Positions 1 to 45,650 of a stretch of 45,650 nucleotides of DNA are shown here, piece by piece. The notes under the pieces were generated by a model. The model was not told the DNA's origin, ran no database searches, and saw only the letters and a program-made list of their open reading frames with translations. The translations under genes and the position numbers were made by a program. This DNA is from a virus. The number at the start of each line of letters is the position of its first letter. The stretch's first letter is position 1. Where the stretch lies: positions 1 through 45,650 of the IMG/VR virus record IMGVR_UViG_3300025674_000078; one strand, 5' to 3'.

Positions 1-1
1 C

Positions 2-916
2 GATAACTACGCTACAGGGGAAAGCGTGGGCAATACTATAAGAGGGTTATCAGACTCGGTAGAAGAGCTGAAGGATGGATTCAAGTATTTCGTACAGAAT
101 ACAAGGTTACCCTCTGGATCTTTAAATAACCTCGGTACGAGCTATAATATAATTGAGGGGAGAAATATCAATACCAACCATAGAATCGTCTTCAGAGACC
201 CCGACGGCGTCCTCGATCAGCCACTATTTGAAAATTCTTCAGCTACCTATTCCCAATCGGGTACGGTGATAACCGTAACTTCTACGGGCCATGGCCGATC
301 TGTCGGAGAGAAAGTAAATCTCATCTTTTCCACCGGAACAGCGACAGATGGCAGATACGAAATAGCTACTGCTTCTACCGACTCGTTCACAGTAACATCG
401 GGGCAAAGTACTACCACCTCCGGCGATGTTATAGTCCGACAAGGAGTTAACTTTTTCGAGCTAGGGTCTCTCATCGGGGCTGGAGAAACCACGTACTTTG
501 GACAGAATATCCCCGGCATATGGCTGTGGTCTGGGGATAAATATAGACGAGTATTTAGTACCGACGACAAACCTTTTATGAGTAGGAACCAGAAGGAGTA
601 TTTGAGCCCAGCGATCTACGACATCAGTGGCAGCCTGGTGGCAGCTAATGATTACCGTTATAGCATAAGCACGGCTTACTACAAGCAAGGAGAACCCACT
701 ACCGCCGCATCTATTAAAGGATTTGACACTACTCTATCTGTTCTTATACAGAACATCACCCCTAGTACCGACCCTAACAATGGGGGGTTTGTCTACCACA
801 GAACTCTGACCACAGAGACAATAAAGACTACGGACAATTATACGGTAAAATCCTGGCCCCTATTCTCCTACCTAGATGGCAGTGCTGTTAAAGACGCTAA
901 GTTCTTAGCTATCTAA
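2..916 (+). CDS. Phage tail/virion structural protein, C-terminal part (5' end cut by window)
   Basis: The reading frame is open from base 2, with a GTG at 26 as the first possible start inside the window, so this is probably the C-terminal part of a longer gene. Residues counted from that GTG, about 70-125, form a threonine/serine-rich beta module (TVITVTSTGHG, then VGEKV, then SFTVTS) of a type common in phage tail fibre and baseplate-associated proteins. The rest is beta-rich without a recognised domain. It converges on the leftward gene ending at 905, and the two stops overlap by 12 bases. A virion role is inferred from this module and from the surrounding structural genes. The exact position in the particle is unknown. 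Confidence 0.7.
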   Translation, partial: DNYATGESVGNTIRGLSDSVEELKDGFKYFVQNTRLPSGSLNNLGTSYNIIEGRNINTNHRIVFRDPDGVLDQPLFENSSATYSQSGTVITVTSTGHGRSVGEKVNLIFSTGTATDGRYEIATASTDSFTVTSGQSTTTSGDVIVRQGVNFFELGSLIGAGETTYFGQNIPGIWLWSGDKYRRVFSTDDKPFMSRNQKEYLSPAIYDISGSLVAANDYRYSISTAYYKQGEPTTAASIKGFDTTLSVLIQNITPSTDPNNGGFVYHRTLTTETIKTTDNYTVKSWPLFSYLDGSAVKDAKFLAI

Positions 917-3900
917 CTTAACGTAGGCATAGTAGGAATCTTTGACCTTCTCCTGATTACCAATATGTATCAGTTGGTCCTCGTCGTATGTAGAGGCATC
1001 GACGGGCAGGTCTATTTTTAATCTGTGAGTATAATCAGCGAAGGCTATTTGCACGTCTAGATCTAGGCCATCATCTCCCAAAGATTCCACAGCGCTGCCG
1101 TTTGATTCTTTAAACTCCAGCTTTTCAGTAATTGTTAAAGTCTTATTGTCAAGCTCCGATCTTGTCGGGTCTCCCCAGAACACATCATACTGCCCTTTTG
1201 TGTTTCCGGCATCATACAGGTCAGTGTCCGACACTGCTATGGCAGACAACAGAGGGTCGGAGATAGCGTAGGGAGGGTAACATATCTCCGCACTCGACTC
1301 AGAGTCAAATCCAAATGGGGTTACCCGGGCCGATGCGGGCCTAGGAATTTCACTAAACCCACCGTTAAGAGTATTACCGTTATAGGTGATCTTGAGGACG
1401 TCGGCAAATGCCATTGATTCGCCGCTATCGACACGGAGGTAGTTATATGTCGCATTCTCTTCTGTGTAGTATTCGATATACTTACCGCTAAAACTGCTGA
1501 TATCCGTTCCACCTACCTGCAAAGTCCCCTGGGTAGTTGATATCTGGATGAGGTCGACACTGTTAGTGCCGTCTTCATACTTTTCTACAGTAACGACTAA
1601 AACAGCCTTTAAGGGGTTGACGTTGGTTGTGAATCCGGAGTCATCAGCGACCCTGGTTACCGATATGTTGATAGGTGATAACCACGCACCGTCTGAAAAT
1701 GATGGTAACCCATATCCGGTCGGATTATCGCTAGACGGCGATGTATTTTCATCATATGCCGATCCGTTCCACTCGTAATACTTATCCTCAGCCACTGCGT
1801 AGTAAACGACTCCGGTCGATGCAGTAATCTCTTGTAGAGCTGCTAGATTGTCGTACATATCTACAGTGTAGAATTTGTTATACCTGGGATCTGCATCATT
1901 TGTTACTTTACTAATATACAACCTAATATTATTCGATGACACTTTACCGCTAGCCGCAGTCTCGTGATTGGGACTACCACCGAGATCGTTAGCACCCAGC
2001 AGATCACCGTCCTCGTACATAGCGCTGTTGATGGGGACAGCGTTAAAGCTCAGTTTGCCCGCCTCGCCTAGTTGGTTCGGAACCATGCGCAGTCCGATAT
2101 AATTCGAGCCGAGCTCTTCTGAGTCGGAGTACCTAGCTTCGCCCAGGATAATGTTAGGGCGAGAGGGGTATGTATGCTTTTCAATAGTAGCGCCGGAGAT
2201 TACTATCCTGTTGTTTGGAGAGACCTTGGCCGAAGTATCGCTGACAATCTCTTCAATGATGTATTTCTCCCCCGCCGCTACGTCTACAACGTTACCGACA
2301 GAAAGTTCGCTGTTAAAAGCCGTACTAGTCCCGGTCATAGTATCGCCACTGATCTCTACCGTACCCGTAAGCGATGAGCCCCCGTCACCGTACAGGCCGA
2401 GTCCTAGGGCAGGCGATCTCAGCGAAGAGTTGAAATTGTTTTCAAGGAAACCATCGAGGGGGGTGTTATCCCCATCGATTGCATTGGGGTCGGTATCATA
2501 GGGGTGTCCTTCTGAAACTTTCCACCAGGTCGGTCTAGTGTCAAAACCCACTCTCTGCACATCGGGGCTGTAAGAACCATCTGTGAGATCGGAGTAGGAT
2601 ACATAAGCCTCGTCAGGTGAAGCGATACGGCCCTTCCACAGAGGAGTGAGATTATCATTAAACTCCAAAGTTCGTAGTGGCGATATCCTTAACGTATAAG
2701 TCCCCGCATCGACGGAAGTTGTAGTCGTAACATTCTTGGCGCCAGTATTCGGATCGATACTTATAGCCAAAGCGATACTTATAGGCGAGGCGAGTATAGA
2801 GTCCCCTTGAGCTACAAGACTATAAGAGACAGAGGCATCGGTATCTTCGAGAATATCAATAACCTGATCCAATGTGCTACCAGTAACAGCGGAGCCGTCG
2901 ATATCTACGATATGTTCTTCGCTATAGAATTCTATAGTACTGGACACAGAAGTCGTCTTAATGAACAGATTAGGTTCAGTGGGTACGATTTCGTCCAGAG
3001 CGATGCTATCCGTCGCCCCATGGTACATCCGAATTGTTATGGGAACATAAGCCACCCAACTATCACTATAACCATACTTGTACTGATCACTTAACTGGTC
3101 TGTGTTAAAGGTTACTTTGGAGAGGTAAGTCTGTTCTGATTGCTGAGCTGAGTACCCGTCAACGCTGAAAACCTCAACCCAGGATGTGGCATCGCTGTCA
3201 ATAGCCATATCTATCTTTACCTGCACATTGGTCTGCACTTCGAGGGCATAGGTGCCCGGGGTGATCCTGAGATAGCCATCCCATCTAATCCCCCAGTTGT
3301 ACTGATACACCCTCAGAGGTGAAGGGGGTTGTTGCCAACGGAAGTTGGAATCTTCGACAATGATGCTATCACTACCACCCGAGCTATTCGCCACGAGGAG
3401 AGCTTGTTCAGCGCTAGTCCACCTAGACTCGATCCATGCCCGGGTGAACCAGTAACCCTTCTCGATATAGGGTAAGATGTTGCCAGAGCTGTTAACCAAT
3501 ACCTTACTACTAGTGGACTGATTATTATCGTCCAAATTGCCATCACTTAGTGTGGTATCGGCATCGTTGGGTGACTGAGTAAACCACAGGGGTTTGTTCC
3601 TCACCGAGTAAGGACGTATCAGTTTAAATACGAGATTGGAGAAATCCCCCGTAGCGCTTTGTATCCCCGACAATTTACTAATCGCGCTAGCTCCTTCTAC
3701 TGTCCACGAGGTAGGCGATTTTGTCAGCCTCAGAGATATCCCCAATCCACTGAGATTAATGACTAGACCTTCAGCGGTTTCGTATTGATCGAGATCCAGG
3801 ATGACAGCGGATTCTGTCCCCAGAATTGCAGATTCGGAGAGATTAGTAGTCCCGTCCGTATCTTTAAGCTCAGACACGGTAACTACTCCAGTGCCCGAGT

Positions 3901-4393
3901 TAAAGGAGAATTTGATAAAACCGATATGCTGAGGGGTGACCGGGGGCCTGTAAAACTGAGCACTGGGTCCGCTATGCAACCCCGGATACGTCCCATTTCC
4001 GTAAAAGGAGTCGAGAAAGTTTATCCTGTCTTGAATCCTAATCCTCGGAGTTTTAGAAACTGTACTCCCTAGACTACCCCCTCCTACGCTGGCACCAGCC
4101 AGTCTGCTAAGAAAACTCCTGTCAATCCCCTCATCGACGAAGTCCGAAGTAACGTTCCAATCTAACGCGTTATAGGGGCCGCCATACTGATTTGTTTCAG
4201 CGCTTTCAGTTATACTTAACTTACGCAGTATATTATTGAGACTTTCTCCTCTGTCTTCTACATCGGACAGAGCGGAGGAACGCTTTAGGCCGATAAATCT
4301 CGCCCTACCGCTTTTCCCAGGAGCTTCTTTTCTCAACCTCCTTATCAAAGGTTGTCCAGTTAAACCGAGGTCTCCGCTGACTCTGGTCGCCAT
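905..4393 (-). CDS. Large virion protein with PA14-like domain (tail fibre or adhesin candidate)
   Basis: 1162 residues, low in cysteine and rich in Ser, Thr, Asp and Gly, as is typical of phage fibres. Around residues 360-490 the sequence resembles a PA14 domain, a beta-barrel often involved in carbohydrate binding: GIRWDGYLRI, then a TYALEVQTN strand and VKIDMAIDSD. The remainder is repetitive beta-like sequence of unknown family. The basic N-terminus (about residues 15-45) may dock to the particle. The ATG at 4393 lies 26 bases from the leftward half of the palindromic GTTGAAAGC site, so late expression is likely. Receptor binding is inferred from the domain type. The PA14 match is by eye and needs a profile search. 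Confidence 0.75.
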   Translation of the reverse strand: MATRVSGDLGLTGQPLIRRLRKEAPGKSGRARFIGLKRSSALSDVEDRGESLNNILRKLSITESAETNQYGGPYNALDWNVTSDFVDEGIDRSFLSRLAGASVGGGSLGSTVSKTPRIRIQDRINFLDSFYGNGTYPGLHSGPSAQFYRPPVTPQHIGFIKFSFNSGTGVVTVSELKDTDGTTNLSESAILGTESAVILDLDQYETAEGLVINLSGLGISLRLTKSPTSWTVEGASAISKLSGIQSATGDFSNLVFKLIRPYSVRNKPLWFTQSPNDADTTLSDGNLDDNNQSTSSKVLVNSSGNILPYIEKGYWFTRAWIESRWTSAEQALLVANSSGGSDSIIVEDSNFRWQQPPSPLRVYQYNWGIRWDGYLRITPGTYALEVQTNVQVKIDMAIDSDATSWVEVFSVDGYSAQQSEQTYLSKVTFNTDQLSDQYKYGYSDSWVAYVPITIRMYHGATDSIALDEIVPTEPNLFIKTTSVSSTIEFYSEEHIVDIDGSAVTGSTLDQVIDILEDTDASVSYSLVAQGDSILASPISIALAISIDPNTGAKNVTTTTSVDAGTYTLRISPLRTLEFNDNLTPLWKGRIASPDEAYVSYSDLTDGSYSPDVQRVGFDTRPTWWKVSEGHPYDTDPNAIDGDNTPLDGFLENNFNSSLRSPALGLGLYGDGGSSLTGTVEISGDTMTGTSTAFNSELSVGNVVDVAAGEKYIIEEIVSDTSAKVSPNNRIVISGATIEKHTYPSRPNIILGEARYSDSEELGSNYIGLRMVPNQLGEAGKLSFNAVPINSAMYEDGDLLGANDLGGSPNHETAASGKVSSNNIRLYISKVTNDADPRYNKFYTVDMYDNLAALQEITASTGVVYYAVAEDKYYEWNGSAYDENTSPSSDNPTGYGLPSFSDGAWLSPINISVTRVADDSGFTTNVNPLKAVLVVTVEKYEDGTNSVDLIQISTTQGTLQVGGTDISSFSGKYIEYYTEENATYNYLRVDSGESMAFADVLKITYNGNTLNGGFSEIPRPASARVTPFGFDSESSAEICYPPYAISDPLLSAIAVSDTDLYDAGNTKGQYDVFWGDPTRSELDNKTLTITEKLEFKESNGSAVESLGDDGLDLDVQIAFADYTHRLKIDLPVDASTYDEDQLIHIGNQEKVKDSYYAYVKLDS

Positions 4394-4419
4394 AAATCGT
4401 ACGTTACTATTCCTAATAA

Positions 4420-4437
4420 GCTTTCAACGTTGAAAGC
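4420..4437. promoter_or_regulatory. Back-to-back GTTGAAAGC motifs (candidate bidirectional late promoter)
   Basis: Perfect 18-bp palindrome GCTTTCAACGTTGAAAGC. The rightward copy (4429-4437) continues AGGGTAG and faces the gene at 4457. The leftward copy (4428-4420) continues TTATTAG and faces the gene starting at 4393. The two motifs abut with no spacer, so neither can have a private upstream element. The same arrangement recurs at 22038-22055. Confidence 0.75.
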
Positions 4438-4456
4438 AGGGTAGAGGGATACGCAT

Positions 4457-4693
4457 ATGACACCTAAAAAAATAGCCAGTGCTTCTGAAAATTTTTGGTT
4501 TTTATTCTTTGAAATAATTTTTTGTACAGCCTTTTTAGCCTCCTGTGAAGTTCCTAATTGGTTAAATGGTCCACGTTCTCCTAACGAGTGTGTGGACCGT
4601 TGGATGTTTTCAGCAGGTCTTGTATTCGTCCCCTCTGGAATACAAAACTCTAATCTTACCGGCCCTCGTACAAATCGGAATAAGCGAGAATAA
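4457..4693 (+). CDS. Small putative lipoprotein or membrane protein
   Basis: 78 residues, no recognised family. The N-terminus has a lysine pair (residues 4-5), then a hydrophobic stretch (about 13-29) ending in LASC, which fits a lipobox with Cys30 as the lipidated residue. An internal glutamate makes the signal imperfect. It starts 19 bases after the rightward GTTGAAAGC copy, the usual spacing for this phage, which argues it is a real gene. It converges on and overlaps the 3' end of phoH by 38 bases. Size, signal type and late promoter would suit an outer spanin, another lysis accessory, or a superinfection-exclusion lipoprotein. None of these is proven. Confidence 0.5.
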   Translation: MTPKKIASASENFWFLFFEIIFCTAFLASCEVPNWLNGPRSPNECVDRWMFSAGLVFVPSGIQNSNLTGPRTNRNKRE

Positions 4694-5408
4694 CCGATTT
4701 TACAAAATCTGAGCGAACAATGTCATCAAAGCCAAAATTTACATGACCCGTGTTGTCGGAGTCTTTAGCTAAACGTCTAGCAGCGTCAGAGAGACCGTCT
4801 TTGCCAAAACGATTAGATAAATCGCGTTGAATAACATCCCCAAGCATGGCTATACTACTGTGATCTCCGAGTCTAGTGAGAATAGTGAGAACGCTGTGGC
4901 TTGTGGCATTCTGCATCTCATCAGCGATGATAGTGCAGCGGTGTAGGGATCTCCCCCTCAAGTGTTCGATAGGTAGAAACTCAATGATCTTTTTATCAAC
5001 GAGATAATCTGCCTTCCCCTTTGCCATAAAAACACTCAACGCATCCCTTAAAGAGGCGATATGGGGCTCAAGCTTATCTCTCTCCGTGCCTGGCAAAAAC
5101 CCTATCCCCCTCTCCCCAGGCGTATCGACGATGGGTTTAATATAGTATATTTTGTCTATAAGGCCTTTTTGTAGTTTTTCACAAGCAACGTAGACGGACA
5201 AAAGCGTCTTTGCAGTCCCCGGAGGACCGGTCAAGATGGTCAGAGTCTTAGTCCTCAGGTATTCCATAGCCTCCTTCTGACTCTGATTGGCCGGGTGTAT
5301 TGTGATAACTCCATCACCTCGGGAAGATGGAATCCCGTAGGCCATCTCGTTATATCCAGGTACTGACGATTCAGTCACCTTTTCTCTCCTGCTCTTACCT
5401 TTGGCCAT
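4656..5408 (-). CDS. phoH: PhoH-like ATPase
   Basis: 250 residues. PhoH family P-loop ATPase: Walker A GPPGTAKT at 61-68, Walker B with DE at 163-164 (IADEMQN), and the family segment YYIKPIVDTPGERGIGFLPG at about 88-107. PhoH proteins are widespread in cyanophages. Some family members are linked to phosphate stress or RNA metabolism, but the phage role is unsettled. The basic N-terminal 30 residues look flexible. The ATG is preceded by AGGTGA. The leader is unusually long for this phage: a GTTGAAAGC motif sits 110 bases upstream and a terminator-like hairpin lies between it and the start. Family assignment is secure, function is not. Confidence 0.95.
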   Translation of the reverse strand: MAKGKSRREKVTESSVPGYNEMAYGIPSSRGDGVITIHPANQSQKEAMEYLRTKTLTILTGPPGTAKTLLSVYVACEKLQKGLIDKIYYIKPIVDTPGERGIGFLPGTERDKLEPHIASLRDALSVFMAKGKADYLVDKKIIEFLPIEHLRGRSLHRCTIIADEMQNATSHSVLTILTRLGDHSSIAMLGDVIQRDLSNRFGKDGLSDAARRLAKDSDNTGHVNFGFDDIVRSDFVKSVILAYSDLYEGR

Positions 5409-5424
5409 AAATCACCTGTAGATA

Positions 5425-5464
5425 CAAAAAATGGGCAGACAACAGACGGACTGTTGCCTACCCA
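5425..5464 (-). terminator. Hairpin plus U-tract in the phoH leader (terminator or attenuator)
   Basis: Read leftward, an inverted repeat of about 14 bp with two mismatches (arms around CAACAG/CTGTTG and GGGC/GCCC, 5432-5464) is followed directly by ATTTTTT. This is a textbook intrinsic terminator for leftward transcription. It could end the kinase transcript. However, the only motif site upstream of phoH lies before it, so phoH would need read-through or an internal promoter. Confidence 0.7.
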
Positions 5465-5518
5465 TGGGGCTGAGTTTTCCTTAAATCGGGTCAAAGATCT
5501 CTCCAAATCCCTTACTTA

Positions 5519-5527
5519 GCTTTCAAC
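5519..5527 (-). promoter_or_regulatory. GTTGAAAGC motif upstream of phoH
   Basis: The leftward copy continues TAAGTAAGG, matching the best motif sites. Its first G is the last base of the kinase stop codon TAG. It is 110 bases from the phoH ATG, much farther than the usual 15-27 bases. Confidence 0.6.
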
Positions 5528-6117
5528 TACGGCAGCTCAAGTCCGTCGCAGTAAGACAGGGTTACAGAGGAGTCGTAAAGATGTCCGTCCATGGTGTGAA
5601 TATTTTCCTGGGGGACAATGGTGCCCGACCTCAAGTATTCTTTAGTAAATTTATAATACTCCTTATGTTCAATCTCTCTCTTCTTGACCTGAGAATGCAC
5701 CCAGTAGTGGGAGGCTTTAGGATACTGTTCAATAATCTCTTCCCTGTGCCGGTTCTCAATATCACTATTCCACTCATGCTCTATGAGAACGAGATCGAGG
5801 CGGCTCGAACACGAGAGAAGGAGTGATTCTACTTCGTAAGAGTACTCATGGGAAATGGGGGGCATCTTGGCCCGGTAGGGCTCATAGAACAAGGTGTCAG
5901 AAACAAATCGATCTAAGATAAGGAAATCAATACTATTACTGTTGACATCGGACAGAGAGTCGGTAAACTGTTGTATCGGGGAGTGATGAGACGGATCGAT
6001 CCCGCTAAAGTGGGCGACCAAGACGCTTGAGCCAAAGCTCTCTAGCAGTTTCTTGGTATTCCGTATCGCAGTAGTCTTACCTACCCGATCTGCACCAAGT
6101 ACAATAATGGTTTCCAT
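5527..6117 (-). CDS. Thymidylate kinase-like P-loop nucleotide kinase
   Basis: 196 residues. The N-terminal P-loop GADRVGKTT (8-16) and the later DR motif (LILDRF, residues 69-70) match the thymidylate kinase/deoxynucleoside kinase superfamily, which phosphorylates dTMP or related nucleotides for DNA synthesis. The arginine-rich lid region is not clear by eye, so substrate is uncertain. It faces leftward with a candidate host-type promoter (TGCTACAGT) about 20 bases before the ATG, which suits an early nucleotide-metabolism gene like NrdA, NrdB and dUTPase elsewhere in the window. A small P-loop kinase of other specificity is the main alternative. Confidence 0.8.
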   Translation of the reverse strand: METIIVLGADRVGKTTAIRNTKKLLESFGSSVLVAHFSGIDPSHHSPIQQFTDSLSDVNSNSIDFLILDRFVSDTLFYEPYRAKMPPISHEYSYEVESLLLSCSSRLDLVLIEHEWNSDIENRHREEIIEQYPKASHYWVHSQVKKREIEHKEYYKFTKEYLRSGTIVPQENIHTMDGHLYDSSVTLSYCDGLELP

Positions 6118-6138
6118 AGAATCGAAGTAACCGAGACC

Positions 6139-6147
6139 ACTGTAGCA
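6139..6147 (-). promoter_or_regulatory. Extended -10 (TGCTACAGT) for the kinase gene
   Basis: The leftward TGCTACAGT fits an extended -10 (TGnTATAAT-like) and matches similar elements at 12542, 31028, 37173 and 38191. No good -35 is visible. It lies back to back with the rightward GTTGAAAGC at 6149-6157. Confidence 0.45.
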
Positions 6148-6148
6148 C

Positions 6149-6157
6149 GTTGAAAGC
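6149..6157 (+). promoter_or_regulatory. GTTGAAAGC motif before the gene at 6185
   Basis: GTTGAAAGC followed by TCTGTAGG, 27 bases before the ATG at 6185. It is one of the recurrent late-promoter candidates. Confidence 0.65.
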
Positions 6158-6184
6158 TCTGTAGGTGATTAGCTAAACAGTTTC

Positions 6185-6514
6185 ATGACACAGCCCAAGC
6201 CGAGGTGGGGAGTAAGATTCACTTCCGATCCTACACACGATGAACAGTATGTTCAAGGACTTTATGACAATGATAACACAGCGGCGAAGAGGGGCGAGCT
6301 GTTCCTGAACGAGCCGGAGGAGGAGATATACTATGTCGATAGTACAGGGACGGTAAAGACTGCGTATAAGAACACCTTGGTAGGGTTTAACCGCATCGAT
6401 TTTACCGGCCTGCGCGAATTCGCCGATGACACTGCAGCGGCTGCGGCGGATCCTGCCGTACCCGTAGGCGGATTGTATCACACCTCTGGTGTCTTGAAAA
6501 TCCGGCTAGCTTAG
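6185..6514 (+). CDS. Small virion/tail-fibre-associated protein
   Basis: 109 residues. The N-terminal half carries RGELFLNEPEEEIYYVDSTG, a short pattern seen in phage fibre attachment domains. The C-terminus (DDTAAAAADPAVPVGGLYHTSG then VLKIR) is the 'ADDAAAAAGGVPVGGLY...LKIR' type found at the ends of many phage tail proteins. A minor tail or fibre-adaptor role is inferred. It is the only gene between its own GTTGAAAGC motif (6149) and the next one (6523), so it may be a single-gene late unit. The structural class is fairly likely, the precise role unknown. Confidence 0.7.
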   Translation: MTQPKPRWGVRFTSDPTHDEQYVQGLYDNDNTAAKRGELFLNEPEEEIYYVDSTGTVKTAYKNTLVGFNRIDFTGLREFADDTAAAAADPAVPVGGLYHTSGVLKIRLA

Positions 6515-6522
6515 TCTTTTTA

Positions 6523-6531
6523 GTTGAAAGC
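6523..6531 (+). promoter_or_regulatory. GTTGAAAGC motif before the hub operon
   Basis: GTTGAAAGC then TAAGTGTAAG, 21 bases before the ATG at 6553. It probably drives the four-gene unit 6553-10825. Confidence 0.65.
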
Positions 6532-6552
6532 TAAGTGTAAGTAGAAATTGCC

Positions 6553-7281
6553 ATGACCGTCACCACTGCGACATTAAAAAAACTTGTAGGCATCGAGTTC
6601 GAGTTTAAATCCTCTCTCGACGACTTCCTACAAACCGTACTTGATAACAAGCTGGTTCTGGAATATAATAGCGGCTCTAATACACCTGCCGCGAGGACCA
6701 GCTCGCTTAATAGTTTCGTATCCTGCGGCCCTAGTATGGGGTTTGAAGCGAAGAAATTTGCCTACGGCACCCTCGAACTGATCGTCAACGCCCTGGTCAA
6801 TAATCCCGACGTCCCCGAGGACCCCTATGCCAACGAACTAAACGATCAGCTAGTCAATATAACCCGGTACGTGGGTATTGAAGGCGAAGGAGACTATCAC
6901 TTCATGGTAGCGGTCTACAACCTTACTGTTACTTTGTCCGAAATTCTCGACAACGTCGTCCCAGTCGGACCGATTGTAACCTATACCCTAACCGCTGGTG
7001 GTTCTGGCTACACCATCGACGGCGCTGATGGCGATGAGACTGGAGTTGTATTCCTCGGCACCCTGGCTCTAGGCGATCAGACAGATCCCGATCAGTATAC
7101 CAACGCCGTATTCGAAGCTACGATCGCCTCTGGCGTCGTAACCGCTATCACCGCTCTTACCGACGGCGGAGACGGATTCGCAGTGGGCGATGTTGTCAGC
7201 CTCGATATCGACACGGGCACTGCGGGTCAGGGGAGTGCTACTGGATCCGGAGCTACGGTAACCGTCAATAGCGTAGGTTAA
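6553..7281 (+). CDS. Virion structural protein with glycine-rich beta module
   Basis: 242 residues. Residues 1-140 form an unrecognised folded domain. From about 150 to the end is a glycine/threonine-rich beta module with paired repeats (YTLTAGGSGYT... and ITALTDGGDGFAVGDVVSLDIDT), a decoration-like module frequent in cyanophage structural proteins. It is the first gene of a late unit, two bases upstream of the baseplate hub/hydrolase gene, so a tail-tube or baseplate partner is plausible. No catalytic motif is visible. Confidence 0.7.
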   Translation: MTVTTATLKKLVGIEFEFKSSLDDFLQTVLDNKLVLEYNSGSNTPAARTSSLNSFVSCGPSMGFEAKKFAYGTLELIVNALVNNPDVPEDPYANELNDQLVNITRYVGIEGEGDYHFMVAVYNLTVTLSEILDNVVPVGPIVTYTLTAGGSGYTIDGADGDETGVVFLGTLALGDQTDPDQYTNAVFEATIASGVVTAITALTDGGDGFAVGDVVSLDIDTGTAGQGSATGSGATVTVNSVG

Positions 7282-7283
7282 CA

Positions 7284-10200
7284 ATGAACGGGCTATACCG
7301 CTGCAGGTGTGCGGTAGGCTATAGGCCGTATACTAGTGACAAACTAATCCTGTTTTCCGAGAAACAGGTAGTCAGCGCTTCAGTAAACCTTCAATGGGAC
7401 CCTAATGGGCTGGTGATGAACGCCGACGCTATGACCGAAGCTACGCAGTTTGTTACTGCGTTGTCTGGGTCGACGGCTAGTATAACCTTATCCGACCCTT
7501 ATATGACCGGGGTAGCCTGGGCTGCCCTGTTCGATTCTGCTGCGGCGTATACGAATACCAGCCATGCTGCAGCGAATCACATTATGCTGCCTGCTTGTAA
7601 GGAGGGGGAGAGCCCGGAATCGAATTTGTGCAGGCGTTTTCAGGAGATCGAAGACCCCAGGCTGAGAAAAAGCGGCTTCGGTGACTTCGCACATATATTG
7701 GTAACTTACTACTACGAAGTGGCCGGTACGAAGGTGGCGTTAGACACTTATTTTAGGCTACAAAGTTTCTCAATTAAGCATGGTAAATCCTACCCTCAAG
7801 TCTCCCTTCAAGGTGTAGACCCTCAGGTCGTGGCATTCAACCAATCTTTGGGAAACTTTCAATTCGAGGAGAACAAATCTCTGGAGGAGAATCTAAAAAA
7901 CGTAGTAGAAGAACTGGGATACACGCCCTCCTTCTGTACAGATCCGACTGATACGGAGACCAAGAAGTATATAATGCCCAGGTCGTTTAAGGAGAGAAAT
8001 ATTACGGCGGGGGAAATGATAAAGAAGTATCTGAGCAGTGTAGGTGGCAGCTCTAATTCTTTGCCGGTAAAAGAATACGCTAAGAAGATATCTTTGTGTA
8101 CCAGAGCTAATGTAAATCAGGGATGTTCCGTATTTTACCTGGGCAAAGGACTTTATGAAGGGTATACCATCACCGGTCAAGTCCCTACTAACCTCTTGAA
8201 CCTGAACCTGGAGAACGACCTGTCCAGAGGTCTAGGATATAACTACGATAAACTCCCACTGCGGGAGAATAAGTCATACACGATTGATGAGATTTACAAA
8301 GAGAAGAGGAATGCAAAACTAAAAGACGCCCGGACCGATCTGACTAGTTTCCCCAACCAGTTCGAGACTCTCAACAAGAGGTTTTCAGATAATCAGACGG
8401 GCAGCGGGTACGTGTGGAATTCTGCAGGCCCGCAGGTGACGACTGAAAAGAAGAAAAAGACTAACTTCCATGGCATCGGTATCAACGGTGACGCTCCCAT
8501 ATCGTTTTTGGACGGCATAGTGGCATCTGTTGCCAAGGATGGAGGACTAATCATCATAGCGACGAATTACTTCCTGCGCTACTGCGATGAGAACAAGAAG
8601 TGTAGGAATAGTGTTATCATGCAGGAGACTGTCAATCTATCCAGTATAGAGGAGAGGTTGAGAAAAGTTGGCGCCCCTGTGGAGATGAATGAGCAGGTGG
8701 GGACTGCGACTAGTGAGAAGCCCGAGTTTACTCGATTCTACATTTCCGCTATTAGTTCTTCGGATAAGATAACTTTGTCCCCTGCTTTGGTGTGGAAATA
8801 TGCCGTACCAGTTAAACCGTTAACTGACCAGGAGAAGAAAGATATCGATCTCAGGGGGGATAAGCCCTCGGGACCGGTAAGTAATTCGGGTCAGGGTTCT
8901 GTTATTGGGAGAGTGGGAAATACCGGGCGTAGCACCAATCCTCATTTACACGCTGAATACGAACCCCCCAGACCAATCACTAAAGAAGACCTTGAGGGGA
9001 TTATAGAAATTGGAGGTAAACCTCCTTCGTTTTGGAAAGAAACGTCTGGATACGGGGCTCAAGAAGAATTCAGAACTAAACCCCACAATGGGGTAGATTT
9101 GGCCGGAGACTCAGTAGATATAAATAATCAACCTATAACCCTCCTTAATGGTAAAATAATAGCTACTGGCTCTGAAAGTGGCTTTGGGAACTATGTGGTA
9201 ATAGATACCCCTAAAGGAAAAATTCTCCTGGCTCATCTGGCAGACGGATCGACTAAAGGTGTCCAGGGAACCAGCTCCAGTGTCGGGTCGAAGTACGGCA
9301 CCGGAGTTCAAGGCGCTCCTGCTGTGAACGGTGCGGAGATATCAACGGAGTTTAAAGGTGTTCCCCGTGCCCTAAGAATCGTACCAGGAAGAACTATCTT
9401 ATCGCTGATTACCAACTACGATGAGTGGGTAGAGCAAGGGAGGCCGAGTACAATCGATCCGGAAATATGGATAGCAGACAGGTTTTCTAAGTGGTTTGTT
9501 AAAAGTGCCCGCTATCAGTGGGGTAAAGGAGACCTTAGAGTATCGATAACAGGAATTACAGATTGGGGGAATACTACAGCGAGGATATTAGTCCCTTCGT
9601 TTGAAGATTATATGTCCTCCGGAGACTTTAATGTCGCGAAAGATTACTACGGGTATATAAGATCGGTAGGAGATTTGTGCTGGAGACTTAAGGACGGGAA
9701 AACCTCCTGCGAAGTTTTCTGTTCCGAAGCACAGAAAATTGAGAATTTCCTCAAAGCGGGAAGATCGGGGAGTAAAACGAGTGTTAATAGTCAGTTCCCT
9801 CCGGCAAACTGCCAATATAGAGGGACTAAATATCCCCCGGATAAAGTGAATGCGATTATAAACGCTGCGAAGCAGGCGGGGATAAATACGAAGGCGGGCT
9901 ATGCCGGAGTCGTTGGAAACGCACTGGTGGAGTCTGGAACTAATCTCGACCCGGCTATAGAAAACATAGAAGGTAGCGGTGCTTTTGGAATTTTCCAGTG
10001 GAAAGATAGTAGAAGGGCAAATCTCGAGAAATTTGCTAGAGAATCCGGCAGATCAGCGTCTGATTTTAGTACTCAAATGTCATTTTTTGTAGCAGAACTG
10101 AATCCGAACAGCCCTTATTACGATTCTACTTCAGATGCAGCAGCCCCCGGCGGGAATCTTGCCCAAGCTATGAACTCTGCCAAAAGTCCAGAAGAAGCCG

Positions 10201-10307
10201 CTGCGTTGTTCAACGCGGCATATGAGAGAGCTCCGGGCCAAGGAGAAGGTCCGAGGCAAAACTATGCCATAGAGATCTTTAGCGAAATGGACTGTGTAGA
10301 GGAATGA
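7284..10307 (+). CDS. Baseplate hub/tail protein with permuted M23 peptidase and tail lysozyme domains
   Basis: 1007 residues. Residues about 30-520 look like a tail hub (beta-rich, late-control-D/gp27-like by character only). Residues about 535-660 carry all M23 metallopeptidase signatures but in swapped order: GRVGNTGRSTNPHLH (H554, H556) comes before HNGVD (H601, D605) and AHLADG (H651). Residues about 665-800 return to hub-like sequence. Residues about 845-1000 match the phage tail lysozyme family, with catalytic-type glutamate E883 in NALVESG and then GAFGIFQWKDSRR. Such proteins open peptidoglycan during DNA injection. It starts two bases after the previous stop and shares an ATGA overlap with the next gene. 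Confidence 0.85.
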   Translation: MNGLYRCRCAVGYRPYTSDKLILFSEKQVVSASVNLQWDPNGLVMNADAMTEATQFVTALSGSTASITLSDPYMTGVAWAALFDSAAAYTNTSHAAANHIMLPACKEGESPESNLCRRFQEIEDPRLRKSGFGDFAHILVTYYYEVAGTKVALDTYFRLQSFSIKHGKSYPQVSLQGVDPQVVAFNQSLGNFQFEENKSLEENLKNVVEELGYTPSFCTDPTDTETKKYIMPRSFKERNITAGEMIKKYLSSVGGSSNSLPVKEYAKKISLCTRANVNQGCSVFYLGKGLYEGYTITGQVPTNLLNLNLENDLSRGLGYNYDKLPLRENKSYTIDEIYKEKRNAKLKDARTDLTSFPNQFETLNKRFSDNQTGSGYVWNSAGPQVTTEKKKKTNFHGIGINGDAPISFLDGIVASVAKDGGLIIIATNYFLRYCDENKKCRNSVIMQETVNLSSIEERLRKVGAPVEMNEQVGTATSEKPEFTRFYISAISSSDKITLSPALVWKYAVPVKPLTDQEKKDIDLRGDKPSGPVSNSGQGSVIGRVGNTGRSTNPHLHAEYEPPRPITKEDLEGIIEIGGKPPSFWKETSGYGAQEEFRTKPHNGVDLAGDSVDINNQPITLLNGKIIATGSESGFGNYVVIDTPKGKILLAHLADGSTKGVQGTSSSVGSKYGTGVQGAPAVNGAEISTEFKGVPRALRIVPGRTILSLITNYDEWVEQGRPSTIDPEIWIADRFSKWFVKSARYQWGKGDLRVSITGITDWGNTTARILVPSFEDYMSSGDFNVAKDYYGYIRSVGDLCWRLKDGKTSCEVFCSEAQKIENFLKAGRSGSKTSVNSQFPPANCQYRGTKYPPDKVNAIINAAKQAGINTKAGYAGVVGNALVESGTNLDPAIENIEGSGAFGIFQWKDSRRANLEKFARESGRSASDFSTQMSFFVAELNPNSPYYDSTSDAAAPGGNLAQAMNSAKSPEEAAALFNAAYERAPGQGEGPRQNYAIEIFSEMDCVEE

Positions 10308-10825
10308 TAGCAAGGGTACTGCTGGGGTTGTTTTTTCGAGAAATCCTGCAAGAGTCTGCTAAAAAGATAGTTAAAGAGCAGACTACTAGGCAGCTCTCGG
10401 ACTCCGTGAGAGTAGAGTTTCTCCGTGCTGTCACTGAGGGGTATACCAAAGAGCTAACCCATAACATCGGTCAATACGTCCGCTCCCTGGGCGCTGTCAG
10501 CGTCGAGGTTAGTAGCGACAATGCAGGGGAACGCCTACTCTCCGCACTTCAAACTTCTCTGCAGGCACTAGAAATTGAGCTGGAGAGTCAAGGTCCAGAG
10601 TCTCCGGTAATACAATACTTACAGAGAAGGTATGGCGAGGAATCCGCCACTCTTGTGGGGAGAGAAAGCCGGCCAGTTTACTCGATGGTATCGGGATACG
10701 ATCCCCGATCTTTCCCCGACCAGCCCTGGCTCAACAGAGTGCTCGAGGAATCCCCCGAGGTGACAGAAATCCTAGCCGAAGAGGCGTCCAGAGTCTTCGA
10801 TCTAGTTTTTCCCGAAGTACTTTGA
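10304..10825 (+). CDS. Conserved-looking hypothetical protein downstream of hub
   Basis: 173 residues, mostly helical by composition, rich in Glu, Arg and Leu, without a recognised domain, signal peptide or membrane segment. Its ATG overlaps the stop of the hub gene (ATGA), so translation is probably coupled and the protein may be a chaperone or partner of the hub. Its 3' end converges on the HNH nuclease gene and overlaps it by 24 bases. The function is unknown. Confidence 0.65.
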   Translation: MIARVLLGLFFREILQESAKKIVKEQTTRQLSDSVRVEFLRAVTEGYTKELTHNIGQYVRSLGAVSVEVSSDNAGERLLSALQTSLQALEIELESQGPESPVIQYLQRRYGEESATLVGRESRPVYSMVSGYDPRSFPDQPWLNRVLEESPEVTEILAEEASRVFDLVFPEVL

Positions 10826-11497
10826 CCCCTTCGACGTATTTTCCGAAGCATCGAGGACTTGGAACTCAGCATGGAAGGAGTGATAGTCAAACCAGCTCTC
10901 TGCCATATCGACAGACTCCAGTTTACAAGTAGCTCCTCGGCATTTTACCGGAATCGTCTCAAGATCGTACTGATTCTCTCTGCACCACTCCTCGACTAAT
11001 CGGATAAACGGGTAGACGTGGTCGACATGATACGGTCCGAGGATCGGTTTCCCACTAAGGGACGATTTAATCAGCCTCTGACCCTTAAACCTATTCCTAT
11101 ACTCCTGTATCTGAGGTTCAATAACCCCTCTTAACGCTCTGATAGCGTTTTTTCTATTCTCCTTAGCTGGATCTGGGATAGTTGACTTGGGGAAAATAGA
11201 GTCCATGACATACTTCTTGCCCACCCAAACCTCGTGACCCGAGTTAGGAGTTACAAGAACAACCCCTTTGACGCGTTTTCCATTAAACACCTTCTTGACC
11301 ACTTTGTAGTCCACCTTACCCCTAGACATGATTCTCGAAAATCGAGGTATCCTTATTAAAACGTCAGAAAGAAACGAATAATCTGACCTCGAAACACTCA
11401 GTCCGGGTTCATAGCCAGCAACTATCTCCGACCATTTAGCAGAGAACTGCTTTTTATTGTACTGTTGACCGAGTACTTCTACGTATCTGATAGACAT
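10802..11497 (-). CDS. HNH-like nuclease, DUF3223-type
   Basis: 231 residues. The C-terminal half contains YHVDHVYPF (His157, Asp159, His160) followed by LVEEW, then WFDYH, AEFQVLDASEN and a basic KG segment. This pattern resembles the DUF3223 family, which has an HNH-type zinc/nuclease fold. The N-terminal 110 residues are unassigned. It is the last gene of the leftward unit and overlaps the sigma-factor gene by 19 bases, so the two are probably translated together. It may be a homing-type nuclease that settled next to the sigma gene, or a DNA-processing enzyme. The family call is by motif only. Confidence 0.65.
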   Translation of the reverse strand: MSIRYVEVLGQQYNKKQFSAKWSEIVAGYEPGLSVSRSDYSFLSDVLIRIPRFSRIMSRGKVDYKVVKKVFNGKRVKGVVLVTPNSGHEVWVGKKYVMDSIFPKSTIPDPAKENRKNAIRALRGVIEPQIQEYRNRFKGQRLIKSSLSGKPILGPYHVDHVYPFIRLVEEWCRENQYDLETIPVKCRGATCKLESVDMAESWFDYHSFHAEFQVLDASENTSKGSKYFGKN

Positions 11498-12192
11498 GGG
11501 ACTTCTAAAACTTTACTCAGAATCCTCTGAGTCTCCTCTTTAATATGGTGTTGACTATTAATCCCAGGGTAATTTCTGAATATAGTGGAGTTAGCCCGTT
11601 TATTGACGTATACGTCATTGAGAAATTGATATTCTTTCTCGGGTAAATCGGCCAACTTTACCAGAATGTTGGAGTATTCAGATAGCATTTTGTCGATACT
11701 ATCTTCCCGGGGATTTTCATCTTCGAAGGGCACCTCAGTGTCCTCGTTTATCTCTTGATACGTGACCTGATATGCCCTCCTGGTCTCCCGTATCAACGAC
11801 TCCTTTAGCCCGGTCATTTCGGCCACTTCATGGTCGGGAATTTCCGGATTTGCACCTATAATCTTCCGTATTTTTATATACGTATCAGCATAAGTCCGAG
11901 GGACCTTAATCATTCTCGAGCTGTCTCTGAGATAGTTCAAGAGCTGAAAAGTAAGCGACCTGTTTAGCCAGGTACTAAAGTTGGCTTTCTCCGGATCCCA
12001 CTTGTCGTACAATTTGACCATAGCCTCAAGAGCTACTGATCTCAGTTCTTCAAACGGAAGTCCGCTAAAGCCCGAAACTTTCCTAGCTGCATGAGAGGCT
12101 TTCCACATATTCTCGCGAATATGCATCTCTCTGGTTCTTTCATACTCCGATCGTCTAACCCCCTTGAGGTTTTCTAATTCTACCGGTCTCAT
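11479..12192 (-). CDS. Phage-encoded sigma-70-family RNA polymerase sigma factor
   Basis: 237 residues. Region 2 spans about 30-100: KLYDKWDPEKANFSTWLNRS followed by QLLNYLRDSSRMIKVPR, the classic core-binding and -10 recognition segment with the RD..xIKVPR ending. A region-3-like helix-turn-helix (EIPDHEVAEMTGLKESLI, about 117-134) and a region 4 (about 175-228: LADLPEKEYQFLNDVY then a helical HTH ending QRILSKVLEV) follow. It should bind host core RNA polymerase and redirect it to phage promoters. The natural target candidate is the GTTGAAAGC motif. Its ATG overlaps the thioredoxin-like stop (ATGA), and a good host-type promoter lies before that gene. Confidence 0.88.
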   Translation of the reverse strand: MRPVELENLKGVRRSEYERTREMHIRENMWKASHAARKVSGFSGLPFEELRSVALEAMVKLYDKWDPEKANFSTWLNRSLTFQLLNYLRDSSRMIKVPRTYADTYIKIRKIIGANPEIPDHEVAEMTGLKESLIRETRRAYQVTYQEINEDTEVPFEDENPREDSIDKMLSEYSNILVKLADLPEKEYQFLNDVYVNKRANSTIFRNYPGINSQHHIKEETQRILSKVLEVPCLSDT

Positions 12193-12512
12193 TTAATGTT
12201 CTTTAGTACAAAATCTTTAATCTGAGTAGCAGACATAATGCCTTCACCGTTGAAGGCGATTAGGTTGCATTCTTCGTCGAAGATGGCGAACTCTGGGGTC
12301 CCGTTGCCCGATTCTCCGGGTACCAGAGACTCTAGGAATTCCCAGTTGTCATCAAGGACGTTAAATTCTCCCCAGCCAACCCTGAGCTCAGGGTATTCTT
12401 CTGCTATTTCACCTGCAACTCGGGCGAAAATCGGCGCCATGGCTTCGCAGGCGGGGCAGCCCGGTTGTCGAAACAAAACTACGCGGTAACGGAACTCTTG
12501 AGTGTCAATCAT
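12189..12512 (-). CDS. Thioredoxin-like protein (CPAC)
   Basis: 107 residues from the ATG at 12512. Redox motif CPAC (Cys19, Cys22) after a VVLFRQPG strand, and the cis-proline loop as NGTPEFAIFD, both typical of the thioredoxin fold. An upstream in-frame ATG at 12557 would add 15 residues, but the promoter -10 (12542-12547) lies inside that extension, so 12512 is preferred. There is no clear Shine-Dalgarno. It is cotranscribed and ATGA-coupled with the sigma factor. It may reduce ribonucleotide reductase or another phage protein, or redox-control the neighbouring regulator. The partner is not shown by the sequence. Confidence 0.85.
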   Translation of the reverse strand: MIDTQEFRYRVVLFRQPGCPACEAMAPIFARVAGEIAEEYPELRVGWGEFNVLDDNWEFLESLVPGESGNGTPEFAIFDEECNLIAFNGEGIMSATQIKDFVLKNIK

Positions 12513-12541
12513 AAAGGAAAGTTGTAGACTAATACAGGTGT

Positions 12542-12570
12542 ATTGTAGCACATACATTAGGGATTGTTAA
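12542..12570 (-). promoter_or_regulatory. Host-type promoter for thioredoxin-like and sigma-factor genes
   Basis: Leftward -35 TTAACA (12570-12565), 17-base spacer, -10 TACAAT (12547-12542) with a TGC extension. It differs from the sigma-70 consensus at one base in each hexamer and is the best promoter seen in the window. It implies that the host polymerase can transcribe the phage sigma gene. Confidence 0.7.
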
Positions 12571-13255
12571 GAGTCCACTTTTTATGGTGAGGTCGTTTTT
12601 TGTTGGCAACCTCACTTAAGTGCCCTGCGTTAAGATTTTGCTCAGGGAACATTTTAATTAGCTCAAAAAGGGATTTTTGTAGAACCTCTCCGTGAACAGG
12701 GTGATACCAGTCTCTAGGTGTGTATCTAGGGTTATTTTTCCCAGACCTCTTTTCGGACATTTTTGCCTTGGTCTCCTCTGTATGCTTTTTACCATACATA
12801 GGGTGACTCTCTCCCGTTTTACCGTACAAGTGGTTATTTTCCCCCGATTTAGCCTTAGATATTTTCTTTCTGGTTTCCTCAGAAATCACTCGACCACGAG
12901 AAGCTTTGGATAAATTCTTTCTATGCTCTTCACTATGCTTTTTACCTAGACGGGCCTTAGACAGTTTTGCCCTGGTTTCTTCCGACACAACTAAACCACG
13001 AACTCCTTCTCCCCCATTAGTCAGATTCCGTAAGATTCCTGTCCCAAGGTCCTTCCTGCCGTAAAACGCAATCAGCTCCCTCTCAATCTCGCAAGCTTTT
13101 TCCCACTCAAGACTCTCGTGAAGTATTACTATCCTGTCTCTTGGAGGAGGACCACCACAACTCCTCCTGCCTGTATAAGGCCTCTGAGGCTTACCAATCC
13201 CGATATAGTACGGAGTCCTGTCTTCTCTAACCCACTGATAAACGACTGTGTCCAT
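12557..13255 (-). CDS. GIY-YIG homing endonuclease with NUMOD3 repeats
   Basis: 232 residues. The N-terminus (VYQWVREDRTPYYIGIGK, then R and a C-terminal ELIAFYG glutamate helix) matches the GIY-YIG nuclease fold. The middle has helical SEETRAKLSKA and SEEHRKNLSKA repeats and NUMOD3 DNA-binding motifs (GENNHLYGK, GESHPMYGK, SGKNNPRY). The C-terminal about 60 residues are a DNA-binding region. It is a free-standing homing endonuclease placed 12 bases after the terminase stop, probably spreading into alleles near the terminase or sigma region. Its stop overlaps the alternative ATG of the next frame. Confidence 0.88.
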   Translation of the reverse strand: MDTVVYQWVREDRTPYYIGIGKPQRPYTGRRSCGGPPPRDRIVILHESLEWEKACEIERELIAFYGRKDLGTGILRNLTNGGEGVRGLVVSEETRAKLSKARLGKKHSEEHRKNLSKASRGRVISEETRKKISKAKSGENNHLYGKTGESHPMYGKKHTEETKAKMSEKRSGKNNPRYTPRDWYHPVHGEVLQKSLFELIKMFPEQNLNAGHLSEVANKKRPHHKKWTLNNP

Positions 13256-13267
13256 AGCGTAGAGATG

Positions 13268-14848
13268 TTACAGATACGTGGTTTTCAAAGAGCCACGGCC
13301 CAGCATTGAAGTAAGCCGTTGATTACCCCCAGAGTAATTCGCCTGAGGTAGCTGTATTCGGCTTCCTCCATGCGCCGCTTTCCCACTCCCCATAATTTCA
13401 TCTCTAAATACTTTAATTGCCAACACAAAGCTATCAACAAAATCGTCGTGTTTAGTAAATGGAAAGGCTGTCAGCTCAGACATCAATTCTCCAAGGTTAG
13501 GGATCTCAGAATAAATAGAAATTCGACCCTCTTCAGCAATAGGGGCTGCCTCATTAGCGCGAGCTACTTTGTCTTTCGTGGGGATAACTTCTTTTACCGG
13601 CATCTGCAGCTCTTTGCGGAGCATCTGTATAAGAGGCAGACCCGAAGCTCTCGCCTCAATATAAAGCGCTCTGACCTTCCATGTCTTAAGCCACAACGGC
13701 ATTGATTTCAGCAGCTCAGGGAACTCCGCCCTCTCTTTGTAAACGTGGAGCAGGTGAAGCTTTCTGGTTTTTCTGACAACCCCTAGTATGCAAATAACGG
13801 AAGAATCATTCATTTCACCTTTTTTTAGCGCCGTATCAGCCGTAGCATAGATGTACTCGTAATTTTCTTTGTTCTTATCATGATACTCGAACCAGAAATC
13901 TTTAAATATCGCCCCGCTCTCGCCACTAGGACGACCCTGGTACAGGACTTCGAAGGTTTTCGGATCCTGTTTTTTAATACTCTCTAAAGCAGAGGTAGGG
14001 AAGAACTCTGGCCAATGAGATTCGTTAAGTTTTCTACCCAGAGGATCAGTGTCTTCATCGGTACAAAGGGCCGGAACATTGAGCTGTAGCCAGCCTTCCG
14101 GGTCACTGGTAATAAGTCTTCCAGAAACATCCTCTTTGTGGAACCTGGTTCCAATACTTGCGACGCAGTTGTTTGGTAGACCTCTAGTCAAAAACTGAGT
14201 TGCAGTCCAGGAAAAAGTAGATTCAAGAACCTGGGCTGAATTACCGTCTTCGAGCAAGTCGTCTAATATTCCGATACCGGGTAAATCATCCTCACTGATA
14301 ACTCCGTAGCCAAAACCAGTGACACCGCCTCCGGCCGATGCGGACATTATCAGCCCGCCTTGCTCGGATCTTATAGTTTTTAGGTTAGAGTTTCTCTCTA
14401 ACACTTCGCACTCCGGGAATACCCAGTGAAATGCCTCGCTTGTAGTATAGGCTAGAATAGAACGGCTGGCCTCTTGGCTGAGTTTTAAAGCGTAAGAAGC
14501 CAAAATAAATTGCGAAGTAGGACTTCTGCCAAGCTGCCAAGTAGGCATCAGTTTTGACAAGAGAAGAGATTTGCCAGTCCTGGGAGGAAGGGATATCACC
14601 GTTCTTCGATACTTCGTATCGCCATCGCAGATACCTTGGACATAATCACATATCAAAGAGTGGACTTTATAAGGTTTAAATATTCCATTAATACCTATTT
14701 CTCTCGTAATAAACTTAGCAAAAGTAGTAAATTCAGTTCGGCATCGAAGCCTGAGCAGTTCTTTCTTATCGCTGTTAGACAAGCTCTCTATATCCTTAGA
14801 CATCTCGAGGACTAACTGCTTCTCTCTGTCCCTCTCTTTTTTATTCAC
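13268..14848 (-). CDS. terL: Terminase large subunit
   Basis: 526 residues. ATPase domain: Walker A-like LPPRTGKS (87-94) and Walker B GILDD (D196, D197). RNase H-like nuclease domain: ATADTALKKGE (D338), LYIEARASG (E398) and KHDDFVDSF (D468, D469, D472). This is the motor and headful/cos nuclease that packages DNA into the procapsid. Length is normal. It lies in the middle of the leftward tail operon rather than beside portal and capsid genes, and no small subunit is recognisable next to it. Its start overlaps the preceding gene by 8 bases. Confidence 0.95.
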   Translation of the reverse strand: MNKKERDREKQLVLEMSKDIESLSNSDKKELLRLRCRTEFTTFAKFITREIGINGIFKPYKVHSLICDYVQGICDGDTKYRRTVISLPPRTGKSLLLSKLMPTWQLGRSPTSQFILASYALKLSQEASRSILAYTTSEAFHWVFPECEVLERNSNLKTIRSEQGGLIMSASAGGGVTGFGYGVISEDDLPGIGILDDLLEDGNSAQVLESTFSWTATQFLTRGLPNNCVASIGTRFHKEDVSGRLITSDPEGWLQLNVPALCTDEDTDPLGRKLNESHWPEFFPTSALESIKKQDPKTFEVLYQGRPSGESGAIFKDFWFEYHDKNKENYEYIYATADTALKKGEMNDSSVICILGVVRKTRKLHLLHVYKERAEFPELLKSMPLWLKTWKVRALYIEARASGLPLIQMLRKELQMPVKEVIPTKDKVARANEAAPIAEEGRISIYSEIPNLGELMSELTAFPFTKHDDFVDSFVLAIKVFRDEIMGSGKAAHGGSRIQLPQANYSGGNQRLTSMLGRGSLKTTYL

Positions 14849-17822
14849 AATTAGTCTGCCCCCTCCTGTTTACGATATCATCATATAGTGAGCTTTCACC
14901 TCCACTAGGCGAGACTAATGATGTCCCCTCCAAATCATCTGTAATTCCTCTAGACGATACCGACTTCAGCCTACCTAGCTGCTCGGGAGACAGAGTCGAA
15001 TCCAGTACCGTATCTTCTACCGGAGGAGAATTGTCCCCGAGCTTAGATTCCAGACTGATAGACAGAACCCTGTCTCCATCAAAAAGAGTACGTTCTTGAT
15101 CGAAAGGATCGGGTATAGTGTCGTCATACACACCGAGAGTAGTATCGAGGTTGAACCCAGAATCCAGCGTCTTCCACTCCCTATAAGCCGGCTTAACAGC
15201 TCCGTCTATGATATCTTCTGCCAGCTCTCTATTCACTCTTAGTAATCTAGCGAGATCGGGTATGTTCTGAAATGCCAGAGATATAGGAGTGGTGACATTA
15301 ACACCCACCCTTGGGCCGTCTTTAACCTGATCGAGACGTTTAGTGAATTTGTAGATATCTCTTATAGCCTGCGAGTTCTCCCTCACATCTCGTATTAGGA
15401 GGGGCAGGATAGCCAGTTCTTCGCCATATCCGATACCCCTCAGAAACCTATATAGCGCATCGATTAACTTTTTCTCAATCGACTCTATTCTAGTGATATT
15501 GTTATCCGCCACCTTAAGCGATTTTTCTACCGCTTCGAAGGTATAAGTAAGCTCGGACTCCTTATCGACCTGGTCAGCGTATCTCGATGAGAAATACTTC
15601 TCAGCCATTTCACCCACCCTAGAGATCTCCCTAATCGATGCGCTTAGGTTTCTTATATTGCCCGGCAACAGCTCTTCCCCTACTCCGGTAAAAGACAGCC
15701 CCTGGTCCTCGGCTATCGGGCCGGCATTATTCTCCAAGGGATTACCCTCAGCGGCATAAGAATTCGCGTTATTTGATGTCATAGAGCCGCACTTCTCGAT
15801 TAAATTATTGCCATCGCTATCCTCCCCATGCTCGGTCTTTCTGCACTTAGGATCACAGGGGCAGCCCAGGGACCCCGATGAGCCAAACAACCCTGTTAGA
15901 CCTTTGACCCCCGATATTATAGTCTTAGCCGCGCTGAATCCACCTCCAATAACTTTGTCTAGGTTATTTAGACCTATGCCCCCATTGCCCAATAGATCCT
16001 GAGCAACACTAGCCAGGCCAGACACCCCGAGAGCAGTGGTAGCGAGGGTAGGTATTGCATTAGCGGGTGCTGGGAGCTTCGAAATCTGGTCCAGGTTACC
16101 CATTGATCCGAACAGCTTAGGTATCTCACCCAGAGAGCCCGAAGAGAGGCCCGTCGCCAATGTCGACAGTAGTTGCGGAGTTACAACGTTGTTTCCTATA
16201 GCACCATTAACCGTCCCACTTACTGCGGCAAGGAGGCCGCCGCCAGAAGCCGAGTTTAGGATATTTCCAAGCGAGCTGGGATAAGCGGAGGTCAACAGGT
16301 CTTTAGCTATCCCCACCACAGGCGATACATATCTGTTGACTTCAGGCGGCAATTGATCCAGACCTATGGCAACTGCGCTGTCCACAGCTCCCATTATTCC
16401 TCCGCTCATTAGTCCGGTCATCACCGACGCTGCCTGAGGGTTAATCGACAACATCGCGTTTCGCAGAGTACTCTGTCCGATCGATAAGAGGGCGGAATCC
16501 AAGTCTCCCCCAGTCACCCCGTTAACGAGTGCGTCTGCCGCACTTCCAACACCGGTAAGTGCCTGTGCCGTAGCAGGGGTCAACGATCCATCCCGGTCCA
16601 GATCTTCTCTGATCAACTGAGTTATTGTTTCTACGGGAATGCCTGTCTTTTTTCTCAACGCCTCGTTAGCGACCCTTCTCATTGTCTGGGCTCCGTCGAA
16701 GGCGGTAGCGGGCACGAGACCTGCGAGACGTAGCAGCTCTTTGAGCCTGGGGTCTGTCCCGGTAATATCAATATCCGCTATGGCGGTGTCGAAGGCGACT
16801 TCTGCTATCTCTGGTTCTTTGGCCCAGTCATCCGCAGACATGGGGCTTTCAGACAAAGTTTCAATAGGGTTAAATCCTGTTGTGAATTGAATCCTTGTAA
16901 GAGGGGGTTCTTTGCTAAAAAATTGATGAGGTATACGCCTCCCCTGCCGTACCCAGAGCAGCAGCCCCTGATATCTTTGACAGACTATGAACTCTGAGTT
17001 ATTGCCGTCATCCAGCACAGCTTCCATGCCATGGACCTTCTCACTGCATTTTGGCAACGTGGTTCGGAAAAATACTGGCGGAGCGCTTTGGGGTAACCAA
17101 GAGAAGTTTTTATTCTCATCCCTCCTACATACCATAGAAGTGGTACGGAATCTCCTGTCTTCAGTAAATTCATGATCTTCTCCAAGCAATGACTCATTGC
17201 ATTCAGGTATTCCCGGGTTTCTCTCCTGAGCCTGAGTAACAGCAGAGGTAGTTTCGTTTCCCGGGTTAATTCCTTTCTCTACCCAAAGCCCGCTTGTAAT
17301 CGATTTCCAAGACCAGGCGGGTTTACTTCCCGCCTGATTACTTGTACGTCTAAGGCAGACAACCACATCCTGGTTCATCTCATTGCTGAGGATGTACATC
17401 CGCCCCTCATTTCCCTCATTACATTTCATCCCCGAATCTGTAGTCTCATTCCAGACCGCAGTACTTTCGTCGATGATGGGAAGTTGCAGAGGGTTTCCTG
17501 AAACCCCGATGTCCGGATCGTTTCTTATAACCCCTACGACATACATATTCTCCGACCTGCCATTAGTCTTGCCGACCAGCACTTTTGAGCCGATATACCT
17601 CGCGCTCAGTACCCCCTTATTCGATCCGGACACAGGTATCCACTGGGAGACAATCCCATCCTCAGTGGTAACCTTCACCCGACCTAGCTTCAGCGGGTCA
17701 TTGATATCGGAGATGACTGCCTCTTCGTTGAAGGGGTCGGCGTAGGGAACTCCCAGAGTTTCAATAATTCTAGTCTGAGCTCTGGCCATATTTGCCAGAG
17801 GCTTGAAAGGATTTTCAGCCAT
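14841..17822 (-). CDS. Baseplate protein with N-terminal OB-fold spike domain
   Basis: 993 residues. Residues about 30-110 resemble the gp5/gpV/gp45 OB fold: ISDINDPLKLGRVKV, then WIPVSG, then VGKTNGRSENMYVVGVI. About 110-330 is cysteine- and tryptophan-containing sequence with several CxR repeats. About 390-650 is Gly/Ala/Leu-rich and likely an extended helical or amphipathic region, ending in a small cysteine cluster (CPCDPKCRK, about 655). The remainder is helical. In contractile-tail phages, OB-fold proteins sit at the central spike. The length is far above the usual spike, so it probably combines several baseplate roles. Confidence 0.7.
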   Translation of the reverse strand: MAENPFKPLANMARAQTRIIETLGVPYADPFNEEAVISDINDPLKLGRVKVTTEDGIVSQWIPVSGSNKGVLSARYIGSKVLVGKTNGRSENMYVVGVIRNDPDIGVSGNPLQLPIIDESTAVWNETTDSGMKCNEGNEGRMYILSNEMNQDVVVCLRRTSNQAGSKPAWSWKSITSGLWVEKGINPGNETTSAVTQAQERNPGIPECNESLLGEDHEFTEDRRFRTTSMVCRRDENKNFSWLPQSAPPVFFRTTLPKCSEKVHGMEAVLDDGNNSEFIVCQRYQGLLLWVRQGRRIPHQFFSKEPPLTRIQFTTGFNPIETLSESPMSADDWAKEPEIAEVAFDTAIADIDITGTDPRLKELLRLAGLVPATAFDGAQTMRRVANEALRKKTGIPVETITQLIREDLDRDGSLTPATAQALTGVGSAADALVNGVTGGDLDSALLSIGQSTLRNAMLSINPQAASVMTGLMSGGIMGAVDSAVAIGLDQLPPEVNRYVSPVVGIAKDLLTSAYPSSLGNILNSASGGGLLAAVSGTVNGAIGNNVVTPQLLSTLATGLSSGSLGEIPKLFGSMGNLDQISKLPAPANAIPTLATTALGVSGLASVAQDLLGNGGIGLNNLDKVIGGGFSAAKTIISGVKGLTGLFGSSGSLGCPCDPKCRKTEHGEDSDGNNLIEKCGSMTSNNANSYAAEGNPLENNAGPIAEDQGLSFTGVGEELLPGNIRNLSASIREISRVGEMAEKYFSSRYADQVDKESELTYTFEAVEKSLKVADNNITRIESIEKKLIDALYRFLRGIGYGEELAILPLLIRDVRENSQAIRDIYKFTKRLDQVKDGPRVGVNVTTPISLAFQNIPDLARLLRVNRELAEDIIDGAVKPAYREWKTLDSGFNLDTTLGVYDDTIPDPFDQERTLFDGDRVLSISLESKLGDNSPPVEDTVLDSTLSPEQLGRLKSVSSRGITDDLEGTSLVSPSGGESSLYDDIVNRRGQTNCE

Positions 17823-19719
17823 TAGGTTCGAATAGGATGTCGTCAGCTACTAAGAGATCTGCTGCCGAGTAAGCGTACTGGACGCGTTTTATAGAAGTAC
17901 ATGGTACGTAATTCTCTAGGACGCTAACAGTAGCGTCCCACGTACGTCCATTTCTATTATAGTAAAAAGGCATACGAATAACAACAGTATTGGCAGACTC
18001 TTCATCTTGAGATGTCGATATATCGGCTATGAGCTGGTTGGGGAAATTACCCACCTCGGCGTCGGAGTCAGTCCCCACACGGAGCACATCGGTGATCAGA
18101 GGGAGATTTACCGGAGCGGTGGACTCATTAGCCCTCAGGCCGCTTTTGACGCTGAAAGTACCATCTTCGGTATTGTACACCATTTCTTCCGGACTAGGGG
18201 CTTTGATATTAAGTACCCAGAACATGAACAGGAGGGATATCAGGCTACCCCGAGACGGTAATAGTCCGGGCCATTGGGAAACATCGACCTTTAGCGAATT
18301 AAACTGAGATAGCGAAGTCAGCTCTGTGTCCGAATCATACCCCTTGGAGATGTATCTGTAGGCCGTGGTAACTTCGCCAGTACTCTGATCCACACTGAGC
18401 TGCTCGATGGACGATTTATCTATCAACCTGAAGGTGTCAGTATCAGGATCTTTAGTCCACAGAGAATCCTCCTCCAGCATGTTTACATGGGCATTTTTTA
18501 ATATCTTTCTTTTCACCCCACTAGGCCATTCTATATTCCACAGCCCGCCAATAAACCCGAAATGCTGCGCTAACCAGTCCAGGTTCAAGGGATAACAAGT
18601 ATCCGGATTAAGAGTATTTCGATAAAACCTATCAACACTCAGTTTCGACCCGGAGAGTAGATCATCGGTACCAGAAGTTAGCCACTTAGCCGCTGTATCT
18701 TCACCCTCCCTGTTATACGCTCCTTCGACTCCAGGGAGTCTATTATACACGGGACGTGAGATATCGGCATCTTCCGACACCCTGGCATGCCTCATTCTGC
18801 TCCTAGCTATTTGTACGCAGCAAGAGTACAGTGTGGAGAGGGAGTTATAGCAGGATATCAAGAATTCTCTGTTGTTAATCAAAAACCTATCAAGCCACAC
18901 CGCATTGATTTCTTTCTCGATAAATTCATACCACACAGGGTCTACTTCGCCTTTCAAGTAACCCAGCAGTCTGTCTTTAATCTCCGGTTCAGCTCTAACT
19001 TCTAGGAAGTTCTGACCTATAATCGACCGGACAAAGTCATCCACACTATCGGTAATAGCGCGAACTTCTAGATTTCCATACGACCGGAGTATAGCTCGGC
19101 GTATAAAAGACTCCGAGGTGTAAGTGTTTGGTGGCAGATATACAGTAGAGGATATGCTAGCCACTCTATCCACATTAATCTCCCCCGCTCCAGCGGGGAG
19201 TTTGTAAATTCCCTTCGTAATACTCTGAAGCTCTACGGATTCCCTGCCAAATACGAAATAGTATAAGCCGGACACTGTCAGAGAGTCGTATCTCCACTTC
19301 TCCCCACTAACCCTGCTCAGGGTGCCTATGCGGCATTTTCCAACTTCACACTTAACATCTGTTCCTTCGGAACAAGTTGTCCCTATCATCGTGCAGTTCT
19401 CGTATCCTCCTTTTACCGGAAATCCATGACCAAGGACTGTCGAGTTGCTATCGAGCAGAGTCGGTAGAATATGACTATGAGATACAGATTTATACCTATA
19501 TCCGTCTACACTCCTCTCGCCATAAACCGAGTCGATAACACCGTCTCTGGTTTCTACTATAGGGGTGGAGAGAAAGTTGATATTACCTATCTTGTTCTGG
19601 AAGATCTTACTTGATCGGCGATTCCTAAATTCATAGGTAACTTTTCCCGACCCTACACTGAAGGCCGGTGACCTATACTTCTTCCCCTTCTCCCTATCCC
19701 AAACGCTATTAGACAACAT
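17815..19719 (-). CDS. Baseplate wedge protein, P2 I-like
   Basis: 634 residues. Residues about 373-410 (YPLNLDWLAQHFGFIGG then WNIEWPSGVKRKILKNAH) resemble the core of the phage tail protein I family, in which a 'LPWLAW...W...R.LI..A' pattern is conserved. The rest is unassigned. It directly follows the J-like gene, and the order J then I is also that of P2-like baseplates, which supports the call. It overlaps both neighbours by a few bases (8 with the OB-fold gene, 11 with the J-like gene), so the three are probably translated in concert. Confidence 0.55.
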   Translation of the reverse strand: MLSNSVWDREKGKKYRSPAFSVGSGKVTYEFRNRRSSKIFQNKIGNINFLSTPIVETRDGVIDSVYGERSVDGYRYKSVSHSHILPTLLDSNSTVLGHGFPVKGGYENCTMIGTTCSEGTDVKCEVGKCRIGTLSRVSGEKWRYDSLTVSGLYYFVFGRESVELQSITKGIYKLPAGAGEINVDRVASISSTVYLPPNTYTSESFIRRAILRSYGNLEVRAITDSVDDFVRSIIGQNFLEVRAEPEIKDRLLGYLKGEVDPVWYEFIEKEINAVWLDRFLINNREFLISCYNSLSTLYSCCVQIARSRMRHARVSEDADISRPVYNRLPGVEGAYNREGEDTAAKWLTSGTDDLLSGSKLSVDRFYRNTLNPDTCYPLNLDWLAQHFGFIGGLWNIEWPSGVKRKILKNAHVNMLEEDSLWTKDPDTDTFRLIDKSSIEQLSVDQSTGEVTTAYRYISKGYDSDTELTSLSQFNSLKVDVSQWPGLLPSRGSLISLLFMFWVLNIKAPSPEEMVYNTEDGTFSVKSGLRANESTAPVNLPLITDVLRVGTDSDAEVGNFPNQLIADISTSQDEESANTVVIRMPFYYNRNGRTWDATVSVLENYVPCTSIKRVQYAYSAADLLVADDILFEPNG

Positions 19720-21001
19720 CGTACAAATTATCGTAGGTGTAAGTTAATACGCTATAGTCGATTACTGAGACCAGGGAGACTATCGACCGGTAAAGCTTAA
19801 ATGCCGAGGTAGAATTGGCCACTACAAGTGGGTCGGTGGATGTTTTGGATACAGCCCGCCCATATGAATACGTACACACCGTGCCGTCAGCAGACTCGGT
19901 GCCTAAGAATCTTCCACAAATCCCATCAGTAGCACCGATTATAGTGGGGTCTAACAGCATTTCTTTTATGTCCATGGTCCTGACGTCTTGTACAAAATCT
20001 AGATCAAGGATCTCCCTTAGCACCGTTGACACAGAGAGATTGTTACCAAGCCCAATCTGAACCGGACTGATGTAGTCTACTAGCAGGGACTGGATCTGAC
20101 CGGCTAAGGTGTCGGTGAAAGTAGTAGTTTCCTGCGGATTCCAAGAAACACTTATGACAGATTCTACTGGCAATATGGAAGGAGAAGACAGGTAGACATT
20201 CACATCGAGAGGTACGCGATCTCTCAGAGAGGTGAGCAGGAGGGATTGCGTGGGTGTTGACAATTCGCTACCATCCTCGCCACCCGCTATGATAAAAACT
20301 CCCCTGGAATCGTTTCCAAACCTCTCCTCATAGGTCATTACTTTGATAATTTCGGCCTCAGGAGCTACCAGAGCTACTTCTTGCTCCAGATCACTACGGG
20401 AGGTGAGATTTCTCCTGCCCATGAGCTGAAAAGCCCTGGTCTTCATCTCATCCACAGTCTCCAGATCCTGGCCGCCTGTGGCAGGAGAATTATTAGTGAT
20501 AGAGTCGAGGCCGAGGAAATTCCTTTCTATCCGATTGATAGAACCGGAGGGCACGTTATATACTTCGCCCCATTTCTCGGACTGAGCGGTAACTACGGCA
20601 GAGTCTTCGGTCATCCTAACCTGGTCGAGGAGGGTATAGACTTGGCCGCCATCGGCATAGACTTTCGTCCCCGGAGGTATGGTGACAGGCCTACTGTAGC
20701 CGGGAACACGGAACAGAGTGATATCTACCAGGGCACGGGAACCTATTCGCCTCTGAATGCCAAAATTCCTCAGCCATTGAATACTAACTGCCTCGGGCAT
20801 AGAGTTAAGATAGTAGAGCAGTTCTGCCTGAGCGAATCCTTGCCCCTCGCTAATCGCGGCCAGAGGGGAAGCTGGAGTAAAATCGGTCAACTGACCGCCC
20901 GACTCTACAAACATCCGAGTCTGTATAGCCCTGACAATATCGTTGGTGTTACGACTGTCTATCTGAAGCGGTAATAGTGGTCCGTAGATTTCAGTTGCCA
21001 T
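19709..21001 (-). CDS. Baseplate J-like protein (T4 gp6/P2 J family)
   Basis: 430 residues. Recognisable J-family features: N-terminal helical ISEGQGFAQAELLYYLNSMPEA, the IPPGTKVYADGGQVYTLLD segment, VPSGSINRI, the hallmark ETVDEMKTRAFQL and SRSDLEQEVALVAPE (about 183-216), and the C-terminal LREILDLDFVQDV. These proteins form the wedge ring of contractile-tail baseplates. It starts two bases before the stop of the upstream gene region ends and overlaps the I-like gene by 11 bases. This is one of the clearest assignments in the operon. Confidence 0.9.
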   Translation of the reverse strand: MATEIYGPLLPLQIDSRNTNDIVRAIQTRMFVESGGQLTDFTPASPLAAISEGQGFAQAELLYYLNSMPEAVSIQWLRNFGIQRRIGSRALVDITLFRVPGYSRPVTIPPGTKVYADGGQVYTLLDQVRMTEDSAVVTAQSEKWGEVYNVPSGSINRIERNFLGLDSITNNSPATGGQDLETVDEMKTRAFQLMGRRNLTSRSDLEQEVALVAPEAEIIKVMTYEERFGNDSRGVFIIAGGEDGSELSTPTQSLLLTSLRDRVPLDVNVYLSSPSILPVESVISVSWNPQETTTFTDTLAGQIQSLLVDYISPVQIGLGNNLSVSTVLREILDLDFVQDVRTMDIKEMLLDPTIIGATDGICGRFLGTESADGTVCTYSYGRAVSKTSTDPLVVANSTSAFKLYRSIVSLVSVIDYSVLTYTYDNLYDVV

Positions 21002-21003
21002 AT

Positions 21004-22014
21004 TTAACTCTCAAAAGTTGTCGATCTAGTCCGAGAAGAATAAGGTAGCCCGGTATCAGCGTTGTCAGATTCATAGTCGGGCACTAAACTGGTATCGATA
21101 AAATCACCGTTAGAATCGGTAGCCGGATCGTAGATGGTGTATCCGTTGATATCGACCACTAGTTCTGAAATATCTACATTGTACATGGCCTGATCCGCTT
21201 CGCTAAGGGCTCCGAAACCGCTCAAGTCTTTTAGTGTGTTGATGGTTCCCAGGCCGGAGAGGGGGCGGAAGACTTTACTTAGATCGGAGATATCGGAGGG
21301 GGAGATTGTATCTACGATGTCCGGCCTACTTAGTGATTCTAAAGGCTCGGTAGTAGAATATCCTACATATCCGTCCTGAACCGACTTTGCCAGTGTCTGC
21401 GGTATATCGATAGAAGTATTACTGAGGCCGGGGTAGGCTATGTTAGAAAAGTACTGATCGGGTGTTAGATATCCTGTGTCGAAAGATACCCCCCGGTAGT
21501 CAGCGGCCATATCGATGCTGTCATCAAGCTGTATTCGACTGCCCTCTGGCAACTTATCCAGCTTATTGTGCGCCATAGACGAGGCGAGACGGGAAAAGAG
21601 GTTGAGGTCGGGATTTAAAGACTCGAGACTAGTCTTTACTCTCTGGCTGTCTAAGGGTATACCGATATAGTCCATTGCATCGGTTAATGAATACTCGTAG
21701 CTTGAAGATTCGTTATAGGATTGGGAGACAGATTCGTAAAGGTCATTGGCTATATCGCTCACAGACTTGTACTGACTATCGACGTATCGGGAGAATTCTC
21801 CTCCTTCATTATACTCCTGAGTAAGAGTCGATATGAGATCGGATAATTCTATGCCATTTTTTACAATCTCAGAGGGTGCCGCAGCGCCAAGAACCCTAAT
21901 CGGACTCTTCGACCTAACCTGATTTGCTACTTCAGGATACCTGTCTGCAAAACCATATGCCACTGCGGCGAGATTAGATATTGTAGACCAGGAATCTGTT
22001 AAATAGGTTGCCAC
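21004..22014 (-). CDS. Unknown virion protein, first gene of the leftward baseplate operon
   Basis: 336 residues from a GTG start at 22014. No recognised domain, signal or membrane segment. Acidic and serine-rich, with many tyrosines and short helices. The C-terminal part (YTIYDPATDSNGD, then PDYESDNADTGLPYSSR) looks disordered. It lies 23 bases from the leftward copy of the palindromic GTTGAAAGC motif and two bases ahead of the baseplate J gene, so a baseplate or tail-associated role is likely from position alone. Confidence 0.65.
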   Translation of the reverse strand: MATYLTDSWSTISNLAAVAYGFADRYPEVANQVRSKSPIRVLGAAAPSEIVKNGIELSDLISTLTQEYNEGGEFSRYVDSQYKSVSDIANDLYESVSQSYNESSSYEYSLTDAMDYIGIPLDSQRVKTSLESLNPDLNLFSRLASSMAHNKLDKLPEGSRIQLDDSIDMAADYRGVSFDTGYLTPDQYFSNIAYPGLSNTSIDIPQTLAKSVQDGYVGYSTTEPLESLSRPDIVDTISPSDISDLSKVFRPLSGLGTINTLKDLSGFGALSEADQAMYNVDISELVVDINGYTIYDPATDSNGDFIDTSLVPDYESDNADTGLPYSSRTRSTTFES

Positions 22015-22037
22015 AGCGATACTTGTCCCACTACCAT

Positions 22038-22055
22038 GCTTTCAACGTTGAAAGC
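22038..22055. promoter_or_regulatory. Back-to-back GTTGAAAGC motifs (candidate bidirectional late promoter)
   Basis: Perfect 18-bp palindrome GCTTTCAACGTTGAAAGC, identical to 4420-4437. The leftward copy continues ATGGTAG (gene start 22014) and the rightward copy continues AGAGTAGG (gene start 22083). It would feed both the 11-kb leftward baseplate/terminase unit and the rightward fibre genes. Confidence 0.78.
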
Positions 22056-22082
22056 AGAGTAGGAATGTGAATTAAGTAAGCT

Positions 22083-22607
22083 ATGGAAGCTACCGTACAG
22101 ATTTTAAGTACACCGTTGCCAGGAGAAGAGCCGTTCATCGGAGATGCTGAGGAATCCGAACTCATCGCCAATTCTTCCGATGGCAGGTTGTGGATAGGTA
22201 ATGTCTCCGGTAACCCAGTCGAGCTGGGCGGATCGTGTGTCAATAGGCCGATTAATGGTAACTTATTCTCCGGGAACTACCTCGACCTCGATGTTACCAA
22301 TCCAGATAACATGCCGATTCCAGTTCCCGACCCAAACAATGTCCCGCCGGGGTTTTACAGAGAACTACGCATTCTTCTCCGCTTTGTTGGCAACCCTTTA
22401 GAGACTTTGACAACCTACTTCGACTACGACGTCGACTGGGGCGACCCCTCCTTCTGGTCAGCTAATCAAGAGACCTGGGGCGGTCTAAATAGCCAGTACT
22501 CATCTCCTCTCGATTTCTACGCAAAGTCCGGTTCCGTAGCCATGATCGAACTTAGCTGCTTCGGTCCTTCTCCTGCTTGGAGAGCAAGACTACTATGGGC
22601 GAAATGA
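22083..22607 (+). CDS. Fibre-associated structural protein
   Basis: 174 residues. The N-terminal segment (ELIANSSDGRLWIGNVSGNPVELGG, about 26-50) is the 'N.sdGrLfvGn..G.pvel' pattern found at attachment ends of phage fibres. The C-terminal half is aromatic-rich (VDWGDPSFWSANQETWGG) with no known family. It precedes the giant S74 fibre and starts 27 bases after the rightward half of the palindromic motif. An adaptor or short fibre is the likely role. This is inferred. Confidence 0.65.
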   Translation: MEATVQILSTPLPGEEPFIGDAEESELIANSSDGRLWIGNVSGNPVELGGSCVNRPINGNLFSGNYLDLDVTNPDNMPIPVPDPNNVPPGFYRELRILLRFVGNPLETLTTYFDYDVDWGDPSFWSANQETWGGLNSQYSSPLDFYAKSGSVAMIELSCFGPSPAWRARLLWAK

Positions 22608-22616
22608 GTTGAAAGC
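22608..22616 (+). promoter_or_regulatory. GTTGAAAGC motif before the long fibre gene
   Basis: The motif follows the TGA stop of the previous gene with no gap, continues TAGTTAG, and lies 27 bases before the GTG start at 22644. Confidence 0.62.
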
Positions 22617-22643
22617 TAGTTAGAAAGTATTTATTGTTCGACT

Positions 22644-25600
22644 GTGGATCGTATCGTATTTCAGAACGGAAAGGCTGTTAGCAGTCAGTACCTCAATGAG
22701 GTCCAGAAAGGTGATAAGTTTACCGGCAATAGTCGGACGGACTACTATGCCGACCCTACGGCCGGAGATGAAGCGGGGTGGGAGATTGGCCAGAGAGATG
22801 GCATCAAGGATTGGGAAATCGCCGATCCCCGGGTAAATCAGGAATCCGCCCTGGGCCGATCCGCTCATGACGGCATCGTCTTAGGTTGGGATAGCGTGGC
22901 CGAATCCGTCGTAGTTCCCGGAACGCCTAGCACCCGGCCCGTAGGTGCCGGCGGCATCGGTGTCACCGTTGAAGCTGGTAGTTTTGTCGGCAGAGATGGA
23001 AATCCCGTCTCCTGGCCTAGACAAACTGTCCAGATCCTGGGCGGTGCGGATAGCGTCTCGTACCTCTACGTCCTCGATGACGGATCCGACCCCTTGTCGG
23101 TGTCGATGGGTAACAGTCTGCCTAGTGTAACAAGAGCGCACGTACCCCTTGCAAAACTAGTCCTTAATAGTACCGGAGACAGTCTTGCCACAGATCCTCA
23201 GACAAACGAAGTTGTCGGCACTGGATATATCGATCTTCGGCCCAATACGTTTGTAGGAAATCTTAACACTTACCCTCAAAACCTCACCAACACTACGGTA
23301 CAAAGTGCCGACTATACGGCCGATATCTGGGACCGAGTTATTATCGATACCAGCAGCGGCAGTGTTATCCTTACTCTGCCCGAATCACCCTCTGATTCCG
23401 ATCGCATCGCGGTAGTTGATATTTCCGGTACATTTGACCGGTTCCCTCTGATTATCCGCCAAAACCCCGCATCTCTCGAGCTGCTTAATAGTTCCAGCGA
23501 TGATTGGATCGTTAATATCCGTGACGCCCACTTAGAATTGTTTTACCATTCCGCCACCGGGCAGTGGAAATTCGAAGAAGCCCCTGGAGCCGAGTGCAAT
23601 CCGGTCCTAGGTAGCTTCCTATCTTGCGGTGGTCGAGAATTCATCGGTGATCGCACGGCGGTAGAATGTCCGGACGGAGCGGCGTTGCCCGCTAAATATC
23701 CCGAGCCTAGTGCAGGTGTATACAGCTTCGAACCGTCCCAGAGCGATCCGACTCTGGGTAAATGTTATCGGGTATATGACAACACCGTCGCGCTGTATGC
23801 TAACGGGACCGGCGGCCTGATTAGCATCGCTAACACCCCCCGGTGTGATAGAGAGGGGACGGCGAGCGCGATTTCTACTTCGCGTAATACCATCTTCGTC
23901 GACCCTAGCATCGGTGATGACTCCATAGGTAATGCTGGCTCTGAGGCAGGACGTCCTTTCCGTACCCTAGAACGAGCCCTTATCGAGGCGGTGAGGGAAT
24001 CCCGGCGTAGTGGTCAGGCCAATGACCGTTACGACAGAGTAATGATCGAGCTAGCCCCTGGGGACTACTACATTGATAATGCCCCTGGATCCTTAGCCCC
24101 CCTAGCGGTTACAGATGACACCGGCCTCATACAGAGGACTGACTCTGGCTACGAAGTAGGTAGCGTATCAGTTGGTGATAGAGTAGTCCATATTACCGTT
24201 GACGTCGGAGACTCGGTTAGTAATCAACCCCCCAGGGCGTTGAACTTAGGCCGCGTACTTTACAGCGAGTCGGGCGGGGTAGGTAATATCGCCAGGATTG
24301 AGAAAATCTCCCCCTCCAACTCCAACTGGGTAGTCACTCTAGAATATGTAAGGGGCGGATTCAATATTAACGATAAAATCTACTACGATAATTTGTCCGT
24401 AGTAAACCCACAGACCGGTGGTCTCATCGTCCCCCGGGGTATTTCGGTAGACGGCACCGACTTGAGGAAAGTTCGTCTCCGCCCTATGTATGTTCCCGAA
24501 CTTACTCCGGTCCAAAACGATCCGCAGTCAGAAAGAACTGCAATGCTAAAAGTTACAGGCGGTACGTACGTATCTCTTCTAACCTTCACTGATAACCCGC
24601 AGTATCCTCGTACTCACAATACCGTAACGTCAGTAGCGTTTGCGTCACAAGCAGAGATTAATGGAACTGGCACGGAAACCCCGTATTATGGTAGGATCAA
24701 CACGTTATTTAAAGACCTAGATGGCTGGGGTGCTGACGGCTTAGAAGCACTTCCTGCCGAAACAACAATCGTCGCACCTATCGCCGATAGCAAAACGAAT
24801 AGGGATAGGGACCTAGAGGAGAATCAGACCGGACTTAGAATAGACGGCGGTGACGGAAGAGACAATGCGCCTGTATCTTATCCCGGTGCTACCAGGATCC
24901 GTGACACTGACGGTTCAGTTATTCCCCTGCCCGATATCAACTCGACGAGATCAAGTTCTCCCTACGTCTTTAACTGCTCAGTCCGCTCCATCTTCGGCCT
25001 TAATGGTCTTTGGGCAGAAGGAAGCCGAGTAGCCGGCTTCAAATCGATGGTTACCGCTAACTTCACTCAAGTTAGCCTCCAAACCGACCCCAACTGCTTT
25101 ACTCCGACCACCTATTTCGAAGATCCTCCGACCAACAAGAGCAGTGGCACCGGTAAGCAGTACAAAACGTCGACCAACGACCCGTTTAAGTATCGTCACT
25201 TTGGTATGCGGGGCAGCAATGATGCCACGATCCAAATCGTGTCTGTGTTCGTTATCGGAAACAGTGATCATTTCGTATCGGAAAACGGTGCTGACCTATC
25301 TATTACCAACTCCTGCTCCGACTTCGGTGACATTTCCCTGAGAGGGATTGGCTATAAGGCAAAATCTTTTAGCCAAGATGAGGCGACAACAGCGCCTGGG
25401 TACAGTGGTACTCGGATTACCCAGATCATCCCTCCTCTGCCACTTAGCTATGACAATTTGCCTGATGGCAGACCTCCGACTCTCGAGGATATTGAAATCA
25501 ACACTGGGTTTACCATTGACTATGGTAAAACTCTCACCTATACCGTAGAAAATAAAACTCCCACCAATACGGCTCCCGGAACGATTAGGATTTATATCCA

Positions 25601-27644
25601 AAATTCCAACATAGCTTCGCCCTTTACGCTTAATAACCCCCCTTCCGCATCAGATATCGCCTTTGGCCAGTTCTCATTTACTAATAAAGTAAGCGATACG
25701 TCCTGGGAGTTGGCAGGTGGACCTGGTAATTCTAAGAGGAAGAGAATCTATGTTAGCGGATTCGACGAAGACGGAAACTCCATTCTCTATGCAGGAGACA
25801 TCGCCGACCCCGACCCCTCTGCTACTGGCTTTAGCAACCTCGATGACAGATCCAAGGTGTTTGTTTGGGATCCCGAACCGGAAGAGTATGACGAAGACGG
25901 TAATGTTGTCACCGGATCTCCCTCCTGGTACATTCCTGTTACCACAGGACAGATTGTCGAAGAACAGACTGACGAAGACGGAGATGGCTTCTTACTAAAA
26001 CGCTTCGATTACGCCTTCCGCTATAAACTGCTGCCTTCACCTACCGGTTCGAATGCCGTATTCGCCTCTCTAGACTTCATCTTCGAACGCTCTGCAGCTA
26101 AGATCATCAGAGCTCAGGATAAGAGAAGGAACGATGAGCGGGTGTATCGAGTAGTCTTGGACGGATACCTAAAAGAGCGTGGTCTACGCCGTCCCCAGCC
26201 CTACTATATCCTAGAGAAGCAGGAAGGTGTTTCAGGATACCCTCTTAATAATTCCAACGATCTTCGCCTCGACCCCCTGACAATCACTCAGATCCGGACT
26301 TACGACGAGGTATTTAGGCCTGGAAAAGTAGACGTTCAGTTCCCCGGACAATATGTCACTTATCTGACCCAAGGTTCTCAGGCCCGAGCCGTATTTACTG
26401 GAGACCACTATCCAACCGTTGATAGCGATTACCCCGAATTTACAGAAGACCCGGCTGATAGCAGTACTAAAGTCGCTCTAGAAGCTATGGCAGAAAGGGC
26501 AGGGGTATGGTTCAGCGCACCACTAGAGCCTTCGGCAACACCTATTACGATTAGGACGGCGGCAAGTTCTACGACTCTGGGGTTCCGGACCTCCCTGCGT
26601 CGCCCCTCTGTCATCAGGGCTTCCGGTCACACCTGGGAATGGACGGGCTATCTCAACTACGACACTGCTTTCCCCACGTTCCAAGGCGACCCACTTGAGC
26701 AGGATTTCGCCCTGGGTAAGATTATCGTCGAGGAGAACGGTGGCCGTGTCTACGCCACAGGCATGAACGAGGAAGGCAGCTACTACCTGGGGACCACCGT
26801 ATTCGATCTGAGATCCGGCGAACAATTCGCAATCCCTCTAGCCGCCGAAGGAGAACCGGGTAATGTTACCAATCAGGTTCTGAATAACGTTATTGTCAAA
26901 AATACCCTCCTGATGCAAGACGGATCAAGTCTTGTGATGGGTAGCGATACCACCATCTTCTTTAGCTCTGATACTAAGTTTAAATCTCTAACTACGGGAG
27001 ATATCACGGCTAGTAATAATCCGCCAGAGATATATGCATCCACTTCGAAGGCTGGTATTGTTCAGCTAGCAGGACCGGATGTAATCCGTGGCGCTCTAAG
27101 CAGCTCTAATGCTGCCAATGGCACATCTCAGTACTCCGTAGTCACCGCTCTTGATCTGGCTAACGAACTCAATGTACGGTTTGGAAACAGCGTTTCCGAA
27201 GGTACCGGTGTCACTGTTACTCAGCAGTCGATCGAATTACCTGGCGGCGACCCCGATGACCCTACTGACAACATTACGCAATTCGTTATCAGTATTGGCC
27301 AAGAAGTAAACACCGATAGCGATGTAAACTTCAAGACTGTTACTGCGACGGGAGATATTACAGCGTTCTCTGACGTCAGGGGGAAAGAGAACATCATCGA
27401 TCTCGATGCTTCTCTGGAAAAGATTGAATGCCTACGGGGCGTCAAGTATAATATGAAAGACGACCCGTCCACCGACCGAATCGGTGTAATCGCTCAGGAG
27501 GTGGAGTCTATAGTTCCGGAAGTAGTCAACTACGATGAGGAAAAAGATCAGTACAGTGTCTCTTACATCTCGCTAGTACCCCTACTGATCGAGGCGGTCA
27601 AGGAGTTGTCTGAGAAAGTCAAGAAGCTAGAAGAAAAGCAGTGA
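22644..27644 (+). CDS. Long tail fibre with S74 intramolecular chaperone
   Basis: 1666 residues, GTG start. About 415-480 opens a region of right-handed beta-helix type: VDPSIGDD, PFRTLERALIEA and then IELAPGDYYID, a pattern common in cyanophage fibres. The C-terminal about 95 residues are a peptidase S74 intramolecular chaperone: SDVRGKENI (1576-1584, with the Ser1576/Lys1581 dyad), LRGVKYNM, IGVIAQEVE, and a terminal coiled coil (LIEAVKELSEKVKKLEEKQ). In this family the chaperone trimerises the fibre and then cleaves itself off before the serine. Receptor recognition is the inferred role. Confidence 0.88.
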   Translation: MDRIVFQNGKAVSSQYLNEVQKGDKFTGNSRTDYYADPTAGDEAGWEIGQRDGIKDWEIADPRVNQESALGRSAHDGIVLGWDSVAESVVVPGTPSTRPVGAGGIGVTVEAGSFVGRDGNPVSWPRQTVQILGGADSVSYLYVLDDGSDPLSVSMGNSLPSVTRAHVPLAKLVLNSTGDSLATDPQTNEVVGTGYIDLRPNTFVGNLNTYPQNLTNTTVQSADYTADIWDRVIIDTSSGSVILTLPESPSDSDRIAVVDISGTFDRFPLIIRQNPASLELLNSSSDDWIVNIRDAHLELFYHSATGQWKFEEAPGAECNPVLGSFLSCGGREFIGDRTAVECPDGAALPAKYPEPSAGVYSFEPSQSDPTLGKCYRVYDNTVALYANGTGGLISIANTPRCDREGTASAISTSRNTIFVDPSIGDDSIGNAGSEAGRPFRTLERALIEAVRESRRSGQANDRYDRVMIELAPGDYYIDNAPGSLAPLAVTDDTGLIQRTDSGYEVGSVSVGDRVVHITVDVGDSVSNQPPRALNLGRVLYSESGGVGNIARIEKISPSNSNWVVTLEYVRGGFNINDKIYYDNLSVVNPQTGGLIVPRGISVDGTDLRKVRLRPMYVPELTPVQNDPQSERTAMLKVTGGTYVSLLTFTDNPQYPRTHNTVTSVAFASQAEINGTGTETPYYGRINTLFKDLDGWGADGLEALPAETTIVAPIADSKTNRDRDLEENQTGLRIDGGDGRDNAPVSYPGATRIRDTDGSVIPLPDINSTRSSSPYVFNCSVRSIFGLNGLWAEGSRVAGFKSMVTANFTQVSLQTDPNCFTPTTYFEDPPTNKSSGTGKQYKTSTNDPFKYRHFGMRGSNDATIQIVSVFVIGNSDHFVSENGADLSITNSCSDFGDISLRGIGYKAKSFSQDEATTAPGYSGTRITQIIPPLPLSYDNLPDGRPPTLEDIEINTGFTIDYGKTLTYTVENKTPTNTAPGTIRIYIQNSNIASPFTLNNPPSASDIAFGQFSFTNKVSDTSWELAGGPGNSKRKRIYVSGFDEDGNSILYAGDIADPDPSATGFSNLDDRSKVFVWDPEPEEYDEDGNVVTGSPSWYIPVTTGQIVEEQTDEDGDGFLLKRFDYAFRYKLLPSPTGSNAVFASLDFIFERSAAKIIRAQDKRRNDERVYRVVLDGYLKERGLRRPQPYYILEKQEGVSGYPLNNSNDLRLDPLTITQIRTYDEVFRPGKVDVQFPGQYVTYLTQGSQARAVFTGDHYPTVDSDYPEFTEDPADSSTKVALEAMAERAGVWFSAPLEPSATPITIRTAASSTTLGFRTSLRRPSVIRASGHTWEWTGYLNYDTAFPTFQGDPLEQDFALGKIIVEENGGRVYATGMNEEGSYYLGTTVFDLRSGEQFAIPLAAEGEPGNVTNQVLNNVIVKNTLLMQDGSSLVMGSDTTIFFSSDTKFKSLTTGDITASNNPPEIYASTSKAGIVQLAGPDVIRGALSSSNAANGTSQYSVVTALDLANELNVRFGNSVSEGTGVTVTQQSIELPGGDPDDPTDNITQFVISIGQEVNTDSDVNFKTVTATGDITAFSDVRGKENIIDLDASLEKIECLRGVKYNMKDDPSTDRIGVIAQEVESIVPEVVNYDEEKDQYSVSYISLVPLLIEAVKELSEKVKKLEEKQ

Positions 27645-27651
27645 GATAAAT

Positions 27652-28959
27652 ATGGCTCTAAAAGCTACAAAACTTAGTGTCTCTCAGGTAGAACTAGATC
27701 TTACCGACTACGGTTCCGGTCAGACCGTCAAAGTCAAGATAGACTGGACCTCTGACGCTGAGGGTAGCTCTTCTGCTACCTATAATTTTGGCCAAAACTA
27801 CACCTTTACAGGAAGTTCTGATACAAAAACAGAAGATGTCAGAGGGGGTGCGAAGTATACCTTTACTCACAGCAGCTCGTTAAACGATCCGGATCAGGAT
27901 ATTCAGATAAATTCATCGTCAGGAAATTCTGTCTCCTGGGGATTTGAAGATGGCGGCGGCAGCGGTACTACGGGAGTAGGGGGAGGAAATACTGATGGGG
28001 ATTACAACGACGGAGTAATTACTGTCACATTTATCTCAGTAACCTCTGATTATATTCCTGACAACAGTGTATGTCCTACTCCGCAGCCCTGGAGTAACTT
28101 TGGAGTTATCACCAACTGCGGTTCACCTCCTTCTTTAACTACCTCTGCAAATGGCATAAATGTCACCAAGAGTGGTAATAGTGTAACTATTAACCTGTCA
28201 AACTATGCAAATAAGCTAACATCGATTAATTTTTCTCACTCAGTAACTAGTAGTTGGAATAATTCTTTAGGATTCAATATAGCCGAAGCATCGGACATCA
28301 GAGTGAACGGCTCTGATGTGGGTGGAAATCCCTATAGTAAGAGTTCTTACTCCAACAATAACATGCCGTCATCGAGCACTATTGTCCTCGCTAACTTGGA
28401 TGGGGGTAACTACAACTACACCTTTACTCACTCCAGCACAGACGGTCCAGTCCCCAAAAGAGATAACTGGAACAGAGTGTGTGTCGATGTTACTGATCCG
28501 GAAACTCAAGCTATATTTGAACAGTGTTCTTGTAATAAGTACGAGGAGACTTACACAGGGACATGGCCTCCATGTCCGAAGGGAGTATGGCTCGTTAAAA
28601 GTGGTGGTTCTACGGTAGAATGGGTCTATAGCGATGGTAAAGATGCTGGCTACGAATCTCAGAGGTCGACCCTAACCGTATCAGGTACACGTCCCATAGT
28701 ACCCGCGACAGGTCCCATAACAATGGCCATTGCTGATCAGTCTCTGTATATCAAAGGAATGTCAGGAGGCAGATTTTCAGTCGGATCTTATAGACAATAC
28801 GTCAATGCGTCCTTGACAAATAGATTAAGATTCAGAGATCCCGTTAACCGGGAATCAAAGTCAGAGCTTGTAACAAACACCACTGACCCCTCTTACGACG
28901 ACGACAACTATGCAGCATTTTCAGAATTCCGACTCTACGCCGGAGCGGAGCCGCCCTAA
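27652..28959 (+). CDS. Fibre/adhesin-like virion protein with DYND motif
   Basis: 435 residues, rich in Ser, Asn, Gly and Thr. Two similar beta domains (about 1-125 and 160-270) each end with YTFTHSS, suggesting an internal duplication. Around 100-125, WGFEDGG...DGDYNDGVITVTF resembles the acidic DxDYND motif of secreted calcium-binding beta domains (DUF4114-like). A cysteine pair (QCSC) lies near 300. It follows the S74 fibre gene by seven bases, so it is probably coexpressed as an accessory fibre or adhesin. Calcium binding is inferred only from the motif. Confidence 0.68.
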   Translation: MALKATKLSVSQVELDLTDYGSGQTVKVKIDWTSDAEGSSSATYNFGQNYTFTGSSDTKTEDVRGGAKYTFTHSSSLNDPDQDIQINSSSGNSVSWGFEDGGGSGTTGVGGGNTDGDYNDGVITVTFISVTSDYIPDNSVCPTPQPWSNFGVITNCGSPPSLTTSANGINVTKSGNSVTINLSNYANKLTSINFSHSVTSSWNNSLGFNIAEASDIRVNGSDVGGNPYSKSSYSNNNMPSSSTIVLANLDGGNYNYTFTHSSTDGPVPKRDNWNRVCVDVTDPETQAIFEQCSCNKYEETYTGTWPPCPKGVWLVKSGGSTVEWVYSDGKDAGYESQRSTLTVSGTRPIVPATGPITMAIADQSLYIKGMSGGRFSVGSYRQYVNASLTNRLRFRDPVNRESKSELVTNTTDPSYDDDNYAAFSEFRLYAGAEPP

Positions 28960-29227
28960 GAGAACACGAGTACCTCGGTGGTGGGCCACGTTCACCGGTT
29001 CACTACCGAAATTCAACCTCCCTTGGCTCGAACCCAAGGAGTGGACACCCGAGCTCGCGAAGCGGTGGATAGCCTCTGTGCCGGCCAAATGCCCCTTTGA
29101 GAGGGAGGTCCGGGTCAGGGGCATCTTAATCCTGTACATCCCCCCTCTATGCCCCCTCAACCCCCTGAGTACTCAACTGTATCGGATAAGACTTCAGGCT
29201 CAGGAGTACCTGGCAAATCTTAAATAA
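28910..29227 (+). CDS. Protein of the cyanobacterial 'Mo-dependent nitrogenase C-terminus' family
   Basis: 105 residues. The C-terminal half reads IASVPAKCPFERE, ILILYIPPLCPLNPL and then YRIRLQAQEYLANL. This matches the pattern of the cyanobacterial family annotated as Mo-dependent nitrogenase C-terminus (CPFER, IPPLCKLNPLYDQL, LRFRALCYLA). Despite the name, nothing in it suggests nitrogenase activity and the function is unknown. The N-terminus is basic. The ATG overlaps the upstream adhesin gene by 50 bases in another frame, and no closer start exists. It is a strong hint of a cyanobacterial host. Confidence 0.7.
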   Translation: MQHFQNSDSTPERSRPKRTRVPRWWATFTGSLPKFNLPWLEPKEWTPELAKRWIASVPAKCPFEREVRVRGILILYIPPLCPLNPLSTQLYRIRLQAQEYLANLK

Positions 29228-29233
29228 TCCTAA

Positions 29234-29304
29234 ACCACCAAATCCTGTGGTACAGTATCTGCAGAGGAGCATCTGGCTCCTCCATATCTCAGTGAGAACA
29301 ACCC
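29234..29304 (+). promoter_or_regulatory. Promoter/leader region of the candidate SSB gene
   Basis: Contains an extended -10 TGGTACAGT (29248-29256) overlapped by an inverted repeat ACCAC-N8-GTGGT (29234-29251), then a 7-bp hairpin GAGGAGC-ATCTG-GCTCCTC (29264-29282) and a small TCTC/GAGA repeat just before the ATG. The hairpin has no U-tract, so it is not a terminator. A regulated or stabilised leader is likely. Confidence 0.45.
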
Positions 29305-30240
29305 ATGGCAGCAGCCACTTTCACAGTCAACACCATCCAGGTGGGTACAGGATCCCCCGATCTCGCCCCGCTAGCAGGGCGCGAGTACAGCAGTCAGTAC
29401 ACTGCTCTGCCTAACGCTAACATGCCGAAGGCAATGCGTCAGGATCTCGACAAGGTCTTCTCTGCCCTTACAGGCGAGGAGCTCCCCCTTGAAGAGAACA
29501 CCTTCCTCATCAAAGCAGAGGACGGTGTCTACACCCGTCTCTTCGGTCCTGTCCTCAAGGCAGGAAACGACGGCGTAGAGGACACAAAAACCGGTAGCGC
29601 CTACATCCAGTGGGGTAACCGTTTCATCCCGGTATCCCTGACCAAAGAAGGCGTCGTCACTGACTCCGGTACCCTGGAAGCCGAATTCTCTGAATTCAAC
29701 TTCAGCGGACGCGGTGAAGACATCTCCTTCATGATCTCGGTCGACGAGGAAGATGGTAACGGGCAGGTCGTCCTCCCCGTATCCGTCCGTTTCATCAACT
29801 GGGAGAATCCGCCCGAGATCAAAGCGCTTAACGCGTTGATGAAGAAGGGCAAGGAGGCCGATCTCCTCAGCCTGGTTCAGCAAGTCGCACCTCGTGGGCA
29901 AGTACGTCAGCGTGCTGATGAAGAGATCGACTTCCGTGAACTCCAGGAGAATGTTAACTACGAGGTCATCAGCTATCGCGGTGTTAACACGCAGTATGGC
30001 CAGTCCTTCCGTATCCTGATCAAGGATTATCCCGAGGAGGGTAAAACGGCCGAGTGCTGGGCACATGCATCATTGCGTCCTCTGCTCTCGACCCAGCCCG
30101 AGATCTCTGAGGAGAAGCCGGCCACTGTAACTATTAAGGATAAGACTATCCTTGACAATGGTAAGACCCGGATCCGGTGTTCGATGATCCTGAGTGCTCA
30201 GGAAGAGGTGGCTGACGACAGCCTCGACCTCAACTTCTGA
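29305..30240 (+). CDS. Candidate single-stranded DNA-binding protein (acidic C-tail)
   Basis: 311 residues, family not recognised. The C-terminus (EEVADDSLDLNF) is short, acidic and ends in Phe, like the protein-interaction tails of SSB proteins, and the body is beta-rich. Codon choice is strikingly biased to C-ending codons compared with neighbours, suggesting very high expression. It stands alone between a host-type promoter/leader and a strong terminator, and opens the replication and nucleotide-metabolism block. These facts suit an abundant early SSB. An abundant structural or regulatory protein is the alternative. Confidence 0.6.
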   Translation: MAAATFTVNTIQVGTGSPDLAPLAGREYSSQYTALPNANMPKAMRQDLDKVFSALTGEELPLEENTFLIKAEDGVYTRLFGPVLKAGNDGVEDTKTGSAYIQWGNRFIPVSLTKEGVVTDSGTLEAEFSEFNFSGRGEDISFMISVDEEDGNGQVVLPVSVRFINWENPPEIKALNALMKKGKEADLLSLVQQVAPRGQVRQRADEEIDFRELQENVNYEVISYRGVNTQYGQSFRILIKDYPEEGKTAECWAHASLRPLLSTQPEISEEKPATVTIKDKTILDNGKTRIRCSMILSAQEEVADDSLDLNF

Positions 30241-30249
30241 TCGCTTTGG

Positions 30250-30282
30250 GGGGGAGGTATCTTTACCTCCCTCTTTCTTTTC
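30250..30282 (+). terminator. Intrinsic terminator after the candidate SSB gene
   Basis: Stem GGGAGGTA / TACCTCCC with TCTT loop (30252-30271), extended by two weaker pairs, followed by TCTTTCTTTT. It directly precedes the GTTGAAAGC motif at 30283, so one transcription unit ends where the next begins. Confidence 0.85.
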
Positions 30283-30291
30283 GTTGAAAGC
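30283..30291 (+). promoter_or_regulatory. GTTGAAAGC motif before 30312
   Basis: The motif continues TTAGTAGATAAG, the fullest match to the consensus, 20 bases before the ATG at 30312 and immediately after an intrinsic terminator. It is therefore probably the sole promoter of the following gene. Confidence 0.72.
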
Positions 30292-30311
30292 TTAGTAGAT
30301 AAGATAACTCC

Positions 30312-30863
30312 ATGTCTGATAATCAAATTTCACCTCCCTATGGCTGGAAATCTCTGGACCCCGAGGAGGTTAGTTACGAATTCGGCGAAGCCAGATTCGG
30401 CACTGGTCCGAACGATATTCCGGCTAACGAAACCGGCACTGATGGTAAAAGTCAAGAGGACGAATATCACAGTGTCGATGTTAGTCCAGACTCCGCAGGA
30501 GTTGCGAAGACCGGGGGTGGCGAGAAGTCTAGTTATGGTAACACAGATGATTACCGGCCAGAAGCCGGCTCTAAAGAGCCGGGTGACACTGGCACTCTCG
30601 ACCTCCCCGTCGGCCATATTGTCGTCGAGAATGGCATGGCATCGGGACAAAACTATTACCTGGTGCAGGATATCAAGACGGAGAAATTCTACACCGTCGT
30701 GCCGAACTATAAAGAAGGTAAGCAGTATAAATCGCCGATGAAATCGGACCGAACCTCTGCTCTCAGCGATGCTTATCGCGTCCTCGCCGCTTCTCTCCCC
30801 GACTCCTCTCTCGCTCAGCTTAGAGAGAGATTCCCTGAAACCCCTGCTCTTCCAAATGTCTAA
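30312..30863 (+). CDS. Hypothetical acidic protein
   Basis: 183 residues. Residues 1-100 are acidic, glycine-rich and probably disordered. Residues about 100-180 form a compact domain (LPVGHIVVENGMASGQNYYLVQDIKTEKFYTVVP then a basic helix ending LAQLRERF). No known family. It is placed after a strong terminator and a consensus GTTGAAAGC motif, so late expression is likely. It overlaps the DUF4278-like gene by 8 bases. Confidence 0.65.
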   Translation: MSDNQISPPYGWKSLDPEEVSYEFGEARFGTGPNDIPANETGTDGKSQEDEYHSVDVSPDSAGVAKTGGGEKSSYGNTDDYRPEAGSKEPGDTGTLDLPVGHIVVENGMASGQNYYLVQDIKTEKFYTVVPNYKEGKQYKSPMKSDRTSALSDAYRVLAASLPDSSLAQLRERFPETPALPNV

Positions 30864-31038
30864 TCACGAACATATTGCCACGTATCGAGGCGTAAAATAC
30901 GATACGGACGAACAAAAAGATAACTATGTGTCGTGGTGGAATCAGATCCACTGCGATGCGAGACGCTGGCTAGTCTATCGTGGTAACTCGTATAGAGCTT
31001 TTGACCAGTGCGGAGTCAAGGATTCCGTGCTACACTAA
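30856..31038 (+). CDS. DUF4278-like small protein
   Basis: 60 residues from the ATG at 30856, which overlaps the previous stop. An in-frame upstream start would run deep into the preceding gene and is rejected. It contains two YRG motifs (TYRGVKYD near residue 9 and VYRGNSYRAF near 46), the pattern of DUF4278, a short domain found mainly in cyanobacteria and their phages. Its function is unknown. The promoter for nrdB lies within its last codons. Confidence 0.68.
   Translation: MSNHEHIATYRGVKYDTDEQKDNYVSWWNQIHCDARRWLVYRGNSYRAFDQCGVKDSVLH
31028..31036 (+). promoter_or_regulatory. Extended -10 (TGCTACACT) before nrdB
   Basis: TGCTACACT, about 22 bases before the nrdB ATG at 31059, overlaps the end of the upstream gene. 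It is similar to the other TGCTANANT elements. The -35 is weak. Confidence 0.45.
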
Positions 31039-31058
31039 CAAACATATCGCACAGAGTT

Positions 31059-32063
31059 ATGTCCATCCTCTCCCATGTCCCGATGCTGTACAAGGCGAAG
31101 TCGGGCTATGAGTATCCAGAATTCTTTGAATACTACCAGAGTGCCGTGGCGTCTGTGTGGAGGCCGGAAGAGGTTGCGATGGCTTCCGATGTCAATGACT
31201 GGCACCATAATCTGTCGCAGAGCGAGAGAGATTTGATCGCTGGGGTGTTACGAGGATTCACTGTAGCCGAGATGGGCATCTCCGAGTATTGGGGAGATAC
31301 GGTGTGTAAGCTGTTCAAGAAGCCGGAGATCTTGAGTATGGCCCGGGCGTTTAGCTTCTTCGAACAGATCCATGCTCAGGCGTATAACCATCTCTCCGAC
31401 ACCCTGGGCATCAATGAGTTCGAAGCGTTCTTGTCCGACTCTACTGCGCAGAAGAAAGTTGAGCGTTTTTTCACTTCATGTAGCTCTGAAAAGGTATCTC
31501 TCGCAGTGTTCAGTGGAGCGGGTGAAGGAGTAAGCCTTTTCGCTTCTTTCGCCATTCTCTTGGCCTTTAACAAAACCGGTCGGATGAAAGGTTTGGCCCA
31601 GATTATATCATGGAGTTCGATTGACGAAGGCCTTCATAGTAATGGGGGTAGCGGTTTGTTTAGAAGACTGGTAAAAGAGACCGGCATTACCGACAAAGAG
31701 ATAGCCGAGATCAAAGCTGGCTTCGATACAGTAGTCGAAAACGAGTATAGCTTCCTAGATAACATCTTCAGCACCATAGACAATACCGCCATCCCCATCG
31801 CTCTATCTGACCTCAAATCATATATAAAATCTCGGGCTAACAACCGACTCGAGAATCTTGGTCTTCCTCAGCTTGGCTATTCGATGACCGCTGAGGATAT
31901 CTCCTCCTCCCGCTCCATTTCGGACTGGTTCGACCCCATGGTCAAAGGTCAAACGAACACCGACTTCTTCGCCATGAGTAAAGACGGAGGCGGCTATGTC
32001 GCCAAACCGTCCCAAGATTTCCTATCCGTCGACCTTAGCGCATTGGATCTCGAACTCGTGTAG
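31059..32063 (+). CDS. nrdB: Ribonucleotide reductase small subunit (class I)
   Basis: 334 residues from the ATG at 31059. An upstream in-frame start at 31008 is rejected because the -10 lies inside that extension. Di-iron and radical features are present: EQIHAQAY (Glu102, His105 and Tyr109, matching E115/H118/Y122 of E. coli), a glutamate in the GAGEGVSLF region, and IDEGLH near 195. It pairs with NrdA encoded just downstream and makes deoxynucleotides for phage replication. The C-terminal tail (SVDLSALDLELV) is of the type that docks on NrdA. The radical tyrosine indicates a normal class Ia-like cofactor. Confidence 0.95.
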   Translation: MSILSHVPMLYKAKSGYEYPEFFEYYQSAVASVWRPEEVAMASDVNDWHHNLSQSERDLIAGVLRGFTVAEMGISEYWGDTVCKLFKKPEILSMARAFSFFEQIHAQAYNHLSDTLGINEFEAFLSDSTAQKKVERFFTSCSSEKVSLAVFSGAGEGVSLFASFAILLAFNKTGRMKGLAQIISWSSIDEGLHSNGGSGLFRRLVKETGITDKEIAEIKAGFDTVVENEYSFLDNIFSTIDNTAIPIALSDLKSYIKSRANNRLENLGLPQLGYSMTAEDISSSRSISDWFDPMVKGQTNTDFFAMSKDGGGYVAKPSQDFLSVDLSALDLELV

Positions 32064-32065
32064 CC

Positions 32066-32227
32066 ATGCCATATCCCTTTCCCAAGCCCTATCGCCAGGA
32101 GCCAGACGGCCCCTGGGTAGTGCTGGGAGAAAGGGGAGTGCGGACTTTCACTGATCCCGAGGTTGCCTGGTCCACTTACTACTTCGCTAAATTAAACTAT
32201 GAAAAAGCAAACCGACAAAAATACTGA
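32066..32227 (+). CDS. Small hypothetical protein (53 aa)
   Basis: 53 residues, beginning two bases after the nrdB stop. Proline-rich N-terminus (MPYPFPKPYRQ), a WVVLGERGVRTF strand pair and an aromatic-rich helix (AWSTYYFAKLNYEKANRQ). No family recognised. The tight spacing on both sides and coding-like composition support it as a real gene within the nrdB unit. Confidence 0.55.
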   Translation: MPYPFPKPYRQEPDGPWVVLGERGVRTFTDPEVAWSTYYFAKLNYEKANRQKY

Positions 32228-32231
32228 ATAT

Positions 32232-32354
32232 ATGGAAAAAGTCCACGGTACTACGTGTCTAGTAAGCGAAGCGGGCCGGGCGGACAGGCTCTTGGAAATT
32301 CACCGCTCTAAGGTAGAAAGAGCTAAGAGATTGATAAACTCGGTTGAGATTTAA
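32232..32354 (+). CDS. Tiny hypothetical protein (40 aa)
   Basis: 40 residues, ATG four bases after the preceding stop. The second half is a basic amphipathic helix (ADRLLEIHRSKVERAKRLI). No family recognised. Position in a close-packed run between two genes is the main support, and it may be only a chance frame. Confidence 0.4.
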   Translation: MEKVHGTTCLVSEAGRADRLLEIHRSKVERAKRLINSVEI

Positions 32355-32360
32355 AGGCCA

Positions 32361-32843
32361 ATGGATATCAATATCAACATACCTGAGGGTTGGCAGGTGG
32401 GTGAAAACGAGGACACCGAATCCTTCGAAGAAATCCCTGAACTCGATCCGGCTGACGCTAAGCGCGAGCAGTGGAAACAGTGGAAAGATTCGCCCTATCA
32501 GATTAGTGATATGGGCAGGGTACGCCGTGTCCAGCAGAATGGCGGAATCAACTATAGAAAACCACGATCCGATGACCGGGGCAAGTACAGGGTCAACCTG
32601 ACCTGGGAACGTAATGGTATTCCTTATCGCGAAGAACCCTTCCTGCACCAGATGGTGATGTCGATTTTCGGCCCAGAGAAACCTCAGGGCGATCACATCG
32701 TCGTATGTCACAAAAAGCCCACAGGACCCGATGGTAAGCCCGACAACCGCCTCGCTAACCTATACTGGTGTGACAGAAGCAGGAATGTTGAAGACTCATG
32801 GGACGACGGACTGATGGAGACGGGGGCGAGGTGGAAGAGTTGA
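32361..32843 (+). CDS. HNH homing endonuclease with NUMOD4-like domain
   Basis: 160 residues. About 40-60 reads WKDSPYQISDMGRVRRV, typical of the NUMOD4 DNA-binding domain. About 90-135 has LHQMVMSIFG, then VVCHKKPTGPDGKPDNRLANLYWC, the HNH nuclease core (His, Asn, Asn). It sits between nrdB and nrdA, a usual place for free-standing homing endonucleases that target RNR genes. Its stop TGA lies within the following GTTGAAAGC motif. The acidic N-terminal 35 residues are unusual. Confidence 0.85.
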   Translation: MDININIPEGWQVGENEDTESFEEIPELDPADAKREQWKQWKDSPYQISDMGRVRRVQQNGGINYRKPRSDDRGKYRVNLTWERNGIPYREEPFLHQMVMSIFGPEKPQGDHIVVCHKKPTGPDGKPDNRLANLYWCDRSRNVEDSWDDGLMETGARWKS

Positions 32844-32847
32844 AAGC
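32839..32847 (+). promoter_or_regulatory. GTTGAAAGC motif upstream of nrdA
   Basis: The motif continues ATAGTAG. The TGA inside GTTGAAAGC is the stop codon of the HNH gene. It is 61 bases from the nrdA start, longer than usual, with a palindrome in between. Confidence 0.55.
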
Positions 32848-32882
32848 ATAGTAGTTATTTAAATCAACACACATCAGCAGAT

Positions 32883-32897
32883 TACAGACGGTCTGTA
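32883..32897. promoter_or_regulatory. Perfect 15-base palindrome in the nrdA leader
   Basis: TACAGACGGTCTGTA, 7-bp arms about one central base, 11 bases before the TTG start. Its core ACAGACGG-W-CTGT also occurs in the phoH leader hairpin (5442-5454). It may be a repressor operator or RNA hairpin; unproven. Confidence 0.5.
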
Positions 32898-32908
32898 GTG
32901 GTGGATTT

Positions 32909-35900
32909 TTGCGTCTGAAATTATTTACCTTCAAATTTTTTCCAGTGACTTGCGATTACTTCGACATCGATAAGCTACCCATCTGCCCAGACTGGCTGAG
33001 CGAAGAAGCCCAGCAGACCTTGTCAAAGGGCTACCTGTTGCCCGGCGAGACCCCTCGTGATATGTGGAAGCGCTGTGCGCTGACAGCGGAAAAGCACCTC
33101 AAGAAGCCTGGCATCGGCGAAGACATCATGGAGATGTTTTGGCTCGGATACATGGGCGGAGCGACACCGGTCTTGAGCAACTTCGGAACCAACCGTGGAC
33201 TTCCAGTTTCCTGCTACAGTCACACAATCCGTGATGACACCATTAACATCTTCAGCCACCTTAAAGAAGTCGCAGCATTGAGTAAATATGGCGGCGGTGT
33301 AGGTAGTTATTTTGGAGAATTAAGGCCTGGTGGATCTCCGATCAGTAAGGGTGGAAAGTCGGGCTCGATTGTGGATTGGATGCGCCTTTACGATCGTACG
33401 GCCGCTACCGTCTCCCAAGGCAACACACGACGAGGCTCCTTCGCCCTCTATTTGCCCATCGACCACCCTGACCTAATGGATGCCTTGCGCAGCAAGGACC
33501 ATAGCCAGGGGGATCCCAGAAATTTTATCGACTCCAATCTAGCCGTCACAATCAAAAACAGTTGGATCGAGGAGATGTTGGCTGGGGATAAAGAAAAACA
33601 GAAGATTTTCAGCGAAGTTCTTAAGTCTCGGATGGTATGCGGTTCTCCATATCTCATGTTTCCAGACAATGCGAATGATCAAGCACCAGATTGTTTTAAA
33701 AAACGCAATTTAAAAATTGTTACTTCGAACCTTTGTTTCACCGGAGACACTATGGTAGCCGTTGCAGACGGAAGAAACTCTGTACGTATTGACGAGTTAT
33801 CCGGCACCGAGTTCACTGTGTATTCTGCCCGGAAATCTAAAACCCGTTGCGCTTGGTTTACAGAGATTAAGCCGGCTAAAGCTTTTAAGACTGGCACCAG
33901 AGAGATTGTGGAGGTAGAATTAGAGGATGGAAGCACCTTCCGTTGCACCCCTGATCACCTCTTGGCTTGCAAGGACACCCGGTGGATCGAAGCACAAGAC
34001 TCAGTAGGAGTTACTTTGGAGTCTTACACCCAGTTCAAGAATCAATACGGTCACCTCATGGTAAACACTCACTCCGACGGCCATAGACGTCAAGCTCGGA
34101 TGATTTGGGAGTATCATAACAACCGTAGCAGTGAAGGTTTCCATGTAGACCATGTTGAGCCTGGTGATAATGATTCCATCGAAAATCTCCAACTTCTCAC
34201 CAAAGAAGATCATATGGCTAAAACTGCTCTTGAGAGGATGGGAGAAAATAATCCAATTCACCGGGTTAACAAAGAATACCACAAAGAATACGTATCTGTC
34301 TTTTCAACTGGCAAAAGAAATGCTAAGTTTTGTGGTATAGATAACTATCAACTAATCGCACTCGGTAAACTTATCTACGAAAGAGTAGGATCTTTTACCA
34401 AAAAAGACTATCTAAGTCTCATTGAGATAGGTTACAATGTCCCTCAAAACTTCTCCAACTATCGGTTTGGGGGCAAGTTTAGCGACTATGTTTCCTACGT
34501 CAAAGGGGAAAAAGAATATCAGGGTGAGTATGAGGTTGAAAAGCCTAGCCCGGAGAACCCCAGACTATCTGAAATTCTTAAGAATAGAGAGAAGGTTAAG
34601 GGTATCCGTCAGAATGGGCTAAAAGTTGTAAGCGTAAGGCCTGCTGGTGTGGAAGATGTTTACGATCTGACAGTTGAGGGTAATCACAACTTCTACATCA
34701 TCACAAAAGACTCAGATGGTGTAAAATCTGGCGTTCTGGTTCACAACTGTAGCGAAATTTTCCTTCCCACTGACGAAAACCACTCCTTTACCTGTGTACT
34801 TTCCTCCATCAATCTCTCTAAGTACGACGAGTGGAAAGACTGGAGAGGTAAAAACACTGGTAAAACCCTACCTGAGCTTGGTATTTACTTCTTAGATGCC
34901 ATCGTGGAGGAGTTTATCCATAAGGCTAGCAGGTTGCCCGCAATGGGTCGGACGGTAAGGTTTACGAAGAAATCCCGTTCATTGGGTTTAGGCACCATGG
35001 GTCTCCACGCTCTCTATCAATCCCGAGGCCTCCCCTTCGCATCCAAAGCCGCACGCGAACTCAACATCGAGGTCCACAAATACATTGATGAGATGTCGTT
35101 GAAGGCGTCGCAGGACATGGCGAAGGAATACGGTGAACCGGAATGGTGTGAGGGCCACGGTGTGCGCCACGCCACCCGACTAGCCATCGCACCGACCAAG
35201 ACGAACTCCGTGATCTGCGGAGCAGTCTCTGAGGGAATCGAACCTCTAATCGCTAATCTATTCGTCGCTGGAAATGCCAAGGGAACCTTTGTCCGCAAAA
35301 ACCCTTATCTTGAGAGTCATCTCGAGCAGGTTGGAAAGAACACCCAAGAGGTATGGGACAGCATCTTGGAGGAGAGGGGGAGCGTTCAGCACCTCGACTT
35401 TTTGAGTCCAAGGGAGAAGGAGATCTTTAAGACGGCGAGAGAAATCGATCAGTTTGAAATTGTAAAACAAGCTGCGGACAGGCAGCGGTATATCTGTCAG
35501 GGCCAATCTGTCAACCTCTTCGTCGACCCCGAGGCTGACGCAGCATACCTGATGCGCCTACACCTGTCGGCTTGGAAAATGGGCCTCAAGTCTCTCTACT
35601 ACCTGAAATCGACCTCATTGCAGGTTAAGAACAGGGGGAGTAAAGTTGTCCCTCAGAAACAAGTTGCCAAAGTGGTAACCAAACCGGACTGCCCCTGGTG
35701 CACAAAGGTTAAGGAATTATTAAGATCTCGGGGGTACGAAATCACAGAGGTTGATAGGTCAGAGGTTCCCGATTCCGACTGGTCCTGGGACACCGTTCCC
35801 CAGGTCTGGATCAATGGCAGCCATGTGGAAGGCGGCTATGAAGGAGTCTCTAAGATGCTGGAACAGGACGAGGGAGAAAAATACTCTGAGTGCCTGGCTT

Positions 35901-35911
35901 GCCAGGGCTAA
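32909..35911 (+). CDS. nrdA: Ribonucleotide reductase large subunit with intein and glutaredoxin domain
   Basis: 1000-residue precursor, about 662 after intein removal, with no N-terminal ATP cone visible. Redox Cys102 (LPVSCYSH), radical Cys614 directly after the intein (extein SNL-CSE), partner cysteine in SFTCVLSSINLS, and the tyrosine pair in LYYLK are all present. Residues about 918-985 are a glutaredoxin domain (CPWC 928-931, VPQVWINGSHVEGGY). The protein ends ECLACQG, with redox-tail cysteines 995 and 998. Start is uncertain: TTG 32909 follows a GGTGGA site, and GTG 32945 is an alternative. It works with NrdB to reduce ribonucleotides. Confidence 0.93.
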   Translation: MRLKLFTFKFFPVTCDYFDIDKLPICPDWLSEEAQQTLSKGYLLPGETPRDMWKRCALTAEKHLKKPGIGEDIMEMFWLGYMGGATPVLSNFGTNRGLPVSCYSHTIRDDTINIFSHLKEVAALSKYGGGVGSYFGELRPGGSPISKGGKSGSIVDWMRLYDRTAATVSQGNTRRGSFALYLPIDHPDLMDALRSKDHSQGDPRNFIDSNLAVTIKNSWIEEMLAGDKEKQKIFSEVLKSRMVCGSPYLMFPDNANDQAPDCFKKRNLKIVTSNLCFTGDTMVAVADGRNSVRIDELSGTEFTVYSARKSKTRCAWFTEIKPAKAFKTGTREIVEVELEDGSTFRCTPDHLLACKDTRWIEAQDSVGVTLESYTQFKNQYGHLMVNTHSDGHRRQARMIWEYHNNRSSEGFHVDHVEPGDNDSIENLQLLTKEDHMAKTALERMGENNPIHRVNKEYHKEYVSVFSTGKRNAKFCGIDNYQLIALGKLIYERVGSFTKKDYLSLIEIGYNVPQNFSNYRFGGKFSDYVSYVKGEKEYQGEYEVEKPSPENPRLSEILKNREKVKGIRQNGLKVVSVRPAGVEDVYDLTVEGNHNFYIITKDSDGVKSGVLVHNCSEIFLPTDENHSFTCVLSSINLSKYDEWKDWRGKNTGKTLPELGIYFLDAIVEEFIHKASRLPAMGRTVRFTKKSRSLGLGTMGLHALYQSRGLPFASKAARELNIEVHKYIDEMSLKASQDMAKEYGEPEWCEGHGVRHATRLAIAPTKTNSVICGAVSEGIEPLIANLFVAGNAKGTFVRKNPYLESHLEQVGKNTQEVWDSILEERGSVQHLDFLSPREKEIFKTAREIDQFEIVKQAADRQRYICQGQSVNLFVDPEADAAYLMRLHLSAWKMGLKSLYYLKSTSLQVKNRGSKVVPQKQVAKVVTKPDCPWCTKVKELLRSRGYEITEVDRSEVPDSDWSWDTVPQVWINGSHVEGGYEGVSKMLEQDEGEKYSECLACQG
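33734..34747 (+). mobile_element. Intein with HNH endonuclease inside NrdA
   Basis: 338 residues (276-613 of NrdA). N-terminal splice block CFTGDTMVAVADG, block B with TPDH (TFRCTPDHLL), C-terminal blocks VYDLTVEGNHNFYII and GVLVHN followed by Cys+1. Between them lies an HNH core (HVDHVEPGDNDSIENLQLLT) and a likely DNA-recognition region. All residues needed for splicing are present, so it should excise itself. The insertion is exactly before the radical cysteine, so unspliced enzyme would be inactive. Confidence 0.92.
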
Positions 35912-35926
35912 ACCTTGTAGTATACT
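35899..35926 (+). promoter_or_regulatory. Host-type promoter for the dUTPase gene
   Basis: -35 TTGCCA (35899-35904), 16-base spacer, -10 TATACT (35921-35926), 21 bases before the ATG at 35948. It overlaps the end of nrdA. Confidence 0.6.
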
Positions 35927-35947
35927 TACCCTATTAACACCAATCTC

Positions 35948-36565
35948 GTGAACGTCACCTTCTACACACTCCCGGGAGACGAAAAATTCGCTCCTCGGCC
36001 CTCTCACCCTGGCGAAGACGCCGGAGCAGATATTCGTGCCTATGCAAAAGACACCTATAACCGAAGCGATGCCGTAGACTTCTTCAGAGACTTTGAGTCC
36101 TGCGCACTGAAGTACGGTGCCAGACTCTACATCGACGGTGAGGTATTCACTTCGGAATCGGAAAACGACTTCCTCGACCTCGTCGACAAATCAAACGGCG
36201 CTGCTTTCCTCCTCCCTGGAGACACGATTAAGGTCAGTGCAGGGTTTAAAATCCATATGGATAGGGGAGACATGAGTAATTTACTGCCTGTCTATAAAAT
36301 CGTATCTCGGAGCGGTTTAGCCTGCAACCACAGCGTGATTGTTACCAATTCTCCCGGCATCATTGATTCGGGGTATCAAGATTGGGTAAAAGTGTCTCTT
36401 ACCAATAACGGGGACAATCATCACGTGTTTACTCACGGGTCCCGTATCGCCCAAGGTCTATGCGAACTCGTATACGATCAGTCTACATTCCCCGTTGTGA
36501 CAGATCCGTCTATCTTCTCCACCACATCCCGTGGTCAAGGTGGATTCGGATCGACTAAAATCTGA
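35948..36565 (+). CDS. dut: dUTPase (dUTP diphosphatase)
   Basis: 205 residues. All five trimeric dUTPase motifs are seen: I GEDAGADIRA (22-31), II SRSGLA (120-125), III GIIDSGYQDW (137-146), IV GSRIAQ (164-169) and V RGQGGFGST (195-203). It hydrolyses dUTP to dUMP, keeping uracil out of DNA and supplying thymidylate synthesis. It is longer than the usual about 150 residues because of an insertion of about 50 residues (about 32-85) between motifs I and II. It has its own host-like promoter and is likely early. Confidence 0.93.
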   Translation: MNVTFYTLPGDEKFAPRPSHPGEDAGADIRAYAKDTYNRSDAVDFFRDFESCALKYGARLYIDGEVFTSESENDFLDLVDKSNGAAFLLPGDTIKVSAGFKIHMDRGDMSNLLPVYKIVSRSGLACNHSVIVTNSPGIIDSGYQDWVKVSLTNNGDNHHVFTHGSRIAQGLCELVYDQSTFPVVTDPSIFSTTSRGQGGFGSTKI

Positions 36566-36571
36566 CTAATC

Positions 36572-36727
36572 ATGGCAAAAGTATTAACGTGCAAATTATC
36601 GGATAAAGTATTTCGCCCCTGCCTCTACTGTGACGGTCGGGGCTTTTTTATACAAGATTTGTTCCACATGGTGGTGGAATGTAAATTCTGCGGAGGTACG
36701 GGGGAACGTGTCAATAAGCCCGGCTGA
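36572..36727 (+). CDS. Small DnaJ-type zinc-finger protein
   Basis: 51 residues, starting seven bases after the dUTPase stop. Two CxxCxGxG repeats (CLYCDGRG and CKFCGGTG) separated by a short hydrophobic loop match the cysteine-rich zinc-binding repeats of DnaJ. There is no J domain. Four cysteines could bind one zinc ion. Its 3' end overlaps the start of the HNH gene by 20 bases in another frame. Free-standing mini zinc fingers of this type may bind unfolded proteins or nucleic acid. The role here is unknown. Confidence 0.7.
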
Positions 36728-37178
36728 CAAGATTTTAGTTCTTAATTTCGATTTTACCCCCCTTAATATAGTTCTCGGCAGAAGAGCAATTGTACTGCTG
36801 CTCAAAGAGAAAGCACAGAGAATTTCGGGCAGAGTAATCCGCCTCATGAAGTATATTTACACCCCGATTAGTAGGGCGGCTAAGGAGAAACCTACAAAAG
36901 CTGCGATATATCGTAGGGATAATAATACCTGCCAGTATTGTGGTAGCACGAGGTCGTTGACGATCGACCACGTTATTCCTAGATGTAAAGGGGGCGACTC
37001 ATCTTGGACAAATGTTACCCTGGCATGTTCGACCTGTAATACAAGAAAAGGGTCTAAGACTCCGGAACAAGTAGGTCTTAAACTCCGTAGAAAACCAAGA
37101 CCACCTTTACCAAGGGTAGTGGAGATCGTGCAGAGGTCAACCGACCCTGAATGGTCACAGTACGCGTATTCGTGCTAG
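36708..37178 (+). CDS. HNH endonuclease, CxxC-type
   Basis: 156 residues from the GTG at 36708, chosen because a GGGGGAAC site precedes it and because the family begins near [13 protein letters not shown]. Starting at 36630 would overlap the zinc-finger gene heavily. The core is CQYC (75-78), [10 protein letters not shown] (87-96), W..N, then CSTCN (107-111) and a basic KPRPP tail, a very common bacterial and phage HNH type that is often encoded in cyanobacteria. Its stop codon TAG lies inside the extended -10 at 37173. It may be a homing or DNA-processing nuclease. Confidence 0.85.
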
Positions 37179-37204
37179 AATGGTTGATAGAATAAGTGAG
37201 GATT
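37164..37204 (+). repeat. Direct repeat copy 1 flanking the GIY-YIG gene
   Basis: 41-base segment starting GCGTATTCGTGCTA, about 80 percent alike by eye to the segment at 38182-38222. It includes an extended -10 (TGCTAGAAT) and a degenerate late motif GTTGATAGA (37183-37191). It overlaps the last codons of the HNH gene. Confidence 0.75.
37173..37181 (+). promoter_or_regulatory. Extended -10 (TGCTAGAAT) before the GIY-YIG gene
   Basis: TGCTAGAAT, in which TAG is the HNH stop codon. It lies about 40 bases before the ATG at 37221. The -35 is weak. Confidence 0.5.
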
Positions 37205-37220
37205 GTCTGTTTGTTTTCCC

Positions 37221-38156
37221 ATGAAAGAACAAAAAGAATACCACTACGTGTATTACTCTTATGAGGAGTGGGGCAGGGGGTACATTGGGAGTAGAACTTG
37301 TAAGTGTTTACCTGAAGAAGATATAAAGTATTTCGGTTCTTTTACCGATAAAAATTTTAAACCTGCCTTTAAAATAATATTGAAAGATGATTATAAAACT
37401 AGAAAAGAAGCCTATGAAGATGAAATCTTCTTACACCAGTACTATAGTATAGCCGAAAATCCACATTTTGCTAACAGGGCTTGTCAAACTTCGACATCAT
37501 TTAGCAGGAAAAATGCCCCCTACAAAGGCCTTACTGAGGAAACTAAAAAGAAAATCTCTGAGTCTAAGAAAGGAAAGAATAATCCTATGTATGGTAGAAG
37601 AGGCAAAGACTCTCCTAGTTACGGCAAGAAGGGTAAAGACTCTCCTAACTACGGAAAGAAGAGAACTAAAGAGACTAGGAATAAAATAAGTGCTGCTCTT
37701 ACTGGGAGAGTTATTACTGAAGAACACAGAAAAAATATTCGTATCTCTAAAAATAGTGAAAGAAGCAGAGAAATATCAAGAAAAAATGGATTAAAGAGGA
37801 TAGGAAGCTCTCTAAGCGAAGAAACTAAGTTAAAAATTAGGTTGTCTTGCTTGGAAATCAACAAGGGAGAATCGAACGGTAATTTTGGAAAAACTTGGTT
37901 TACTGACGGTAGTAGTAATATAATGAGTTTTGAATGCCCTGAAGGTTTTTGGAAAGGTTACACTAGCAAAACCAGAAAAACCTGGAAACTCACTTTTGAA
38001 GATGAGTCTACTATAGTCACTGATAATATAAGAGAGTGGTGTAAAAATAATGGATACAAAGTAGACAACCTTGTAAATGTAAAAAGAGGTAGAATTAAAA
38101 GGCACAGGAATATAGTAAAAGTTGAAGTAATAGAGGATAAGTCAAAGCCGACCTAG
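37221..38156 (+). CDS. GIY-YIG-like homing endonuclease with NUMOD3 repeats
   Basis: 311 residues from the ATG at 37221; the frame is open slightly earlier but only from a TTG without support. The N-terminus (YHYVYYSYEEWGRGYIGSRTC, then YFGS and a glutamate-containing helix EDEIFLHQYYS) fits a GIY-YIG variant. Three NUMOD3 units follow (KGKNNPMYGRRG, KDSPSYGKKG, KDSPNYGKK), then basic helices. It is clearly more AT-rich than its neighbours and is flanked by a direct repeat, both signs of recent insertion. It probably cuts an allele lacking the insertion. Confidence 0.85.
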   Translation: MKEQKEYHYVYYSYEEWGRGYIGSRTCKCLPEEDIKYFGSFTDKNFKPAFKIILKDDYKTRKEAYEDEIFLHQYYSIAENPHFANRACQTSTSFSRKNAPYKGLTEETKKKISESKKGKNNPMYGRRGKDSPSYGKKGKDSPNYGKKRTKETRNKISAALTGRVITEEHRKNIRISKNSERSREISRKNGLKRIGSSLSEETKLKIRLSCLEINKGESNGNFGKTWFTDGSSNIMSFECPEGFWKGYTSKTRKTWKLTFEDESTIVTDNIREWCKNNGYKVDNLVNVKRGRIKRHRNIVKVEVIEDKSKPT

Positions 38157-38181
38157 ACCTTGTCCCCCCCCCACCAATCTT

Positions 38182-38222
38182 GCGTATTCGTGCTAAAATA
38201 GTTGAAAGCTAAGTAAGAGATT
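38182..38222 (+). repeat. Direct repeat copy 2 flanking the GIY-YIG gene
   Basis: Second copy of the 41-base repeat, carrying an intact extended -10 (TGCTAAAAT) and an intact GTTGAAAGC motif. It ends just before the ATG at 38225. A run of nine C bases (38164-38172) precedes it. Confidence 0.75.
38191..38209 (+). promoter_or_regulatory. Tandem host-type and GTTGAAAGC promoter elements
   Basis: TGCTAAAAT (38191-38199) is followed after one base by GTTGAAAGC (38201-38209), with TAAGTAAGAG next and the ATG 15 bases after the motif. One site could therefore be read by both host and phage sigma factors. Confidence 0.6.
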
Positions 38223-38224
38223 TA

Positions 38225-38683
38225 ATGGACACCATGGTAAATTTCACCTTCAATATGCTAGACCGAGTCGGTCTTTTGAATAAACTGTACACTAAAGTCT
38301 CGTATCTGGTAAATAAACACCTACTAAGCCGTAGCAACTTTGACGGAGAAGTCTTGTCCTCAATCTTCGACGCTGTCGACGGATTCTGGATCCTTCACAG
38401 ACAATCTGACTGGTACAGCCAGTCCGAGCTACGTGTTATCATCGGATCTATCGCCGAGTCACTGAGAGATAATCGTCTTAGCCCAGGTGAAGTCCGGACA
38501 ATAGTCGACTACGTAACCTCTGAATGGAGACCTGAGATCGCCAAGAAAAAAGAAGGCAGAGAGCTTATTTCTCCGGAAGTTGAGAAGACCGCCGCTAAAG
38601 CGGTTGAAATCTATCGCAAGGTGAGCAGAGTCGACAAAGTCGATCCATTCAGCTTCGCCTCTGTTATCAACCTTCTAAAGTGA
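38225..38683 (+). CDS. Hypothetical helical protein
   Basis: 152 residues, mostly helical, with an SFDAVDGFWILHRQSDWYSQSELRVIIGS core and a terminal basic segment. No recognised family, signal or membrane span. The helix pair LSPGEVRTIVDYVTSEWRPEIAKK may pack as a small bundle. It starts three-gene group 38225-39361, close-packed and sharing the tandem promoter at 38191. Function unknown. Its start is set by the motif spacing. Confidence 0.65.
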   Translation: MDTMVNFTFNMLDRVGLLNKLYTKVSYLVNKHLLSRSNFDGEVLSSIFDAVDGFWILHRQSDWYSQSELRVIIGSIAESLRDNRLSPGEVRTIVDYVTSEWRPEIAKKKEGRELISPEVEKTAAKAVEIYRKVSRVDKVDPFSFASVINLLK

Positions 38684-38684
38684 T

Positions 38685-39134
38685 ATGAATAATTCTAATA
38701 GCTTTGAAAAACCAAAGGACTGGAACGTAGCACCGCAGTCCAGTTGGGTGTCCGGCACGCCCATTGGTCAAGATAACATCCGGATGCCCAGCCTCGGCGA
38801 TCCGGGCTCGCACGAGAACGCTTCGCAGAAGGTTTCCTTTGGCGATGATGATGGGGTAGACACTCCCTCCATGTTTAGAGGTCAGCAGGTTAGTCAATGT
38901 CCTCCCGGGACTTCGGATCAAGGTGGAATCTGTACCTTTGATCCTAATTCAACAGCATCGCTTGAATCGAGGCAGAAGACTCTGAGGGAGGGTAGCTCGA
39001 AAAAGGGTAAAGAAAAAGAAGAGAAAAAATTCGTACCGGGTAAATCTGCCAAGCGCGAACCAGCTCTTCCTGCAGCTACGGAAGCAGATCCGCAGGTTAA
39101 GCGTATCGCTAAGGAGGGTTACAAGGGCCGATGA
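38685..39134 (+). CDS. Hypothetical disordered basic protein
   Basis: 149 residues, one base after the previous stop. Low complexity: a polar N-terminus rich in Asn, Ser and Pro, a small region with two cysteines (CPPGTSDQGGIC), then a lysine/glutamate-rich stretch (SKKGKEKEEKKFVPG) and a basic tail. It looks intrinsically disordered and could bind nucleic acid or act as a scaffold. No family recognised. It shares an ATGA overlap with the next gene. Confidence 0.6.
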   Translation: MNNSNSFEKPKDWNVAPQSSWVSGTPIGQDNIRMPSLGDPGSHENASQKVSFGDDDGVDTPSMFRGQQVSQCPPGTSDQGGICTFDPNSTASLESRQKTLREGSSKKGKEKEEKKFVPGKSAKREPALPAATEADPQVKRIAKEGYKGR

Positions 39135-39361
39135 TCGAGAAGTTACAGAGGCCAATCAAGTTTGATAGCGAAGCCGACGTCCTTGTCGTCGCTCGTGATG
39201 GCGAAAAGTTCTTCGTCTCGGGTAAAGACGTCAGCCTTGATCTTCCCCTCTCCGAGATGCAGATTAAGCCACTCCTTGAGTGGGCTATGGTAACCAACTA
39301 TCCCCTGCGGAAGTTTGTCCGAGCACAACGCGTTCTGAGTGCAAAGTTCTTCGGAGTCTGA
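39131..39361 (+). CDS. Small hypothetical protein
   Basis: 76 residues, ATG overlapping the previous stop. A beta-hairpin-like N-terminus (ADVLVVARDGEKFFVSGKDVSLDLPL) is followed by a helix (EWAMVTNYPLRKFVRAQRVL). No family recognised. Its TGA stop forms the TG of the extended -10 of the exonuclease gene. Confidence 0.6.
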   Translation: MIEKLQRPIKFDSEADVLVVARDGEKFFVSGKDVSLDLPLSEMQIKPLLEWAMVTNYPLRKFVRAQRVLSAKFFGV

Positions 39362-39367
39362 TATAAT
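39359..39367 (+). promoter_or_regulatory. Perfect extended -10 (TGATATAAT) for the exonuclease gene
   Basis: Exact match to TGnTATAAT. The -35 at 17 bases is weak (TGCAAA). It lies 20 bases before the ATG at 39388, indicating host-polymerase transcription of the replication genes. Confidence 0.65.
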
Positions 39368-39387
39368 ACGGCCATAAGTTAAAACCT

Positions 39388-40599
39388 ATGGCTCTAGAAA
39401 CACTCAAGGAAAGCTGGCTACAAGAGACCCTGGACAAGGAAAAGAATTTCCCCCTCGTTGTCATAGACTACAAGGTCTACGCTCACAGCATTAATAACTT
39501 CGCCGAATCGGCTCAGGATATTGTGGGTGATGATGAGGAAGCACTGAGGAAGATCCTCAGAGCTCTGTGGGCTTATAAACTCAATAGAGGTATTGATAGC
39601 CTTCCACCCCATGACTTCACAGCTATCGTTGTTGACGACAACAAGGGAGTTTTTGAGGAGGAAGATATCAAGGGATATTGGCGCAGCTTAGAGGCACATA
39701 AGCTCGGAATGCCGGAATATAAAGGTGGAAGGCCGGCCAAACCGTCCCTCTTCCCCATCGTCCTCGAAGAGGGTTACAAGTACTTAAAGTCCCCCGGCTC
39801 TACTTTTCACTTTTTCGACAAAAAATACTACGAGGCAGATGACATCGCGGGGAAGATAGCCCGCATCCAAAGGACTGACCCGGTTCTAGATCGCTACGTC
39901 CTTCTATCTACCGTCGATGGGGATTGGCAAGGCCTAGTCTCCGACGAACACCATATCGTCTGGTGTAATACTGGCCCCTGGCTCCCAAGAATCCGCACAG
40001 AAGCTGAGGTCTGTGACTACTATCTGAGGAAAGAAAAACTCAATATATCCTCAGCTCGAGAAACCTATACCGTAAAGGTAGAAGTAGGCGATGCTGGAGA
40101 CAACCTTCTCCCCGGCACCCCCCTGCGTTTCTTCGACCTCTACGACGAAGACCCTGTCTGGGGCTGGACTCAAGCCGAGGAAGCTAGACTCCGATCTATT
40201 ATAGCGGATACGAAGCCCTCAAACAGACCCGACCACCTTGAGCGGTCTAGCCGCTACCTCCGATCCCTGGGCATGTTCCTACCCGAAATCCCTGCACCCA
40301 CCGAATTCGACGTGATCAGCTTCAGTGAGAAGGCGGTAAGAGAGAGGGTCGAGGCGAGGTATCCCGGGTACAGAGGCCTGAACAAGAAGTACTGCGCTGG
40401 GGTTTCCGAGCAGGCAGAGCTGGAAAAGTGTGCTAAGATGGTCCAAGATGACAACGAGGCGTTGAAGAGGATCAAGGAGTTGGAAGAGATTAAGAAGACC
40501 GATCCTGAGAACCACAACCCCGGGCTGTTGAAGGCGTTAAAGGAGTCCAGGAAAGACTATAAATCCTCCTTAATCCGATTCTCTCAGTCCCATGCCTAA
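39388..40599 (+). CDS. FEN/PIN-like 5'-3' exonuclease
   Basis: 403 residues. Motifs of the T4 RNase H/flap-nuclease family: VVIDYKVYAHS (24-34, Asp27), YKGGRPAKPS (111-120), YEADDIAG (148-155), STVDGDWQGLVS (174-185) and the helix-hairpin GDAGDNLLPG (234-243). The acidic residues are those that bind the two metal ions. It would remove RNA primers and flaps during replication. The C-terminal 110 residues are helical and charged, probably for protein contacts. It overlaps the SF3 helicase gene by 8 bases. Confidence 0.88.
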   Translation: MALETLKESWLQETLDKEKNFPLVVIDYKVYAHSINNFAESAQDIVGDDEEALRKILRALWAYKLNRGIDSLPPHDFTAIVVDDNKGVFEEEDIKGYWRSLEAHKLGMPEYKGGRPAKPSLFPIVLEEGYKYLKSPGSTFHFFDKKYYEADDIAGKIARIQRTDPVLDRYVLLSTVDGDWQGLVSDEHHIVWCNTGPWLPRIRTEAEVCDYYLRKEKLNISSARETYTVKVEVGDAGDNLLPGTPLRFFDLYDEDPVWGWTQAEEARLRSIIADTKPSNRPDHLERSSRYLRSLGMFLPEIPAPTEFDVISFSEKAVRERVEARYPGYRGLNKKYCAGVSEQAELEKCAKMVQDDNEALKRIKELEEIKKTDPENHNPGLLKALKESRKDYKSSLIRFSQSHA

Positions 40600-42430
40600 A
40601 GGTAAGAATAAGTCAGACTCCGAACTGTCTACAAAGGGACCGTCAAGCAAGTACCATGAGGTAATCTCCATCCTCGAGTCTAACGGCTACTACTTGAAGG
40701 TGAACTTAGACTCTAAACTCACATCGTTTCATGATCTCTATGAAAAGTTCTGCCCATACAACTCGAGTACTCGATTCGTCCCTAAAGGATTAAAGTATCC
40801 CGAGTGGTTTGAGTGCCTAGTTCCAGCTTCAGAGACCACCCTGGAGACGATTCAGAATGAGATTCTGAGCGACGACTCGATGCTAGAGTTCGACCCCGAC
40901 ACCCGAGAGTTCTGCCTCCCCCTATTTATTTACCGCTCTGGCCGATCCAGCGAAGTTACCGATTTTATCCTGGGGTTTGAGAATCATAAAGCTCTGATGC
41001 ACAAGAAGCAGGGGGGCGGTACTTATCACATGGGGATTGCTCACTCTCCCGAATCAGTAAAAGATGCGTTCTTATCCGGTACGGTGGAAGGAGTCTACTC
41101 CTATGTGCCCGAAGTTTCCTGGTTCAGTGAAGAGGTGCAGAAGCTAAAGTTTGAAGATATCATTACCATATTTCCTCCCGCAGAAGCGGAAATGATCAAA
41201 CTCATTATTGGGAGGGCTTGTGTCGGAAGAACGGGAGCGGTACATCCTGGTAAAACTGAGCCGCTCAAGCATTCGTTCAGGAAGGCGGGAGTCGTGGTAG
41301 GAGAGACTGGGGTGGGGAAGTCTACCGTCCTTAACGGTATCAGAGAAGCAATGAAATACTGCGGTTACACCGTTTCCAGTATGGGAGACCTAGGCTCTCG
41401 ATTTAATCAGGGATCTGTAATCAGCTCGCATTTAGCTTACAACGACGACCTGACTCAAGCTTCTTTGGAAAAGATGCTCACAGCTCCGAGCTTTAAGTCT
41501 ATTGTTACAGGCGGTACGGAGAAAGTGGAGAATAAAGGTACCGATGCCATCGAAGTTGTGTCGAATACGGTCATACTGGCCAATGCCAATGATGTGAGGT
41601 CGGAGATATCCTACGTTCTAGATTCCGGCGCTATTAGCAGACTCGCTCTGCTGTCGACGTATCGTAAATATGAGCAACAAGATATGTCGGAGCAGGTTGG
41701 TAGGGACATTCACCCCATAGCGAATATTAAATACCTCATGGAAGAGTATGATGTCGACGAAATCACCCTATTTGCTAGAGTACTTCGCCACTGCACTGAT
41801 GCATTCCTCGAACAAGTAGAGTCTGGTGCAAACATTCATTCAAAAAGTGAAGATTTGCTGCCCTACTTCCGGTTTCAGACCCACAAAAACTCTTTGGAGT
41901 GTTTCATAAGATTTTGTTTCTTATCCTTCGCTATCAGGGATATGAAAGGCCAGGGAGATTATCTACCCGAATTAACCTTAGGGTCCTTAGCAACGATCCT
42001 TGAGTCTACTCGGTTCGTCATGATCGATATGAAGGCGAATAACCTGAGGAAGAATATGAAAGAGAACTGGGAAAATCAGAAACGCGACCTGGACCACCCC
42101 TACTGGGCACAGAGGAAGATGCTGATCAGTAGTATCGATAAATCTTACGAAGTATTCAATGCACATAAGACGGACAAAGATCTTGCATTGGCGACTGAAC
42201 ACGTCTTTAGTGCGTTGACCCTCAGAGACGGATTTAGTATGTCAAAGAAAATGTCACATATTGTGAGGACTTGGGAGATGGTAAAAGGTGAGAAGAAAGG
42301 AATCTACAGGCTTGCCAACGACCTCATGGGTACGCTCTCTCAGGAGGAGTTGGATTATATCACGGACAAGTCGAAGCGATGCGATGCGAACTGGATCTAC
42401 GGATCCAAGTACGACCCCAAGAGCTTGTGA
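40592..42430 (+). CDS. Superfamily 3 (D5-like) replicative helicase
   Basis: 612 residues. Walker A GETGVGKST (237-245), Walker B-like LAYNDD (281-286), motif C SNTVILANAND (324-334) and a basic sensor/finger region SGAISRLALL (345-354) are the three blocks of SF3 helicases. The N-terminal 200 residues and C-terminal 250 residues are unassigned. It should unwind DNA as a hexameric ring at the fork. It lies directly upstream of the AEP-type primase, so helicase and primase are encoded by adjacent genes in place of the DnaB-like helicase common in T4-like phages. Confidence 0.82.
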   Translation: MPKGKNKSDSELSTKGPSSKYHEVISILESNGYYLKVNLDSKLTSFHDLYEKFCPYNSSTRFVPKGLKYPEWFECLVPASETTLETIQNEILSDDSMLEFDPDTREFCLPLFIYRSGRSSEVTDFILGFENHKALMHKKQGGGTYHMGIAHSPESVKDAFLSGTVEGVYSYVPEVSWFSEEVQKLKFEDIITIFPPAEAEMIKLIIGRACVGRTGAVHPGKTEPLKHSFRKAGVVVGETGVGKSTVLNGIREAMKYCGYTVSSMGDLGSRFNQGSVISSHLAYNDDLTQASLEKMLTAPSFKSIVTGGTEKVENKGTDAIEVVSNTVILANANDVRSEISYVLDSGAISRLALLSTYRKYEQQDMSEQVGRDIHPIANIKYLMEEYDVDEITLFARVLRHCTDAFLEQVESGANIHSKSEDLLPYFRFQTHKNSLECFIRFCFLSFAIRDMKGQGDYLPELTLGSLATILESTRFVMIDMKANNLRKNMKENWENQKRDLDHPYWAQRKMLISSIDKSYEVFNAHKTDKDLALATEHVFSALTLRDGFSMSKKMSHIVRTWEMVKGEKKGIYRLANDLMGTLSQEELDYITDKSKRCDANWIYGSKYDPKSL

Positions 42431-42434
42431 TAGG

Positions 42435-43436
42435 ATGGTAGGAAAACACCTCGACTCCGTGGCTACCATCTCCCTGGACTACGAACACTGGGACCATAAG
42501 CCCAGTACTACTCTGCAGTACAAGGGTCAGTGTGATAAGTATGGGAACCCTAAGACCGAGGTAAGAGTGCTAGGGTCTCGGCTCGGTACTGAAACGACCG
42601 AGGTAACCCCCCGAAAGCTGGCTAAGGCCATTGTGCAGGGACGCACTTGGTCGCCTTTTGTCTTCGACGTGTGTCCGGATTGGAAGAGGCGAAGAAGGGT
42701 GGAAGGGTTGTTCCATAGCTGCCAAGTCTTGGGAGTAGACTACGACGACGGGGACAGTATGGAGGAGATTATCACCCAGGCATCCCAGTTGGGGATAAAG
42801 TTCAATATACTTCATCACTCCTTTTCTAGTACCCCGGAGCATCCTAAGTTCAGAGGGATCATATTCCTCTCTGAGGAGATTACAGACCTCAAGAAGGCGA
42901 AGCTACTGGCCACGGGCCTTGCTCATTCCCTAGGAGGAGACACATCATGCGTTGATACTGCCCGGATGTACTTCGGATCTACTCCGGACTCTATCGTATA
43001 TCTCGATAACGATATCGTCACGGAAGTCGATGAGCTGAAGAAGATTGCGGACTCGGTAGAAGCGGTGAAGCATGTGACTTCTTATACTCCAGTGCCTAAA
43101 GATCATGATCCGGACTGGGGGACTATAGAGGATCAGAGGAAGATCTGGAACAAACTGACTCCGGGCAAGAGGAGTTTTGTGAAGAGGAAGATCCTGGGGA
43201 TTCTCAGAGAAATCGAGCAATTTGACGGATCTAATGGAGGGAGTAGGTACGAGTGTGTATGGAAACGTACTAGCCGGATTGCCAGGATGCCAGAGACAGT
43301 AGGTAATGTTGTACGAGAGTGGGTTCTTGAGAGGATCGGAAATAACCCGTACTTTGATGACTGGGATAAAGACGCCGACTCTATCGTTCGTAATGCAATA
43401 GCCTGGAGCTTCGACCACTCTGAGCCACCTGTTTAG
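42435..43436 (+). CDS. AEP-superfamily primase (PrimPol-like)
   Basis: 333 residues from the ATG at 42435, four bases after the helicase stop. Features of the archaeo-eukaryotic primase fold: VDYDDG (101-106, catalytic acidic pair), LHHSFSSTPEHPKFRGIIFL (126-145, with the conserved His and the beta strand) and DTARMYFGS (174-182). The C-terminal domain is helical. It probably synthesises primers with the neighbouring SF3 helicase. The fold is assigned by motif order. The last base of the TAG stop is the first G of the motif at 43436. Confidence 0.78.
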   Translation: MVGKHLDSVATISLDYEHWDHKPSTTLQYKGQCDKYGNPKTEVRVLGSRLGTETTEVTPRKLAKAIVQGRTWSPFVFDVCPDWKRRRRVEGLFHSCQVLGVDYDDGDSMEEIITQASQLGIKFNILHHSFSSTPEHPKFRGIIFLSEEITDLKKAKLLATGLAHSLGGDTSCVDTARMYFGSTPDSIVYLDNDIVTEVDELKKIADSVEAVKHVTSYTPVPKDHDPDWGTIEDQRKIWNKLTPGKRSFVKRKILGILREIEQFDGSNGGSRYECVWKRTSRIARMPETVGNVVREWVLERIGNNPYFDDWDKDADSIVRNAIAWSFDHSEPPV

Positions 43437-43444
43437 TTGAAAGC
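43436..43444 (+). promoter_or_regulatory. GTTGAAAGC motif before the tail genes
   Basis: The motif continues ATAATGAG, 26 bases before the ATG at 43471. The overlapped TAG stop ends the replication block, so the motif marks the switch from early-type to structural genes. Confidence 0.65.
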
Positions 43445-43470
43445 ATAATGAGAGTGAGACTTTTCTATCC

Positions 43471-45138
43471 ATGGGTTTACCCCCGAGAGTAAATGAAAAA
43501 GTTTCTAGCTTTAAGTCCAATACAGGTTGGACTTCACGGGGGGAGAATTCTTCCGTACTCAAGAAGCTAAGGAGCATCGATTTCGTCGACGGCACGTTTG
43601 GCGGGATGACTCCTGCCGTTGCATATATACAGTACTGGAGCAGGGATGGAGTTTCAAGAAGAAAACTAGAAGAAGCCGCTCGCGATGCGTTCTCTATCCC
43701 TCCCGATAAGTTATCCGAATTAACCAAAAAGTTCGAGGGGGCTTTTAAGCAGCCGGTAAGCGAAACGAATATAAACTACTTTGACCTCGACATAAAGTCA
43801 CCACCTTTTACCCTTGTACCAGAAAATCCTGATATCGCCAAGTTCCGACCACCCACCGATCCGGAGAAAGGCACACAGGATACCAATGTCCTCCCCTCCG
43901 AACCCATTGCGGGTGGCGTATTTAGGGCTAATCCGGTGTCTAATTACACGGACATGGAGACGTCGGCAGTATGGACGTTTATGTTCAACCCTGAAGAGCT
44001 TGAACTATCCTCCGGACCAGACTATAACCGGGCAGAAGCCTGGGGCGTATCTGATCCGGCGAATGAGGGTCAGCCGCTGTCCTGGAGAGCGAATAGGAAT
44101 AGGAAGTTGTCTTTCGGAAAAATCCTGTTGCATGGATACTCTCTTGGGAAGAGGGTAGATAGCCTTGAAAAAGGCCTTCAGGATCTGTTTATGGCCAGGG
44201 ACGGAGAAAATGGGGCCGATGGACCCCCCGTTCTCGAGTTTGTATGGGGGAGGAGGGTGTTTGGTCCTTGCGTCATACAGGATATCAAGGTAAGAGAGAA
44301 GGCGTGGGACGCCGGATATCTAGTCAATGCGGAGGTATCGTTTACCCTAGAGCAAGTACCAGAGTGGACGATTAACGACGGGTTTGTCGATGTCCTAAGG
44401 CCTGGAAGACAACCCACCTTGAGCGATCCGACAGTCTCTAGTAGGGATTATAGGGATACGAGCACTCCGGAGACGGAGAGAGATCCTGAGCCGAAGCAGG
44501 AACCGGAACCGGAGCCCAGCCCTCGCAAGCCAACTACATCCCGGTCTAAAGAGCTTCAGCAGATTATAAAGAGATGTGGCAGAAACTATGATCTTTCAAA
44601 AAAATATGGAGAGTTTCTTGCAAGATTAAATGCTAGACGTCGAGTAGGTATCGGTGAATCTCCTTCTGAAGTTGCTATTAAATTTATAATAAGTCGCAGC
44701 AACGAGTACCGAGCCTTATACAAGACATTAAAAGATGTAACTCCCGGATCATCAAAACTGCCTATACAATATTCAGCAGACAACGTCAGTAGAGCCATAT
44801 TTAACCTCGATCAGGAAGAACTGGTAAGTAAAAAAGATCCTGTTTCATTCTTAAATAAAGCTAAAGCAGAGCTTAGAAAGGCCGGCATAGCATCAAAGGA
44901 GATCGTAGATAAATATTATAAGGGGGAAGAGTGTAGAGAAGCTCCTAAAAAATTAGACGAGCTGTCAAAAACGGCTAAAAATAAAAACGAACTTCAGTAT
45001 TTAAAGGATAATATACTAGAGAATAAACCATGTACTGTAGGAAATAATGAAATAAGAACTAATCCTCAAAATAATAAATTATACAGGTGCACTTATATTA
45101 GAGGAAATGAAACTTATGTATACAAAGAACTTAAATAA
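43471..45138 (+). CDS. Tail tube/baseplate protein (CIS tube-like) with AT-rich C-terminal extension
   Basis: 555 residues. About 165-310 resembles the N-terminal domain of contractile-injection tube/baseplate proteins: WTFMFNPEELELSS, then LSFGKILLHGY, DGPPVLEFVWGRRVFGPCVIQDI and AEVSFTLEQVPEW. A proline/glutamate linker (about 345-360, EPKQEPEPEPSPRKP) leads to a lysine-rich helical region (about 365-555) with a clear change to AT-rich codons near base 44575. That part looks like a later acquisition, perhaps from a homing or regulatory gene. The tail role is moderately likely and the extension is unknown. Confidence 0.7.
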   Translation: MGLPPRVNEKVSSFKSNTGWTSRGENSSVLKKLRSIDFVDGTFGGMTPAVAYIQYWSRDGVSRRKLEEAARDAFSIPPDKLSELTKKFEGAFKQPVSETNINYFDLDIKSPPFTLVPENPDIAKFRPPTDPEKGTQDTNVLPSEPIAGGVFRANPVSNYTDMETSAVWTFMFNPEELELSSGPDYNRAEAWGVSDPANEGQPLSWRANRNRKLSFGKILLHGYSLGKRVDSLEKGLQDLFMARDGENGADGPPVLEFVWGRRVFGPCVIQDIKVREKAWDAGYLVNAEVSFTLEQVPEWTINDGFVDVLRPGRQPTLSDPTVSSRDYRDTSTPETERDPEPKQEPEPEPSPRKPTTSRSKELQQIIKRCGRNYDLSKKYGEFLARLNARRRVGIGESPSEVAIKFIISRSNEYRALYKTLKDVTPGSSKLPIQYSADNVSRAIFNLDQEELVSKKDPVSFLNKAKAELRKAGIASKEIVDKYYKGEECREAPKKLDELSKTAKNKNELQYLKDNILENKPCTVGNNEIRTNPQNNKLYRCTYIRGNETYVYKELK

Positions 45139-45144
45139 CGCGGC

Positions 45145-45650
45145 ATGGCAATATCTAACCTTAATCTGAACGTCCGTGCTAACACTTCCCGTGCCTTAGC
45201 CGATTTCAACAAGTTCTCCAGATCTCTGGATAACAAATTTCTTGTCAGCGGGTTAAAGCTCGATGTAATTCGCAACGCTCTGAACACTATTAATAGAGAT
45301 TTTCAGAGAGCTATCGGCGAGCAAGGACTGGCCAGTGCCGGATCGCTCCGCGCTGCTCAGAACCAGGCCGCTTTGCTGACTCAAACCTTCAAAGGGTTCG
45401 CATCAGAATCGGCTCTTTCGATCACCACACAGATCGGCACAGCCCTGAACCGTGTTGCTGTTACTGCTGGCGGCACGATGAAGGACGTTCAGAGGACGTT
45501 AGCAGCTACACCGTTTATTAGTACGAACCTGTCAGAAGACCTCAGGAAGCAGTTATCCATAGGGATAATGTCCGCTCAGAGAGATTTTAGGCGTGCAGGG
45601 CTAGGGGATAACTTCGGCGGTATCGCACAACAGTTCCTGATGGGTCGAGC
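45145..45650 (+). CDS. Tape-measure protein, N-terminal part (cut by window end)
   Basis: 168 complete codons from the ATG at 45145, open to the end of the window. The N-terminus (ISNLNLNVRANTSRAL...DFNKFSRSL), followed by long helices rich in Gln, Ala and Ser, is typical of tail tape-measure proteins, which set tail length. It starts six bases after the previous tail gene. Identity rests on composition and location. The rest of the gene lies outside. Confidence 0.65.
   Translation, partial: MAISNLNLNVRANTSRALADFNKFSRSLDNKFLVSGLKLDVIRNALNTINRDFQRAIGEQGLASAGSLRAAQNQAALLTQTFKGFASESALSITTQIGTALNRVAVTAGGTMKDVQRTLAATPFISTNLSEDLRKQLSIGIMSAQRDFRRAGLGDNFGGIAQQFLMGR

Follow-up and report, generated by a model that had tools for sequence, protein, structure and literature searches.

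The DNA analyzed here, referred to as the window, is a viral contig of 45.6 kb (45,650 nt) that carries the genes for both subunits of a ribonucleotide reductase (RNR), nrdB and nrdA (Table 1). A 1666-amino-acid protein encoded at positions 22644-27644 is 54% identical to the tail fibre of phage S-TIM5, and the nearest relatives of the window NrdA among named phages are the S-TIM5-type phages and S-CBWM1; therefore, we regard the window as an S-TIM5-like cyanomyovirus. The nrdB gene probably starts with the ATG at 31059. The true start of nrdA, either the TTG at 32909 or the GTG at 32945, is uncertain, and translation of the listed reading frame yields a precursor of 1000 residues. By eye, a free-standing HNH-like reading frame (32361-32843) separates the two genes, and an annotated HNH endonuclease occupies the same place between nrdB and nrdA in S-TIM5 and S-TIM54. 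Also by eye, nrdA is directly followed by a dUTPase-like reading frame (35948-36565), an HNH-like one (36630-37178) and a GIY-YIG-like one with repeated G-K-x-S-P-x-Y-G motifs (37203-38156).

Table 1. Features of the nrd locus in the window (residues are those of the NrdA precursor)
Feature	Residues	Position	Strand	Evidence or remark
nrdB, class I RNR beta subunit, upstream of nrdA		31008-32063	+	PF00268, E 1.7e-53; best PDB sequence matches are RNR beta subunits
nrdA reading frame, RNR alpha with intein, glutaredoxin and redox tail		32909-35911	+	PF02867, E 2.5e-95
N-extein of NrdA	1-275	32909-33733	+	translation
First redox cysteine, in GLPVSC	97-102	within N-extein		equivalent of E. coli C225
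Intein (338 aa) with HNH-like endonuclease region	276-613	33734-34747	+	PF14890, E 1.9e-10; PF13392; TIGR01445; alignment of the intein-less homologues S-TIM5 and L147
C-extein core of NrdA	614-900, by the end of LYYLK	34748-35608	+	predicted catalytic Cys614/Glu616; Cys of SFTC; LYYLK radical-transfer tyrosines
LYYLK motif	896-900			translation
Linker, core to glutaredoxin		35609-35662	+	low-confidence and flexible in model; pLDDT <50 at the equivalent L147 residues 547-563
Glutaredoxin domain	~919-987	35663-35869	+	PF00462, Foldseek, invariant residues
CPWC	928-931	35690-35701	+	glutaredoxin active site
TVPQ	962-965	35792-35803	+	glutaredoxin motif
GG	975-976	35831-35836	+	glutaredoxin motif
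Post-glutaredoxin tether and redox tail ECLACQG (Cys995, Cys998)	ECLACQG 994-1000, the C-terminus	35870-35908	+	CxxC in 126/126 complete fused homologues; unfused homologues share the tail

The features of a class I RNR alpha subunit, i.e., the barrel, the cysteine triad, the YY radical-transfer pair and the C-terminal cysteine pair, are all present in NrdA (PF02867), and the residues concerned were located and are kept across homologues. An AlphaFold model of the core of its nearest relative, L147 (90% core identity), best matched the class Id alpha structures of Actinobacillus ureae and Flavobacterium johnsoniae (6dqx and 6dqw, 39-40% identity), which resemble it in the core but whose solved chains, 499-520 residues long in the best matches, lack a glutaredoxin (Grx). 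Together with the assignment of the S-TIM5 RNR to class Id (PMC6370689), these nearest structures suggest that the window encodes a class I, Id-like enzyme.

The intein directly precedes Cys614, which serves as its +1 residue (VHN/C junction); by homology, Cys614 would be the thiyl-radical cysteine equivalent to C439 of E. coli. Splicing motifs, the cysteine at +1 and the terminal HN are in place (PF14890, TIGR01445), and homologues without an intein align across the element. Self-splicing is expected to remove the intein, leaving a mature enzyme predicted to consist of core, Grx and tail. An intein at the same site, before the C439 equivalent, is found in S-CBWM1 and L010, a different one precedes the C225-equivalent cysteine in L008 and L009, and neither L147 nor S-TIM5 and the other S-TIM phages have any. 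Because relatives without an intein keep the Grx and others carry an intein elsewhere, we consider intein and Grx to be independent features. The initial annotation had spoken of a three-part RNR made of core, intein and built-in electron donor, a description weakened by the expected self-splicing and by this distribution.

Identity of the inserted domain

The initial annotation had also placed a glutaredoxin between the NrdA core and its redox tail, at 35660-35911. This was borne out by domain searches, structure comparison and homologous proteins, and the coordinates are right, with the end at 35911 taking in the tail and the stop codon. The Pfam glutaredoxin profile PF00462 matched residues 922-973 above its gathering cut-off, with an E value of 4.7e-11 for the whole protein and 6.4e-13 for the C-terminal fragment, and it was found in 54 of the 54 homologous C-termini scanned. 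NCBIfam glutaredoxin models agreed with the call, but under their own equivalog cut-offs. The profiles matched by the domain were those of glutaredoxin families, the NrdH family being absent among them, and the top phmmer matches among PDB sequences were likewise glutaredoxins. A Foldseek search with the predicted domain returned nearly all glutaredoxins (E values from 2.7e-5), and the order of secondary-structure elements in the AlphaFold model, E-H-E-E-E-H, is that of the thioredoxin-like Grx fold. The match to glutaredoxin is far beyond chance.

Across 54 diverse members, C28, P29, C31, P64, Q65, G76 and the tail CxxC are invariant and T62, V63 and G75 nearly so, and the Grx cysteines and the tail CxxC are kept together in all 126 complete fused proteins. 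Upstream of the first Grx cysteine the window has a lysine (TKPDCPWC), where some relatives have an arginine. The dN/dS ratio of the domain was 0.014 for S-TIM5/S-TIM54 and 0.069 for L154/L155, many other pairs being saturated at synonymous sites, and the Grx is under purifying selection. In the window's group the alpha-2 region, which links the second strand to TVP, is reduced in length compared with a standard Grx, as might befit a decayed or chance glutaredoxin-like stretch devoid of function. However, such a stretch is extremely improbable and was rejected in view of the Pfam match (E 6e-13), the glutaredoxin fold, the invariant catalytic residues in 54 homologues and dN/dS values well below 1. 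By fold and motifs, we assign the domain as a putative dithiol glutaredoxin, predicted to depend on glutathione (GSH).

Distribution and origin of the insertion

The initial annotation knew of no such arrangement, yet the same order of core, Grx and CxxC tail is present in S-TIM5 (isolate paper 2012), S-TIM54, S-TIM61, S-TIM66, S-CBWM1 and phage C48C1, as well as in many viral contigs. Where the full-length proteins align, NrdA of the four S-TIM phages (Aurunvirus) and of S-CBWM1 is 52-64% identical to that of the window; the S-TIM and S-CBWM1 records consulted do not mention a Grx by name. Fused loci make up 127 of the 255 loci placed, which were gathered from viral-contig scans, named phages and bacterial loci and include some contigs counted twice, and the architecture appears to be common in aquatic viral contigs. 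A species-genome scan limited to short motifs found NrdA cores and free Grx but no fusion of NrdA, Grx and tail in bacteria or archaea. One candidate for a cellular source, L098, was dismissed as a separate protein with a Grx end: the product of L098:4626-5432, from a Francisellaceae MAG, is unrelated to RNR and carries a rhodanese-type-looking domain (by eye) before that end. Besides the better-known Grx-NrdB fusions, grx::nrdA fusions have been noted in two viruses (Rozman Grinberg et al. 2018, PMC6187632), which may belong to this very group. There, as here, the Grx is carried by NrdA; the sections of that paper drawn upon give neither its position nor a mechanism and describe no assay of these proteins.

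Relatives without the fusion close with the same CxxC tail, which follows the YY motif at a distance of 14-24 residues in group 1 and 24-40 residues in group 2, and the fused proteins have about 70 residues of Grx placed within this YY-to-tail stretch. As judged by sequence comparison, the Grx was inserted into a linker that is still present in the unfused proteins. An origin by read-through into a grx gene downstream of nrdA was considered, but by itself it fits poorly, since the Grx is followed by the tail. A grx gene does lie 7-13 bp after nrdA in Atu_ph07 and Phosso, two related phages without the fusion, but the tail comes before that grx, and hence an internal insertion would be needed.

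Trees of the core, from which the insert was left out, were built from 150 rows and, with bootstrapping, from 54 rows. The fused proteins formed the window/S-TIM5 clade, the C48C1 clade and the row L030 on a longer branch, so that three changes were needed, and a single clade of all fusions was rejected by the AU test (p-AU of 1.6e-6, and 3.2e-4 without L030). A tree of the Grx domain itself had too few columns and did not place the donors. The distance from YYxx to CPxC is 19-27 residues in one of the two main fused groups and 32-33 residues in the other. As one fused clade is rejected and the depth of insertion differs between the groups, at least two independent insertions are favored. A single ancestral gain followed by several losses is less likely, given that the insertion sits at different depths of the linker in the two groups.

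Proposed role of the glutaredoxin and redoxin supply

Class I RNRs pass electrons from a redoxin to the cysteines of the tail, which in turn reduce the disulfide of the active site. We think it quite probable that the Grx serves as a tethered donor, dependent on GSH, which recharges the oxidized tail in its own or the partner alpha subunit, with a chemistry that we infer; the initial annotation had likewise proposed a built-in reductant, and this is the best explanation. In this reading, a compact dithiol Grx was inserted into the flexible stretch that joins the catalytic core to the CxxC tail of an Id-like alpha subunit. After each turnover, the tail would reduce the active-site disulfide and swing out oxidized, to be re-reduced by the CPWC of the Grx in the same polypeptide or in the other alpha of the dimer, and the Grx would be recharged by host glutathione. 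The tether would raise the local donor concentration and would free the phage from the host's supply of glutaredoxin and thioredoxin. The intein would have to splice out first and would play no part in the redox cycle. Regarding the initial annotation, its interpretation was largely right on function and wrong on novelty; added here are the recurrence of the insertion in one linker, its wide occurrence among viral contigs and its pattern relative to neighboring redoxin genes.

In the AlphaFold model of L147, the Grx (residues 565-631, pLDDT of about 77-90) is flanked by disordered stretches on both sides, the linker (547-563) and the tail (634-647), and its position relative to the active site is left unfixed. 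A precedent supports the tethered-donor reading: the Grx fused to NrdB of Facklamia ignava is an efficient RNR reductant that uses a dithiol mechanism (PMC6187632). Among the fusions covered in the sections of that paper drawn upon, the Grx::ATP-cone::NrdB of F. ignava, the Grx::NrdB of Francisella and phage Grx-NrdB resemble the window protein in having a built-in Grx, also with CPWC, but carry it on the beta subunit (N-terminally in F. ignava and Francisella), whereas in the window it sits beside the alpha tail.

The Grx might act only in trans, reducing the tail of its partner alpha subunit, or store electrons as an extra relay. Inter-subunit electron transfer has been reported for a class II enzyme (PMC5704485), and the tether from the Grx to the tail cysteine is short, about 11-20 residues past the last helix (19-30 residues from the GG motif in group 1). 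A flexible tether of that length could, however, fold back in cis as well, and we see the trans-only mode as possible but rather doubtful, and as a special case of the tethered donor rather than a competing explanation. The C-terminal cysteine-rich domain of class II NrdJ (PMC5704485) is, like the window Grx, an extra C-terminal domain of alpha for electron delivery, but it is a zinc-binding cysteine array and not a thioredoxin fold.

In line with a built-in donor, Pfam finds no glutaredoxin other than the fused one in four complete phage genomes (S-TIM5, S-TIM54, S-CBWM1 and C48C1), and the fused domain is likewise the only Grx in nine of nine large fused contigs; against it, a further Grx lies 2-4 kb away at two fused loci. 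Atu_ph07 and Phosso, which lack the fusion, have two or three free Grx genes. Replacement of a free Grx by the fused one was unsupported, as 13 large unfused group-1 contigs have no Grx. Unfused sister phages are thus mostly without a Grx, which speaks against the tethered-donor reading in that a built-in donor is not strictly needed, and several of them have a separate thioredoxin (Trx), so that external reduction works for this RNR family. The Grx might then be an active redoxin mainly for other host or phage targets, or a docking or oligomerization module, with host Trx or Grx reducing the tail; the cysteine-rich domain of the class II enzyme also affects oligomerization (PMC5704485). We regard this as improbable, since the same linker was hit at least twice, directly before the substrate tail, and the redox motif was always kept.

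No free thioredoxin-like gene was found near nrdA at any of the 127 fused loci, whereas group 1 has one at 14 of its 49 unfused loci and group 2 at about 10 unfused phage loci; these counts are given as a pattern and not as a statistical test because the loci are related and their flanks are of unequal length. In some unfused phage loci (L204-L222, L228-L284), the small thioredoxin-like gene closely follows nrdA in group 1 and closely precedes it in group 2. This suggests that such phages often pair their RNR with a redoxin, through either fusion or a neighboring gene. S-TIM5 and S-TIM54 encode one thioredoxin-like protein elsewhere in the genome, and hence the fused Grx need not be the sole redoxin.

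Returning to the tethered donor, we lean towards a broader reading in which at least two independent insertions into phage class I RNRs have produced a self-recharging subunit, whose swinging Grx-tail arm would reduce the tail intramolecularly and independently of host redoxins, while related phages would use a free Trx or Grx gene beside nrdA. This would be a compact, testable case of a phage freeing a rate-limiting enzyme from host cofactors, and the fused and unfused close relatives would offer a natural experiment on how the RNR tail shuttles between the active site and an external reductant. As a minor observation, the window contains a weak thioredoxin-like reading frame on the minus strand (12189-12557; PF00085, E value of 7e-4, below the cut-off); the matches in the L147 and L009 contigs are similarly weak, and those in S-TIM5 and S-TIM54 are stronger.
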